NCBI RefSeq assembly: GCF_002088945.1
Contig: NZ_NCSU01000015.1
Coordinates: 62,001 to 126,000, forward strand
Origin: Henriciella pelagia
Lineage (GTDB): Bacteria > Pseudomonadota > Alphaproteobacteria > Caulobacterales > Hyphomonadaceae
Direction of reading: 5' to 3'
DNA length: 64,000 nucleotides
A model generated the notes under the pieces. That model did no database searches. It saw only the letters and a program-made list of their open reading frames with translations, and had not been told where the DNA came from. Numbering within the stretch: position 1 is the first letter of the stretch; each line of letters begins with the position of its first letter. A program made the position numbers and the translations under genes. Of this stretch, positions 1-64,000 are shown in pieces.

Positions 1-714
1 AGCCCTGACATCGCAGCCGCTATCCAGTCCCCCGTCTCCGGCATTTTTGACAGCCATGGCTACTTCCTCGCCCTGCAGGGAGAGCTGGAAGATCGCGGCG
101 GCATGATCGCCTTCGGCACCCGCGTCGTGTCCGGCGAGGTCCGGTCCGGCGGCGCTGACCTTGTCACCGCCGGCGAGACGCCCGCGAAAATATCGGCCCG
201 CACCGTGATCAATGCCGCTGGCCATCACGCCATATCGGTTGCCGCCTGCATCGACGGCCCGCACCAGGCCGGCCTGCCGACACCGCGCTATGTAAAGGGC
301 AACTATTTCAGCATTCTCGGCAAGACGCCTTTCTCGCGGCTGATCTATCCGATGCCGGGACGCGCCAGCCTCGGGCTCCACCTCACCGTGGACCTTGCAG
401 GCCGCGGCAAGCTTGGCCCCGACGCCGAATGGCTTCCCGAAGACGCATCCCCACCCTTCGACTACAAGGTCGATCCGGCGCGCGCCGGGCATTTCTACGC
501 ATCGGCCCGCCGGTACTGGCCGGACCTGCCGGACGGCGCCCTCGCCCCTGACTATGCAGGTGTGCGTCCGAAAATCGTCGGTCCGGGCGAACCATCAGGC
601 GACTTCATCATCGATACAGCCGCTCCTGGCCTCATTAACCTGATGGGGATCGAGAGCCCGGGCCTCACCTCATCGCTCGCTATTGGTGATTACGTTGCCG
701 GCCTGCTGGATTAG
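1..714 (+). CDS. FAD-dependent oxidoreductase, L-2-hydroxyglutarate oxidase-like (5' partial)
   Basis: The reading frame is open from base 1 to the stop at 714, so only the C-terminal 237 residues are here. The N-terminal FAD-binding Rossmann segment lies outside the window. The fragment has the DAO-fold substrate domain with an 'NAAGHHA' FAD-contact strand and ends in 'GIESPGLTSSLAIG', a signature of the L-2-hydroxyglutarate dehydrogenase/oxidase (LhgO, YgaF) branch. Such flavoenzymes oxidise 2-hydroxy acids and pass electrons to oxygen or quinone. The family call is firm. The exact substrate is inferred from the C-terminal motif only. Confidence 0.8.
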   Translation, partial: SPDIAAAIQSPVSGIFDSHGYFLALQGELEDRGGMIAFGTRVVSGEVRSGGADLVTAGETPAKISARTVINAAGHHAISVAACIDGPHQAGLPTPRYVKGNYFSILGKTPFSRLIYPMPGRASLGLHLTVDLAGRGKLGPDAEWLPEDASPPFDYKVDPARAGHFYASARRYWPDLPDGALAPDYAGVRPKIVGPGEPSGDFIIDTAAPGLINLMGIESPGLTSSLAIGDYVAGLLD

Positions 715-802
715 GCGGTTGCAGAGCGCCAAATCAATGTGTATTCAGCCCGCTTGCTGTGCTGACCCGGTGCCCGCCGCGCGTTTGCACACAAGCCGGA
801 TC

Positions 803-879
803 GGTTCGGTAGCTCAGCTGGTTAGAGCGCACGACTCATAATCGTGAGGTCGGGAGTTCAAGTCTCCCCCGAACCACCA
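803..879 (+). tRNA. tRNA with CAT anticodon (elongator tRNA-Met most likely)
   Basis: A complete cloverleaf is visible. The acceptor stem GGTTCGG (803-809) pairs with CCGAACC (869-875), followed by discriminator A and an encoded CCA (877-879). The anticodon stem CACGA/TCGTG encloses the loop CTCATAA with anticodon CAT at 837-839. The acceptor stem is fully paired at position 1, so this is not the initiator tRNA. CAT tRNAs also include the lysidine-modified tRNA-Ile2. I favour elongator Met, but the isotype is not certain. Confidence 0.93.
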
Positions 880-961
880 TTCCTTCCCGTGTTGCATAGT
901 TTCCGGACGTCAGCTGCAGCTGATGCTGGCCCCTTCCACCTCGACAGCGTCCCAGACGGCT

Positions 962-1456
962 TTACCGCGGTGTCGTCTCCACCAGCCTGGACGCTGTGAT
1001 GGTGTCCGCACCGTCATTGAACAGCATCACGCAGACCTGCTCGTCCTCATCCACCTCAAACTCGAAGCTCTGGTTTCGAATGTCGGGATGATACCCGCCC
1101 AGAACCGCCATTTGGGACGCGTCGCTGGCAGGCCAGTTGGCCCTGAACCGGCAGGCCAGGGCATTTTCACTGCAGTTGAGAAAATCTAGGTGCGCCTGCT
1201 TCAGCGACGCATCGCTGATGCTTTGCGGCTTGTAGACGACCAGTGACACACTGCCGGATGCCGCAATGGAGACGCTCATGTCGCGATCGGAGGTGAAGGT
1301 CAGGCAATCGATCACGGTCTGGCGACCGACCTCGATCTCATCATCAATGAAAACGGAGGGGTTTGCCCGCAGGAAAACGTTGACGACAACCGGCACCAGA
1401 AAATAGATGGCCACCCCAGCCACGGCATAGATCAGCAACAGTTTCAACCGGTTCAT
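962..1456 (-). CDS. Hypothetical single-pass membrane protein
   Basis: A 164-residue protein starting MNRLKLLLIYAV. One hydrophobic helix (about residues 4-28) is followed by a soluble domain that is probably periplasmic and contains several cysteines (DCLTF, LNCSE, ALACRF, QVCVML). The pattern suggests a small beta-rich domain with disulfides behind a signal anchor. No family is recognised. It lies 54 bp downstream of, and on the same strand as, the lipoprotein gene at 1511-2008. Both end in a comparable strand rich in V, L and F, so the two could be distant paralogues; that is only an impression. Confidence 0.6.
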   Translation of the reverse strand: MNRLKLLLIYAVAGVAIYFLVPVVVNVFLRANPSVFIDDEIEVGRQTVIDCLTFTSDRDMSVSIAASGSVSLVVYKPQSISDASLKQAHLDFLNCSENALACRFRANWPASDASQMAVLGGYHPDIRNQSFEFEVDEDEQVCVMLFNDGADTITASRLVETTPR

Positions 1457-1510
1457 GTCTTAACCCCCAGAAGTTTCCACCCGCCCCTCATTGCGGCGGC
1501 CGTCCCAAAT

Positions 1511-2008
1511 TCATTCACCACAAGCGAGCTTGCCCGCCCGAAAGTCTGCGCTCGCCTCATCGAGATCGAACAGCAGTATCGACACCGTTGTGTCTGGCGG
1601 GTCTGCCACCCTGATTTCACGATCCCAGAGAATGCTGATGCTCATTGCGCGATTGGACGCCAGGTCGAGGTATTCGATGTTTCGGCTCTGATAGTTGTCC
1701 AGATCCGTCACGCGTTGCCCGCACCATTGCCAGCCGCGATAGTTCGCCCCTTCCGGCAGCCACGACTCATAGAGATCGAACGCCTTGCTCCGCCCCAGCT
1801 GCGTATCGTAGATACCACTGCTGATGAGATGCGGAGCGTCCTGGCCGGTCGCATTGGTGATCTTTGCCTGGTTGGAGACGAGGCTGACGGCCGAACCAGG
1901 AACTGGAATATCTCCCTCGACGAGGACAGGCGCTGTTCCACCCCCATCCGCGCATCCAGAGACTAACAGTATAGAGACAAAAACAGACAATACCCCACGC
2001 ACAAGCAC
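1511..2008 (-). CDS. Hypothetical lipoprotein
   Basis: A 165-residue protein with a type II signal peptide: MLVRG, a hydrophobic stretch, then the lipobox LVSGC (Cys19) and a Gly/Thr linker. The mature part is about 145 residues with no recognised domain. It is probably anchored in the outer membrane or periplasmic face. It forms a likely two-gene unit with the membrane protein at 962-1456. The GC content is lower than in the housekeeping genes further right. Function unknown. Confidence 0.6.
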   Translation of the reverse strand: MLVRGVLSVFVSILLVSGCADGGGTAPVLVEGDIPVPGSAVSLVSNQAKITNATGQDAPHLISSGIYDTQLGRSKAFDLYESWLPEGANYRGWQWCGQRVTDLDNYQSRNIEYLDLASNRAMSISILWDREIRVADPPDTTVSILLFDLDEASADFRAGKLACGE

Positions 2009-2376
2009 GTATGAACCTCCCCCAAATGCTCACCACCTCACCTACAATTGCATCAATGACTACCTCTGTACACCAGTACAGTCCTCCAAAATTGCCGAGA
2101 TACACAACAAATTCTTTGGCGCACGAAATCTCGCCCTCTTCCGACCGGCAATCGAGCATGCCTGTCGCCGTAATATTTCTGACGCTCGCGTAACCGGACG
2201 CAGCCTCCTGCACCACCAAAGGTCGGTCTGCCGCTGAAAACCGCCAGACAGGCACCCCGGGGTGGCATTGCCCCCAGGGCAGTTGAACTTTTCGGAAACT
2301 CGTCGAAGGCCCACCTTGCGAAAGCATTTAACTTCACATCTGGGCGAAATACTATGTTTATCAGTCTCCATTAAGA
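2009..2376. other. Intergenic region without a supported gene
   Basis: About 370 bases of comparatively AT-rich sequence lie between the lipoprotein start and the TadG-like gene. Several overlapping minus-strand reading frames cross it, but none has a convincing start, signal or family. It must hold the divergent promoters for the genes on either side. I could not pick out clear -35/-10 pairs. Confidence 0.5.
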
Positions 2377-3669
2377 ATGCTTCTTATGGGGAATGCTTCA
2401 TTCGATATTCGCAGGCTATTGCGCGATCAGAACGGCTCGACCATGCCGATCTTCGTACTGTGCCTGGCTGCGCTGGTTGGCCTTGTAGGCTTTGCGCTGG
2501 CTTTTGCCTTCGACCTGCGCACAACCTCAAGGCTGCAGCAGGACGCAGATACCGCCGCGCTGGCCGGCGCTTCAGCCTACATCATGGAAAATTTCTCCAC
2601 GCGGGAAACCAGCCGTCTTCAATCAGCAGAACAGGCGGCGCGGATAAGCGCGGATGCAGTGGCATGGGACACAACACAAGCCGCCGCCGTCCAGGTGCAG
2701 AAAGTGGGAACTTTCCGGCAGAAGGCGACTGTTGAAGTCAATCTCAGCTCCAGGCCTGAAAACCGGTTTGCCTCCTGGGTCGGCGCCAGCACCGACCGGG
2801 TCCGCAGCCGCACCGCCAAGGCCGAAGTCACGCGCGGTCTTCCACTGTGCGTGCTGACCTTGGGCCTTGTCGTCCAAGGGGTGGAAATCGATGGCGGCGG
2901 AACGCTGAACGCGGAAGACTGCGTTGTCTGGTCGAATGCCGGAGGCCTGCTCTCCATGTCTTTTTCCGGTTCCGGTTCAGCCACCGCAGAACTGTTTTGC
3001 GCCGTCGGGCGAACCTATAAGGCGAGCAATTTCACGGCGACTCCCCGTCCTTCGGAGAACTGCGATTCACTCCCGGACCCTCTGGAAAGCTGGGAAGCCC
3101 CGAAACCCGGACTGTGCACGTCGAAATCACCCAGTCGCGTTCGGGGCCGCGATGGCGAAACAGTCACGCTGCAACCGGCGACATATTGTAATGGCCTGAC
3201 CATCTCTGCCGACAATGTCATCCTCGAACCAGGCGTCTACTTCATAAAGAACGGCGCCCTCACCATCAGCAGCGACAGTCAAGTCATCGGTGAAGGCGTC
3301 ACCATCGTCCTGACCGGATCAGGCGCGACCATGGAAATGAAAGGGCAGAGCCTCGTCGACATTTCAGGCCCCACATCAGGCCCACTGGCCGGGCTGGTGC
3401 TGGTGAGCGACCGGACCACAGACATCGGATCCGATGTGAAGCTCGTTGGCGGCGCTGGCTTTTCGATCAAGGGCCTGATTTACCTGCCTCGGCAGGATCT
3501 TGAAATCGGCGGCGGAGGAACCCTCAACACAACGGCGCCAAACCTTCAGATCATTGCCCGGAGCATGAGATATTCCGGCAATGGCACCTTGAACCTGAGC
3601 TATGACAAGAACGAAGCTGCACTTGGCAGCCGGGTCATCACGAATTCCTTCGTCCGGCTCGTGGAGTGA
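2377..3669 (+). CDS. TadG-like Flp-pilus-type protein with beta-rich C-terminal domain
   Basis: A 430-residue protein. Residues about 13-60 carry the TadE/TadG N-terminal signature: a basic stretch, 'NGSTMPIFVL', a transmembrane helix, then 'LQQDADTAALAGA', typical of the putative TadG N-terminal domain (PF13400 type). The rest contains paired cysteines and repeated Gly/Ser/Thr-rich strands with hydrophobic I/V positions, suggesting a beta-helix or beta-solenoid. TadG proteins are exported and associated with Flp pilus assembly. No other tad genes are nearby, so this is an orphan copy and its role here is unknown. The start could be 2377 or the ATG three codons later. Confidence 0.75.
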   Translation: MLLMGNASFDIRRLLRDQNGSTMPIFVLCLAALVGLVGFALAFAFDLRTTSRLQQDADTAALAGASAYIMENFSTRETSRLQSAEQAARISADAVAWDTTQAAAVQVQKVGTFRQKATVEVNLSSRPENRFASWVGASTDRVRSRTAKAEVTRGLPLCVLTLGLVVQGVEIDGGGTLNAEDCVVWSNAGGLLSMSFSGSGSATAELFCAVGRTYKASNFTATPRPSENCDSLPDPLESWEAPKPGLCTSKSPSRVRGRDGETVTLQPATYCNGLTISADNVILEPGVYFIKNGALTISSDSQVIGEGVTIVLTGSGATMEMKGQSLVDISGPTSGPLAGLVLVSDRTTDIGSDVKLVGGAGFSIKGLIYLPRQDLEIGGGGTLNTTAPNLQIIARSMRYSGNGTLNLSYDKNEAALGSRVITNSFVRLVE

Positions 3670-3799
3670 CTCTCTTCGCCCGAATGAAGTCCGCTCGCAA
3701 TCCGACGAAAAGCTCGATTATCGCCGCCTGCCTCGCAGGAAATCCAATCGATCAAGCGTGCGGTCGTATTAGTTATCCACACCTTCCGGATACTTTTCT

Positions 3800-3828
3800 T
3801 TGCATTATAAAAACACAACCTCTATAGT
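3800..3828 (+). promoter_or_regulatory. Sigma70-like promoter
   Basis: TTGCAT (3800-3805) and TATAGT (3823-3828) are separated by exactly 17 bases in an AT-rich context. The predicted start of transcription is near A3835, only about 30 bases before a terminator-like hairpin. Seen directly in the sequence; promoter activity is inferred. Confidence 0.55.
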
Positions 3829-3834
3829 GCCGCC

Positions 3835-3890
3835 ATTGTAGAGTAACTGAGTAGAGTGTTTAAGGGAGGCCTGTCTGGCCTCCCTTTTTC
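3835..3890 (+). ncRNA. Candidate short RNA or attenuated leader transcript
   Basis: Reading from the predicted start at 3835 to the T-tract at 3885-3889 gives a transcript of about 55 nt. It contains stop codons in its short reading frames, a direct repeat of GTAGAGT, and a terminal GC hairpin followed by U residues. It could be an independent small RNA, or the terminated form of the leader of the hydrolase gene 110 bases downstream. No RNA family is recognised. Confidence 0.4.
3862..3889 (+). terminator. Rho-independent terminator
   Basis: GGGAGGCC (3864-3871) pairs with GGCCTCCC (3877-3884) around a 5-nt loop TGTCT and is followed by five T residues. Two further A-T pairs extend the stem. 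The polarity fits the plus strand; on the minus strand the hairpin is not followed by a T-tract. Confidence 0.8.
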
Positions 3891-4001
3891 TGTATGGGAC
3901 TGCAGTATTGACTGCACAAAGCGGTTGCTTCTGGCGCGGGATTTGCAAACTCTTCCGGACGCTGGGCGCCTCTCGATCCAGCGAATCAAGAGGATGCCGA
4001 A

Positions 4002-4820
4002 CTGCCTGCACCTGCGATCATCGACACGCCATCAACCCAAAATGAAGGTCCGCACGAGATATGGTGCGATTCCGCCGGCATATGCCTGCGCGCCCATATC
4101 TGGCACGCGGATGCCGCACGAAAGCCGATCGTCTTCCTGAATGGCATCGGATCGAGCCTCGAAATCGCAGAGCCACTGGCGCGCCAGTTTCGCAACCGCC
4201 CCTTCGTCGCGCTGGAAATGCCGGGTGCCGGACAGACGCCGCTTTCCCCCTTCCCGCTGGCACCGGCCAGCCTTGCCCGGATTGCGGTTCGCTGCCTTGA
4301 GCAGGCCGGCCTGAGACGGTTTATCCTGATGGGCCTCTCGCTTGGCGGCGCGCTCGCCCAACAGATCGCTATCCAGTACCGGGGCCGTGTCGACCGGCTG
4401 ATCCTCGCCGGCACGTGCAGTGGTACGACCATGCTGCCGGCCGACTGGACCGAAGCCAGCCTCTGGCGCACGCTGAACCCGTTCGCTGCCCTGATGGATG
4501 ACCTGATCTCGGACCTTGCCAATGCACATGTGCGGGGGGTCGCCATGGCGAACACGCCGGCCATGCTGGCGCAGTTCGCGCCCTTCATGGGCTGGTCCAG
4601 CCTCTGTTTCCTGCCGATGATCGAAGCGCAGACCCTCGTTCTCGCCGGATCGCGCGACCGCATCATCCCGCCGAAGAATGCGGTCCAGCTGTCAGCCTTT
4701 ATCCGCCGCGCCGATCACCGCATCCTTCCGGATGCTGGACACCTCTTCCCGTTCACGGAGCCGGAACGGACCGCAAGTCACATTGAACGCTTCCTGCAGC
4801 CCGGACGCACCGTCGACTGA
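4002..4820 (+). CDS. Alpha/beta hydrolase, poly(3-hydroxyalkanoate) depolymerase-like; start codon uncertain
   Basis: The product resembles intracellular mcl-PHA depolymerase (PhaZ)-type hydrolases. It has 'FLNGIGSSLE' (oxyanion region), 'GLSLGGALAQQ' (nucleophile Ser, about residue 113), 'AGSRDRIIP' (Asp) and 'DAGHLFPF' (His). The homologous frame runs upstream of the first ATG at 4218, back to a stop at 3909. There is no ATG, GTG or TTG between. A CTG at 4002 has an AGAGGA Shine-Dalgarno-like sequence 7 bases upstream and is used here, giving about 272 residues. A start at 4218 would remove the oxyanion strand. The alternatives are a sequencing error, a frameshift or a decayed start. Confidence 0.7.
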   Translation: MPAPAIIDTPSTQNEGPHEIWCDSAGICLRAHIWHADAARKPIVFLNGIGSSLEIAEPLARQFRNRPFVALEMPGAGQTPLSPFPLAPASLARIAVRCLEQAGLRRFILMGLSLGGALAQQIAIQYRGRVDRLILAGTCSGTTMLPADWTEASLWRTLNPFAALMDDLISDLANAHVRGVAMANTPAMLAQFAPFMGWSSLCFLPMIEAQTLVLAGSRDRIIPPKNAVQLSAFIRRADHRILPDAGHLFPFTEPERTASHIERFLQPGRTVD

Positions 4821-4830
4821 GCAATAACGC

Positions 4831-5424
4831 CTAGAGGATTTCCTTGCGGCTCGTCACGATCTTGCCGACGAGGCCGTACTCGACCGCTTCTTCCGCACTC
4901 ATCCAGTGGTCGCGGTCGGTATCAGCCTTGATCTTTTCGAGCGGCTGGCCGGTGGCTTTCGAGAAAATCTTGTTCAGGCGCTCGCGCATGCGAACGATCT
5001 CGCGAACCTGGATTTCCACATCAGACGCCTGACCGCCAACACCGCCGCGCGGTTCATGAAGCAGGAAGCGCGTATTCGGCAGGGAGTAGCGGTTTTCCTT
5101 CTTGGCCGCTGCATAGATGAGTGCGCCCGCGGACGCGACCCAGCCAGAGCCGAGCACCTTCACAGGCGCATCCACGAACTTGATCATGTCGTGGATCATG
5201 TCGCCGGATTCGACATGGCCGCCCGGTGAAGAAATCACCAGCAGGATCGGCTTGTCGCTCTCAGAGCCCAGCGCCAATAGACGCTCACAGACCCGGCGCG
5301 CGAGCTTGTCATCAACACCGCCCGTCAGAAGGATGGTGCGGGCATTGAACAGCGCTTCTTCCAGAAATGCGTTCGGCTCAGCCATGGGCTTGGACTCGTT
5401 TTCGTCATCGAGGCGGATCGTCAT
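4831..5424 (-). CDS. ClpP-family serine protease (second-type paralogue)
   Basis: A 197-residue ClpP-like subunit. The catalytic triad is visible: Ser98 in 'GWVASAGA', His123 in 'FLLHEPRGG' and Asp172 in 'DRDHWMSAEEAVEYG', in the same spacing as canonical ClpP. 'SSPGGHVESG' forms the oxyanion strand. The nucleophile segment reads VASAG instead of the usual AASMG, and no clpX, tig or lon gene is adjacent, so this is likely a divergent paralogue rather than the main clpP. The start at 5424 is preferred because GGAG lies 5 bases upstream; two earlier in-frame ATGs (5454, 5439) lack such a site. Confidence 0.85.
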   Translation of the reverse strand: MTIRLDDENESKPMAEPNAFLEEALFNARTILLTGGVDDKLARRVCERLLALGSESDKPILLVISSPGGHVESGDMIHDMIKFVDAPVKVLGSGWVASAGALIYAAAKKENRYSLPNTRFLLHEPRGGVGGQASDVEIQVREIVRMRERLNKIFSKATGQPLEKIKADTDRDHWMSAEEAVEYGLVGKIVTSRKEIL

Positions 5425-5495
5425 GTTCACTCCGTGCATACCGTCAGTTGCCATAGGTGAGGCGCGCCCGCGCCGGGGTCAAGCGCCGCAGGCAC

Positions 5496-7451
5496 CTATT
5501 CCGGTGTATATGTGACGGAGAAGCCCAGATCATCGACGATTTTCTGCGGATCAGGGCCGGTATCGGCAACCTCCATATATGCCATGTCGATCGTCACCGT
5601 CGGCTGGGACAGGAATTCGAGGCTGCCGCCGGGCGTCTCATAATAGAGCGCCATCGATTCCAGCCACTCGGCCGCCTGCGGTAGTTGCTGGGATGCTGCG
5701 CCCTTGGCCGACCGGATGCCCGTGGCAATGAACTGGCGCATCTGCACCGCATCCATATTGCCAATCATCGCGCCCCAGCCCTCATTCGGATAGAGCTTGC
5801 CGATATCGCTGGCAAAGCCGAGCAGCTTGTCATAGCCGCCATCATCCTTTTCGAAGAAGCGGAAGCCTCGCAGTGCGAAAGACTGCTCGAAGGCGTCTTC
5901 GAAGGCTGCTTCCTTGTCCTCGGCCTCCATCGCCGTGCGCACGGCGTCATAGTCCGGCAGCGTCAGACGGATAAAGCCCGCGCCTTCCCCAAACCCGTCA
6001 GATTCAGAACTGGCCCGGACTTCGAACGCCCCGGTGTCATCATTCCACTCGCCCGCAAAGTTCAGGTCGAACGGGATTGTATCAAGGTCATGTTCGTCCA
6101 GCTTGCTGATTGCCGTCTGGAGTCCCATCACGACGCCAGCCGCCTCGGAATCTTCTTCCGGTTCTGTGGGAAGGAAGCCGAGCGCCAGTTCGCCAATTTC
6201 CTGTACGCCGATTGCTGCGCCCTCAATGTCGAGCTCCAGCTTGTTCGGGATGAACCAGCTGAACTGCTCACCATCGAAATTGACCCGGTCTGCCTTGAAG
6301 ACATCGCCATCATTCAGCTTCAGCGTGTAATCGCGCGTCGTCCATTTGCCGAGGCTCAGCAGATCCTTCTGGTCCATGCCGGGAAACTCGCCGCGCGCCA
6401 GGAACCCGGCCAGCTTGTCCATCTTCAGCCCCTCATAGGAGAAGAACTGCATGGTTTCTTCCTGGCGGTAGCTGATCCCGTCTGGATAGCCCACCTCTTC
6501 CAGCTCGCTGCCCTCATCGTCGAAGGTCATGCCCTGAGCCTGGCGCACGTCGTAGGCAATCGCCCGCCCGATATCGAGTCCGCTCAGGTCTTCATAGCCA
6601 TAAAAGCCAATCGTGGCCTGAATGGACTGGTCGATGTCCAGTTCGTCACTGCCCTGCATGATGTCGAGATTGACCTTGGCGTCATACATGACGGCATCAT
6701 CGATGCTGATGGTGCGGGAAACGGCCAGCACCTGCTGGACGAGTTCAACCGCCTTGCGGGCATTGCCGCGCTCTTCTTCCGGCACGTCCATGAAGTCATA
6801 GAGGCTGTCGGGGGCCGGAGCGAATTCGAAGGGACGCAAATTGAGGCTGCTCACCACCATACGCTCCGCCGTGACATCGAATTTGTCGATGGCAAGATCG
6901 ACATCCTGCGCAGCCTCTTCATCTTCAATCGAGGTCACGAATGCCTCGAACAGCGTGTTCACCGCATTGGCGACCCCGAAATAGCTGATCGTCTCGGCTT
7001 CGAGCCGGTCGAACAGCTTGCTGCTTTCATCGAGCCGCTCGCCGCCGAGCCGGGCCACCAGAAAGTCTTCATCAAAGCCCCAGAGGCGCGCTTCTGCGGC
7101 GCGAAGGCCAAAGGCCGGCTCTGTATTGATCGTGATGGCAAGGCCGTCGAATTCGGTCGCCCCACTGTCAGCATTGAAGGATTTTGCGTCATAGGAGACC
7201 GACACAAGCTCCGGCAGCGCGCCGTTCAGCGCATCGAAACCGGCCTCTGTCCCGCCTTCGAGCGAAAAGGCTTCATCGGCAAAGGCCTGGAAGGCCGCGA
7301 CGGTTTCTTCAATGCTCGGTCCGTCCCCGGCAATCCGCGGCGTCTCGCCATTGAATTCCGGCGTTTCCGGCAGTGGCGGCGGCTCTTCCTTGCCACAAGC
7401 GACCAGGGCGCCAGCCAATGCGAGTGTCGATACAAAGGTAACAAGCTTCAT
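5496..7451 (-). CDS. Large periplasmic lipoprotein of unknown function
   Basis: A 651-residue protein with a lipoprotein signal: MKLVTF, a hydrophobic stretch and the lipobox LVAC (Cys19), then an acidic/proline linker. The mature part is acidic with long alternating polar and hydrophobic strands. It contains no motif I recognise. It lies 20 bp downstream of apt on the same strand. The size and composition suggest an envelope-facing soluble protein; I cannot assign a role. Confidence 0.7.
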   Translation of the reverse strand: MKLVTFVSTLALAGALVACGKEEPPPLPETPEFNGETPRIAGDGPSIEETVAAFQAFADEAFSLEGGTEAGFDALNGALPELVSVSYDAKSFNADSGATEFDGLAITINTEPAFGLRAAEARLWGFDEDFLVARLGGERLDESSKLFDRLEAETISYFGVANAVNTLFEAFVTSIEDEEAAQDVDLAIDKFDVTAERMVVSSLNLRPFEFAPAPDSLYDFMDVPEEERGNARKAVELVQQVLAVSRTISIDDAVMYDAKVNLDIMQGSDELDIDQSIQATIGFYGYEDLSGLDIGRAIAYDVRQAQGMTFDDEGSELEEVGYPDGISYRQEETMQFFSYEGLKMDKLAGFLARGEFPGMDQKDLLSLGKWTTRDYTLKLNDGDVFKADRVNFDGEQFSWFIPNKLELDIEGAAIGVQEIGELALGFLPTEPEEDSEAAGVVMGLQTAISKLDEHDLDTIPFDLNFAGEWNDDTGAFEVRASSESDGFGEGAGFIRLTLPDYDAVRTAMEAEDKEAAFEDAFEQSFALRGFRFFEKDDGGYDKLLGFASDIGKLYPNEGWGAMIGNMDAVQMRQFIATGIRSAKGAASQQLPQAAEWLESMALYYETPGGSLEFLSQPTVTIDMAYMEVADTGPDPQKIVDDLGFSVTYTPE

Positions 7452-7471
7452 GATCTTTGGTCCTTGATCGT

Positions 7472-7999
7472 CTAGTGGCCTTCAAATGCGATGAGTGACC
7501 GCACCTCGATGCCGAGTTTTCGTATCCGGTTTGCCCCGCGCAGATCAGGCAAATCTACCAGGAAGACCGCCGCGACGATGTCCGCTCCGCCCCGGCGCAG
7601 CAGTTTGACACCCGCTTCAGCGGTTCCGCCCGTCGCGATCAGGTCGTCGACCAGCACGGTTTTCTCGCCCTCTGAGACGCCATCGACATGCATGTGCAGG
7701 GCGTCGCTTCCATATTCCAGCTCATAGGACTCGCTCCACGTCTCATAGGGCAGCTTTCCCGGCTTTCGCAGCGGCAGGAAGCCTGCCCCAAGCCGGACAG
7801 CCATCGCACCGCCCAGGATGAAACCACGCGCATCGATGCCCGCAACCTTGGCGATGCCCGCCGCCTCGTAAGGGCGGCACAGATCCTCGATGGCTGCCGC
7901 AAACGCTTCCGCATCGCTCATAAGCGTGGTGACATCGCGAAACATGATCCCCTGGGCAGGGTAATCGGGAATGGTCCGGATCCTGGCCTTGTAATCCAC
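7472..7999 (-). CDS. apt: Adenine phosphoribosyltransferase
   Basis: Apt converts adenine and PRPP to AMP in purine salvage. The 175-residue product begins 'VDYKARIRTIPDYPAQGI', carries 'DVTTL' near the N terminus, 'GIDARGFILG', and the PRPP-binding loop 'VLVDDLIATGGTA'. A GTG at 7999 is chosen as the start. It gives normal family length and begins 10 bases after the stop of the upstream gene, whereas the longer open frame runs into that gene. With mtnP nearby it completes recycling of adenine from methylthioadenosine. Confidence 0.93.
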   Translation of the reverse strand: MDYKARIRTIPDYPAQGIMFRDVTTLMSDAEAFAAAIEDLCRPYEAAGIAKVAGIDARGFILGGAMAVRLGAGFLPLRKPGKLPYETWSESYELEYGSDALHMHVDGVSEGEKTVLVDDLIATGGTAEAGVKLLRRGGADIVAAVFLVDLPDLRGANRIRKLGIEVRSLIAFEGH

Positions 8000-8009
8000 G
8001 CAGGTGTCG

Positions 8010-9239
8010 TTACTCAGCCGCGTCGGCGGGTTTGGGCGGTTTGGGCTCTTCATCCTCACCGGGAACATCATCGCTGAGCTTTCCCGTTTCCGGGTCCGGC
8101 TCGAACGCGCTGAGATCGGCAGAGTTGAGCACCGCGAACGGATCGTCTGCAGGCTGGCCGGACGGCACGGCGGCCGCGGCTGCAACCTCAGGGGTCACAT
8201 CCGGCTCATCCGCCTCTTCAGCCGCCTCTGCTTCCTCTTCAGTGTCTTCCTCCGCGTCATCGGCATCGGCGAAGGCCGGATCGGCTTCTGCTTCATCGGA
8301 GAAGCTGTTTTCGTCCGCGAGCTCATCTGCCTCACCTGCCGGCTCGACCTCGCTGGCGCGATCATCCTTCACCGCGATATCGGCCTCATAGGGTGCCTCG
8401 TCAGCCGCTTCCTGGCTGGCGCTGGAGGCAGCGACCGCCGCCGCTGCGGCTGGTGCGGCAGCGAGCGCCGTATCGGCCGATGTATACTCCTCGGCCTCGT
8501 CAAACCCCTCATCGGCGCCCGCTTCAGCCGCCGCGTCCTTCTTGCGGAAGCGGCGCTTGCCGAACACGCCGCGCGGATCGGCCTTGCGATCGTAATGGCG
8601 CGAATAATAATCGTGCGCGGTCAGCGTCAGCGGTTTCGGCGTCAGCACCATGCCATTGTCGCGGAGATCCTCCACCACGGCATCGCGCAGGGCGAGGCCG
8701 GATAGCAGGTCCTGCGTAAAGCCATGTGCCTTCATCCAGTCGCGCACCCACCAGCTGCGGGTTGAGCGGGCTTTCTCTGGTGGCGCCCCTTCATGGTCCT
8801 CCCAGAGATAGAGCGTGGAAATGCCGTGCACGGTGGCCTGCTTCAGTGCGTCCAGTTCTTCAGGATCGACCGCCCCGTCGCCAAGCTGCATGCGAACCCT
8901 GCGCTTGCGCGCCTCGAGCGCCTGATAGGTCGCCTGTATCGCCGCCAGCGCACGCTTGTCAGTCGCGACCAGCTCGCCGAGCACGGCGTCCAGCTGCGGA
9001 TGGGCGAGCGTCGGCAAGTCAATCGGCAGGCGGATCATGCCGCTTTCGACGTCGTTGATCTCGCGGACCATCTGAAACATGTTGAAGCGAAACTCGTGGC
9101 CGATGCCTTCCAGCGCCAGCCCGACAGCCTCACGGCGAATGTCATCCTGACGCCAGAGCAGCCAGGCAATCGACAGGGCCGCGGCGACCATGAGCGCCAG
9201 CCCTCCAACCATGAAAGTTTCAAAGTACGTCCCGTTCAT
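8010..9239 (-). CDS. Membrane-anchored protein with long acidic, Ala-rich tail
   Basis: A 409-residue protein. A transmembrane helix at about residues 11-32 is followed by a helical, charged domain (to about 250) of unknown family. The C-terminal 150 residues are dominated by Glu, Asp and Ala and end in a Pro/Lys stretch, so this tail is probably disordered. It sits between mtnP and apt on the same strand. A CtrA-like site lies 21-36 bp upstream of its start. Function unknown; the layout suggests a scaffold or adaptor but nothing proves it. Confidence 0.7.
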   Translation of the reverse strand: MNGTYFETFMVGGLALMVAAALSIAWLLWRQDDIRREAVGLALEGIGHEFRFNMFQMVREINDVESGMIRLPIDLPTLAHPQLDAVLGELVATDKRALAAIQATYQALEARKRRVRMQLGDGAVDPEELDALKQATVHGISTLYLWEDHEGAPPEKARSTRSWWVRDWMKAHGFTQDLLSGLALRDAVVEDLRDNGMVLTPKPLTLTAHDYYSRHYDRKADPRGVFGKRRFRKKDAAAEAGADEGFDEAEEYTSADTALAAAPAAAAAVAASSASQEAADEAPYEADIAVKDDRASEVEPAGEADELADENSFSDEAEADPAFADADDAEEDTEEEAEAAEEADEPDVTPEVAAAAAVPSGQPADDPFAVLNSADLSAFEPDPETGKLSDDVPGEDEEPKPPKPADAAE

Positions 9240-9259
9240 GCGACCTCACCCAAGTTGCA

Positions 9260-9275
9260 TTAACGGAAGCTTAGC
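9260..9275. promoter_or_regulatory. CtrA-like binding site
   Basis: TTAACGGAAGCTTAGC matches the CtrA consensus TTAAC-N6-TTAAC at 9 of 10 fixed positions. It lies directly upstream of the acidic membrane protein gene (start 9239). The match is seen; binding is inferred from Caulobacterales cell-cycle regulation. Confidence 0.45.
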
Positions 9276-9348
9276 AAATGCAGACTCATGCGTCGACAAA
9301 TGTCTTTACGCCTCGTCCCGACTGCGGGTTTGACGTCACACGGACCGC

Positions 9349-10221
9349 TCAGAGCACCCGCCCGGCAACCGCATCAAGCTTTGCCAGCAGCGCCGGGTCG
9401 CGCGCCGTCGGCGCTGTTATCATTGCGAAATCGAGGCAGGTTTCGATCCCCTGCGGCGATGGCGTGCGCGTCGTCCCCTGAAGGTTCTCGACAAGTGCCA
9501 GCAGCGTCTTCTTCGCCTTGTCTGTATTATTTTTTATGACTTCGAGCACATTGCTGACCGACACCGCCTCGCTGTCATCGCGCCAGCAGTCATAATCGGT
9601 GACCATGGCAATGGTCGCATAGGGCAACTCTGCTTCCCGCGCGAGCTTGGCTTCCGGCATGTTCGTCATGCCGATGACGTCACAGCCCCATTGGCGATAG
9701 AGATGGCTCTCAGCGCGCGAGGAAAATTGCGGGCCCTCCATCGCGAGATAGGTCCCGCCGCGATGCACGGCCGCGCCAATCGATGCAGCCGCATCGCCGG
9801 CCAGTCCCGAAAGCCTCGAGCAGACCGGCTCGGCCATCGACACATGCGCCACCATGCCCGGCCCGAAAAACGTCTTGTTGCGCGCAAAGGTGCGGTCAAT
9901 GAACTGGTCGACCATCACAAAATCGCCGGGCGCATACTGCTCCTTCAACGAACCGCATGCCGAAATCGACAGCACATCGCTGCAGCCGAGCCGCTTCAGC
10001 GCGTCAATATTCGCCCGGTACGGAACGTCTGTGGGCGTGAGGCGATGACCCTTGCCATGCCGTGGCAGGAAGACCAGCGTCACATCGCCAATCGTGCCAC
10101 GCACCAGCGTATCGGATGGCGCGCCCCACGGCGTCTCCACCGTGACCGGTTCAGCATCGCCCAGCCCGTCTATCTCATACAGCCCCGACCCGCCGATAAC
10201 GCCAATCGTCCAACCGCCCAT
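9349..10221 (-). CDS. mtnP: S-methyl-5'-thioadenosine phosphorylase
   Basis: The enzyme cleaves 5'-methylthioadenosine with phosphate to adenine and 5-methylthioribose-1-phosphate. The 290-residue product has the family N terminus 'IGVIGGSGLYEI', the phosphate/substrate segment 'LPRHGKGHRL...PYRANI', 'ISACGSL' and 'MEGPQFSSRAES', with 'GMTNMPEAKLAREAELPYA' near the base/ribose site. The full length is present. The adenine it makes is the substrate of apt, two genes downstream on the same strand. Confidence 0.94.
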   Translation of the reverse strand: MGGWTIGVIGGSGLYEIDGLGDAEPVTVETPWGAPSDTLVRGTIGDVTLVFLPRHGKGHRLTPTDVPYRANIDALKRLGCSDVLSISACGSLKEQYAPGDFVMVDQFIDRTFARNKTFFGPGMVAHVSMAEPVCSRLSGLAGDAAASIGAAVHRGGTYLAMEGPQFSSRAESHLYRQWGCDVIGMTNMPEAKLAREAELPYATIAMVTDYDCWRDDSEAVSVSNVLEVIKNNTDKAKKTLLALVENLQGTTRTPSPQGIETCLDFAMITAPTARDPALLAKLDAVAGRVL

Positions 10222-10336
10222 ATCGCTGCTTCTCCTGCACTTTCCAGCATGTGGCTGAAGCAGTCGCCGCAGGTGAAATCAAGTCTGCGTGACCAGATTG
10301 CGGGAACCGCCCCCTCCCGCGAAACGTCTTTGATGG

Positions 10337-11146
10337 ATGAGCACGACTGAACTATCGGACATAACTGACCCCGCCATCCCAATCCTTGCCCGGGTCGGAC
10401 TTGGCGCACGCGCCTTCGTTTATCTCGCCATTGCGGCAGTCCTGATAGACTCGGCCATCACTTCAAAGCCCGACAATGGCGCAAGCCCGGGCGATGCCTT
10501 CAGGGCGATCGAGACGGCCGCCGCCGGACGCGCCATCCTCGTCGCCGTCGGGATTGGCCTCTTTCTCTACGCCCTCTGGCGTTTTCAGCAGGCTATTCTT
10601 GATCCTGAGGACCACGGCACTGACGCAAAAGGCATCCTCGCCCGCGCTGGAATGGCGTCGTCGGGCATCAGCTATCTGCTCGTCGGTATTGCAGCGATTT
10701 CAGTCACATTCGGCTCAAATGAAGGAGGCGGCGGTGGCAAGACAGAAGAGTCCATGAAATGGCTGATGCAGCAGCCCTTCGGAAGCTGGCTGGTCATGCT
10801 CGCCGGCCTCGCGCTGATCGGCATTGGCGGCGCGCAGATGTGGCGCGCGCGATCGGGTCAGTGGAAGAAGAATATCGACTTGTCAGGCTGGGCATCCAGA
10901 CTGACCTCAATGATCTCGCTCGGCATTGCCGGACGCGGCATCCTGTTCATCCTGGTCGGCCTGTTCCTCGCCATTGGCGGCTGGACGGCAGACCCCTCAG
11001 ACATCAAGGGCCTCGCCTCGACGCTCGGCTGGATCCGCTGGCAGCCCTTCGGCCTGTGGCTGTTCATCGCCTCCGCCCTCGCCATCGGCGTCTATGGCAT
11101 CTATTCCGGCGTGCAGTCGCTACGCTACCGCTTCCCGGAAGACTGA
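10337..11146 (+). CDS. DUF1206 family membrane protein
   Basis: A 269-residue integral membrane protein built of three repeats of about 75 residues. Each repeat starts with 'ARVGLGARAFVYL', 'ARAGMASSGISYL' or a similar segment, followed by two hydrophobic helices and 'GLFLYALWR' or a variant, the hallmark of DUF1206. Six transmembrane helices are expected. It is divergent from mtnP. The function of the family is not known. Confidence 0.85.
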   Translation: MSTTELSDITDPAIPILARVGLGARAFVYLAIAAVLIDSAITSKPDNGASPGDAFRAIETAAAGRAILVAVGIGLFLYALWRFQQAILDPEDHGTDAKGILARAGMASSGISYLLVGIAAISVTFGSNEGGGGGKTEESMKWLMQQPFGSWLVMLAGLALIGIGGAQMWRARSGQWKKNIDLSGWASRLTSMISLGIAGRGILFILVGLFLAIGGWTADPSDIKGLASTLGWIRWQPFGLWLFIASALAIGVYGIYSGVQSLRYRFPED

Positions 11147-11189
11147 TCGGTTCCAATCATCCCGGCATTATCATCTGTGCGATTGATAG

Positions 11190-11217
11190 GGTTCACCACG
11201 GCTAGTCCGTGGTGACC
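11190..11217. repeat. Hairpin-forming inverted repeat
   Basis: CACCACGG (11194-11201) and CCGTGGTG (11207-11214) form a perfect 8-bp stem with loop CTAGT. The stem extends to GGTT and ACC on the outside. It lies downstream of the DUF1206 gene. No T-tract follows on the plus strand, so it is not a classical terminator. Confidence 0.5.
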
Positions 11218-11315
11218 ATCTTCAAACGGTAAGTTTCAACGCAACGGAATTGATGGATCGCACGGACAAGCCGTGGGAAACACCTGAGCTTTGGCTGTCC
11301 AGATACGCATCAAAC

Positions 11316-11344
11316 GAAAAATGCCGCCCCTTCGGGACGGCATT
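11316..11344 (-). terminator. Rho-independent terminator of the petABC operon
   Basis: On the minus strand, AATGCCGTCCC and GGGGCGGCATT pair around a GAA(G) loop and are followed by a run of T residues, 27 bases past the petC stop. Position and polarity fit the end of the bc1 operon. Confidence 0.85.
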
Positions 11345-11370
11345 CTCCTCATTAAATCAGCGGCAAAAGC

Positions 11371-12369
11371 CTAGTGATCCACTTTCCGCCAGATGCGGTG
11401 GAAAGAGAACCAGAGCAGCACGGCCAGGATGACAAGATAGATCAGCGCGGCAAGACCGGTGGACTTGCGCTGGCTCTGCTTCGGCTCACCAGCCCATTGC
11501 AGGAAGTTTGCGACATCTTTCGCCATCTGCTCGACCGTGGCTTCTGTGCCATCAAGATAGGACACGCGGCCGTCGGTCAGCTGCGGCGGCATTGCCAGGA
11601 AGCCACCTGGAGGGGCGTGACGTGGATCACCGCGCCACTGGGCGGTGGTATCACCCGCCATATACGGATTGTAGTACTGGCCAACCGGCTGGACGAGCGT
11701 ACCTTCATAGTGATGGTCGCCATGCGACAGCGCTTCTATGCGCGATGGGTCGATCAGCGTTTCGGTCGTCGGGCCAGCAGGGGCCGCGGCTTCCTCGCCC
11801 TCGGCCGGGGCTTCCACTTCAGCTTCGATCTCGACGGTCGAGATCGCCTCCTCAGACGGATAGCCCGTCATCAGGCTGTAGATATAGCTCGCACCGCCAT
11901 GGCGGGCCTTGGTGATGACGGAAAGGTCCGGCGGCAGCGCCCCGCCATTGGCCGCGCGGGCCGCATTGGCGTTCGGGTATGGTGCCTTGAACGTGTCGGA
12001 CGTGCGGGCCGGACGATAGTCGTAATCGCCGACATCGTTCGGTTCGGTGTCGAGGATCTCGTCCATCGCGGCGAAGGATTTCACCAGCGGATTGTCGTTC
12101 GCGTTCGGATATTCCGGATCATAGAACGGGCCGCCTGGCTCGCCGAGGTTACGATAGCTCAGCATCCGCATGGAGTGGCAGGATGCGCAGACTTCGCGGT
12201 AGACCTGATAGCCGCGCTGGACACTTTCCATGTCCAGCTGGCCAAGCGGGCCTTCGAAAGCCCAGCCCTCTTCAGGGCCATGCGCGTGAAGGGCGCCGCC
12301 GGCGGCATTGGCGCTTGCAACAACGGCAATTGCACCCAGTCCAGCGGAAACGAAACGAAGGAAGTTCAT
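11371..12369 (-). CDS. petC: Cytochrome c1 of the bc1 complex
   Basis: A 332-residue haem protein of the bc1 complex that takes electrons from the Rieske protein. It has a Sec signal peptide, the haem c motif CASCH near residue 60, the axial Met in 'AMPPQL' late in the protein, and a C-terminal transmembrane helix ('LIYLVILAVLLWFSFH'). It is longer than usual: an Ala/Glu-rich insert ('EVEAPAEGEEAAAPAG' and on to 'HGDHHYEG') lies in the periplasmic domain before 'YYNPYM'. It is the last gene of petABC. Confidence 0.95.
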   Translation of the reverse strand: MNFLRFVSAGLGAIAVVASANAAGGALHAHGPEEGWAFEGPLGQLDMESVQRGYQVYREVCASCHSMRMLSYRNLGEPGGPFYDPEYPNANDNPLVKSFAAMDEILDTEPNDVGDYDYRPARTSDTFKAPYPNANAARAANGGALPPDLSVITKARHGGASYIYSLMTGYPSEEAISTVEIEAEVEAPAEGEEAAAPAGPTTETLIDPSRIEALSHGDHHYEGTLVQPVGQYYNPYMAGDTTAQWRGDPRHAPPGGFLAMPPQLTDGRVSYLDGTEATVEQMAKDVANFLQWAGEPKQSQRKSTGLAALIYLVILAVLLWFSFHRIWRKVDH

Positions 12370-12381
12370 GTCCTAGACCTC

Positions 12382-13839
12382 TTATTCAGCTGGGGCCGGA
12401 GCGGCGCGGTCTTTGTTACCGAGCACAGCTTTGTGGATAGACGCAGGCTCGTCCTTTGGCTTCTCGCGCAGGCCGAGCAGCGGCAGGATCACCAGGAAGT
12501 AGGCGAAATAGTACAGCGTCAGGATTTGGGCGAGGTGCACGAAGCGGAAAGCCGGAGCCTTCTTGATCGCAATCGTTGCTTCCTGGCCAGCCTCGATACG
12601 GCTGTCGCGGAATTCCGCAGCAGGTTCGTACTCTTCATAGGTCTGCGTTGCCTGAAGGCCGTTCGCGTCGGTGTAGGTGACGACAAGCTGGTCTTCACCC
12701 ATCGGGATGATCGGATCATCCGGATTGGACGCACCGCACCAGCCGAGAAGCAGGCCAGCGACCACGAAACCGAAGAAGAACTGGCGCGCAATCGGGCGAT
12801 AGCGCATCGACCGGACCTTGGAGGTGTCGAGCCATGGCAGGACGAACAGGATCGCAATCGAACCGAACATCGCGATGACACCAAGGAGCTTCGCATCGAT
12901 CGGGCCGATATTGAAGGTGATGGCGCGCAGGATCGCGTAGAATGGCAGCAGGTACCACTCCGGCACGATGTGCGCTGGCGTCACCAGCGGGTTGGCCTCG
13001 ATATAGTTGTCGGCGTGGCCGAGAACGTTCGGTGCGTAGAAGACGAAAGCAGCAAAGATGATCAGGAAGACGACAATCGCGAACGCGTCCTTGATCGTGT
13101 AGTAAGGGTGGAAAGGAACCGTGTCCTTCTTCAGCCCTTCCTTGTCCTTGCGGGCTTCAACGCCGGTCGGGTTATTGTTGCCAGGAACGTGAAGCGCCCA
13201 GATGTGCAGGATGACAACACCCGCAATCATGAATGGCAGCAGGTAGTGCAGCGAGAAGAAGCGCTGAATGGTCTGGTTACCGATTGACGGTCCGCCCATC
13301 AGCCAGGCCTTGATGCTGTCACCAACGACCGGAACCGCACCGATAAGACCGGTGATCACGTTCGCGCCGTGATACGACATCTGGCCCCAAGGCAGCACAT
13401 AACCGAGGAAGGCGGTGCCCATCATCAGCAGGAAGATCACACAGCCAAGGATCCACAGCACTTCGCGCGGCGCCTTGTAGGAGCCGTAATACAGGCCGCG
13501 AACCATGTGGATGTAGACGGCGAGGAAGAACATCGACGCGCCATTGGCGTGGATGTAGCGGATCAGCCAGCCATAAGGCACGTCGCGCATAATGCGCTCG
13601 ACCGAGGCGAAGGCGCCATCGACGGTCGGCGTGTAGTGCATGGCCAGGACGACACCCGTCAGGATCTGCGTCATCAGGCAGACAGCGAGGATACCGCCAA
13701 AGGTCCACCAGTAATTCAGGTTCTTGGGCGTCGGGAAGTCGACAAAGCTGTCATAGGCGAGCCGAACGATCGGCAGGCGCGAATCGAGCCATTTCGTGAA
13801 ACCGGTTTTCGGCTCGTATGTTGAGGGGTGTCCGCTCAT
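12382..13839 (-). CDS. petB: Cytochrome b of the bc1 complex
   Basis: A 485-residue eight-helix membrane protein with both b haems and the Qo and Qi quinone sites. Visible family features include '[14 protein letters not shown]', '[14 protein letters not shown]' (the Qo-site PEW motif) and the haem-ligand His residues in helices B and D. It is longer than the roughly 425-445 residues usual in alphaproteobacteria. About 50 extra residues rich in Glu/Thr lie in the loop between helices G and H, which faces the periplasm. It is 12 bp upstream of petC. Confidence 0.96.
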
Positions 13840-13857
13840 CGTGTCGTCCGTCCTCTC

Positions 13858-14433
13858 TTAAAGCGAAATATTGATGACGGTCGGGCTGACATAGCGATAG
13901 TCAGGCACCGGCAGGTTCGACGGTGCAGGACCACGCCGGATGCGGCCGGACGTATCATAGTGAGAGCCGTGGCATGGGCAGTACCAGCCACCAAAATCGC
14001 CCGTATTGCCCTGCGCGGGGCCAACGGGGACGCAGCCAAGGTGCGTACAGCTGCCTGACGTTACCAGGATGGCGCGGTTATACTCGCCATCAGGCAGCGG
14101 ACGCAGGCGCTCATCATCGGTTTGCGGGTCGGGAAGCGTGCTGACATCGACACTTTCTGCGGCCGAAATCTCGGCTTGCGTCCGGTGACGGATGAAGAAG
14201 GGCTTGCCGCCGATCAGGACGCGAATCTCGCCGCCCAGCGGAACCTTGGACACATCTACTTCGAGGCTCGACGCCGCTTTGGTGTCACTCGCTGCGTTCA
14301 TCTGGTCGACGAACACATATGCCAGTGCGCCTGCACCGGCCACAGCGGTCGCCGCCGTGGCGATGTGGATAAAATCGCGGCGATCCTCATCGATCGCTTC
14401 ATGTGTCGTATTTTGCGCGTCGCTCACTCTCAT
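13858..14433 (-). CDS. petA: Ubiquinol-cytochrome c reductase Rieske iron-sulfur subunit
   Basis: This 191-residue protein carries the 2Fe-2S centre of the bc1 complex. The cluster ligands are in CTHLGC and CPCHGS, followed by 'GRIRRGPAPSNLPVP'. An N-terminal twin-arginine-like 'DRRDFIHIA' and hydrophobic helix form the membrane anchor. The start at 14433 (MRVSDAQ) is chosen because GAGG lies 4 bases upstream; an earlier ATG at 14469 has no ribosome-binding site. First gene of petABC. Confidence 0.95.
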   Translation of the reverse strand: MRVSDAQNTTHEAIDEDRRDFIHIATAATAVAGAGALAYVFVDQMNAASDTKAASSLEVDVSKVPLGGEIRVLIGGKPFFIRHRTQAEISAAESVDVSTLPDPQTDDERLRPLPDGEYNRAILVTSGSCTHLGCVPVGPAQGNTGDFGGWYCPCHGSHYDTSGRIRRGPAPSNLPVPDYRYVSPTVINISL

Positions 14434-14701
14434 CGTCCTCTGGTCAAGGATTTCTCCGACTGCATACATTAACGGGGCGAGAAATCATTGCGGCGCAACG
14501 CCGCAAAACAGACCTCCCCCGCATGTTCAGTCGCAGCGGTTAGCGCGCCCGTCCCGCCATTGCAAGCCGCGCATGTAGCCCTGCGGCGCTAAGACGCCAT
14601 GTAAGCTGAATTTGCATGTCACAGCAGCAGCATTAGGAACATTACGTATTACGCAAAAGGCCGGCTTGGGCTGTGTGGCGCCAGTCAAACGGGAGATTTA
14701 C

Positions 14702-15586
14702 ATGTCAGACACCTTGCTGGAAACCCGCAAGACGAAGGCAAAAGCCTGGTTCGAATCACTTCAGGCCGACATCATGTCGCGGTTCGAAGCGCTCGAACGC
14801 GAAGCCCGGTCGCCGCTCTACAAGGGTGAGCCGGGGACGTTCGAAAAGACGCCCTGGACCCGCGGCGATGGCTCAGAAGACCTTGGCGGCGGCACGATGG
14901 CGATCATGAAGGGCAAGCTCTTCGAGAAGGTCGGCGTCCACGTTTCCTGCGTCTATGGCAGCTTTTCCGAAGCCTTCGCCGCGCAGATCCCCGGCGCCGA
15001 CAAGTCCGGCGGCAAGTTCTGGGCGTCCGGCATCTCGCTCATCGCGCACATGCACAGCCCGCGCGTGCCAGCGGTCCACATGAACACGCGCATGCTCGTC
15101 ACCTCCGAGAGCTGGTTCGGCGGCGGCGGCGACCTCACCCCCCTGCTCGACGATCAGCGCCAGGACGACTTTCCCGACACCCTCGACTTCCACGCCGCCT
15201 TCAAGGCCTGCTGCGACCGGCATGATCCGGAATACTATCCGCGCATGAAACGCCAGTGCGACGAATACTTCCACCTCGCCCACCGCGGCGAACCTCGCGG
15301 CACGGGCGGCATCTTCTATGACCGCCACAATACCGGCGACTGGGATGCCGACTTCGCCTTCACCCAGGATGTCGGCCGCACTTTCGCAGACATTTACCCT
15401 GAGCTTGTCCGCCGCCGCATGGTGGAAAGCTGGACGCCTGAGGAGCGCGAGGAACAGCTCATCCGCCGTGGCCGCTATGTCGAGTTCAACCTGCTTTATG
15501 ACCGCGGCACGACTTTCGGCCTGAAGACCGGCGGCAATGTAAACTCCATCCTCTCCTCCATGCCACCCGTGGTGAAGTGGCCTTAA
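14702..15586 (+). CDS. hemF: Oxygen-dependent coproporphyrinogen III oxidase
   Basis: The enzyme converts coproporphyrinogen III to protoporphyrinogen IX in aerobic haem synthesis. The 294-residue product shows '[13 protein letters not shown]', '[10 protein letters not shown]', 'RGTGGIFYD' and the C-terminal '[14 protein letters not shown]', all conserved in HemF. The ATG at 14702 has GGGAG upstream and gives normal length; the open frame continues about 30 codons further without family similarity. It is divergent from petABC. Confidence 0.96.
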
Positions 15587-15590
15587 GGCA

Positions 15591-15977
15591 TCAGACCGGC
15601 GCGGTATTCTCCCGCAGCCACTGAGCGTAGACTTCCGGCCCGATCTCGCCCGCCGCCAGCATAAGCGTCCAGGCTAACCGGTCCGCCATCGGCGCAGTTA
15701 GCACGAGGCCGTTCGCCCGCAGGAAGGTCAGGCAAGCGACATAGCCTGTGCGCTTATTCCCATCCACGAAAGGATGGTTCTGGATGATGCCCGCCCCGTA
15801 AAGCGCGCCGAGCATGCAAATGTCACTTTCGCCATAGCCGAAGGCGTTCAGCGCCCGCGCAAGGGCACTGTCCAGCAATCCTTCATCCCGCAGGCCTGTT
15901 GCACCGCCATGCAGTTCAAGCTGGCGCTCATGGACTCTCAGAATGAACGACTTGTCGAGCCATCTCGGCTCACTCAT
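15591..15977 (-). CDS. doc: Death-on-curing (Doc) type toxin, Fic fold
   Basis: A 128-residue Fic/Doc protein with the signature 'NHPFVDGNKRTG', matching the Doc motif HxF-x-(D/N)GNK. In the P1 system Doc phosphorylates the elongation factor EF-Tu. The N terminus ('VHERQLELHGGATGLRDEGLLDSAL') is typical of chromosomal Doc proteins. It overlaps the antitoxin stop by 4 bases (ATGA), so the two are translationally coupled. Confidence 0.92.
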   Translation of the reverse strand: MSEPRWLDKSFILRVHERQLELHGGATGLRDEGLLDSALARALNAFGYGESDICMLGALYGAGIIQNHPFVDGNKRTGYVACLTFLRANGLVLTAPMADRLAWTLMLAAGEIGPEVYAQWLRENTAPV

Positions 15978-16279
15978 TTGGCAAGCGCCCGCAGCACAGC
16001 CCGGTTCTCGGCCATGATATCCTCGGCCATCGCCATCAGATCATCCGCTTCCCGGTCGACCACGACGAGCTCAATCCGGCCGTCTGGCAACCGGACCGCG
16101 TCAATCGAGTCGCCCTCGTCGACACCAAGCATGGCGAGCACGTCCTTGGGCAGAATGACACCAAGCGAGTTTCCGATCTTGCGAACTTTCATGCTCGCAT
16201 TCATTGTCGGGTGAAGCGGCGCAGTGCCCGCTTCCTTCATGCCCTTGTCCTTTTCGCGGTCGGTCATCGCGCGCTCCAT
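15974..16279 (-). CDS. AbrB/MazE-type antitoxin
   Basis: A 101-residue protein. Its core 'MKVRKIGNSLGVILPKDVL' is a swapped-hairpin AbrB DNA-binding domain as in MazE antitoxins. The C-terminal acidic helix would wrap the toxin. It precedes doc with a 4-base overlap, the usual antitoxin-first order. The ATG at 16279 is preferred; 16267 or an internal Met before the AbrB core are possible. A tandem repeat directly upstream looks like its own operator. Confidence 0.88.
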   Translation of the reverse strand: MERAMTDREKDKGMKEAGTAPLHPTMNASMKVRKIGNSLGVILPKDVLAMLGVDEGDSIDAVRLPDGRIELVVVDREADDLMAMAEDIMAENRAVLRALAK

Positions 16280-16281
16280 CG

Positions 16282-16303
16282 TTACAACATGAGTTATAAC
16301 ATG
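16282..16303 (-). promoter_or_regulatory. Direct-repeat operator/promoter of the toxin-antitoxin module
   Basis: Two 10-bp direct repeats, TTACAACATG (16282-16291) and TTATAACATG (16294-16303), differ at one base and sit 12 bases apart, about one helical turn. They lie 3 bases upstream of the antitoxin ATG at 16279. On the gene strand they include a TATAAC -10-like hexamer. Autoregulation by AbrB-type antitoxins is well known; the site assignment is inference. Confidence 0.5.
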
Positions 16304-16321
16304 CTCGCCGGCCGCGCGCAA

Positions 16322-17518
16322 TCAATCCAGCTCGGCCAACCGCGCCAGCAGCTCATCCCGATCCGGCTGGAAATCCTGCTCGATCCACCATTCCTCGAGG
16401 GTCCGCAGCGCTTGGCCGACCGCAGGTCCGGTGAGCCCCACCGCCAGCGCATCGTCGCCGCCAACCGAAAACTCCGGCCGCTTCCACGCCAGGATCGCAT
16501 GAATGAGATCGCGCACATCCTTGCCCGACAGCATCGCCCGGTCCGCCACGGCCTGCGCGCCGTGCCAGTAGAGTGCCTTCCTCAGTTCCCGGCCATTGAA
16601 CGCCGTCGGGTCCGGCAGATTGTCTGCGGCCCAGCGGCTGATGCGCTCGGTCTCGGCATTTGACATGCGCAAACGTTTCGACACCGCCATCACGGCCGCC
16701 GCGCTGCATGGAATGAGAGACATCAGGCGCAGCATCGGATCAGGTTTCGCCCTGACCAGTGCTTCGGTGACGCGCAGGTCGTAGAGCCCCTCCACCATGG
16801 TCGCCTCCGGCGCGATGATGGCGAGCACACCGCTTTTCAGCATTGCTTCGACAGCAATAGAGGGATCGGGCGCAGCGAGCAGCTTGTGAAACTCCTTCCA
16901 GATCCGCTCAACAGCAATCTGTTTCAGCCCATCCTTCTGGCGCTCGCAGGCGGCAAGGCCTTGCTCGTCTATCCCCGCGCCATACCAGGCATTGAACCGG
17001 AAGAAGCGCAGGATGCGAAGATAGTCCTCTTTCAGCCGTTCATCGCCGTCGCCAATAAAGATGACGGCTCCGGTCGATGCGTCCTCTATGCCGCCGCCCG
17101 TCGGGTCATACAGCGCGCCCGTGGCGTCCGCATAGATCGCGTTCAGCCGGAAATCGCGCCGCCCGGCATCTTCGGCCCAGTCCTGGGTGAACGCCACGAC
17201 CGCGCGCCTGCCATCGGTCTCCACGTCACGGCGCAGCGTCGTGATCTCGAACGGCTTGCTGTTGACAACTGCGGTGACCGTGCCGTGATCGATGCCGGTC
17301 GGGATCGCCCGGATGCGCGCCGTCTCCAGCGCTTCCAAGACCTCGCTCGGTTCCAGTTGTGTGGCGATGTCGATATCGTCCACCGGTCGGCCCATCAGCG
17401 TATTGCGCACGCAGCCGCCGACAAAGCGCGAGCCGCCCGCCCAGCTCGCGTCGAGCGCGTCCATGACGGCACGTGTCTCGGCTGCTTTCAGCCAGTCTGC
17501 GTCTGCAATCGTCTTCAT
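16322..17518 (-). CDS. CCA tRNA nucleotidyltransferase / poly(A) polymerase family protein
   Basis: A 398-residue class II nucleotidyltransferase. The catalytic head has 'FVGGCVRNTLMGRPVDDIDIA' (the GG loop and DxD metal ligands), then 'GTVTAVV' and 'RRDFRLNAIY'. The C-terminal half is helical, as in alphaproteobacterial CCA-adding enzymes. It adds or repairs the 3' CCA of tRNAs. The usual VRD of the first motif is VRN here. The gene overlaps the following DUF6111 gene by 4 bases, forming a coupled run with it and the Nudix gene. Confidence 0.92.
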   Translation of the reverse strand: MKTIADADWLKAAETRAVMDALDASWAGGSRFVGGCVRNTLMGRPVDDIDIATQLEPSEVLEALETARIRAIPTGIDHGTVTAVVNSKPFEITTLRRDVETDGRRAVVAFTQDWAEDAGRRDFRLNAIYADATGALYDPTGGGIEDASTGAVIFIGDGDERLKEDYLRILRFFRFNAWYGAGIDEQGLAACERQKDGLKQIAVERIWKEFHKLLAAPDPSIAVEAMLKSGVLAIIAPEATMVEGLYDLRVTEALVRAKPDPMLRLMSLIPCSAAAVMAVSKRLRMSNAETERISRWAADNLPDPTAFNGRELRKALYWHGAQAVADRAMLSGKDVRDLIHAILAWKRPEFSVGGDDALAVGLTGPAVGQALRTLEEWWIEQDFQPDRDELLARLAELD

Positions 17519-17955
17519 TCTGGAAGGTCTGGGTCGTCGGGCAAGGTATCGGACGCCGGCGGATCATCCTCCGGCCGCGCTTCAAGCGGGCCTGCGGGCG
17601 TCCCTGGTCCTGCCGGATCGGTCTCGCCGAGGCCATGCGCCCGGCTGCCGGGGTCTGTGCTGGCCGGAATGCCGAGATCGGATTTCTCCTTCGGGCACGG
17701 AACTTCCTCGCCGCCGACCATCCTGCCATCGACCAGCCTGCGCGGTTCGTAGCAGGTTTGACCGCTGCCACGGTCGAGAAAGATCAGGATCACCCAGGCC
17801 AGGATCGCGAAAGCCGCGCCGACGATGAAAAGGATGGTGATCGGCCAGGGCTTCTTGCCCTCCTCGATCGCTTCCTGCCGCGCCAGCCGGTACAGCCCGA
17901 ACGCGATGAATGGCGTCAGGAAAATGACCAGTTCGAATATCAGCCTGTAGGTCAC
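17515..17955 (-). CDS. DUF6111 family membrane protein
   Basis: A 146-residue protein with two hydrophobic helices (about residues 5-25 and 38-60), a short domain with two Cys, and a Pro/Asp-rich, probably disordered C terminus. The 'FGLYRLARQ' and 'PWPITILFI' segments fit DUF6111, a family commonly placed between a CoA-type Nudix gene and a CCA nucleotidyltransferase gene in alphaproteobacteria, as here. It overlaps both neighbours by 4 bases. Function unknown. Confidence 0.8.
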   Translation of the reverse strand: MTYRLIFELVIFLTPFIAFGLYRLARQEAIEEGKKPWPITILFIVGAAFAILAWVILIFLDRGSGQTCYEPRRLVDGRMVGGEEVPCPKEKSDLGIPASTDPGSRAHGLGETDPAGPGTPAGPLEARPEDDPPASDTLPDDPDLPE

Positions 17956-18587
17956 GCGGCTCTCTCCCCCGAATCATATAGGCGTTCATATAAAGCGCGG
18001 ATGATCCCCGCCGTCACGCCCCAGATCCTGTGGCCCTCATATGGCATCTCATAATAGTCGCGTTCCACGCCGTGCCAGACCGTGGACCGGCGATGATGGT
18101 TCGCACCATCCATCAGGAAGGCGAGCGGTGTCTCGAACACGTCGGCAACTTCGGTCGGGTCGGGCTTCGCGACAAAGTCTGCCGGCAGCACCGCAATGAC
18201 CGGAACAATGCGGAACGCCGTGCCAGTGAGATAGGGCGCACCGCGCGCAATCAGCTCCACACTGTCTGGCTCGACGCCAACCTCTTCATGCGCCTCGCGT
18301 ACGGCAGCCTCGATTTCATCGGCATCGGCAGGGTCAACCTTGCCCCCCGGAAACGCGACCTGCCCGGCATGCGTCGGCATTGTATCGGGCCGGTGCGTCA
18401 ACAGCGTCGTCGGCCCCTCGGCGCGCGGAATGATCGGCACCAGCACGGCGGCGCGGCGGATATTCTCGATCCCGGCCGCATCCAGCAGCTCGATATCGCC
18501 GCCTTCGGCAAGGCGCTCCTTGCCGGTCACGCTGTCGAGCCGCAGGCGGGCGCGCGCGAGGAAGTCTTCGAGGTCGATAAAGGCCAT
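17952..18587 (-). CDS. CoA-type Nudix hydrolase
   Basis: A 211-residue Nudix protein. It has the CoA-pyrophosphatase signature 'LLTHRPDTMPTHAGQVAFPGGKVD' (shown in part) followed by the Nudix box 'EAAVREAHEEVGV'. The family hydrolyses coenzyme A and related dinucleotides to 3',5'-ADP and 4'-phosphopantetheine. It overlaps DUF6111 by 4 bases. Confidence 0.9.
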   Translation of the reverse strand: MAFIDLEDFLARARLRLDSVTGKERLAEGGDIELLDAAGIENIRRAAVLVPIIPRAEGPTTLLTHRPDTMPTHAGQVAFPGGKVDPADADEIEAAVREAHEEVGVEPDSVELIARGAPYLTGTAFRIVPVIAVLPADFVAKPDPTEVADVFETPLAFLMDGANHHRRSTVWHGVERDYYEMPYEGHRIWGVTAGIIRALYERLYDSGERAA

Positions 18588-18603
18588 GCCGTCAACGTCT
18601 CAC

Positions 18604-19209
18604 TTAAGTGCCGGCAGGCCCAAGATCATAAAACGCGCCCTGAGACCAGACCCCAAGCCGCTCTTCGTCGCCATCCGGCGCGGGCTCAGCCAGCTCTGCC
18701 AGTTCGTAGAAAGCCGGCCGCGTCAGCTTCGCCTCCAGCCGGCCGCGCACAAACACATAGGGTGATGGCTCGAGCGTCTCCGGGTCGGTTTCCACCCGCA
18801 AGGGATGATCCGGCCCGACCACTACGACATCGCCGAGATTCGTCTTCATAACGATCTGCTGGTCCCGGCCGCGCTCGCCTGCCACGTCCACCCGCACCGC
18901 CATGAAAGGCGCATCCTCGACATGCACGACGACTTTTTCATACGGGGTGACCAGCCAGAATGAGCCATCCGCATCGCGTCGCAGGATTGTCGAGAACAGC
19001 TTCACCAGCTTTTCACGCTTGATCTGGCCGCCTTCATGCCACCAGCTGCCATCGGCTCGGATTTCCATGTCGATATCGGTTGAACGTTCCGGACTCCATG
19101 CGTCCACGGGCGGCAATTTGCGCCCTGACGGGTCCGGTGCGATCTGTTTCAGCAGGTCGTCGAGGCTGATTGCAGTGTTTTGATTGGATTTCACGTCGCG
19201 CTCCGCCAT
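18604..19209 (-). CDS. DUF1285 domain protein
   Basis: A 201-residue soluble protein. 'DGSWWHEGGQIKREKLVKLF', 'DGSFWLVTPYEKV' and 'DAPFMAV' match the conserved blocks of DUF1285, a two-domain fold of unknown biochemical role. It lies 16 bp upstream of the Nudix gene on the same strand and is divergent from moxR. Confidence 0.85.
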   Translation of the reverse strand: MAERDVKSNQNTAISLDDLLKQIAPDPSGRKLPPVDAWSPERSTDIDMEIRADGSWWHEGGQIKREKLVKLFSTILRRDADGSFWLVTPYEKVVVHVEDAPFMAVRVDVAGERGRDQQIVMKTNLGDVVVVGPDHPLRVETDPETLEPSPYVFVRGRLEAKLTRPAFYELAELAEPAPDGDEERLGVWSQGAFYDLGPAGT

Positions 19210-19261
19210 GATTTTGCCTAGACGTAAGTCTCATGTACCCGGGAGTGAAGACGGAGACCTC

Positions 19262-20251
<990 letters not shown>

Positions 20252-20252
20252 G

Positions 20253-20702
20253 ATGAAGCCGGCTCTCCAGACGCGAACAGGGCTGGTAACGCTCGGGCTG
20301 GCAGGTCTCAGCGCAATGAGCGCGTGCGCGCCAGCCACGCGCGGGCCCGATGCCGATGAGATGGGCGCCTGCTATCGCGCGATTCAGGTCGCAGCCATCG
20401 CCATTCAGGCCGATGGGGTAGAGCTGACACCGGACGAGATTGCCCTCGCCGCCGATACGCTTGTGGAGGCTCGAACCGATATCGTCCTCGCCTGGGCCGC
20501 GCGCGAGGGCGTCGCCTTGAAGCGCGATGACCTCACCTATGAAACGCCGCTCGCCGTGGACTTCCTGCGCGGTATCGAGGCCGAAGCCGCCCTGTCCCGG
20601 CAGGCGATCCAGAATGAAATGGTCGAGGCGGACGAGCACCCCGACCAGTGGTCGGCCAAGCTGGATGCCGCCCATGCATGCACCGGAAAGATCGCTTCAT
20701 GA
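20253..20702 (+). CDS. Small lipoprotein of the MoxR operon
   Basis: A 149-residue protein with a lipoprotein signal (lipobox LSAMSAC). The mature domain is helical and acidic with two further Cys residues ('GACYR' and 'HACTG') that could pair. It starts one base after the moxR stop and its stop overlaps the DUF58 start (ATGATG), so it belongs to the operon. No family recognised. Confidence 0.7.
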   Translation: MKPALQTRTGLVTLGLAGLSAMSACAPATRGPDADEMGACYRAIQVAAIAIQADGVELTPDEIALAADTLVEARTDIVLAWAAREGVALKRDDLTYETPLAVDFLRGIEAEAALSRQAIQNEMVEADEHPDQWSAKLDAAHACTGKIAS

Positions 20703-21565
20703 TGGATCTTGCCGCCCTCCGCGCTGAAGCCGAACTTCTGGCCCGCTCCCTGCCCGGTCTCAATCTCAAGGCCCGCGCCGCTGATGCTGCCCATCTCGGC
20801 GCAGCCGGCCGCAAGCGTGCAGGCACGGGTGAGCAGTTCTGGCAATACCGCCACTATGCGGATGAGGATGCCGCCCAGCGTGTTGACTGGCGCAAGTCCG
20901 CGCGCGGCGACGAGCTTTTCGTCCGAGAGACCGAACTTGAAACTGCCCGCACAGTTCTCTTCTGGTGCGACCAGTCCGGCAGCTTCAACTGGACCGGTCA
21001 GGCCAGCCGCATCACCAAGGCTGACGCCGCCCGGATCGCCATGCTCGCCGCAGGCCTGCTGCTCTCCAAGGCGGGCGAGCGTATCGGCGTGCTCGGCAGC
21101 GGCCGTCCCGCAAGCTTTGGCCGCGCCGCCGGTGAACGTCTTGCCGAAGACCTCAAACAATCCTCCAGCGCCAATTTTCCGGCACCGCCCAGATCGCAGG
21201 CCATCTTCGTTATCGCCAGCGATTTCTATGACCCGATCGAGAGCTGGCGCGATCGCCTCGCCAACCTCGCCGCCCGGTCAAAGGAAGGCATCCTGATTGC
21301 CGTCAGCGATCCGCTGGAAGAAGACTTCCCATGGCGGGGCCGCACCCGATTTTCCCGGCCGGGAGCCCAGCTTTTCCGCATCTTCGGCCGCGCCGAAACC
21401 GTGCGCGATGAATACCTCACCCGCTTCGACCAGCATTTCGCCGCGCTTGAACAGCTCGCCGCGAGCTTCGGCTGGCAGCTGGTGCGCCATTCCACCGGCA
21501 ATCACCTGCTCAAGCTTGGCGCAGACCTCAAGGCCGCTCTCGAAACCTTTGGCGCGCGCCTATGA
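20699..21565 (+). CDS. DUF58 family protein (MoxR operon)
   Basis: A 288-residue protein. 'QYRHYADEDAAQRVDWRKSARGDELFVRE' (partial motif RVDWRKSA...LFVRE) is the DUF58 signature. DUF58 proteins accompany MoxR and BatA-type proteins. It starts at 20699 or 20702, overlapping the lipoprotein gene by 4 bases, and overlaps the next gene by 4 bases. Confidence 0.9.
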   Translation: MMDLAALRAEAELLARSLPGLNLKARAADAAHLGAAGRKRAGTGEQFWQYRHYADEDAAQRVDWRKSARGDELFVRETELETARTVLFWCDQSGSFNWTGQASRITKADAARIAMLAAGLLLSKAGERIGVLGSGRPASFGRAAGERLAEDLKQSSSANFPAPPRSQAIFVIASDFYDPIESWRDRLANLAARSKEGILIAVSDPLEEDFPWRGRTRFSRPGAQLFRIFGRAETVRDEYLTRFDQHFAALEQLAASFGWQLVRHSTGNHLLKLGADLKAALETFGARL

Positions 21566-24408
21566 TGCTCGGCCCCTTCCTCTTCGGCGCGCCGCTCGCG
21601 CTCATTGGCCTCATCGCCCTGCCGGTGATCTGGTACATCTTGCGTGCAACGCCGCCGGCCCCGAAAGAGGCGGACCTGCCATCGCTGCGCCTGCTCGATG
21701 ATTACACCGCGCAGGAAGAAGAACCGGCCCGCACGCCCTGGTGGATCCTGCTTTTGCGCCTCGTGGCTGCAGCAGCGGCGATCATCGGCCTGTCACAGCC
21801 CGTCTATGCCCCCGGCGCCAGCCCGGCATCGGAATCGTCCGGCCCGGTTCTCGTCGTACTCGACAATGGCTGGACGTCTGCCGCCCGCTGGAGCGAGATG
21901 CGCACCGTCGCTGCCAGCGCCCTTGACGGCGAAGCACGCAACACCCCCGCCCACCTCCTGCTGACTGCGCCCCGCACCCTGAACGTCGATCCGGCCGAGC
22001 GCCTCTCCAAGACTGAGCTTCCCCAGCGCGTGAACTCGCTCGACCCGGTCAGCTGGGACGTTGACCGCGCCAATGCACTGGAGCGCCTCGACGCCTCGGG
22101 CCTGCAGCCGGGCCGTATCTTCTGGATCACGGACGGACTGACACCGGATACCGCCATTCCCTTCGCGCGCGATCTTGCCGCCCGCGCCCCGCTCAGCATC
22201 TACGCCGCCCCGCCGCGCGGCCCAGTCGCGATTACCGGGCTGAGCTCGGATGCAGAAGGTGCGAGCGTCGAACTCACCCGCGCTGCCCTTGCCAGTGATG
22301 CGACCTATTTCGTCTCCGCCCTGACCCTTGATGGCGCGGCGATCGGAACGGCGCAGGCCGCCTTTACCGAAGGCAATGCGACCGCCCTTGCCGGTTTCGA
22401 CATTCCGGCCGCCGCCCTTGCCCGCGTTGCCCGCTTCCAGATCACCGGCGCAGATGGCGCAGGCGCAGTCTGGCTCTGGGACAGCTCTGCCCGCTCGCGC
22501 CGCGTCGGTCTTGTCTCAGGCGATGCCACGGCCCAGCCGCTCCTGTCGGACATGCACTATGTCCGCAAGGCGCTTGAGCCCTTCGCCAGCATCACGGAAG
22601 GCGACATTGTCGATCTCATCGCCGCCAATCCGGACGCCATCATCATGACTGACATTGGCCGTCTCTCCCCGGATGTGGAGGCAGACGTCGCCGCATGGGT
22701 CGAAAAAGGCGGCGCGCTCATCCGGTTCGCAGGCCCCCGCATGGCCGCACAGTCCGACAGCCTCGTTCCGACGCCGCTGCGCCGCTCATCACGCGCCATT
22801 GGCGGTGCCCTCACCTGGGAAGAACCGCAATCCATCGGAAGCTTTCCCGATGGCTCCCCCTTTGCTGGCCTCAGCGCGCCGGAAGACCTCAAAATTCGCC
22901 AGCAGGTGCTGGCCCGCCCTGACCCGGAGCTGGCCAATCGCACCTGGGCCCGCCTCACAGACGGCTCGCCCCTCGTCACTGCCGCCCCGCGCGGACAGGG
23001 CATGCTCGTCCTCTTCCACGTCACCGCTGGGCCGGACTGGTCGGACGTTTCCTATTCTGGCCTCTTTGTCGAGATGCTGCGCCGGGCCATCGCTGCCGGA
23101 CGCGGTGAAGCGGTCGCAGACGCGGAAGGCACCTATTCGCCGGATATCGTCCTCAATGGCTATGGCCGTCTCGTCAGCCCCGATTCCAGCGCAACACCTG
23201 TCGCCGCCGCAGACTTTGCCGACATCACGCCAAGTGAAGCCAACCCGCCTGGCCTCTATCGCGGCCCCGCCGGCACCCGCGCCATCAATGCCGGCGACGG
23301 CGCCACGATCAGGCTGATGACAGACTGGCCGGCCAGTGCGCGCCTGCTTGGCGACGCGGAGGCCAGATCCCTGCGCCTTGGCGGCCCGCTGCTCGGCCTT
23401 GCCGGACTGCTCCTCGCCATCGACCTTATCGTCGCACTCGCCATCGCAGGCCGCCTGCCGCTCCCCGGCCGCGCCAGCCAGGCCGTCATCGGCGTCCTCG
23501 CCCTCGCCAGCCTCGGCGTCATCGCCGCCCCGTCAGCCGACGCCCAACAGCCCTACCGGCCAAGCCCCTATGGCTATGGCATCAGCCCCGGCTATGGCGC
23601 AGACATCAACGTCAAGGGCGAGATCGACAAGGCGACCGAAGCCGCGCTCGACATGCGCCTCGCCTACATCCCGACCGGCGATGCCAGTGTCGACCGCGCC
23701 ACGCTGGCGGGCCTTCGCGGTCTCTCCCTCATGCTCTACCGGCGCACCTCGGTCGAACCGGCCGAACCGCATGAAGTGAACCCCGAAACCGACGCGCTCG
23801 ACGTCTATCCCGTCATCTTCATCGGCCTGTCGGATGCCGCCGCGCCGCTCTCGGCCGATGCCGTGCGCCGCCTCAATGACTATCTGCGCAATGGCGGCGC
23901 CCTCTTCATCGACACCCGAAGGGGCGGCGACGCGGCGAGCACGAACAATTTCGCAGATCTCGAACGCGTTCTTTCCGGCCTCGATACCCCGCCGCTCGAG
24001 CCTGTCCCCACCGACCATGTCCTCACCCGCAGCTTCTATCTGCTCGACGGTTTCCCCGGCCGCTATGAGAACCGCCGCCTCTGGATCGAATCCTCCGGCA
24101 TCGGCGAAAAGACAGAGCGCCGCGGCGACGGCGTCTCGCGCCTGATCATTGGCGACGCCGACTATCTCGCCGCCTGGGCCGTGGATGAGCGCGGCCGCCC
24201 GATCTACAGCGTCGATGGCGGCGACGAGCAACGCGAAATGGCCCGCCGCTTCGGCATCAACCTCATCATGTACGTCCTCACCGGCAATTATAAGGAAGAC
24301 CAGGTCCACATCCCGGCCCTGCTCGAACGCCTCGGACAGGGCGATGAGGGCGAGGATGACTTCAACATTGACGACATCCCCCGCATCCAGGATGGGGGCC
24401 CGCAATGA
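21562..24408 (+). CDS. BatA-type / DUF4159 membrane protein
   Basis: A 948-residue protein. The N terminus ('GAPLALIGLIALPVIWYILRA', then 'LPSLRLL' and a second helix) is the BatA aerotolerance-regulator N-terminal domain. A long periplasmic or luminal middle part follows, with a hydrophobic pair of helices near residues 610-655. The C-terminal third begins after a Tyr/Gly/Pro-rich linker and matches DUF4159 ('LNDYLRNGGALFIDTR'). It overlaps both neighbouring genes by 4 bases. It is probably part of a MoxR-dependent envelope assembly system. Confidence 0.88.
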   Translation: MMLGPFLFGAPLALIGLIALPVIWYILRATPPAPKEADLPSLRLLDDYTAQEEEPARTPWWILLLRLVAAAAAIIGLSQPVYAPGASPASESSGPVLVVLDNGWTSAARWSEMRTVAASALDGEARNTPAHLLLTAPRTLNVDPAERLSKTELPQRVNSLDPVSWDVDRANALERLDASGLQPGRIFWITDGLTPDTAIPFARDLAARAPLSIYAAPPRGPVAITGLSSDAEGASVELTRAALASDATYFVSALTLDGAAIGTAQAAFTEGNATALAGFDIPAAALARVARFQITGADGAGAVWLWDSSARSRRVGLVSGDATAQPLLSDMHYVRKALEPFASITEGDIVDLIAANPDAIIMTDIGRLSPDVEADVAAWVEKGGALIRFAGPRMAAQSDSLVPTPLRRSSRAIGGALTWEEPQSIGSFPDGSPFAGLSAPEDLKIRQQVLARPDPELANRTWARLTDGSPLVTAAPRGQGMLVLFHVTAGPDWSDVSYSGLFVEMLRRAIAAGRGEAVADAEGTYSPDIVLNGYGRLVSPDSSATPVAAADFADITPSEANPPGLYRGPAGTRAINAGDGATIRLMTDWPASARLLGDAEARSLRLGGPLLGLAGLLLAIDLIVALAIAGRLPLPGRASQAVIGVLALASLGVIAAPSADAQQPYRPSPYGYGISPGYGADINVKGEIDKATEAALDMRLAYIPTGDASVDRATLAGLRGLSLMLYRRTSVEPAEPHEVNPETDALDVYPVIFIGLSDAAAPLSADAVRRLNDYLRNGGALFIDTRRGGDAASTNNFADLERVLSGLDTPPLEPVPTDHVLTRSFYLLDGFPGRYENRRLWIESSGIGEKTERRGDGVSRLIIGDADYLAAWAVDERGRPIYSVDGGDEQREMARRFGINLIMYVLTGNYKEDQVHIPALLERLGQGDEGEDDFNIDDIPRIQDGGPQ

Positions 24409-26444
24409 CCGAAGCCGGACGCATCAGTTTCGACCCGCTGCTTGGCTGGCCCGTCCTCTGGGCCCTGCTTGCCGTGGTCGCCATCTGCTTTGCCGCCTAT
24501 CTCAGATGGCGCGGCGCTGCCTGGCTCACCCGCCTTGCCGCCTTCACCGTGCTCGCCGCCGCCCTGTCGAACCCCGCCTATGTCCGCGAGGAGCGCGAGC
24601 CCCTGCCATCGGTCGCAGCCCTCATCATCGACCGCTCCGAAAGCATGAGCTTCGGCGAGCGCACCGCCATCGCAGACCGCGCCCTCGACGCCTTCCGCGA
24701 GAGCATGGACGCCGACGCCTCGCTAGAGCTGCGCCTTCTCGAATCCGACCCGAACGCTGACGGCACAGACCTTGTTGCCGCCCTCGAAGGCCTGATGGCG
24801 GACGTCCCGCGTGACCGCATTGCCGGCTCCATCCTCGTCACCGACGGCCAGGTTCACGACGTGCCGGAAGACCTCTCCCCGCTTGCCGCCCTTGGCCCCG
24901 TCCACGCCGTCATCACCGGCGACCCGGATTCAGGCGACCGCCGCATCACCCTCGTCCAGTCGCCTGACTTCGGCATTGTCGGCGAGAACGCCCCCTTCAT
25001 TGTCCGCGTTGACGACCCGGCAGCCGACACCGCCGCCGTCTCCATCTCCGTCAATGGCGGCCTGCCCCAGCGCATCACCGTCCAGACCGGCACCGACACG
25101 CCCATGCCAATCGAGATCGAGCGCCGCGGCGACAATATCGTCGTCGTCGAGACGCCCCCCGGCGAGCAGGAGCTCACCCTCGCCAACAACCGCACCGCCG
25201 CCACGCTCTCAGGCGTGCGCGACCGTCTGCGCGTCCTCCTCATCACCGGCAAGCCGAATGCCGCCGGCCGTGTCTGGCGTGACCTCCTCAAATCCGACCC
25301 CTCGGTCGATCTCGTCCACTTCACCATCCTCAGGCCCCCCTTCAAGCAGGACATCACCCCGCTGGAAGAGATGGCCCTCATCGCCTTCCCCACCGATGAA
25401 CTGTTCGAGGAAAAGCTGGACGAGTTCGACCTCATCATCTTCGACCAGTATGAGCGCCGCACCGTCATCACCATGTCCTACCTCGCTAATATGGCGCGCT
25501 ATGTTGCCGATGGCGGGGCGCTTCTGATTGCGGCGGGAGAGGATTTTGCCGGCCCCGCCTCCCTCGCCAATACGCCGCTCGCAGGCGTGCTCCCGGCGCT
25601 GCCGACCAATACGATAGAAGTCGGCAAGTTCACGCCGGAGCTTTCTGACACAGGCCGCCGCCACACCGTCACCGAAGCCCTCGATGGCCGCTCATGGGGC
25701 GGCTGGGTGCGTTACATTGGCGCCACCGCCGAAGCCGGCGACGTCCTCATGACCGCCGAGAATGGCGACCCGCTCCTCGTCGTCGACCGCGTCGGCGAAG
25801 GCCGCGTGGCACAGCTCCTCTCCGGGCAGATCTGGCTCTGGGCGCGCGGACATGATGGCGGCGGGCCCTTCGCAGAGCTGATCCGCCGCATGGTCCACTG
25901 GCTGATGAAAGAGCCTGAGCTGGAAGAGCGACAGCTCCGCCTCGAAGCCCAGGGCGACACCGTCCGCGCCACGCTGCGCACCCTGTCGGACAATGCCCCG
26001 CCGCTCACCATCGAGACGCCCGACGGCACCACCATGGAGCCCGCCTGGCAGGCGGTCGGCCCCGGCGAATTTGCCGCCGAAGCCCCGATTGACCGGCTCG
26101 GGCTTTTCAGGGCGCGCTCTGGTGGCCTCGAAGCCGTCACCCTGAACGGACCGGTAAACCCCAAGGAATACGCCGCCCTCGAAGCGACCCCTGACGTGCT
26201 CACCCCGCTCGCGGAACGCACCGGCGGCGGAATCTATGAAGTCGACAGCCCCTCAGACAGCCTGCCGGACATCCGCCGCGTCGGCCGCAGCGCCGGTGCC
26301 GAGGGCACGAACTGGCTGGGCCTGCGCGAGAGAGGCGCCTACGCCGTCCGCAGCTCCACCAGCCTGCCGCTCCTACCGGGCATACTGGCGATGGCGCTTA
26401 TTGTGGCGTTGCTGATGCTGGCCTGGAGACGTGAGGGGCGTTAG
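24405..26444 (+). CDS. VWA-like / glutamine-amidotransferase-like membrane protein of the MoxR operon
   Basis: A 679-residue protein. Two N-terminal helices are followed by 'ALIIDRSESMSFG', a DxSxS metal-site motif of von Willebrand A type, then a large domain with a class I glutamine amidotransferase-like segment ('MARYVADGGALLIAAGEDFAG') and a C-terminal helix ending 'LLMLAWRREGR'. It is the last gene of the five-gene operon. Its last 120 bp are repeated at 26689-26808. Confidence 0.85.
   Translation: MTEAGRISFDPLLGWPVLWALLAVVAICFAAYLRWRGAAWLTRLAAFTVLAAALSNPAYVREEREPLPSVAALIIDRSESMSFGERTAIADRALDAFRESMDADASLELRLLESDPNADGTDLVAALEGLMADVPRDRIAGSILVTDGQVHDVPEDLSPLAALGPVHAVITGDPDSGDRRITLVQSPDFGIVGENAPFIVRVDDPAADTAAVSISVNGGLPQRITVQTGTDTPMPIEIERRGDNIVVVETPPGEQELTLANNRTAATLSGVRDRLRVLLITGKPNAAGRVWRDLLKSDPSVDLVHFTILRPPFKQDITPLEEMALIAFPTDELFEEKLDEFDLIIFDQYERRTVITMSYLANMARYVADGGALLIAAGEDFAGPASLANTPLAGVLPALPTNTIEVGKFTPELSDTGRRHTVTEALDGRSWGGWVRYIGATAEAGDVLMTAENGDPLLVVDRVGEGRVAQLLSGQIWLWARGHDGGGPFAELIRRMVHWLMKEPELEERQLRLEAQGDTVRATLRTLSDNAPPLTIETPDGTTMEPAWQAVGPGEFAAEAPIDRLGLFRARSGGLEAVTLNGPVNPKEYAALEATPDVLTPLAERTGGGIYEVDSPSDSLPDIRRVGRSAGAEGTNWLGLRERGAYAVRSSTSLPLLPGILAMALIVALLMLAWRREGR
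26325..26444 (+). repeat. Direct repeat copy 1 (3' end of the VWA-like gene)
   Basis: This 120-bp segment encodes the last 39 residues and stop of the VWA-like protein. It is repeated 364 bases downstream with 11 base differences. Copy 1 is continuous with the intact gene. Confidence 0.95.
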
Positions 26445-26688
26445 GGGGCGGGGCCAGGACCGCTTAAATCCAGAAAGCGGACAGTCCGCTGCAGCTGCAC
26501 CTGGGGCAAATATTTGCCAAGAGTGTAGGAACGACTGAGCTTCCGCAATGTCGGCAACCATCATTCGAACAATCGTAGGGCGGTGTTGAGGCCGAAGGCC
26601 GATACCCGCCGTGACAACGACTGAACCAGCCGGCAGGTTGGGATAGCGGGTATCACTGCGTTCAACCCGCCCTACGTTGCTCGGTCTT
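26445..26688. other. Junction segment between duplicated gene ends
   Basis: 244 non-coding bases lie between the stop of the VWA-like gene and the second copy of its 3' end. The right part is occupied by a palindromic repeat (26574-26676). The rest has no gene. Short self-complementary stretches (CTGCAGCTGCA, CAAATATTTG) are visible. Confidence 0.7.
26574..26676. repeat. MITE- or REP-like palindromic element
   Basis: The left end CGTAGGGCGG...GATACCCGCC (26574-26610) and the right end GCGGGTATC...CCGCCCTACG (26646-26676) are inverted repeats around a 35-base centre. The outer 10 bases CGTAGGGCGG/CCGCCCTACG and the inner GATACCCGC/GCGGGTATC match perfectly. It has no coding capacity. It ends 12 bases before the duplicated gene tail. 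Confidence 0.8.
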
Positions 26689-26808
26689 CGCGAAAGAGGC
26701 GCCTACGCCGTCCGCAGCTCCACCAGCCTGCCGCTCCTACCGGGCATATTGGCGATGGCGCTGATCGTCTTGTTGCTGATGCTGGCCTGGCGGCGTGAGG
26801 GGCGGTAA
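26689..26808 (+). pseudogene. Diverged second copy of the 3' end of the VWA-like gene
   Basis: The 120 bases match 26325-26444 at 109 positions and keep the reading frame to a stop (TAA instead of TAG). Eight codons differ synonymously (counting the stop) and one changes Ala to Leu. The copy therefore appears to come from a functional orthologue rather than from a recent local duplication. It has no upstream part and cannot make a protein. Confidence 0.85.
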
Positions 26809-26834
26809 AGCACACAACACGCTAGCGTATTGAA

Positions 26835-27692
26835 CTAGGAGCGCTTGATCGCGGTCCAGCCTGAGGTTCTGTTCAAACCCGATCCAGATGTTACGGAAGT
26901 CCGCCTTACAGTGTCAGCACCTTCGTATTTTACGTCAAAATCTACCCTTGCCACCTCGTTCTGAAAGGCACCGAACGTCTTTCGAAAGGCTTCTAGGATC
27001 TCCACATTTTCAACAGACTGCGCTTTCGCATTCGGGTTGTTTCGAGGAGACGGGATCGTTTCGGGAAATGTATAAATGCATGGTGGAGGCAATGAGAATG
27101 GACCCACCATATTCTTTCGATTCGGGTCAGCAATTAGCTTTGGACAAGGTCTGCCGACGGTGCCGCAAACCATATCCCAGATGATCAATCCGTCGACACG
27201 CTGCTCCCGCGAGATAATCTCTGCACTCAATCTCGTATGAACGCCCGACCAAGCGTTATGCTCAGGATCAGCTCCCGGATTGGTGCAAACGCTCCATACA
27301 ATAAATTCTTGTGCATGTGGAGGCCGCTCGAAAATGTTGGTGTTATTTCCATCCAAACATCCTTTCAGCTCAATCGCGGCAACGCGCTCAGAGCAAAGCG
27401 TCACTACGTAATCATGCCGATTAGCTTCTCCCGCAGATTCCCAACCTTTTATCGTTCCTGCGTCCTGCATGTGGTTCAGCACATGCTGCACGAACTCACG
27501 TTTTGGCTGCATCGTCGCCGAGAATTGGCCTCTCACGCGCTCTATAGCGCCCCTGAATAATCCTGACCGATAAAACTCATCTTCAGAAAGTCCGTGAGAA
27601 CCCAATGTGTGGGCTTGTGTCTTTAGCACTTCAGCAAACTCTTCGATTTGCTCTTTTAGTGATGCATTTCTCTGGCAAGGAATAATTTTCAT
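26835..27692 (-). CDS. Putative type II restriction endonuclease
   Basis: A 285-residue protein with no strong family that I recognise. It contains 'HDYVVTLCSERVAAIELKG', which fits a PD-(D/E)xK nuclease core (D, then E-x-K on the following strand). It overlaps the methyltransferase stop by 4 bases (ATGA) and shares its low GC content. The position directly behind a lone C5-methyltransferase makes it the likely cognate endonuclease. Recognition sequence unknown. The fold assignment is inference. Confidence 0.72.
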   Translation of the reverse strand: MKIIPCQRNASLKEQIEEFAEVLKTQAHTLGSHGLSEDEFYRSGLFRGAIERVRGQFSATMQPKREFVQHVLNHMQDAGTIKGWESAGEANRHDYVVTLCSERVAAIELKGCLDGNNTNIFERPPHAQEFIVWSVCTNPGADPEHNAWSGVHTRLSAEIISREQRVDGLIIWDMVCGTVGRPCPKLIADPNRKNMVGPFSLPPPCIYTFPETIPSPRNNPNAKAQSVENVEILEAFRKTFGAFQNEVARVDFDVKYEGADTVRRTSVTSGSGLNRTSGWTAIKRS

Positions 27693-28837
27693 GCAGCTTT
27701 TTTGTCTGCAGAAAGATAGGGTTGTAAAGTATCCTCAAAAATCGACTTCACCAAGAAATTAACCACTGGGACTACTACGCCGTCACCAGTTAGATGGTAA
27801 GATTCATTGTACTTTTCTGGAAGAATGTAACTGTCCGGCAGTCCCATTAGCCGGGCAGTTTCACGAGCCGAAATCAGTCGAATACCTATTTCGTCGCCGT
27901 CCACCACTATAACCAATTGGCGAGATGATCCGCCGGCCGGCGTCCTGAGACAACCTGCAACCCCATCAAAGCGGACCTCTGCTCGTTGTACTTTTCGACC
28001 GAATTCGTCTCGACGTGTACGTTTGTAGACCGTGCCAACGCACCGCTTTCCACTTTCCTGGCAGGCACGCACCTTCGCAATGTTTCTCTCGGACATCATC
28101 GACAGCAACTTGTCCGTTTGTGTTTGATCAAACCATTCTGAGTTTTGAAGCGAACCTTCAATAATGGAATTCAAGTCAGCCTTCATTTCCGGCGGGTTTG
28201 GAAGATTCCACCAAACCCATTTGTTCTTGGATTCCGCTGGTAGCCTTTCGACGGCACGCTGTAGCGCCTTTGTGTGAAACCGAGGGTCAGGTTCCGAGCG
28301 TATTAAATTCTGCGGAACATCGACGTTGTGCCGCACTCCAATAACGAAGAGTCTTGGACGCGACTGAGGCACAAACAATGAAGCGTCAATTACGACGGCT
28401 CCCACTTGATACCCAATTGACCGGTACGCATCACAAATGGCGGCAAAATCTTTGCCTTCATGGCTCGTCAGCGTACCAGCGACGTTCTCTAGCGCGATGA
28501 TTTCAGGCGCACGGCCCTCATCGGTCAAATCGCACATCAATTTCCAGAATGGCCAGAACGTGCCGGAGCGATCACCTTTCAAACCCGCTCCGCTTCCGGC
28601 CAAAGATAAGTCCTGGCAAGGGAAGGATGCCCAAGCAACGTTTGCGGTTTCTGAAAATTGTGATGTTGATACATCACGTATATCACCGTGCACCAAGGTG
28701 CCATCGTTTGGGTAATTGCGGAGATAGGTCTCACACTTCTTGATGTCAAAATCGTTTGCAAAAACACAGTTCCATTTCGAACCGAAACCGGCTCTCGCCA
28801 TTCCCCCGCCGCAAAAGAATTCGTAGAAATTTAGCAT
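27689..28837 (-). CDS. DNA (cytosine-5) methyltransferase
   Basis: A 382-residue C5 MTase. Motif I 'EFFCGGGMARAGF', motif IV 'SFPCQDLSLAG' with the catalytic Cys, motif VI 'ALENV', motif VIII 'QSRPRLFVIGV', and motif IX/X 'RLISARETARLMGLPDSY' are in order. The target-recognition region lies between motifs VIII and IX. The ATG at 28837 has GGGAG 5 bases upstream; an in-frame TTG at 28849 is less likely. The gene and its partner are clearly lower in GC than the neighbours, a sign of transfer. Confidence 0.93.
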   Translation of the reverse strand: MLNFYEFFCGGGMARAGFGSKWNCVFANDFDIKKCETYLRNYPNDGTLVHGDIRDVSTSQFSETANVAWASFPCQDLSLAGSGAGLKGDRSGTFWPFWKLMCDLTDEGRAPEIIALENVAGTLTSHEGKDFAAICDAYRSIGYQVGAVVIDASLFVPQSRPRLFVIGVRHNVDVPQNLIRSEPDPRFHTKALQRAVERLPAESKNKWVWWNLPNPPEMKADLNSIIEGSLQNSEWFDQTQTDKLLSMMSERNIAKVRACQESGKRCVGTVYKRTRRDEFGRKVQRAEVRFDGVAGCLRTPAGGSSRQLVIVVDGDEIGIRLISARETARLMGLPDSYILPEKYNESYHLTGDGVVVPVVNFLVKSIFEDTLQPYLSADKKAA

Positions 28838-28887
28838 TTTTGCTCCCAACCGCGCCGATTGAATCTGGATTCACTGTTGAGGTCAAA

Positions 28888-28915
28888 ACTATAAATCAGG
28901 ACAAGAACATTTCAA
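28888..28915 (-). promoter_or_regulatory. Sigma70-like promoter of the R-M operon
   Basis: On the minus strand TTGAAA (28915-28910) and TATAGT (28893-28888) are 16 bases apart. Transcription would start near 28881, giving a leader of about 45 bases before the methyltransferase ATG. Both hexamers are close to the consensus. Confidence 0.65.
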
Positions 28916-28919
28916 GAAC
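28905..28919 (-). promoter_or_regulatory. LexA (SOS) box overlapping the -35 of the R-M promoter
   Basis: On the minus strand the sequence is GTTC-TTGAAAT-GTTC, a perfect match to the alphaproteobacterial LexA consensus GTTC-N7-GTTC. The central seven bases contain the TTGAAA -35 hexamer, so a bound repressor would block RNA polymerase. The match is seen; LexA binding is inferred. Confidence 0.55.
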
Positions 28920-29012
28920 TATTTCTCCCTCTGCGTGTTTTGGTATTTTTTACAACCAGCAAGAAAATTAATTCCATCCCCCTCCCTCAGCTCCCGGTTA
29001 TAACCCTGCCGC

Positions 29013-29429
29013 ATGGAGCTGACCCTCTCGATGATATGGAGCTGTCTGATGCGGGTGCCGGTGCGGCACTGGCGGGTGCTGTTCCATAATCTCGGCCGCC
29101 TGCATGTCACCTTCGAGACAGCGCGGGCCGAGGGTCGCAGCTGGATCACCTGGCATCTGCGCGATGATGGCGTCATCTGGATCTCGGCCTGGGAAGAGAC
29201 CGAGGCCGAAAAGCGCGCGAAATGCGCCCTGCCGGGCGGGTTTGACCGCACGCCCTGGACGCGCATGGAGCATGCCTTCGAGCCCAGCCTCCTCGCCCAT
29301 CTTGGCGCGCGTCTGGCAAGCGCCCACGTCCACGCCGCCCTTACACTCACCGCCGCCACCAGCCTCGCCCTCAAGGGCGGCGCCAGCGGCCTTGCCTGTC
29401 TCCCCCTGCTCGCCCTGCCGCCGCCCTGA
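29013..29429 (+). CDS. Hypothetical protein
   Basis: A 138-residue reading frame with strong third-position GC and a plausible protein pattern: 'HWRVLFHNLGRLHVTFE', 'WITWHLRDDGVIWISAWEE', then an Ala/Leu-rich C terminus. The first Met or the one at residue 13 could start it. It has no recognised family. It stands alone between the R-M cassette and a repeat-rich spacer. It may be a real short gene, but I cannot exclude a chance frame. Confidence 0.45.
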   Translation: MELTLSMIWSCLMRVPVRHWRVLFHNLGRLHVTFETARAEGRSWITWHLRDDGVIWISAWEETEAEKRAKCALPGGFDRTPWTRMEHAFEPSLLAHLGARLASAHVHAALTLTAATSLALKGGASGLACLPLLALPPP

Positions 29430-29442
29430 CGCATTTCAGTTT

Positions 29443-29483
29443 CCTTCATGGTGAGCGAAGTCGAAGGGCGCTCACCATGAAGG
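29443..29483. repeat. Perfect 15-bp inverted repeat
   Basis: CCTTCATGGTGAGCG (29443-29457) and CGCTCACCATGAAGG (29469-29483) form a perfect hairpin around 11 bases. There is no T-tract on either side, so it is more likely an extragenic palindrome than a terminator. Confidence 0.85.
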
Positions 29484-29629
29484 CTTTCTTTCCAGATAAA
29501 TCGCCCACCGCACTCCAGAACCGGAGCCTGCGGGCGCTGCTGCTGCCCGCCATATCCCCCGCTCCTCCCTTTGCCCTCCAAGCCCTGTTCTCGTACCTGC
29601 TCTCCAGCCGCCGCCCTGACCCTTCTCAT

Positions 29630-29723
29630 CGTCATCCCGGAAAAGCCGTCAGGCTTTGTCCGGGACCCAGTGCCTCTCGTGGCCCAGGTCCCGGCCCTCC
29701 GCTCCGCTACGGCCGGGATGACG
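29630..29723. repeat. Composite palindromic element, about 94 bp
   Basis: The outer arms CGTCATCCCGG (29630-29640) and CCGGGATGACG (29713-29723) are perfect inverted repeats. Inside lies a smaller hairpin (AAGCC GTCA GGCTT). The outer arms resemble intergenic palindromes common in alphaproteobacterial genomes. Confidence 0.75.
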
Positions 29724-29782
29724 CCAATCAAGCCTTGCGTGACACCCACCAGCAACCGGCATGCTTTCTCCAACATCCGCCA

Positions 29783-29802
29783 GTCCCTGCGAAGGCAGGG
29801 AC
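29783..29802. repeat. Short hairpin repeat
   Basis: GTCCCTGC and GCAGGGAC pair perfectly around GAAG. It is one of several extragenic palindromes in this spacer. Confidence 0.7.
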
Positions 29803-30005
29803 CCATGGTCAGACCGCGCGCCAGGACCTGCTCTCCCATCATGGAGACCCGCCCCTCATGGTGAGCGGCGTCAAAGAACCCCGCTCATTCCGGATCAAAG
29901 CCGGCATGATCGCCCCCCAAGCTGCGTCACCCTCGACCGCGCAGCGGTCTGGGGGTCCATCTCCTGCCCTCACAGCAGGCGTACACGTCGCCGGAAGGAG
30001 TTGGG

Positions 30006-30034
30006 CACTCAGATGAGCGAGCGCTCATCGAGTG
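30006..30034. repeat. Near-perfect 29-base palindrome
   Basis: CACTC-A-GATGAGCG (30006-30019) and CGCTCATC-GAGTG (30022-30034) pair with a single unpaired A and a two-base centre. It could be an extragenic palindrome or an operator for the acetyltransferase gene 110 bases downstream. Confidence 0.6.
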
Positions 30035-30145
30035 TGACGCCAGCGATCCGTCGTTGCGCATTCCCCCCCTTCACCGGAAAGCGCGGCCACCCTGCACGCG
30101 CAATGACCATTGCATCTACCCCCGTACCGCCCTAATCCGCCCCGC

Positions 30146-30637
30146 ATGTTGCAAATCATCCCCGAGACGCCGGAGCTGCACGCCGAGGCCATTGAAGACC
30201 TCTTCGACAGCACCTTCGGCCCCGGCCACTTCGCAAAGACGGCCGAGCGGCTACGCGAATATTCGGCCTCCATCCCGGAGGTGAACCGCGTCGCCGTGCT
30301 GGATGGAGAGGTGGTCGGTGTGTGCCGCGTCTGGCCGCTCGTGGTTGGCCCGGCCAGGATGAAGGCGCTGTTCTATGGCCCGGTTGCCGTGGCACGCTCG
30401 CACCGGGGCGACCGGCTGGGGCTCACCATCACCGGCGAGGCGCTGGAGGCCGGCAAGGCGGCGGGCTGGCCCGCGGCGGTGCTGATCGGCGCGCCGGCCT
30501 ATTTTGGCGAGATCGGCTTTGTCGTCACCCCGCGCGGGAAGCTGAGATTTCCCGGCCCGCAGGACCAGACGCGGGTGATGGTCCGCGACCTTGCAGGCGA
30601 TGCCTCCCAGCTCGAAGGGCTGGTCACCGCGCGATAG
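30146..30637 (+). CDS. GNAT-family N-acetyltransferase
   Basis: A 163-residue protein with a YhbS-like GNAT layout. 'NRVAVLDGEVVGVCRVWPL' forms the central strands, 'YGPVAVARSHRGDRLGLTI' is the acetyl-CoA pyrophosphate loop (R-x-x-G-x-G/L type), and 'GWPAAVLIGAPAYFGEIGF' is the last conserved strand and helix. It transfers acetyl groups to an unknown acceptor. The ATG at 30146 starts the conserved region; the frame is open 12 codons further. Confidence 0.85.
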   Translation: MLQIIPETPELHAEAIEDLFDSTFGPGHFAKTAERLREYSASIPEVNRVAVLDGEVVGVCRVWPLVVGPARMKALFYGPVAVARSHRGDRLGLTITGEALEAGKAAGWPAAVLIGAPAYFGEIGFVVTPRGKLRFPGPQDQTRVMVRDLAGDASQLEGLVTAR

Positions 30638-30640
30638 ACG

Positions 30641-30684
30641 ATTTCTGGACGGTTTCTGGACTGTTTTCGGACGGCTATCGGACG
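30641..30684. repeat. Four tandem 11-bp repeats
   Basis: ATTTCTGGACG, GTTTCTGGACT, GTTTTCGGACG and GCTATCGGACG follow one another without gaps between the converging acetyltransferase and hydrolase genes. The common core is T(C)(T/G)GGAC(G/T). They do not form a strong hairpin. Confidence 0.7.
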
Positions 30685-30688
30685 GCGC

Positions 30689-31669
30689 CTAAGGCCATCC
30701 GAGCAGCATCCCCCGCACCGCCGAAACAAAGGCCAGCGGCTGGTCCAGCATGACATGATGATGCGCCTCCGGCACCGTCACCACAGGGATGGGCGGGTCC
30801 TGCAGCGTCTGCATATAGGCCGTCGTGCGCGGCGTCATCAGGATCGACTCGGCGCCCCGCATGAAGGCGATCGGGCAGCGCGTATCGAAGCTCAGCTCAT
30901 CGCGCTGGTCCCAGCTCGGGCTGAGCTTGTTGAAGATGAACGGATCGAACTTCCAGGTCAGGCCCGGCGTGCCGTGTTCGTCCACCGTCTCCTTCACGCT
31001 GTGCCGGGCGATATAGTCGACGGCGTAATGGTTGTCGCAGGGCTGGGGCGGCGCGAGGCGGAAGCGCTCAAGCAGGGCGGGCAGGCCCGGATAGATGCGG
31101 TTGGGCCGCGTTCGGCGCGGCGGGCCCGGCCTGTCATCGCCCGGCGGCTCTATGTGCGTATCGACGATGATGCCACCCCTGAAGCGCTCGCCCGCCTTCG
31201 TCGCCGCCACGATACCGACCATGCCCCCGAAGGAGTGCGCAACCATGACAGGCTTTTCAGCATGATCGAACAGCCCCGCATGCTCGGCCACGGCAATGAG
31301 TTCATCTGCAAAGCTGTCGAATGAATAGGTCTCGCGCCAGTCGCTGTCGCCCATGCCGGAGAAGCTCGGCGCGATGACCCGGTAATCCTCGGCAAAGAAA
31401 GGCGCGATGAAGTCCCACCAGTGCGAATGCGCGCCATTGCCATGAACGAGGAGCAGGCCGGGACGCGAGCGATCTCCCCAGGCCTGATAGACAATGTCTG
31501 CGCCGTCCACAGTCACGCGGTGGTTTTCATAAGGCGTCGCAATGGCCTCATTGAACCAGTCCGGCGCGGGCGGCTTCGCGCCGCCATAGGCCTTCAGCGG
31601 CAGCTGGTCGTCGGTTGGCTGTGACGCCATGTTGCGCGGATCGCGCGGCGGTGTCGCTTCGTCTGCCAT
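30689..31669 (-). CDS. Alpha/beta hydrolase
   Basis: A 326-residue hydrolase. It has 'LLVHGNGAHSHWWDF' (oxyanion HG), 'VMVAHSFGGMVG' (nucleophile Ser), an acid in 'MRGAESILM' and the catalytic His in 'PEAHHHVMLD'. The roughly 40 N-terminal residues are polar and proline-rich. It lies 5 bp downstream of the thioesterase gene and may act on a related ester. The substrate is not predictable. Confidence 0.88.
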   Translation of the reverse strand: MADEATPPRDPRNMASQPTDDQLPLKAYGGAKPPAPDWFNEAIATPYENHRVTVDGADIVYQAWGDRSRPGLLLVHGNGAHSHWWDFIAPFFAEDYRVIAPSFSGMGDSDWRETYSFDSFADELIAVAEHAGLFDHAEKPVMVAHSFGGMVGIVAATKAGERFRGGIIVDTHIEPPGDDRPGPPRRTRPNRIYPGLPALLERFRLAPPQPCDNHYAVDYIARHSVKETVDEHGTPGLTWKFDPFIFNKLSPSWDQRDELSFDTRCPIAFMRGAESILMTPRTTAYMQTLQDPPIPVVTVPEAHHHVMLDQPLAFVSAVRGMLLGWP

Positions 31670-31674
31670 GCTGC

Positions 31675-32109
31675 TCAGCTCCGCCGGTCAATGACCTTGA
31701 AGACGCCGGTGCCGGTGAGCAGCGTTCGCTCCCCGCACCAGATGCGGCCCTCAACGGTGAAGACGTCGTCAGCGCGGCCGACCACCTTGCCGCTTCCCTC
31801 CACCCACTCACCAAGCTTGGCACCGGAAAGGAAGTCGCAGAGGAGCCGGATCGTCACCCACCAGGTATCCTCATCCTTCTCGACGGCCCCGCCCCAGCAC
31901 ATGTCGGCAAAGGTCATCATCATCCCGCCATGCGCGTTCATCATCCCATTGGTGTGATGCTCCTCGACACGGAAGGCGCGGGTCAGGCCCGTTGCGTCGC
32001 GCTTTTCAAAGAGTGGACCAACCTGCCGGCCAAAGCCGCGATGCCAGGGAAGAAGCTCGAAACCATCGGGAACGTCAAAGCTCTGCGAGCGCGTAAAATC
32101 ATCAGTCAT
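31675..32109 (-). CDS. PaaI-type acyl-CoA thioesterase (hotdog fold)
   Basis: A 144-residue hotdog protein. '[15 protein letters not shown]' matches the N-x-x-HGG substrate motif of PaaI/4HBT thioesterases, followed by '[20 protein letters not shown]'. It would cleave acyl-CoA esters. It is in a same-strand series with the hydrolase downstream and the CPBP protease upstream. Confidence 0.88.
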
Positions 32110-32151
32110 AGGATGTGCGATGTGCCCGATGCGGCGAGGTCCAGCAAGCCT

Positions 32152-32895
32152 TCACCCAGCGGGAGGCGCAAGGCTCGCCAGGAAGGTAATCATGCTGTTC
32201 GCCGCAATATGCGCGGCAATCGGCACGAGCATGCTGCCGCTCCTGAGGCGCAGCCACGCAAAGCCCACGCCGGCGACAAACACCACCATCAAGGCCGGAA
32301 CAGAGTACTGGAAATGCAGGAAGGTAAAAGCTGCGCTGGAAGCGACCATGGCCATCCATGGCGGCACGCCCCGGCACACCAGCGCCCCGAGCGCGACGCC
32401 CCGAAACGTCACCTCTTCCAGCAAGGGGGCGAGGAACAGCGCGAAGACCAGATAGGTCAGCCCCCAATTGTCAGGCGCAAACAGGGACGTGTTGACGTCG
32501 CCATTATATTCCCATCCATCCGTACCGCCGAATATCATGCCGGCGATGATGTTGGGCGCGAGCAGGATGGGCGGTCCCAGCAGAAGCGCGGCGATAAGCC
32601 AGTTCGGCGTGACGCGCATATCGCCTGCAAAGGCACCCGCGCCGACCCGCTCGCTCCAGATGCTGAGGATGACGAAATGTGCGAAATGGATCGACGCCAT
32701 GACGAGCCAGATGCGTGAGATAGCATCCCGGCTCGGTGCATCGCTGCGCACCGCATCGATGAAGCCGGGCCAGATCAGACTCGCTATGGCGGTACCGATA
32801 ACCGGAAAGAGCAGTGGCGCGGCCAGCACCCAGAAGGCAGCCGTGAATGGTTCGCGGCCAAGCGCCACGGGCGTATTGTAAGGGCCGGTTTCCAT
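32152..32895 (-). CDS. CPBP family intramembrane glutamic endopeptidase
   Basis: A 247-residue multi-pass membrane protein with the three CPBP/Rce1 motifs in order: 'EEVTFRG' (EExxxR), 'FTFLHF' (FxxxH) and 'HIAANS' (HxxxN). Proteins of this family cleave within membranes; in bacteria many have no known substrate. Six or seven helices are expected. Confidence 0.9.
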   Translation of the reverse strand: METGPYNTPVALGREPFTAAFWVLAAPLLFPVIGTAIASLIWPGFIDAVRSDAPSRDAISRIWLVMASIHFAHFVILSIWSERVGAGAFAGDMRVTPNWLIAALLLGPPILLAPNIIAGMIFGGTDGWEYNGDVNTSLFAPDNWGLTYLVFALFLAPLLEEVTFRGVALGALVCRGVPPWMAMVASSAAFTFLHFQYSVPALMVVFVAGVGFAWLRLRSGSMLVPIAAHIAANSMITFLASLAPPAG

Positions 32896-32951
32896 ATGTC
32901 GGGCTTAGTGGCTGTTGACGCGATTGCAAAGCACCCTTTGTGCCCCGGCCT

Positions 32952-33131
32952 CTACAGTTCGGCCATGTCGAAATCGGACTTCGGCGTGCCACAAAGCGGA
33001 CAGATCCAGTCAGCGGGAATGTCAGTCCAGCGTGTCCCAGGCGCGAGCCCTTCATCGGGGTCGCCTTCGGCTTCATCATAGAGATAGCCGCAGGTTCGAC
33101 ACTGCCAGACCTTGAAGGGCGCATCACTCAT
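32952..33131 (-). CDS. Rubredoxin
   Basis: A 59-residue protein with the iron-sulfur ligands in '[15 protein letters not shown]' and '[11 protein letters not shown]' and the conserved 'DWICPLCG'. It is a one-electron carrier with a single Fe(SCys)4 centre. The start at 33131 overlaps the end of the tetR-type gene by 8 bases, so it is co-transcribed with that regulator. With the divergent P450 it could serve an oxygenase system, but no reductase is nearby. Confidence 0.93.
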
Positions 33132-33780
33132 CGCTGAGCCCTGACTCCTTGGCACGAAGGTTCGCGCGGAGAGACTGGATCAGCGCTTCGCGAACAGGGT
33201 CTATGTCTGTCGATGCATCAATCAGGTTCTGCATGCGAATGCCGATCAGCGCACATCCCGCCATCAGGGCCATGGCGTCTGCATCGGCGTCCTTGCGAAT
33301 GCTGCCATCGGCCTGCCCCCGCTCAATGATGCGGCGGATGAGGACGCGCTGCACTTCATGGGAGTCGGCAAAGGCTTCGCGGATGTCCAGCCGGTCGGCC
33401 GCCGCAGCCGCCAGCAGCATATAGTACGCCTTGTCCTCTTCATGGCCGTCCACTGTCCGGCAATGCAGCGCCACGAAGGCACATAGCGCAGACAGGCCAG
33501 ACATGTCGGAAACATGCGCTTCATCCAACGCGCCCTGCTGCCAGCTATAAAGGCCGTCGATGAGTGCACGAATGAGGCCGTTCTTCGACCCGAAACGCTG
33601 TGTGACAAGGCCGCGCGAATAGCCGGCCTCGCGCGCGATGGTTTCGAATGTCGCTGCCGCAACACCATCGCGGGACACGACCCGCATTGTGGCTTCCAGC
33701 AATTCCTGGTGGGACCGCTCGCGCCGTTCGGCCTGTGTGAGCCTGGGGCCGGAATCGGCAAGAATTTCAGTGTCAGACAT
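33124..33780 (-). CDS. TetR-family transcriptional regulator
   Basis: A 218-residue regulator. The N-terminal helix-turn-helix reads '[47 protein letters not shown]' (shown in part), the TetR pattern, and an all-helical ligand domain follows. The ATG at 33780 is the first after the promoter region; the frame is open upstream without similarity. It is divergent from the P450 gene with 94 bases between, so it probably regulates both. Confidence 0.9.
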
Positions 33781-33874
33781 GGATAGGACGTAACATAGTT
33801 GTTGGTTGTATAGCAAGTATATGGTAAGCGACCCGAAAAGAGGCGGCCTGATCCGCCCCGTACTGGAGGATTTG
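33781..33874. promoter_or_regulatory. Divergent promoter region of the tetR-type gene and the P450 gene
   Basis: The 94 bases are AT-rich near the middle (GTTGTATAGCAAGTATATGG). They include the imperfect repeat TATAGCAAGTATA, which could be a TetR operator and -10 region. A strong GGAGG ribosome-binding site stands just before the P450 ATG. No unambiguous palindrome is seen. Confidence 0.4.
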
Positions 33875-35149
33875 ATGAGCATACCTGCCCACATCGCCGA
33901 TGCTGTCGTCGACCCGAAGGCCTATGCTGACTGGGACAGGTCACACGAAGCCTTCGCCTGGCTGCGCAAGAACGCGCCGCTGGATGTTGCCGAGGTGGAA
34001 GGGTTCGACCCGTTCTGGGTGGTCACAAAGCATGCCGACATCAAGGACATCGAGCGCCAGAACGACCTCTTTCACAATGAGGATCGTTCTGCGACGCTGA
34101 CCACGATTGAGGCCGACCAGAAAGTCCGCGCGATGATGGGCGGCTCACCGAACCTGCTGCGCTCGCTCGTCCAGATGGACAATCCGGACCACCTCCAGTA
34201 TCGGCGGTTGACGCAGGGATGGTTCATGCCGCAGAACCTGCGCAAGCTGGAAGACGATATCCGTCAGATCGCGCGGGGCTTTATTGATCAGATGGCGGAC
34301 AAGGGGAATGAATGCGACTTCGCCAAGGATGTCGCCTTTCTCTACCCGTTGCATGTGATCATGAAGGTGATCGGCGTGCCGCTGGAAGATGAACCACGCA
34401 TGCTCAAGCTGACTCAGGAGCTGTTCGGTGCGCAGGATCCGGATGTAAACCGCACAGGCGAGGCCGTCTCGGATACTGAGGCCGGTATCGGCAATATCAT
34501 GGCCACCGTGACCGATTTCATGACCTATTTCGGCGCCATGACGGAAGACCGGCGCAAATGCCCGCGCGAAGACCTTGCCAGCGTCATCGCCAATGGGAAG
34601 GTCTATGACGAGCCACTCGGCCAGCTGGAAGCGATGAGCTATTACATCATCGCCGCAACCGCCGGTCACGACACCACTTCCGGCACGACGGCCGGCGCGA
34701 TGTGGGCCCTTGCCGAGAACCAGGGAGAGCTTCGCAAGCTGATGGACGATCCATCGCTCATCAACTCCATGGTGGACGAGTCCATCCGCTGGGAAACACC
34801 GGTGAAGCATTTCATGCGCACGGCCATGGAGGACACCGAAATTGCCGGCCAGAAGATCCGCAAGAATGACTGGCTGTTCCTCGCCTACCCTTCCGGGAAC
34901 CGCGATGAGGATGTCTTCGACGACCCTTATTCCTTCAAGGTAGACCGGCCTTCGAACAAGCATGTCGCCTTCGGCTATGGCGCGCATGTCTGCCTCGGTC
35001 AGCACCTCGCCAAGATGGAGATGCGCATCCTCTGGGAAGAGCTTTTGCCGCGCCTGAGATCGGTCGAACTCAATGGCACGCCCACACGGGTGCAGGCGAA
35101 TTTCGTGTCCGGGCCGAAATCCGTCCCGATCCGGTTTGAAATGAACTAG
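33875..35149 (+). CDS. Cytochrome P450
   Basis: A 424-residue soluble bacterial P450. It has the I-helix 'AGHDTTSGT' (oxygen activation), 'DESIRWETPVKHFMRTA' (ExxR), and the haem loop 'FGYGAHVCLGQHLAK' with the Cys thiolate ligand. The ATG at 33875 follows GGAGG. The class resembles bacterial P450s of steroid or fatty-acid oxidation, but the substrate is not determined. The rubredoxin gene on the other strand is a possible but unusual electron carrier. Confidence 0.93.
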   Translation: MSIPAHIADAVVDPKAYADWDRSHEAFAWLRKNAPLDVAEVEGFDPFWVVTKHADIKDIERQNDLFHNEDRSATLTTIEADQKVRAMMGGSPNLLRSLVQMDNPDHLQYRRLTQGWFMPQNLRKLEDDIRQIARGFIDQMADKGNECDFAKDVAFLYPLHVIMKVIGVPLEDEPRMLKLTQELFGAQDPDVNRTGEAVSDTEAGIGNIMATVTDFMTYFGAMTEDRRKCPREDLASVIANGKVYDEPLGQLEAMSYYIIAATAGHDTTSGTTAGAMWALAENQGELRKLMDDPSLINSMVDESIRWETPVKHFMRTAMEDTEIAGQKIRKNDWLFLAYPSGNRDEDVFDDPYSFKVDRPSNKHVAFGYGAHVCLGQHLAKMEMRILWEELLPRLRSVELNGTPTRVQANFVSGPKSVPIRFEMN

Positions 35150-36504
35150 GCGGCGTCGAGGCCGACGCTAGCAAGGGCGTCTGTCTGCCGTTTTGCCACT
35201 ATTGCTTCGCTGAAGCCTTCAAGACTTTCCTCGAACAGCTGGTGGAAGTTCAGCTCAGCCTTCAGACGCAAATAGGCCGCACCGAGGCCGATCGCGGCCC
35301 GGTCCATGAAGACGAATTCGCGTGGAATGGTCACGGGGCCACGCGCCTTCAGGAGCTTGCGGACCTCGAAGGCTTCCTTGCGGCCATATTCGCCGGGCTT
35401 CACCCCGTCGGCGACACTTCGCACGCGGTCATCCAGCAGCGGGCCATAGATAAAGCGAGCCCAGATGTTCAGGACTTCTGCAAGATCCTTGTTGAGATTT
35501 TTGAACCCCCACTTCTCATAGGCCGCATAGGTCGCATCAAAATCGTCAGCCAGCAGCGCGCGGTAAAGATCAACCACACCCCCGACAAAGACAGGCGGGA
35601 AGATGCGCACGCAGCCAAAGTCCAGCAGGTTCAGCGACTGGCCGCCATCCTTCACCTGGTAATTTCCGAGGTGCGGATCGCCATGAATGACGGCGTGATG
35701 GGTGAAAGGCAGCCACCATGTCCAGTAGAGGCGCCTGGCAATGTCATTGCGGACGTCCTGCGGCGCATCCTCGAAGGCGCTGAGCGGTTCGCCGGTCACC
35801 CAGTCCATGGTCAGCAGCCGATCAGTCGACAGGTCTTCGACGGGCTCGGGGATGGTCACGAAGTCCTTCTCGCCCAGCATTTGCCGGTAGAGCTGCATGT
35901 GCTGGCGCTCTCGCTTGTAATCGAGCTCCTCGCGCAACCGGTCTGAGATTTCCTCTACCATCTCTCGCGGATCAATTGAGCCATCCATACGCCGGAAGAG
36001 ACCGAGCAAATTCTTCAACTGGCCGACATCGGCTTCCACGGCGCTGGACATATCCGGATATTGCAGCTTGCAGGCGACTTCACGGCCACCCGGCAGCGTT
36101 GCACGGTGCACCTGGCCCAGCGACGCGGCATGCGAGGCCTCCTTGCCGAACGCTTCGAACTTGTCCTGCCAGTCAGGGCCAAGCTCGGCGCGCATGCGGC
36201 GTTTCACGAACGGCCAGCCCATGGCCGGGGCCTGCGCCTGAAGCTGGGACAGCTCGGCGGCATATTCTGCCGGCAGGAAATCAGGAATGGTCGACAGCAT
36301 CTGTGCGACCTTCATCAGCGGACCCTTGGTCTTGCCCAGCGCCGATGCCAGCGCCCGGGCGACCTTCTCGTCGCTGTCATCCCCGCCGAACATACGGTTG
36401 GCGGCGAAGGCGAGGCCCGCTCCAGAAAGATTGCCGCCGACCTTCGCGGTTCGTGCGATGCGGGCGCTCAGGCGGTTGCGTTCAGGGTCTCGCTCGTCTG
36501 CCAT
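35146..36504 (-). CDS. AarF/UbiB (ABC1) family atypical kinase
   Basis: A 452-residue ABC1-family protein. 'GKTKGPLMKVAQMLS' is the family-specific KxGQ-like helix. 'ASLGQVHRA' replaces the Gly-rich loop, 'VACKLQYP' holds the Lys, 'VIHGDPHLGN' is the catalytic loop and 'LLDFG' the metal-binding loop. Proteins of this group support ubiquinone synthesis or lipid handling. Its 3' end converges on and overlaps the P450 stop by 4 bases. Confidence 0.9.
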   Translation of the reverse strand: MADERDPERNRLSARIARTAKVGGNLSGAGLAFAANRMFGGDDSDEKVARALASALGKTKGPLMKVAQMLSTIPDFLPAEYAAELSQLQAQAPAMGWPFVKRRMRAELGPDWQDKFEAFGKEASHAASLGQVHRATLPGGREVACKLQYPDMSSAVEADVGQLKNLLGLFRRMDGSIDPREMVEEISDRLREELDYKRERQHMQLYRQMLGEKDFVTIPEPVEDLSTDRLLTMDWVTGEPLSAFEDAPQDVRNDIARRLYWTWWLPFTHHAVIHGDPHLGNYQVKDGGQSLNLLDFGCVRIFPPVFVGGVVDLYRALLADDFDATYAAYEKWGFKNLNKDLAEVLNIWARFIYGPLLDDRVRSVADGVKPGEYGRKEAFEVRKLLKARGPVTIPREFVFMDRAAIGLGAAYLRLKAELNFHQLFEESLEGFSEAIVAKRQTDALASVGLDAA

Positions 36505-36978
36505 TTACCAGGTGCCGATATTCTCGGCGCTGGCCCAGGGCTCCTTCGGGGGCAGCGGGTCGCCCTTCTGCAGCAATTCGACAGAGATGCCGTCTGGCGA
36601 GCGGACGAAGGCCATGTTCCCGTCGCGCGGCGGCCGGTTGATGGTGACGCCGATCTTCTGAAAGCGTTCGCACGCCTCGTAGACATTGTCGACCTTGTAG
36701 GCGAGGTGGCCGAAATTGCGGCCGCCCTTCAGCTCCTCCGGGTCCCAATTGTGCGTCAGCTCGATCATCGGCAGACCGGGCGGCAGGCCCTTCTCGCCGT
36801 CACGCGCAGCTGGGTAGCGGGCAATGTCTTCCGGAGAGGCCAAAAAAATCAGGGTGAAACGCCCGCCCTCATTGTCGACGCGGCGAATCTCTTCAAGGCC
36901 GAGGCCATTGCAGAAGAAGTTCAGCGCAGCATCAACGTCGCTGACGCGGATCATGGTGTGGAGATATTCAACGCTCAT
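36505..36978 (-). CDS. gloA: Lactoylglutathione lyase (glyoxalase I)
   Basis: A 157-residue VOC-fold enzyme that isomerises the methylglyoxal-glutathione hemithioacetal to S-lactoylglutathione. The metal-binding residues are visible in 'LHTMIRV', 'IELTHNW', 'FGHLAYKV' and 'ISVELLQ'. It overlaps the upstream membrane protein gene by 4 bases. AarF-type gene, gloA and the membrane protein form one minus-strand series. Confidence 0.93.
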   Translation of the reverse strand: MSVEYLHTMIRVSDVDAALNFFCNGLGLEEIRRVDNEGGRFTLIFLASPEDIARYPAARDGEKGLPPGLPMIELTHNWDPEELKGGRNFGHLAYKVDNVYEACERFQKIGVTINRPPRDGNMAFVRSPDGISVELLQKGDPLPPKEPWASAENIGTW

Positions 36979-37445
36979 ATATCTTTTCCTTCGAGCCGCC
37001 GGATCTCTGAACGCAGCGAAGGCGGCGCATTCCGGTAGTAATGGGACGTAACGAGAAAGAGGAAGCCGACAATGACCGCCATCAGGAAGATGAAGGTCAT
37101 GAAGCTGTGGAACATGTATCCGCGCTCCAGCGGCCCCTCAATGGCACCGCCAAGCCGCCAGAGAAAATCCCATATCCAGTTGAACACCATGATCAGCGGC
37201 GGCAGCGCGACAAGGCTGATCAGCGCGGCAACCCAGCGATAGGTGCCGGCGAGCGGCGCTTCGCAGCGGATAAAGCTTTGCCTGAACAGGTCGCGGTCAA
37301 CGGCGTCTGAAAGCAGGCCCTTCTCGACCATGGAATTGTAGACCGCGTTGGAGAACTCCGGCAGCTCCCGCCACTTCATGATGAGCCATATGCCCCATAG
37401 CCCCAGCGCGACAAACATCAGCGCATAGAATGTGAGTATCTGCAT
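36975..37445 (-). CDS. Hypothetical three-helix membrane protein
   Basis: A 156-residue protein with transmembrane helices at about 3-23, 70-95 and 112-135, and a polar loop of about 45 residues between the first two. The C terminus is basic and cytoplasmic by the positive-inside rule. No family recognised. It overlaps gloA by 4 bases. Confidence 0.65.
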   Translation of the reverse strand: MQILTFYALMFVALGLWGIWLIMKWRELPEFSNAVYNSMVEKGLLSDAVDRDLFRQSFIRCEAPLAGTYRWVAALISLVALPPLIMVFNWIWDFLWRLGGAIEGPLERGYMFHSFMTFIFLMAVIVGFLFLVTSHYYRNAPPSLRSEIRRLEGKDI

Positions 37446-37493
37446 CTGGTATCCTGCAATCTGGAGGGCGCTTCAGGCCACACCGATTACAGG

Positions 37494-38378
37494 TCAGGCC
37501 GCATGCGCGCGCTCAAATGTAAGCATGGCACGCTTGCGCGCCACTCCCCAATGGTAATTATGTAACCTCTTGTCCGAAGCAAGGGCACGATGGCAGGGAA
37601 TGAGCCAGGCAATTGTATTGGCACCGATTGCCGTGCCCGCTGCACGGGCCGCTTTGGGTTGGCCAGCCGCAGCCGCCACCTCTCCATAGGTGCGCGTTTC
37701 GCCAGCCGGGATATCAAGCAGGGCTCTCCAGATCTGCCGGCGAAAAGGTGTCCCATAAAGCGCGACGGGAACCGGCTCATGCGACTGGAAGATGCGCTGT
37801 GACCATGTCATCGCTTCGGCGTCGTCACGGCGGAGGCTGGCTTCGGGGTAGCGGCCGGCAAGGTCTGCGAAGACGCGATCTTCGTGATAACCGGGATGCT
37901 CGAAGCCGGATTTTGCCGCAGCCCCATCATCGGCAAACCCGAGGCCGCAGAGCCCGCGCGGCGAGGCCATGAACACGCCGGTTCCAAACGGCGTGGGGGC
38001 CTTGCCGATGATCAGGTCCGCGCCCTTTCCGCCCGTTTTCGCTTGACCCGGGCTGAGCCCTTCATGCGCGATGAACAGGTCGTGCAGGCGAGATGGGCCG
38101 GACAGGCCTGTCTCAAGCGAGGCATCAAGTACCGATGCGCCTTGTCGCAGCAGGTCACCCGCTTCAGCGTGGGCCAGCGCGGCCTGGAACTGTTTGGGGC
38201 TGATGCCAGCCCAGCGGGTGAATTCACGTTGAAAGTGATGTGGGGACAGGCCCATCGCATGAGCGCATTGCGACAGGTCTGGCCAGTCGCGCCAAGTATC
38301 GCCCAGAAAGGAAAGCGCGTCCGCCATCCGCTCATAGGCAACGGCGCGCTCGTCAAGATTGTGAAGTGTCGTCGTCAT
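37494..38378 (-). CDS. Ada-like bifunctional AraC regulator / methylated-DNA cysteine methyltransferase
   Basis: A 294-residue protein. Residues 20-110 are an AraC-type HTH domain ('LSPHHFQREFTRWAGISPKQF'). The C-terminal half is O6-methylguanine methyltransferase, with 'FRRQIWRALLDIPAGETRTYGEVA' (shown in part), the acceptor Cys in 'IPCHR' and 'YHWGVARKRAML'. The N-terminal zinc domain of E. coli Ada that repairs phosphotriesters is absent, so a different trigger must activate any regulation. No LexA-like site is seen upstream. Confidence 0.9.
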   Translation of the reverse strand: MTTTLHNLDERAVAYERMADALSFLGDTWRDWPDLSQCAHAMGLSPHHFQREFTRWAGISPKQFQAALAHAEAGDLLRQGASVLDASLETGLSGPSRLHDLFIAHEGLSPGQAKTGGKGADLIIGKAPTPFGTGVFMASPRGLCGLGFADDGAAAKSGFEHPGYHEDRVFADLAGRYPEASLRRDDAEAMTWSQRIFQSHEPVPVALYGTPFRRQIWRALLDIPAGETRTYGEVAAAAGQPKAARAAGTAIGANTIAWLIPCHRALASDKRLHNYHWGVARKRAMLTFERAHAA

Positions 38379-38467
38379 GAGGGCAAGTGTCCCCCAATCG
38401 CATCAGGCTTTCCACCCGTTTCTTGCGGGTCAGACGCCCATGCATGACGCAATCACGCCAAGCTGGA

Positions 38468-39916
38468 TCAACCAGCCTTCTGTTCACCGCCATCAAGTTC
38501 GTACTCGCGGATCTTGCGATACAGCGTCGAGCGGCCAATGCCGAGGCGGCGGCTGACTTCGGACATATGCCCTTGATAGAAGTCGATTGCGTATTCGATG
38601 ATGTCGCGTTCGATCTCTGCCAGAGGGCGCAGTTCGCCGGTCTCATCCTTCACCGCGATAGGGCCGCCCTGGCCAGGCCGGGCCTCGGCATCATTGGCGA
38701 CACCCACCGATTGTGGAACGGGCGGCAGGTCCACCATTTCCGGCATGACACCGGAAATCTGCGGGAAGTCATGCGTCTGTAGCTCCGTTCCCTCACAGAG
38801 GATCACAGCGCGGAAGACTGCGTTTTCAAGCTGGCGGACGTTGCCCGGCCAGTCATGGGCGCAGAGCATGCGCATGGTCTCTTCGCTCGCCGTCTGGACG
38901 TCGCGGTTCTCTGAGGCATTGAAGCGGGCAATGAAATGATCGACCAGCGCCGGAATGTCCTCCTTGCGCTCACGCAGCGACGGCATGTCCACCGGGAAAA
39001 CGTTAAGGCGGTAATAGAGGTCTTCGCGAAAACCGCCGGCTTTGACCTGTTCGGCCAGATCGCGGTTGGTTGCGGAGATGATGCGCACATCGACCTTGGT
39101 CGGACGGCGCGAACCGACGGCGTCCACCTCGCCCTCCTGCAGGGCACGTAGCAGCTTTACCTGCATATCGAGGGGAAGTTCGCCAACCTCATCGAGGAAG
39201 AGCGTGCCGCCATCGGCTTCGACAAACTTGCCGAGGGATTTGGAGACCGCGCCGGTAAACGCGCCCTTCTCATGGCCGAACAGGATGGACTCAACGAGAT
39301 TTTCAGGGATGGCGCCGCAGTTGACGGTCACAAACGGCTTGCCCGCACGCTCCGAAGCGCCCTGGATGCAACGGGCGATGACTTCCTTGCCGACACCGCT
39401 TTCACCAAGGATGAGAACAGGAATATCTGAGCTTGCGGCGCGCTGTCCGAGGCGGACCACCTGGCGCATTGCCGGGGCTGCCGCGATCATGTCATCGAAG
39501 CTCATGCCGCCTTCTGACTTGCGCGTGAGGCGTTTCACTTCCCCGGAGAGGGACGACATCTTTAGTGCGTTGCGGATCGAAACCACGACCCGTTCAGGAT
39601 TGGCTGGCTTCACGATGAAGTCGACAGCGCCGGCCCGCATCGCAGACACGATCGTATCGATGCCGGAGGTGGCAGTCAGCATTATGACCGGGACATCCGG
39701 GACACGTTCGGACAGGCGCTCCAGCGTTTCCATCCCGGTCAGGCCCGGCATGGTGAGGTCGAGCAGGATGACGTCGGCGCCAGCTTCGGTTGCCGTGGTG
39801 AACCCGCTCTCGCCGTCTGGCGCTGTGCGGCAGGCAAAACCAGCCTTCTCCACAGCCGCCTGAATCAGCCTGCGCTGCGTTGGATCATCATCGATCACCA
39901 GAACCGTCTTGGCCAT
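38468..39916 (-). CDS. Sigma54-dependent NtrC-type response regulator
   Basis: A 482-residue protein in three domains. The receiver has Asp9/Asp10 and the phosphorylated Asp53 in 'ILLDLTMP'. The AAA+ domain has 'GESGVGKE' (Walker A), 'GHEKGAFTGA' (sigma54 contact), and 'GGTLFLDEVGEL' (Walker B). The C-terminal Fis-type HTH is 'SEVSRRLGIGRSTLYRKI'. No histidine kinase is adjacent, so the partner is elsewhere. The gene stands alone. Confidence 0.94.
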   Translation of the reverse strand: MAKTVLVIDDDPTQRRLIQAAVEKAGFACRTAPDGESGFTTATEAGADVILLDLTMPGLTGMETLERLSERVPDVPVIMLTATSGIDTIVSAMRAGAVDFIVKPANPERVVVSIRNALKMSSLSGEVKRLTRKSEGGMSFDDMIAAAPAMRQVVRLGQRAASSDIPVLILGESGVGKEVIARCIQGASERAGKPFVTVNCGAIPENLVESILFGHEKGAFTGAVSKSLGKFVEADGGTLFLDEVGELPLDMQVKLLRALQEGEVDAVGSRRPTKVDVRIISATNRDLAEQVKAGGFREDLYYRLNVFPVDMPSLRERKEDIPALVDHFIARFNASENRDVQTASEETMRMLCAHDWPGNVRQLENAVFRAVILCEGTELQTHDFPQISGVMPEMVDLPPVPQSVGVANDAEARPGQGGPIAVKDETGELRPLAEIERDIIEYAIDFYQGHMSEVSRRLGIGRSTLYRKIREYELDGGEQKAG

Positions 39917-40154
39917 ATCAACTCACCCGTATCTTCGACCCAGTGGGTCATTTCGTTACGACCCGATATGGCACACAGAGATGGAGTTATGGTTCAGCCG
40001 ATCCTTGAAATTTCATGGAAATAATCCGGCAGCTCGGATTTCCGCTCGCAGCGGGCCGGAGGACCGCAAGGAAGACGAAACAAGCGGCGTCAGGCCTGTC
40101 GCGGATTTCTGAGGCAAAGATCCACCAGATGGATGACGCTCCTCCGAAATGCAA

Positions 40155-40182
40155 AGAGCCGCCCCCATTGAGGGAGCGGCTC
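40155..40182 (-). terminator. Hairpin terminator of the thiolase gene
   Basis: GAGCCGC and GCGGCTC pair, with further G-C pairs, around CATTGA. On the minus strand the stem is followed by a short T-run (CTTTG), about 20 bases after the thiolase stop. The T-tract is weak. Confidence 0.6.
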
Positions 40183-40202
40183 CATTCCGGGGGTGTCGTA
40201 GA

Positions 40203-41453
40203 CTAGGCGCCGAGACGTTCAATGATGATGGCCGGGGCCATGCCGCCTGCCGCACACATTGTGATCAGGCCATACTTGCCGCCCGAGCGCTCAAGCTCAT
40301 CGAGGGCCGTGCCGATCAGGATCGAGCCGGTCGCACCAATCGGATGGCCGAGTGCCATCGCGCCGCCATTGATGTTCACTTTCTCGCGGTCGAGCTTCAG
40401 GTCGCGGATGAATTTCTCGGCGACGACAGAGAAGGCTTCGTTGATTTCATAGACGTCGATGTCGTCTGTGGTCATGCCTGCCTTTTCCAGCACCTTTTTC
40501 GCCGCAGCGACCGGTGCGTTCAGCATCAATGTCGGGCAGTCGCCCATGTTTGCCGTGGCGACGATGCGGGCGCGCGGCGTCAGGCCGTTCTTGTCGGCAT
40601 AGTCTTTCGAGGTAACGAGAATGGCAGCCGCGCCGTCGACAACACCTGAGGAGTTGCCGGCATGGTGGACATGATCAACCTTGCCTTTGATCTGCGGGTA
40701 CTTCTTCTCGATCATGTTGCCATAGGTGGTGCCCTTGTCGTCGACCGGAATGTCCCAGAACATGTTGAACACCGTCTTGAGGCCAGCAAGGCTCTCCATC
40801 GTGGTGCCTGGGCGCGGGAACTCGTCCTTGTCGAGCGCCAGAGAGCCATCGCGATTATGGACCGGGACGACCGACTTGTCGAAGCGGCCCTCATCCATCG
40901 CCTTCTTCGCGCGCTCCTGAGAGACCACGGCCAGTTGATCGACCGCTTCGCGATCAATGCCTTCCAGCGTCGCGATGGCATCTGCGCAGCAGCCCTGCTG
41001 GGACTGCGGATGCAGTTCGCGAAGGTGAAGGTTGCCGGCATCCATCATGGGCGGGTTTTTCGGATCAGCGGTGGATGCGGTGTAGCTCATCATCTCGCAG
41101 CCGCCTGCGATGACGCAGTCTTCCATGCCGGACATGACCTGCGCAGCGGCGAGTGAGACAGACGTGATGCCGGAGCCGCAGAAGCGGTCCAGCGTCACGC
41201 CTGATGCCTTGACGTCGAAACCGGCATCAAGCGCTGCCATGCGGCCCATGTCAGCGCCTTGCGCGCCACGCTGAGAGCTGGTGCCCCAGATCACATCGTC
41301 AATCGTGGCGGTGTCCAGCTTGTTGCGGTCACGGATCGCGGCCAGCACCGTTGAGCTGAGATGTTGCGGATGAAGGTGGGCGAGCGAGCCCTTGCCAACC
41401 TTGCCGATGCCGCGCGGCGTGCGAACCGCGTCGATGATATATGCGTCTGCCAT
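40203..41453 (-). CDS. Acetyl-CoA C-acyltransferase (thiolase)
   Basis: A 416-residue thiolase. The nucleophile is Cys92 in 'RFCGSGITS'; 'EINEAFSVVAEKF', 'GGAMALGHPIGATG' and 'CAAGGMAPAIIIE' supply the other catalytic residues. The family makes or cleaves 3-ketoacyl-CoA in beta-oxidation or acetoacetyl-CoA metabolism. Without a neighbouring fadB, the direction and chain length are not predictable. A strong GGGAGG site precedes the ATG. Confidence 0.92.
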   Translation of the reverse strand: MADAYIIDAVRTPRGIGKVGKGSLAHLHPQHLSSTVLAAIRDRNKLDTATIDDVIWGTSSQRGAQGADMGRMAALDAGFDVKASGVTLDRFCGSGITSVSLAAAQVMSGMEDCVIAGGCEMMSYTASTADPKNPPMMDAGNLHLRELHPQSQQGCCADAIATLEGIDREAVDQLAVVSQERAKKAMDEGRFDKSVVPVHNRDGSLALDKDEFPRPGTTMESLAGLKTVFNMFWDIPVDDKGTTYGNMIEKKYPQIKGKVDHVHHAGNSSGVVDGAAAILVTSKDYADKNGLTPRARIVATANMGDCPTLMLNAPVAAAKKVLEKAGMTTDDIDVYEINEAFSVVAEKFIRDLKLDREKVNINGGAMALGHPIGATGSILIGTALDELERSGGKYGLITMCAAGGMAPAIIIERLGA

Positions 41454-41531
41454 GAATTCCTCCCGAAGGCTTTGAACTGATGAGGTCAGCTAATCGGCTT
41501 CCGCAAAGGAAATGCAATCTATGCCGTTGCG

Positions 41532-42341
41532 TCAGAGGCCCAGCACATCATTCATATCATAGAGACCGGGCGGCTGGCGTAACGCCCAGCGGGCCGCAGC
41601 AATCGCGCCATTGGCGAAAACAGCCCTGTCGAGCGCCGTGTGTGACAGCGACAATATCTCCATGTCGCTGCCGAATGTGACTTCATGTTCACCGATCACA
41701 TCGCCAGAGCGGCGCACCGCAAAACCGATCTTTCCCGGCTCGCGTCGTGCGTCCGGTCCATCATAAGGGGGCGAGCGCAACGTCTTGAGATCAGCGCCGC
41801 GTCCACGCGCGGCTGCATCGCCCAGCATCAGGGCGGTACCCGACGGGGCGTCCACTTTCCGCCGATGGTGCGTTTCAAGCACCTCAATGTCCCAGTCTTC
41901 ACCCAGACTCTCGGCAGCGCGCCTCGTCAGGGCACACAGCAGGTTGACGCCGAGCGAGAAATTACCAGCCTTGACGATGGCCAGATCGCCAGCCACTTCC
42001 GCGATTTCGGCTTCCCCGGCGGCGTCGAAACCGGTCGTCCCGATAATCACAGCCTGAACATTGGTCTTCCGCAAGGCCGCAAGTGCCGCGAGCGTCGCGT
42101 TTGGTGCCGTAAAATCGATCCAGACATCGGCCTTTCTCGCCGCGTCCTCGACGCTCTCGCTCACCGCAAGCGACAGGCCGGGCCGTCCTAGCACCTCGCC
42201 CAGTTCCTTGCCGACATGCGGCGAGCCCGGCGCCTCGCTGGCCCCCGCCATGATCTGCCCGCCATCAATGACAGCGTTTGCAAGCTGCCGTCCCATCCGC
42301 CCGGCAACGCCGGCAATCGCGATTTTCAGTCCTGAAGTCAT
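41532..42341 (-). CDS. dapB: 4-hydroxy-tetrahydrodipicolinate reductase
   Basis: The enzyme reduces hydroxy-tetrahydrodipicolinate in the lysine/meso-diaminopimelate pathway. The 269-residue product has 'IAGVAGRMGRQL' (nucleotide-binding), 'FTAPNATLAAL', 'IGTTGFD', 'VKAGNFSLGVNLL' and the active-site 'ETHHRRKVDAPSGTAL'. The ATG at 42341 starts the family sequence. Its product feeds the peptidoglycan pathway encoded at the right end of the window. Confidence 0.95.
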   Translation of the reverse strand: MTSGLKIAIAGVAGRMGRQLANAVIDGGQIMAGASEAPGSPHVGKELGEVLGRPGLSLAVSESVEDAARKADVWIDFTAPNATLAALAALRKTNVQAVIIGTTGFDAAGEAEIAEVAGDLAIVKAGNFSLGVNLLCALTRRAAESLGEDWDIEVLETHHRRKVDAPSGTALMLGDAAARGRGADLKTLRSPPYDGPDARREPGKIGFAVRRSGDVIGEHEVTFGSDMEILSLSHTALDRAVFANGAIAAARWALRQPPGLYDMNDVLGL

Positions 42342-42488
42342 GGCGACACTCTTAGACGGTTTTGTCTGGCTTCGCCTAGGGTGGATTTTGCGGCCTCGCA
42401 CCGGACTTCCGGAACCGTTACCGCGCCGCCGGTTTGTGTGTTAACCTTGAAAGTGCCCAATACGCCAGCAGCCCCGGAAGGACTTCCC

Positions 42489-43049
42489 ATGCGCCCGCCT
42501 GCCCTGACCGCGCTTTGCCTGACCGCTCTATTCGCCCTGCCAGCCGCTGCCGATGGCTATGCAACGCCTCGCCCCACCACAGCAGCGCCCTCGCCGCTCA
42601 ATCCGCATGAAAAGCAGGTGCGTATCGTCAAGATCCACAAAGAGTCTACCGGTCATGGCTATAGGGGATGCCCGTCAAGCTGCGGGCCCTATTATCACAG
42701 CCGGACCTATATGACCGAGCCGGTCGTGACCCGGCGCTATACGCGAACCTATACGCGCCTGGCACCGCCTGCCTGTTCGCATTCAGGCGGTTACCATCAC
42801 CCTCATCACTATCCTGGCTATCATTCGTCCCACAGCTATGACAGTGCGCGTTCCTACAGCTATTCCACACCCAACCAGCACGGGCACCATGCCTACTCAT
42901 CCGGTGGGTCGACCGCCTATCATGGAAGCAGCTACCGCGCGCCTCGATATACTTATTCCTACACGCAGGCGGTCCCGCACACAGATCGCGACAAGGCCTG
43001 GGCCCATTACGACGATGGCTGGAAAGGCAAGACCAATTCAGGACGCTAG
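42489..43049 (+). CDS. Secreted His/Tyr/Ser-rich hypothetical protein
   Basis: A 186-residue protein with a Sec signal (MRPPALTALC...LPAAADG). The mature part is extreme in composition, with many His, Tyr, Ser and Thr residues (for example 'GGYHHPHHYPGYHSSHSY') and a Cys pair 'GCPSSCGP'. It is probably an unstructured envelope or surface protein; the His clusters could bind metals. No family is recognised. Confidence 0.65.
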   Translation: MRPPALTALCLTALFALPAAADGYATPRPTTAAPSPLNPHEKQVRIVKIHKESTGHGYRGCPSSCGPYYHSRTYMTEPVVTRRYTRTYTRLAPPACSHSGGYHHPHHYPGYHSSHSYDSARSYSYSTPNQHGHHAYSSGGSTAYHGSSYRAPRYTYSYTQAVPHTDRDKAWAHYDDGWKGKTNSGR

Positions 43050-43061
43050 AGCCATCAGGTC

Positions 43062-43949
43062 CTAGTTTTCACCAACCCGGCGCACCGGCGCTGAGAAGCT
43101 GCAAATGTCGAGAACCTCCGGGGGCTTCAGGAAGAAGAACTCCTCGCTTCGCACACGCTTGGACCGCTTGAATTCCTCGAATGCCTTGCTGCCGGTGACC
43201 ATGACCTCCCATTTCGGGCGGGTCTCTTCCGGCATATCGGCGGCGATGCGGAATGAAATGATCTCGTCGCCTTCGGCGGGCGGCTGGATCACGCCATTCT
43301 CGATATCTCGGCTTCCCCGCTGCAGCGCCTGGACATGTTCCATGCCGTCGATCACCCGGCCAAAGATGGTCAGGTTGCGGTCCAGATAGCGCTGCGCGTC
43401 CAGCACAATGTAGAATTCAGTCGAACCACTGTTCGGGTCCGTGTCGCGCGCCATCGCCATGGCACCCGGGCAATGCAACAGCCATTCGCGCCCGACAAGT
43501 TCGCTGCGTCCGACGGGAAAGCCCGCAATGTGGCCGACTTCCGGAGCGAACAGATCCTTGTTGCCAAGCGGTGTGAACCGGCCTGATGAATAAGGCCGGT
43601 CATTCTCATGGGTGAGGTTCGGCCAGTCGAGAATGGCAGTCTCGTCCTGAAATCCGCCTTGCGCGACAAATCCGTCGATCACGCGGTAGAAGCGGTTGCC
43701 ATTCATGATGCCGCCAAAGGCAAGCTTGCGGATGCGCTCGACATGCCCCGGCGCGAAATCGGGATTGAGTTCAATCGTGATCGTGCCGTGCTCGGTCTCG
43801 ATGAGGAGAAGGTTCTCCGGCAGGACCGGTCGCCACTCCGGCAGAACTTCTACGGCGCCGTCTTCCTGAGCGACCATCTGCGAGGGACTGGCAAGACCTG
43901 TCAGCATTGCAATACCCAGCGCCGCCCCCAGCCTGAAGAATTTGGTCAT
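43062..43949 (-). CDS. Periplasmic cyclophilin-type peptidyl-prolyl isomerase
   Basis: A 295-residue protein with a signal peptide (MTKFFRLGAALGIAML...). The cyclophilin core shows 'GTITIELNPDFAPGHVERI', 'FYRVIDGFVAQGG', 'GAMAMARDTDPNSGSTEFYI' and 'LTIFGRVIDGM'. The C-terminal 80 residues extend beyond the usual domain. It speeds proline isomerisation in periplasmic protein folding. The ATG at 43949 gives the signal peptide; the longer frame is not needed. Confidence 0.92.
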   Translation of the reverse strand: MTKFFRLGAALGIAMLTGLASPSQMVAQEDGAVEVLPEWRPVLPENLLLIETEHGTITIELNPDFAPGHVERIRKLAFGGIMNGNRFYRVIDGFVAQGGFQDETAILDWPNLTHENDRPYSSGRFTPLGNKDLFAPEVGHIAGFPVGRSELVGREWLLHCPGAMAMARDTDPNSGSTEFYIVLDAQRYLDRNLTIFGRVIDGMEHVQALQRGSRDIENGVIQPPAEGDEIISFRIAADMPEETRPKWEVMVTGSKAFEEFKRSKRVRSEEFFFLKPPEVLDICSFSAPVRRVGEN

Positions 43950-44023
43950 TGCCTGCTCCCTGATTCCCTGTCGTGATACAGAGACTATCGAGGTTTTGCG
44001 TGCTCTGCTATGCGCTTGGCGCA

Positions 44024-44884
44024 ATGTATCAGATTACCGCAAAAGGCCCGCGTGAGGCCATTGAAGCTGCCTGGGATGCGCTTGCCTGGGCTGATCCGTC
44101 ACCGGCCGGCGCTGTCGATGCCAAGGAGGATGGCCGTCATGCCTGGCGCCTTGATGCCTATGCCGAGGACGGTGAAGATGCCGAAGCCTGCAAGGCCATC
44201 ATCCTCGACACCTCACCTTCGCTGAACCCGGTGGTCGAGGCACTGGAAGACCGCGACTGGGTGACGATGTCGCTTGAAGGTCTTCCGCCCGTCGAAGCTG
44301 GCCGCTTCATCGTCGCTGGCAGCCACGCGCTCGCCAAATCAGCGCCCGGCAAAACGCCGATCCTGATTGAAGCGGGCCCGGCTTTCGGGACGGGCCATCA
44401 TGGCACGACACTCGGCTGCCTGATCGGGCTCGAACATGTGCTGAAGTCAGGCGTGCCGAGGAAGGTGCTGGATGTCGGCACAGGCTCTGGTGTGCTGGCT
44501 ATCGCCGCCATCAAGGCCGGCGGCAAGCGCGCATGGGGCACAGAGATTGACCGCGACAGCGTTCGCGTCGCCAATGAGAATGCTGCGAAGAACCAGGTCG
44601 CGAACGCTTTTCAGACGTTTGAAACAGGCGGCGGCATGAACACAACCATTCGCGCCGACGCACCTTACGACCTCGTTTTCGCGAACATCCTGTTCCGTCC
44701 GCTTGTGGGCCTGTGCCCGACCATTACGCATCTGACGGCGCCGGGCGGCCATATCATCCTTTCCGGCCTGCTCGCCCATCAGGAACCGCTGGTGCGCGCC
44801 GCCTATACCGGCCACGGCCTCTGCCTCGTCAAGCGCATCCGCAAGGATGGCTGGGCGAGCCTCGTCTTCCGCAAGCCCCACTGA
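44024..44884 (+). CDS. prmA: Ribosomal protein L11 methyltransferase-like protein
   Basis: A 286-residue SAM-dependent methyltransferase. 'IEAGPAFGTGHHGTT' and 'VLDVGTGSGVLAIAA' (SAM motif I) with 'DLVFANILFRPL' (N-[IL]-L-x-P-like motif) are diagnostic of PrmA, which trimethylates ribosomal protein L11. The ATG at 44024 is the first within the family N terminus ('MYQITAKGP'). Confidence 0.92.
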   Translation: MYQITAKGPREAIEAAWDALAWADPSPAGAVDAKEDGRHAWRLDAYAEDGEDAEACKAIILDTSPSLNPVVEALEDRDWVTMSLEGLPPVEAGRFIVAGSHALAKSAPGKTPILIEAGPAFGTGHHGTTLGCLIGLEHVLKSGVPRKVLDVGTGSGVLAIAAIKAGGKRAWGTEIDRDSVRVANENAAKNQVANAFQTFETGGGMNTTIRADAPYDLVFANILFRPLVGLCPTITHLTAPGGHIILSGLLAHQEPLVRAAYTGHGLCLVKRIRKDGWASLVFRKPH

Positions 44885-44927
44885 ACAAAAACTTCCGCTC
44901 TCCCATCAGACGCATTAGGTTAGCCCC

Positions 44928-50538
<5,611 letters not shown>

Positions 50539-50555
50539 GCGCCCTCATACCACCG

Positions 50556-50570
50556 GAACAAATAGAGAAC
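50556..50570 (-). promoter_or_regulatory. LexA (SOS) box of recN
   Basis: On the minus strand the sequence is GTTC-TCTATTT-GTTC, a perfect match to GTTC-N7-GTTC, immediately upstream of recN. RecN is a conserved member of LexA regulons, so the assignment is well supported. Confidence 0.8.
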
Positions 50571-50591
50571 AAGCGGCTTTTGTTCAGCCGG

Positions 50592-51413
50592 TCACCAAGG
50601 CGTCAGCTTCTGCAGGATCGAGCGATCGGACGATGCCGGCCGCGCGCCGGAGCTATTGTTCTCGATGAGGTCGTAGCTCATCGTGTACCAGTTGGTGTTG
50701 GGATAGTTGTAACCAAGCACCGAAGCGGCCGCGACGGCCTGGTCACGCAGGCCGAGCGAGAGGTACGCCTCGACGAGGCGGTGCAGCGCCTCCGGCGTGT
50801 GGGTCGTCGTGTCGAAATCCTCGACCACGGTCTTGAAGCGATTGACCGCCGCAAGATGCTCGTTGCGGCGCAGATACCAGCGGCCGATCTCCATTTCCTT
50901 GCCGGCCAGCTGGTCTCGGACCATGTCGATCTTGAGCTGCGCATCGCGCGCATAGTCAGTGTTCGGGAAGCGGCGTACCACATCGTTCAGCGCGTTCTGG
51001 GCCAGTTCGGTCGTCTTCTGGTCGCGGCCAACATCGACGATCTGCTGGAAATAGCTGAGCGCGATAATGTAGTAGGCGTATGGCGCGCCCTGCCCCGCCG
51101 GGTTAAGCGAGAGATAGCGCTGCGCGGTCGAGACGGCATCATCATACCGCCGCGAGCGATAGGACGCGTAAGCCGACATTAGCGTGGAACGGCGGGCCCA
51201 CTCCGAATAAGGGTGCTGGCGTTCCACTTCGTTGAAGAGCTCGATCGCGCTCACATAATCCTTCTTGTCGAGCTCATCGGCACCAGCATTGTAAAGCGCT
51301 TCAACCGGGCGCTCGACATAAGCGAGGTCACGCGCCTGCCGGCTTGAGCTGCATGCGGTGAGCATCAGGGTCGCTGTTGTGGCAACAAGGAGGGGTGACG
51401 ACTTCAACTTCAT
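50592..51413 (-). CDS. bamD: Outer membrane protein assembly factor BamD
   Basis: A 273-residue lipoprotein of the BAM complex that inserts beta-barrel proteins. It has the lipobox LMLTAC, then TPR repeats ('LYNAGADELDKKDYVSAIELFNEVERQHPYSEWA', shown in part, is typical of BamD). The ATG at 51413 gives a normal signal peptide; the open frame extends further upstream without similarity. Confidence 0.94.
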   Translation of the reverse strand: MKLKSSPLLVATTATLMLTACSSSRQARDLAYVERPVEALYNAGADELDKKDYVSAIELFNEVERQHPYSEWARRSTLMSAYASYRSRRYDDAVSTAQRYLSLNPAGQGAPYAYYIIALSYFQQIVDVGRDQKTTELAQNALNDVVRRFPNTDYARDAQLKIDMVRDQLAGKEMEIGRWYLRRNEHLAAVNRFKTVVEDFDTTTHTPEALHRLVEAYLSLGLRDQAVAAASVLGYNYPNTNWYTMSYDLIENNSSGARPASSDRSILQKLTPW

Positions 51414-51592
51414 GATGGGTCCGATGTCCGCTAGTAAGGCCCGCACTTTGCCGCTGGAGCGTCTGATGTAAAGTGGGTGCGTGCAGGAACATTTGTTCAC
51501 ATTTCTTGTTATTCCCGATGAACACGGTAGTTTAACAGCACGACCACGCCTTTTCCGGGAATGACAGGCGCCCGGTGAGCAGGGCATTTACA

Positions 51593-52045
51593 ATGACACA
51601 GAAGGATAATGGCGGGTTCACCGCATCGGAAGTCGACACGATTGTTGGCGAGCGCATTCGGCGTCGTCGGATACTCTCCGGACTGACCCAGGATCAGCTC
51701 GGCGAAGCGCTGGGCGTTTCCTATCAACAGATTCAGAAATACGAGACCGGTGCCAACCGTGTCAGCGCCGGTCGGCTCTACCTGATCGCGCAGGAACTCG
51801 ACATCTCGCCCGGCTGGTTCTTTGAAGGCCTTCAGGACAATCAGGTGGACAGCGATCAGGCGTTCACCTCCTCATCCCGCTTTGCGATTGATTGCGTGCG
51901 AAGCCTGACAAGGCTCAAGGATGATCGGGTACGCTCTGCCATCCAGACAATGATCCGGACCCTCGCTGAGGCTGACGAAGAAGACCATGCCGACGCGGCC
52001 AGTAACTTGTCAGGCAAACAGTCAGATGGCATGCGCGCCGAATAG
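51593..52045 (+). CDS. XRE-family transcriptional regulator
   Basis: A 150-residue protein. The HTH_3 domain spans residues about 17-75: 'VGERIRRRRILSGLTQDQLGEALGVSYQQIQKYE' (shown in part) followed by 'GANRVSAGRLYLIAQEL'. The C-terminal acidic helix may dimerise. It resembles the widespread alphaproteobacterial PraR-like XRE regulators. A GTG six codons upstream (51575) is an alternative start. It stands alone between lpxC and bamD. Confidence 0.88.
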   Translation: MTQKDNGGFTASEVDTIVGERIRRRRILSGLTQDQLGEALGVSYQQIQKYETGANRVSAGRLYLIAQELDISPGWFFEGLQDNQVDSDQAFTSSSRFAIDCVRSLTRLKDDRVRSAIQTMIRTLAEADEEDHADAASNLSGKQSDGMRAE

Positions 52046-52080
52046 CGCTTCGGCGGTTCCGGCTCTATTGAAATGAAACC

Positions 52081-52995
52081 CTAGACGCGTGCGGCAGATA
52101 CGGCGGGTGCAATCTCTGCCTCGTCGGTTTCCCAGCACCAGGCGGACGGGTTATCCAGAAGCGCGCAGACAAGCTTGTTATTCAGCGCATGCCCCGGCTG
52201 GCGGGCTTCATACACACCGGCAATTGGCGCACCAGCAAGCATCAGATCGCCGATTGCATCGAGGATCTTGTGACGAATGAACTCGTCACTCGTGCGAAGG
52301 CCTTCGGGGTTCATGATATCGTCGCCGTCCAGCACTACCGCATTGTCGAGCGATCCACCCCGCGCCAGCCCCATTGCCTGCAATTTCTCAACATCCTTTG
52401 CGAAGCCGAATGTGCGGGCAAAGGCAATGTCGCGCGCAAACATGCCGGGCGACAGGCGAAGCGACATCTGCTGCGTGCCGATGGCTCGGCTATCAAACTC
52501 GATCTTCGCGTGAATGGAGAGGAAATTGTCATCGGACGGGCTGAGGCGAGCGACCTTCACGCCATCGGTGACCTCAACATCCTCGAGGATGCGGATGCGG
52601 TTGCGCAGGGCCGTCTGCCGGCGCAGCCCGGCCGACAGCAGGAGTTCGCAATAGACCGCTGACGAGCCGTCCATGATCGGGACTTCGGGTCCGTCGATCT
52701 CGATGAGGAGATTGTCGACGCCGACGCCGGCGCAGGCGGCCAAAAGGTGCTCGACGGTTGCAACGCTCACGCCTGCCTCGTTGCGCAGCGTGGTTCCAAG
52801 CTGGACTTCGGACACATGATCGCCGCGGGCCATCACTTCATTGTCGCGGTCTTTAATGTCCGTGCGCCGGAAACGGATCCCCGTGCCAGACTTTGCGGGC
52901 TTCATGACAATGCGCGCGCGCTCACCACTGTGAACACCGACGCCTGCACATACGACAGGACAATTGATCGTTTGCTGGAATTGCACGCTACTCAT
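52081..52995 (-). CDS. lpxC: UDP-3-O-acyl-N-acetylglucosamine deacetylase
   Basis: The zinc enzyme performs the committed step of lipid A synthesis. The 304-residue product has 'TVEHLLAACAGVGVDN' and 'HKILDAIGDLML' (zinc His/Asp ligands), and 'PGHALNNKL' (catalytic His). The ATG at 52995 is preferred to the upstream ones (53037, 53016). It follows ftsZ, the conserved place for lpxC at the end of the dcw cluster. Confidence 0.96.
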   Translation of the reverse strand: MSSVQFQQTINCPVVCAGVGVHSGERARIVMKPAKSGTGIRFRRTDIKDRDNEVMARGDHVSEVQLGTTLRNEAGVSVATVEHLLAACAGVGVDNLLIEIDGPEVPIMDGSSAVYCELLLSAGLRRQTALRNRIRILEDVEVTDGVKVARLSPSDDNFLSIHAKIEFDSRAIGTQQMSLRLSPGMFARDIAFARTFGFAKDVEKLQAMGLARGGSLDNAVVLDGDDIMNPEGLRTSDEFIRHKILDAIGDLMLAGAPIAGVYEARQPGHALNNKLVCALLDNPSAWCWETDEAEIAPAVSAARV

Positions 52996-53075
52996 GAACG
53001 GACGCCCCTTTGTCATGGTCCTTATGAAGGGACTCACCGGCGAGCTTCAAAACAAGGAGTATTGCGCTTTATTAC

Positions 53076-53105
53076 AGAAAGGGCTCCAGCGTGACCCAGA
53101 GCCCT
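53076..53105 (-). terminator. Terminator after ftsZ
   Basis: On the minus strand AGGGCTC and GAGCCCT pair around 12 bases and are followed by TTTCT, about 40 bases after the ftsZ stop. The stem is clear and the T-tract short. Confidence 0.6.
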
Positions 53106-53143
53106 GATTCAAGTTGATATTTTCTGTTACAAAGCGGCTGCTT

Positions 53144-54556
53144 CTAGTGGTTGGCGGACCGTCTCAGGAAGGCTGGAATTTCGAGATCAGCGTCATCGAA
53201 AGGCGCGGCGGTCGGATGGTCGTCCGGTGAGGACACAATCTTTTCCGGGATCTCGACATCATCCTGGTCATTGTCACCCGGCGTGGTCCCCTTGCGCCAG
53301 CCAAACAGGTTCGCGAATCCAGCGCCAGCTTCGTCATCGTCGCGCTTGCTCGTGCCCTTCTGAGGGGCTCGCGAAAGGGCCTGGTCAGCCGAAACCTGGT
53401 CACTGCCCTCGGCACGCTCGACATGAGCGGCTGGCAGCGGACGGCTCGTAAAGTCCGGGCGTGGGTCGCTTTCGAACATATCGTCCTGCTTCGTGGCGCT
53501 GCCGCCGCTGACGACGACTTTCGGCTTCTCGTCCACGTCTTCCGCGCTCTCAACCGCGACAGCCTTTGGCGCTGGAACTGGATCGCTGTAGGCTGGCGTT
53601 GCAGTGATGGCGCCGGCAACGTCGATACCAGCAGCCACAACCGACACCCGAAGACGACCTTCAAGTTCAGGATCGAAAGTGGAGCCGAGAATGATGTTTG
53701 CATCCGGGTCGACTTCGCGGCGGATTTCATTGGCAGCTTCGTCCAGCTCGAACAGTGTCATGTCATAGCCGCCTGTGATGTTGATGAGGACGCCCTTGGC
53801 GCCTTTCATCGACACGTCGTCGAGCAGGGGATTATCGATCGCGGCGCGGGCAGCTTCCAGCGCACGGCCTTCGCCTTCGCTCTCGCCCATCCCCATCATG
53901 GCAGAACCCATACCCTTCATGATCGTGCGCACATCGGCGAAGTCGAGATTGATGAGGCCCGGCATGACCATCAGGTCGGTAATGCCGCGAACACCAGAGT
54001 AAAGAACGTCATCGGCCATGCGGAAGGCTTCCGCAAAAGTGGTACGCTCATTGGCGATCCGGAACAGGTTCTGGTTCGGCACGACAATCATCGTATCGAC
54101 GGCTTCGCGCATGCGCTCCAGGCCGGTTTCAGCGATCTTCATGCGGCGCGCGCCTTCAAATCCGAAGGGCTTGGTCACCACGCCAACTGTCAGGATGCCC
54201 TTGTCATGTGCAGCCTTGGCGATGACGGGGGCGGCGCCCGTACCGGTTCCGCCACCGAGACCGGCAGCGATAAAGACCATGTGAGCGCCTTCGAGATACT
54301 CATTGATGTCGTCGATGGATTCTTCGGCAGAGGCGGCGCCGACTTCCGGACGAGCACCGGCACCAAGACCGGAGGTGGTTTCAAGACCGAGCTGGATGGA
54401 GTTTTCAGCTTTCGAACGCTCAAGGGCCTGGGCGTCCGTATTGGCCACGACGAACTCAACGCCTTGCAGCTTCGCCTCGATCATATTGTCGACAGCGTTT
54501 CCGCCAGCACCGCCGACACCAAATACTACGATCCGGGGCTTGAGTTCGTGAGTCAT
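53144..54556 (-). CDS. ftsZ: Cell division protein FtsZ
   Basis: The tubulin-like GTPase that forms the division ring. The 470-residue product has '[10 protein letters not shown]', the tubulin signature '[12 protein letters not shown]' and the synergy T7 loop '[11 protein letters not shown]'. A long variable linker (about residues 320-455) precedes the C-terminal binding peptide 'LEIPAFLRR'. The linker is longer than in E. coli, as is common in alphaproteobacteria. A CtrA-like site lies 64-79 bp upstream. Confidence 0.97.
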
Positions 54557-54619
54557 GAAAATTGTCCGCCTTTACAAATCTACCATGCAGGTTGTCAGGC
54601 TGTAGATTGACGGTCTCAG

Positions 54620-54635
54620 ACTAAGAGACAGTTAA
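54620..54635 (-). promoter_or_regulatory. CtrA-like site upstream of ftsZ
   Basis: On the minus strand TTAACTGTCTCTTAGT fits TTAAC-N6-TTAAC at 8 of 10 fixed positions (TTAAC and TTA). It lies 64-79 bp upstream of the ftsZ start, where the promoter is expected. In Caulobacter CtrA regulates ftsZ directly; the site here is inferred. Confidence 0.5.
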
Positions 54636-54651
54636 GTGAAGTCTTCCGGCG

Positions 54652-55947
54652 TCAAAAATTTTCACTTAGCCAGCGAAAGACTCTCTTCAGCAATCCACCC
54701 TTGCCTGGTGCACCTCCGCTTTCGGACGCGCTTCCAGCCCTGGCAACGTCCGTGAATCCCCTGAATTCATAGGATAGCAGACCTGCGGCTGTGGAAAAGA
54801 CCGGATTGGCATGAGATTCACCCAAAATATCGGCTTCCACCGGTTTTCCGAGGCGAACTGGTTGCTGCAGAACGCGGGTTGCGACGTCACGCACGCCCGG
54901 AAGCAGACTTCCACCTCCAGTGAGTACGGTCCGTCTCGGCATTATCTTCTTCAATTCGCTCCTGGAAAGCAGGTTTCCGGCGTACTCGAAAATTTCTTCG
55001 ATGCGCGGGGCTATGATCGCAGCGATCTGTCCCCTTTCCATGCGGTATCCATTGAGGCGGCCATCATCGCCCAGCCGCGCGACTTCCACGCGTTCAGCCA
55101 TGCCCGGTCCGTCGGCAATGGCATTGCCATGGATCGTTTTCATGCGCTCGGCCGCTGCGAAGGTGGTACCTATGCCCTGGGCCAGATCACCTGTCACATT
55201 CGCGCCGCCGGCAGGAACCAGACCGAGCCAGGCGGGCGACCCGTTGATGAAGGCACATGCCGCCGTGACGCCAGAGCCCATGTCGATACAAAGCGCACCA
55301 TTCTCGATCTCATCATCGATCAGCGTTCCTGCCCCGCTGGCGATCGCCGACGGGATGATGCGATCAACGTGGAGGTGCGCCCGGCCGACACATTCAACCA
55401 GGTTGCGGACAAGGGATTTCGGCGCAGAGATCACAGAGAGAAGAACGCTCAGCTTTTCGCCGATCATGCCTGCCGGGTCCTTGATGCCCTCCTGATCGTC
55501 CAGCTGATAGACGACGGGATGAGCGCTCAGGATTTCGCGCTGTTTCGGATTGACCTTGGAGAGCGCAGCGGCGTGGAGCTTCTTCAAATCTTTCGCCGTC
55601 ACTTCCCGGCCGCCAATATCAATCAGCGAGGCGACGAACTCACAACCGACACGAGGCCCTGTAATCCCGAGCACAACGTGCTCAATGCGTTCACCTGCCT
55701 GGCGTTCGGCATCTTCGACAGCGAGGCGGACAGAGCGCTCCAGCGCGTCCATGTCCTTGATCGAGCCACCATTGAAGCCGCGGCTCTGCTGGCGGCCGCC
55801 GCCGAGAAAGGTGAAGCCCGCCTTTGAAGACGGGTCGTACCGGCCGATCAGGCAGGTGATCTTGGAGCTGCCGATATCGAGCGAGGCAATCGCCTGCCCC
55901 ACACGGGCGGCCTTTGCGGGTTTCAGTCGTGCCTCGGCAGTGGCCAT
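54652..55947 (-). CDS. ftsA: Cell division protein FtsA
   Basis: The actin-like membrane tether of FtsZ. The 431-residue product has the phosphate-1 motif 'SLDIGSSKITCLIG', 'GALCIDMGSGVTAACAF' (phosphate 2) and 'LTGGGSLLPG' (adenosine motif), and ends in the amphipathic targeting helix 'KRVFRWLSENF'. The Pro/Gly linker before that helix is typical. It follows ftsQ by 2 bases. Confidence 0.97.
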   Translation of the reverse strand: MATAEARLKPAKAARVGQAIASLDIGSSKITCLIGRYDPSSKAGFTFLGGGRQQSRGFNGGSIKDMDALERSVRLAVEDAERQAGERIEHVVLGITGPRVGCEFVASLIDIGGREVTAKDLKKLHAAALSKVNPKQREILSAHPVVYQLDDQEGIKDPAGMIGEKLSVLLSVISAPKSLVRNLVECVGRAHLHVDRIIPSAIASGAGTLIDDEIENGALCIDMGSGVTAACAFINGSPAWLGLVPAGGANVTGDLAQGIGTTFAAAERMKTIHGNAIADGPGMAERVEVARLGDDGRLNGYRMERGQIAAIIAPRIEEIFEYAGNLLSRSELKKIMPRRTVLTGGGSLLPGVRDVATRVLQQPVRLGKPVEADILGESHANPVFSTAAGLLSYEFRGFTDVARAGSASESGGAPGKGGLLKRVFRWLSENF

Positions 55948-55949
55948 GA

Positions 55950-56825
55950 TCAGCTTTCCGCTGGCGCGCTTCCTGCGCCAACTTTACGTGTGGGTTTAAG
56001 GAATATCTTTCCAGGAACCCGCAGGTCTATGCGGTCCAGGTTGCGGGATGTCAGCGATGTACCCGCATCAAGCTCCGCCAGTGTGGCAGCGGCACCGCCT
56101 ATGGAATGGTCTGCTGGCAGGCGGATCGTTGCGCCCGTCTTCAGCTTGATGTCCCAACGGCGTTCTGAGACGCGCTGCGCATAGGAAATCCGGTCGCCCA
56201 AGGCCTGATTGAAACTGACCGCCCGCACCAGGGCCGGAACGCCATCGGGGGCGCGCGTGCCGGCCACCCGGATAAGGCCCGGATACTGCTCTGGCGGAAC
56301 ACCATTGATCAGTTGTCCGAGACTGTCGACCACCGTCCATTTCTCGCCATCGTGCCATAGGGCGACGGGTTCGGCCGGCGATGCGTGGATCAGGATCTGG
56401 TTGGGCCACAGGCGGTAGACACGCGCATCGGTGACCTGCCCCGTTGCGAGAATCCGGCGGCGGATCTTGTGAGGGTCGGACGTGAACATGTTGTCACCTG
56501 CCTCGACCTCCGACTGGCGCACCACCATGGATGCGAGCGCAGCATCATCGTCCAGGCCGACAACTTTGACATCGGCAACTGACAGACCGAACGCACTGGC
56601 GACGCCGTCAAAAGCACCGGTCGCGCGATCACCGATCTTGGAGAGCGAGCCGCCCATGAGGGCAGCCCCCGCCACGATCACGGCGAACACCATGACCAGC
56701 CCGAAGATCACCGAAGAGGCGTCAACGCTTTCATATTCCGGCTCGGGAGGCGGCGGCGCTGCCTTGCGGCGGCGGCCTCTTGCCGGCTCAACGGCCTGCT
56801 GTCTGCGTCCCTTTACCGGCGGCAT
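55950..56825 (-). CDS. ftsQ: Cell division protein FtsQ
   Basis: A bitopic divisome protein of 291 residues. A basic cytoplasmic tail ([17 protein letters not shown]) and one transmembrane helix precede the POTRA domain ('[17 protein letters not shown]') and the beta domain. The ATG at 56825 overlaps the end of ddl by 13 bases and is preceded by GAGGA; an earlier in-frame ATG at 56846 is possible. Confidence 0.94.
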
Positions 56826-57721
56826 GAAGCATCCTCGATCATCCACGAGACGAGTTCCTCGAACGTCATGCCGGTAAAGGCTGCCTGTTCGGGCACAAGG
56901 GAGGTCGGGGTCATGCCTGGCTGGGTATTGGTTTCCAGTATCACGAGCCGGTCCCTTTCCTCGTCAAAACGAAAATCAGACCGCGTCACGCCTCTGCAAC
57001 CGAGAGCCTGGTGCGCCTTCAGGGAAGCTTCCAAAGCCTGTTTTGTGACATGCTCGGGAATATCTGCAGGCACAACGTGGCGCGATCCACCTGCTGCATA
57101 TTTTGCGTCAAAGTCGTAAAACTCCCTTAACGTTGTAATCTCAGTGACAGCCAGCGGCCTGTCACCCAGCACAGCAACCGTAAGCTCCCGGCCGGGGATG
57201 TACTCCTCGGCCATGAGATTGTCGCCATACTTCCAGTCGTCACACAGCAGGAATTGCGACGGACCATTATTGTTCTCGCGCACAAAGACTACGCCGAAGC
57301 TGGAGCCTTCATTGACGGGCTTGATGACATAAGGCGGCTTGATTGGATGCGCGCGCGCCGCTTCTTCGCGCGTTACCGGGACATCTTTCGCGACATCAAG
57401 CCCGGCTTGCTCATAGATAGCTTTCGACTTTCGCTTGTCCATCGCGATGGCAGATGCGGTTACACCGGAGTGGCTGTACGGAATATCGAGAATTTCGAAG
57501 AGACCTTGTACACATCCATCTTCGCCCCAGGGGCCGTGAAGCCCGTTGAGTACAACGTCAGGCGAGACGTTCGCGATCTGCCGGGCAAGATCGCGCGTCG
57601 CATCGATCCCGACAGCGTCATACCCTGCCGCCTTGGCGGCGCGCAGCATCTGGGTGCCCGAACTGACAGACACCTCCCGCTCCGACGACCATCCCCCATA
57701 GACGACTGCGACTCGTTTCAT
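56813..57721 (-). CDS. ddl: D-alanine-D-alanine ligase
   Basis: An ATP-grasp enzyme of 302 residues making the D-Ala-D-Ala dipeptide of the peptidoglycan stem. '[17 protein letters not shown]', '[14 protein letters not shown]', '[15 protein letters not shown]' and '[20 protein letters not shown]' (shown in part) are diagnostic. It is the first gene of the ddl-ftsQ-ftsA-ftsZ half of the cluster and, unusually, is separated from murB by an opposite-strand gene. Confidence 0.96.
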
Positions 57722-57881
57722 GACTTTCTCCAGATCGGGCGACCGGACATCCGGCCTTCATGTCATAGAAACAAACACTTTGGCGGTCAGAAATTAAGGC
57801 AGTGCTACGATGCGTGGAGCCGGACTGCAGGGGGCAACCACATTACGAATTAGTAAGTTGCGACCGCAATCAGATTCGTAT

Positions 57882-57897
57882 CGCTACAAATGTAGCG
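57882..57897. promoter_or_regulatory. TACANNTGTA palindromic operator upstream of the receptor gene
   Basis: CGCTACA-AA-TGTAGCG is a perfect 7-bp inverted repeat 52 bases upstream of the receptor ATG. Its core TACAAATGTA matches the TACANNTGTA operator core of BlaI/MecI/CopY-family repressors. The same core recurs at 58251-58260 inside the gene. Confidence 0.55.
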
Positions 57898-57948
57898 CAG
57901 TGTCAGGGCGTCAGACCTAAAGACTCTTCCGGGGAGGAAGTAGCGAAC

Positions 57949-60006
57949 ATGAATTTCAAAACCGCCATCCTGGCCGGTACCGTCCTGATTGTGCCTGTTA
58001 CCGCGACCGCCATGGAGCTGTCCGACGCATCGGGTGAACCTGTCGGAACCGTTTTCACAATGGAGGACTTTTCCCAGTTCTCCCCTAGTACAGCACTGGA
58101 TATGGTCTCGAGAATTCCCGGCTTCGCCATTCGCGAGGAAAACTCCGAAGAACGCGGCCTAGGCCAAGCCGAGGGCAATGTGCTGATCAATGGACGACGC
58201 GTCGCAGGCAAATCCCTTACCTTGCGTGATGCCCTCAACCGCATTCCTGCTACAAATGTAGAGAAAATCGAGCTTGTAGACGGCGCGACGCTGGATATTC
58301 CGGGCCTGTCAGGCCAGGTGGCAAACGTCATAGCGACCGTGAACGGCGTCTCCGGCACGTGGGAATGGCGCTCGCGATTCCGCGAAAACCTTCCGCCCTA
58401 CCTTCATGGCGGCAATGTTTCGGTGACCGGCCGGCAGAACACGCTTGCCTGGACGCTCGGCCTCAAGAGCAATCCTATCCGCGGCGGCGCAACCGGGCCG
58501 GAATATGTCTATGACGCAAATCGCAACCTGATCGAAACACGGGATGAAGACGTCAACAATATCGGCGACGAAGCTGGAATATCGGGCGCGCTCGAATGGA
58601 CACCGCTTAACGGCTCGGTCGCCAACCTCAATGCCGAATACAATATCTTCCAGATCGACACACGAGAGATCTCCGAGCGCTTCCCTGAGGATGGTTCGCC
58701 CGCCCGGTTCCGCCGGTTCAACAACGCCGAGGATGAATGGAACAGCGAGATTGGCGGCGACTTCGAATTCGCACTGGGGCCGGGCCGCCTGAAGACCATC
58801 GCGCTCTGGCGCTTTGAGCACAGCCCGGTGATTTCAGGCGTGCGCACGATCGATGAGAACGGAAATCTCACCGAGCGCTCAATCTTCGAACAGACGGTCG
58901 ATGAGGGCGAATCCATCCTTCGAAGTGAGTATGGCTGGCAGCCCGCCCCCGGCCGCGACTGGCAGATTGCCCTCGAAGGGGCGTTCAATTTCCTGGAAGC
59001 CGAAGCCGGCCTGCAATCGCTGGACGGGTCCGGCGTTCTCGTGCCCGTCCCGCTCGACAAGGCGAATTCGCGCGTTGAAGAGAAGCGCGCCGAAATCAAT
59101 GTGACGCATGGCCGGCGGCTTTCCGGCAAGCTGTCTGTGCAGGCTTCACTTGGCGCGGAGTATTCGGAATTGTCGCAATCAGGTGGTGCCTCCCAGACCC
59201 GCGAGTTCACGCGGCCGAAGGGCTTCCTGTCAGCAGCCTATGAGGTGAACGACAAACTGACGGTGAATGCAAAGCTGGCCCGCGAAGTCGGACAGCTCAA
59301 TTTCTTCGATTTCATCTCTTCGGTGAACGTCAACTCCGGCAATGGAAACCAGGGCAATCCAGACATCGTCCCGCAGCAGAGCTGGGAATCCGAGGTTGAA
59401 CTGGAGAAGGATTTCGGTCCGGCCGGTGCCCACACGATCAAGTTCTACTATGAGAACATAGAGGACATTGTGGACCGCGTCCCCTTTGGCCCGGACGCCG
59501 AAGGCCCGGGCAATCTGGATGAGGCAAAGCGCTACGGCATCGCGACGAACGGCACCTTCAAGTTCGCGCCCTTGGGGCTTGAAGGCCTACAGCTCGAATA
59601 CGAGCTGGAAGCGCGAAAATCCGAGATTGAAGACCCACTGACCGGCGAAACGCGGCGCATCAATGACGACCTCATTCTGGGCGGCTTTTTCGACTTGCGC
59701 TACGACGTACCGAACACGGACTGGGCTGTGGGTTTTGGCGGAGAGCGGTTCGACAATGCGCCCTTCGTACGGCTTGATGAGCGCCATTATTTCGAACTGC
59801 GCCCCGTCTACACCTTCCTTTATCTCGAACATAAGGACATCTTCGGAATGACCGGGCAGATCGAATACTTCAATGTGTTCGATGCCGATGAGCAGTTTAC
59901 GCGGCAGGTCTACACCCCGCGCCGGGATGGAGCCCTGCTCTTTCGCGAAGATCGAAGCTGGCGGGCTGGCCCGATCCTGTCCATTAGCCTGAAGGGGAGC
60001 TTCTAG
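57949..60006 (+). CDS. TonB-dependent-receptor-like outer membrane protein
   Basis: A 685-residue protein with a Sec signal ([10 protein letters not shown]...TATA). A plug domain spans about residues 30-140: '[11 protein letters not shown]', '[12 protein letters not shown]', '[21 protein letters not shown]'. A beta-barrel-like C-terminal part ends in Phe ('SISLKGSF'). No N-terminal TonB box is obvious, and the plug follows the signal closely. It would import a small ligand, or act as a porin-like protein. It has a strong GGGGAGG site before the ATG. It lies between ddl and murB on the opposite strand. Confidence 0.85.
58251..58260. promoter_or_regulatory. Second TACAAATGTA site, inside the receptor gene
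   Basis: The 12-base palindrome CTACAAATGTAG (58250-58261) recurs 366 bases downstream of the promoter copy, within codons for Ala-Thr-Asn-Val. It could be a secondary operator for looping, or coincidence. Confidence 0.3.
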
Positions 60007-61028
60007 CGCCGGGCCTGCAGCCGCCCGATCCGGCGGATTTCCCAACGCAAATCCACGCCCGTCACGTCCAGGACGCGAGCGCGAACGAGTTCACCAAGCG
60101 CTTCAATATCGGCGGCGGTCGCCTCGCCGGTATTGATCAGGAAGTTACAGTGCTTTTCGCTGACCTGCGCGCCGCCGACCCGCAACCCCCGGCATCCGGC
60201 CGCCTCGACCAGCTTCCAGCTGGAGCGCTGGCTCGGCGTGCCGGGCGGGTCGGGGTTCGCAAAGGTGGACCCGCCTGTCTTTTCCTTGATCGGCTGCGTC
60301 TCGGCGCGGCGCTTCTGATGTTCGGCGATTTCCCGGGATAGCGTATCAGGGTCTCCCTCTCCCGATCCTGTCAGCAGGATACCGGTGACGATAATGTCAT
60401 CGGGAAAATTGGTGTGGCGGTAGGAGAATTCGATCTTGGGGTCGCCATACTGCGCGATCTCGGCCTCAAACCGGACGCGCTCGCCGGACCGGGTGATGCC
60501 CTCAATCTGGTTGACAACATCCTTCAGTTCGCGGCCATAGCAGCCGGCATTGGTGCGCACAGCGCCGCCGACACATCCCGGTATGCCCGAAAAGAAGGAG
60601 AGCCCCGCAATCCCTTCCTTGGCTGCAGCCTTCGCAACCGAGAGGTCGAGCGCGCCAGCCCGGGCGAAGAGAGAGTTCGAGCCGGCCGCTTCGACGGCAC
60701 CCCAGTAGCCGCCCATCAGACGGATTGTGACGCCTTCGATACCGCCATCGCGGACAATCGTATTTGAGCCCATTCCGAGGAATGTGACCGGAACCTTCTC
60801 CGGCAGGGCTTTCAGGAAATCTGCAAGGTCATCCTCATCGGCGGGCAGGAAAAGCGCATCTGCCGGTCCGCCAACGCGAAACCATGTATAGGGCGCAAGC
60901 GGCTGATCGAGCAGCAGCTTGCCGCGCACGGCAGGAAGGTGGTCACGCCAGTCCGCCAAGTCAGGACCCAAGCTTGCTGGCGAGCGAATTGGCGTGGGCG
61001 GTGATGTCCCCTGCACCAAGGCAGACAA
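60003..61028 (-). CDS. murB: UDP-N-acetylenolpyruvoylglucosamine reductase
   Basis: The FAD enzyme that makes UDP-MurNAc. The 341-residue product has '[15 protein letters not shown]' (FAD), '[14 protein letters not shown]', '[18 protein letters not shown]' and '[13 protein letters not shown]' (the catalytic Ser region). The start at 61028 overlaps murC by 68 bases; a TTG near 60976 is an alternative with little overlap. Its 3' end overlaps the receptor gene by 4 bases. Confidence 0.95.
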
Positions 61029-62370
61029 TCATGTCGCCAGGCTGAGCGGTATCCCGGATCACCTCCGGCAGCTCACCCAGGTCACCGAGCGCGCGCACAT
61101 CCTTGTGACCATGCGAGCGGATACTGAGTACCAGTTCGGCATGGCTTGCGCCTTCAATCGGGTCTTCGCCAGCGGCATAGACCGGGGCAATCAGCGCAAT
61201 ATCGGCTTCGCGGAAGCACTGGGAGAAATCTTCGAAGAGATCATGCAGGCGCGAATAACGGTGCGGCTGCGCCACAGCGATGACGCGGTTCGCTCCCTGC
61301 ATGGCACGGGCGGCCTTGAGAACGGCCTGAATCTCTACCGGGTGGTGGCCATAATCATCAATGATCCGGATGCCATTCCATTCACCGGCGGGCGTAAACC
61401 GGCGCTTAACGCCCCCAAAGTTTGCAAAGCTCTGCTTGATCTGCTCGGGCGTCGCATTCAGCTCGAGTGCGACAGTGATCGACGCGAGCGCGTTGGAAAC
61501 ATTGTGATCGCCCGCCATAGGCAGGCGCACCCCCTCGATGATCAGGTCCTCTCGCCCGAGACGGCCACGCACCATGACGTCGAAGGTCACGCCGTTCGGG
61601 TCCGATTCGAGATTGACGGCGCGCACATCCGCCTGGCGGTTGAAGCCATAGGTGATGATCCGGCGGTCCGATACACGGCTGACCATGGCCGAGACTTCGG
61701 GGTGGTCGGTGCAAAGGACGCCGAAACCGTAAAACGGAATGTTGCCGACATAGGTGTCAAAGGCTTTGCGGAGCGCTTCCATCGAGCCGTAATGCTCCAT
61801 GTGTTCAGGGTCCATATTGGTCACGATGGCGATGGTGGGCCTGAGCTTGGTGAAGGTGCCATCGCTCTCATCAGCCTCCAGGACGATCCAGTCCCCCCGG
61901 CCAGCCTTCGCGTTCGAGCCATAGGCGTTGATGATGCCGCCATTGATCACGGTCGGGTCCACACCGGCACCATCGAGAAGCGCAGCCACCATGGTCGTTG
62001 TTGTTGTCTTGCCGTGCGTGCCGGCGACAGCGACCGTCCATTTCATGCGGATGATCTCGGCCAGCATATCGGCGCGGCGCACAACCGGGATACCCTTGGC
62101 GCGGGCAGCCTGAACCTCGACATTGTCGCCCTTGATCGCAGACGAGATGATCACCGCCCCTGCACCATCCACATTTTCTGGCTTGTGGCCGATATGGACG
62201 GTCGCGCCCTTCTCACGAAGGCGCTCGACATTGGCGCTCTCCTTTACGTCAGAGCCCTGAACCTTGTAGCCGAGATTGATCATGATCTCGGCAATGCCGG
62301 ACATGCCGATGCCGCCAATGCCGACAAGGTGGGCCGGGCCGAGTTCGAATGGGGATGGTTTGAGGGTCAT
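60961..62370 (-). CDS. murC: UDP-N-acetylmuramate-L-alanine ligase
   Basis: Adds L-Ala to UDP-MurNAc. The 469-residue product has '[14 protein letters not shown]', the ATP loop '[13 protein letters not shown]', 'EADESDGTF' and '[15 protein letters not shown]', all typical of MurC. It overlaps murG by 4 bases. Confidence 0.97.
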
Positions 62371-63476
62371 GCTGGTTGCTTTGCCACTTGTTCGGCGAGG
62401 TCTGCAAGATCGCTTGCTGCGGTGATTGTCCCGGTCACCCGCGCGAGCGCCGCACGGTTTTTCAAATCGGTCGCATCCTCAATACGCACCTTGATGAGTT
62501 CGCCCAACAGGTTCGGGTAGAGATTGTCCTCAAGCAGGACATCCGCCGCCCCTGCATCGACCAGCGCTTCGGCATTGGCCGTCTGATGATCGTCCATCGC
62601 GATCTTGAGAGGGATGAGAATGGATGGACGGCCCACGGCGGCGATTTCGCTCACCGTGCCTGCGCCTGAGCGGGCTATGATGAGATGCGCCGCAGCGAGC
62701 CGTTCCGGCATGTCAGAGAAGAACGGCTTCAATTCGTGCTGTAGCTGCACCTTGTCGTACACCGCCCGGACCTGCTCAAGCTGTTCCTCGCGAACCTGCT
62801 GCACCACTTTCAACCGCGCACGCAGCGTCGCCGGAAGGTGGTTTGCAATGGCAAGCGGGATGATGTCGCCGAGAATTTTTGCGCCCTGACTGCCGCCAGT
62901 GATGAAGATAGTGAGGCCGCCATCCATCGGCGGAAAAGGCTTGTCCCGCATCGCGGCGATGGGCGCGCGAACCGGATTGCCGACGGCGTGATGCACGGCG
63001 CCGGTGGGCAGGCGGTCGAGCCGGTCAAAGCCTGATGCGACAATGGCGGCCTTGCCTGCAAAGCGCCGGTTCACCCGCCCGAGTACGGCATTCTGCTCAT
63101 GGATGAGGATCGGCACCTTGCGCCGGGCCGCTGCACTCAGTGCCGGAAAGGCCGGATAGCCGCCAAAGCCTGCGACCAGCGACGGCTTCAGCCGCTTCAT
63201 GGTGGATGCGGCGGAATTGATACCGCCCCAGATTTTCAGCGCAGCACCCGGCAAGGTCCAGGGCTTGCGTGTATTGGGGCTCGCGGCCTTCACTTCTTCC
63301 TTCCAGTCCGCTGGGAAGTGTTCGGCATAACGCAGCCCGCGCTCATCGCTCATCAGGCCGACCTGCCAGCCGCGCGATCGCATTTCTTCGGCAAAGGCAG
63401 CGGCCGGGAACATATGCCCGCCCGTGCCGCCTGCACCGATGATCACGAGGGGCTTTGCTGCGTCAGGCTCTGCCAT
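62367..63476 (-). CDS. murG: Undecaprenyldiphospho-muramoylpentapeptide beta-N-acetylglucosaminyltransferase
   Basis: A GT-B glycosyltransferase that makes lipid II at the inner membrane. The 369-residue product has '[12 protein letters not shown]' (G loop 1), '[11 protein letters not shown]' and '[12 protein letters not shown]', the second loop '[12 protein letters not shown]', and '[23 protein letters not shown]' (UDP-GlcNAc site, shown in part). It overlaps ftsW by 14 bases. Confidence 0.97.
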
Positions 63477-64000
63477 CCGGCCTCCAGGTCGTCGAAGTCT
63501 GGCGCCGAATAAGCGCCAGAGCGAGACCCAGAGTCAACGCGATACCGAGCATTGATGAGCCTCCATAGGAAATGAAAGGCAGCGTCATGCCCTTCGGGGG
63601 AAGAAGGTTCACATTCACACCGATATTGATGGCAGCCTGAAGGCCGAAAAGCGCAAAGAGTCCGGCAGCCGCAGCGCGGGGGTACGGGTCGCGGACGCGA
63701 GACGCGCCGCGGAAGCCGCGCCAGCAGATAAAGACGAACAGACCGATCAGCGCGAGGGCGGCGACATAGCCGAATTCTTCACTGAGCACAGCATAGATGA
63801 AATCGGTGTGGGCGTCCGGAAGCTCGGTCTTCACCGCGCCTTCACCCGGCCCCGCGCCAAAGATGCCGCCACGACCGATCGCCTGTGACGCCTTGTCGAT
63901 CTGGTAGGTGTCATATTCAGAAGGGTTGATGAAGCTGTTCACGCGAAAGCGGACATGCGGCAGGAGCGCATAAAGCGTGGCACTCAGACCTACGCCCCCA
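63463..64000 (-). CDS. ftsW: FtsW peptidoglycan glycosyltransferase (5' part beyond the window)
   Basis: The frame is open to base 64000, so only the C-terminal 178 residues are seen. They include the SEDS-family segments '[23 protein letters not shown]', '[12 protein letters not shown]' and '[20 protein letters not shown]' (each shown in part), with four hydrophobic helices. FtsW polymerises lipid II at the division site. RodA is excluded by context (next to murG). Confidence 0.95.

Follow-up and report, generated by a model that had tools for sequence, protein, structure and literature searches.

How is an inserted type II restriction-modification (R-M) system regulated when its cassette carries no controller gene? 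Some type II R-M systems, e.g. those of the PvuII/Esp1396I type, possess a dedicated C (controller) protein. In the window analyzed here, which is the whole 64-kb stretch of DNA given above, a methyltransferase gene (M) and an endonuclease gene (R) lie downstream of a perfect GTTC-N7-GTTC repeat. The initial annotation, made from the letters of the sequence, proposed that this repeat is a LexA operator and that the R-M system is inducible by DNA damage.

The R-M cassette and its insertion site

The M gene encodes a C5-cytosine DNA methyltransferase with a full catalytic domain (PF00145, E 2.2e-49 over residues 7-371; TIGR00675 above the cut-off) that matches the HhaI and HaeIII methylases in PDB (Table 1). 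Its start was placed at the ATG at 28837, with an alternative TTG at 28849. The R protein is matched by PDLC03501 (REase_II), the PADLOC profile for type II restriction enzymes (285/285, E 6.5e-137), and has no match among the Pfam or NCBIfam profiles. Among 24 aligned R sequences, D94 never varies, 21 have E or D at position 108, and 22 have K at position 110. The residues D94...E108-x-K110 would thus have the layout of a PD-(D/E)XK site that is largely conserved; the predicted fold is compatible with such a site, without being decisive. M and the linked R probably constitute a type II R-M system with predicted cleavage activity. A Druantia assignment was rejected: the best PADLOC profile of M is DruM2 (E 3.5e-155), but the only long genes of the insert are M and R.

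The cassette is inserted between flanks that are common to other species of the genus. Alignment with G025, the closest species with this neighbourhood (upstream protein 94% identical), ends at 26445 and resumes at 28973; in place of the cassette G025 has about 1.8 kb of unrelated DNA, and the right edge is the same within 4 bases in G012 and G018. The box lies inside these limits, 53 bp from the right edge, and therefore came in with the cassette. R was found in two of the 29 genomes of the genus (the source genome and G009) and in eight of the 398 genomes of the order, the source genome included.

At the same place G025, G012 and G018 (L193, L194, L199) hold about 1.8-2.4 kb unrelated to the cassette (open reading frames were examined in G025 only), and the interval that separates the 24405-26444 gene from the open reading frame at 29013 looks like a hot spot for cargo genes. 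The 3' end of the upstream gene is duplicated within the insert (Table 1) and is doubled in G019 as well (L197, 737-886); this duplication may be a mark of the mode of cargo integration.

The system had been described as having no visible C protein, which fits the leader: the 135 bp that separate the M start from the cassette edge leave no room for such a gene, being too short for the 67-codon regulator annotated ahead of M in two relatives. No controller gene was found elsewhere in the cassette, where open reading frames of at least 60 codons other than M and R are antisense, overlap M or R, or run into a flank (inspection by eye). Control by a C protein encoded in the cassette was therefore rejected for this copy.

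Table 1. Features of the R-M locus and of the second SOS-type box in the window
Feature	Position	Strand	Basis
C5-cytosine DNA methyltransferase (M), 382 aa from ATG	27689..28837	-	PF00145, TIGR00675; HhaI/HaeIII methylases in PDB
Predicted type II restriction endonuclease (R) of 285 aa, overlapping M by 4 bases	26835..27692	-	PADLOC REase_II
Inserted R-M cassette between flanks common to other species of the genus	26446..28972		Comparison with G025, G012, G018
129-bp, 90% copy of the upstream gene's 3' end (26315-26443), in the insert beyond the R end	26679..26807	+	Sequence comparison
LexA box GTTCTTGAAATGTTC, alphaproteobacterial SOS operator form	28905..28919	-	Motif scan, spacer score, recurrence in relatives
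-35 hexamer TTGAAA, within the LexA box	28910..28915	-	Promoter consensus scan
-10 hexamer TATAGT, 16-base spacer from the -35	28888..28893	-	Promoter consensus scan
Second SOS-type box of the window, reference box, 18 bp ahead of recN	50556..50570	-	Motif scan

LexA box and promoter upstream of the M-R operon

Read on the minus strand from 28919 to 28905, GTTCTTGAAATGTTC is a perfect GTTC-N7-GTTC direct repeat with TTGAAA inside it, which confirms the earlier placement of a perfect LexA box on the -35 of the R-M promoter. The same motif is given for alphaproteobacterial LexA in the available text of PMC3323433 and PMC12907096. The box overlaps the promoter of the M-R operon, which is defined by consensus only. 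Of the description of this promoter as a good sigma70-like one, the sequence TTGAAA-N16-TATAGT stands, with 10 of 12 consensus matches and the top position among three promoter-like sites in 26446-29020; the call by itself is weak, because shuffling expects 2.0 such sites.

The prediction that chance would yield a couple of motifs in 64 kb was right. The window contains three perfect motifs against 1.64 expected, at least three being reached in 25 of 100 shuffles, and the second SOS-type one precedes recN. Such a count is what would be seen if the motif ahead of M were a chance match and the R-M genes were expressed constitutively, so that the weight falls on the properties of the individual box and on its relatives.

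SOS system of the host and genome-wide distribution of the motif

The genome possesses one match to the LexA DNA-binding domain and one RecA match above the cut-off. GTTC-N7-GTTC is located before or at the start of lexA, dinB, ssb, uvrA, radC, recN, mmcB, the YifB/ComM gene (comM) and rmuC, as well as of SRAP and two radical-SAM genes, one of them with two boxes. The box nearest to recA, GTTTTTGTTTTGTTC, has the form GTTT-N7-GTTC (one mismatch) and lies 133 bp ahead of the match start.

The genome-wide scan proposed in the initial annotation yielded 89 GTTC-N7-GTTC matches versus 75 for the reversed control, a ratio that again favors chance: the matches are mostly chance ones, and the motif alone proves little. 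The R-M box stands out because it is intergenic, has an AT-rich spacer resembling many SOS boxes of the genome, and recurs in relatives. Scored with a spacer matrix built from 12 SOS-gene boxes of the genome, the R-M box excluded, it obtains 5.27 and ranks 11th of the 89, while the 12 reference boxes range from -6.0 to 9.9 in leave-one-out scoring; the matrix is rough, with the lexA (2.34) and SRAP (-0.93) boxes scoring below the R-M box. The chance of a spacer this good is 0.004 for an assumed GC-rich composition, 0.016 for an equal one and 0.047 for AT-rich DNA. By these measures, the R-M box resembles the SOS boxes of the host itself.

The box of rank 10 of 89, GTTCATGTTTTGTTC (L075, G000:C15:6552-10566, 2001-2015), lies 254 bp ahead of a reverse transcriptase gene (2269-3465) for which RT_UG17 (DRT, defence type) is the second-best PADLOC match, and a relative of the window ORF 29013-29429 (44% over 78 aa) is located beside it. 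This reverse transcriptase is a possible second SOS-linked defence gene.

Recurrence of the box upstream of homologous cassettes

Cassettes with relatives of R were gathered from plasmids (18 records), phages (4), one genome per species (30 loci), viral contigs (3) and whole genomes; M was located by tblastn and the 400 bp ahead of it were read for the box. The resulting set contains 32 alphaproteobacterial loci, the window included, with hosts not identified for a viral contig (L137) and a phage record (L157). Rows were dropped where the M start is off the contig (L112, L124, L129, L139), where they share the contig of L135 (L107), appear to duplicate L114 (L115), or represent the place of L136 (L133) or the phage of H20 (H21), and where a distant R-like gene has another setting (L160, L161). 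Near copies kept among the 32 are L137, whose upstream equals that of L104, and L162 and L153, which are kin of L146; imperfect rows kept are L130 and L131, in which R matches in pieces in different frames, and L126, L148 and L154, with R in two pieces. L130 has about 1 kb between M and R, and neither L130 nor L131 has a perfect box. The alphaproteobacterial loci are mutually related, and box counts among them are not independent events.

A perfect GTTC-N7-GTTC was found within 400 bp before M in 16 of these 32 loci, compared with a mean of 0.51 and a maximum of 2 in 100 rounds of dinucleotide shuffling. The spacing is specific: the nine other spacers between 3 and 12 give 0-2 loci, and with spacer 7 retained, repeats of eight other 4-mers are found in 0-3 loci (the reversed core, 2). 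When similar alphaproteobacterial upstreams are grouped, the perfect box is present in 13 of 27 clusters, and a box with one mismatch within 300 bp in 24 of 27, versus 4 to 14 at other spacers. Near-ideal boxes, GTTCTATATATGTTC, occur in Sphingomonas DS-9 and Methylocystis plasmids. The other 16 loci lack a perfect box within the 400 bp before M, as a chance origin would allow, and in three of the 32 (L108, L131, L147) even a one-mismatch box is absent over these 400 bp. Several relatives without a perfect box carry GTTT-N7-GTTC, the same form as the recA box. The box shared by L104 and L137 is located at -33 with a spacer unlike those of SOS boxes, and could be a chance match.

A held-out set of six new cassettes came from an order-wide search, after the box rule was already in use. 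Four of the six have a perfect box and one has a box with one mismatch, while L208 has no box before M. The L207 box is a 15-mer identical to GTTCTTGAAATGTTC, and that of L206 is GTTCTTGAATTGTTC; a TTGAA(A/T) hexamer thus keeps the same register, whereas inspection by eye shows different surrounding sequence. With an expectation of 0.016 per locus, four of six has a probability of about 1e-6, assuming independence.

Among non-alphaproteobacterial cassettes, one of 17 has a perfect box (shuffles, 0.25), the lone positive being L138, a viral contig of unidentified host counted as non-alphaproteobacterial; no LexA box of the γ-type was found in the non-alphaproteobacterial cassettes. The difference between alphaproteobacterial cassettes (20 of 38, held-out ones included) and the others has a one-sided Fisher P of 0.0007 with kinship ignored. 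Methyltransferase homologs from the order that are R-less, i.e. with no R match within roughly 4 kb, have a perfect box in one of 19 cases, these 19 being the best-scoring with loci among 86 matching genomes of 150. The positive case is the best-scoring one, L083 (G115), with GTTCGCCAAATGTTC at -120 of M; L083 and L138 show something of the background rate. In the 400 bp downstream of R, a perfect box occurs in 2 of 32 loci, both with the same sequence (one cluster). Upstreams of type I hsdM in 30 alphaproteobacterial genomes, of 39 matching genomes those with loci, contain no perfect box and four boxes with one mismatch; this control is coarse, as upstreams were measured from the HMM match start and not from a called start codon, hsdM may be internal to an operon, and the left flank was inferred from length for some loci ending at contig ends. 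One-mismatch boxes are common by chance, as these four of 30 and the 4 to 14 of 27 clusters at other spacers illustrate.

Conservation upstream of homologous cassettes had been named in advance as a test of the proposal, and the motif recurs: the putative LexA box is found upstream of homologous alphaproteobacterial cassettes in 16 of 32 and 4 of 6 loci versus 1 of 17 elsewhere. A chance match with constitutive R-M expression is hard to reconcile with this recurrence at 0.016 expected per locus, with the position on the -35 and with the AT-rich, SOS-like spacer, and we regard it as extremely unlikely.

Promoter architectures and methyltransferase phylogeny

Relatives of the cassette fall into two classes, promoter positions in them being uncertain. 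In class 1, a small open reading frame (about 60-100 codons as the longest ORF) lies between the promoter and M, and the alphaproteobacterial members have the box at -243 to -265, upstream of this frame. A -35-like hexamer follows directly after the box or 4 bases later in some class 1 loci (e.g. L135, L144, L148, L157). Class 2, which includes the window, is without the small gene and has the box within about 82 bp of M.

The class 1 arrangement raises the question whether GTTC-N7-GTTC is instead the operator of a ribbon-helix-helix-like regulator of the cassette itself, the gene of which is seen in relatives. The small frame is annotated as CopG in two γ-proteobacterial plasmids (L141, L142), where it matches Pfam RHH_1. 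However, these two plasmids are boxless, and the window copy has the box and a leader too short for such a gene. Three leader frames scanned from class 1 alphaproteobacteria have no Pfam match at E 1, though their position is the same, and alphaproteobacterial promoters of this class contain a separate tandem palindrome that would suit an RHH operator (by eye). Control by such a regulator through the GTTC repeat is accordingly very unlikely, and the box is better read as a putative LexA operator. The TGGCGCCA-like palindromes, in tandem about 11 bp apart, lie downstream of the LexA box (by eye); they are seen upstream of M in L105, L111, L120-L122, L130, L135, L144-L146, L148, L153, L154, L157, L210 and L211 and may serve the small leader gene as operator.

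Box-bearing alphaproteobacterial loci occupy several places in the M tree; for instance, L105 is next to the boxless Desulfosarcina plasmid L140 (96/84). A second M tree of 48 rows, from which L128 was left out (long branch) and L135 is absent (M split over a contig end), has 11 changes of the 'perfect box' label, seven of them forced by well-supported branches; these changes mix gains, losses and one-mismatch forms, and the tree gives no count of gains.

Additional genes accompany some relatives. Vsr-type or GIY-YIG nuclease genes are annotated with L140, L143, L146, L148, L153-L156 and L162; the window insert contains no long gene besides M and R. In L160 and L161, on Mesorhizobium and Azospirillum plasmids, distant R relatives (28-34%) precede a ParB-like or hypothetical gene and a DEAD/DEAH helicase; here an R-like protein serves a different system.

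Proposed regulation by LexA

It is highly likely that LexA represses the M-R operon and that the SOS response induces it, both binding and induction being predicted from the box, its context and its relatives. In the undamaged cell, LexA on GTTC-N7-GTTC would cover the -35 and keep transcription of M and R low. Upon damage, RecA filaments would promote self-cleavage of LexA, and both genes would be induced, with M rising first and R following through translational coupling. The LexA of the host would thereby replace a dedicated controller protein of the cassette.

A lesser role can be imagined, in which LexA binds without being the main control, by fine-tuning or activating the operon, or in which R is expressed mainly from a promoter inside M. 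R-M systems require steady methylation, and LexA is able to activate in Rhodobacter; yet the box, lying over the -35, is placed for repression, the two genes share 4 bases, and a consensus scan of the coding strand found no promoter-like site inside M. We consider this lesser role improbable compared with repression.

Unbalanced R-M systems cause SOS, as described in the available part of PMC3874152, and because R-M imbalance induces SOS, repression by LexA might provide either negative feedback via M or restriction induced by damage or invasion. In the former case, an under-methylated chromosome cut by R would raise SOS and thus M. Alternatively or additionally, the wiring would strengthen restriction when SOS is triggered by incoming phage or by conjugating DNA. 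The purpose is the least certain part of the proposal, and each of these benefits, taken singly, has rather less than an even chance.

At the level of the family, it can be speculated, at rather less than even probability, that a mobile type II R-M family is wired to SOS in alphaproteobacteria with LexA as its damage-sensing controller: self-cutting by R would induce SOS and raise M (and R), restoring methylation or killing unrecoverable cells. Promoters of differing layout would use the operator, which is found at about -262 where a small regulator-like gene follows, on the -35 itself, or close to the start codon. It also occurs in loci that have boxless non-alphaproteobacterial loci as their nearest M relatives, which suggests repeated gain.

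Comparison with known systems and significance

Systems with C proteins are alike in the transcriptional control of linked M and R genes; here no C gene precedes M, the proposed regulator is the LexA of the host, and the signal would be DNA damage. According to the available part of PMC3874152, the LexA-repressed SymE of E. coli likewise has a LexA site on its promoter and is potentially harmful, but it is a type I toxin-antitoxin toxin and not a restriction enzyme. The nearest paper is PMC12907096, on an orphan methyltransferase with SOS links. In its available text, ScmA and VsrA of Caulobacter crescentus share with our locus cytosine methylation, a nuclease, SOS, the exact GTTC-N7-GTTC and an alphaproteobacterial host; however, ScmA has no cognate restriction enzyme, and the LexA site is inside vsrA, which is unlinked to scmA. 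The alphaproteobacterial SOS regulon of PMC3323433 has the operator GTTC-N7-GTTC in common with the R-M box, and the word 'restriction' has no occurrence in the available text of this comparative paper.

No report of a type II R-M system under LexA appeared in full-text searches of open PMC papers, as judged by titles and the starts of abstracts. The accessible portion of a 2025 review of R-M systems (PMC12707154) does not mention LexA, and that of PMC3925955 has nothing on LexA-controlled type II R-M.

If true, a LexA operator on an R-M promoter would close the loop from R-M imbalance to SOS and would be a new answer to the problem of balancing M and R without a controller gene, above all on entry into a new cell. 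The prediction extends beyond this genome to the plasmid-borne relatives. DNA-damaging drugs, prophage induction and conjugation would then alter the restriction barrier, and hence the openness of these bacteria to foreign DNA.
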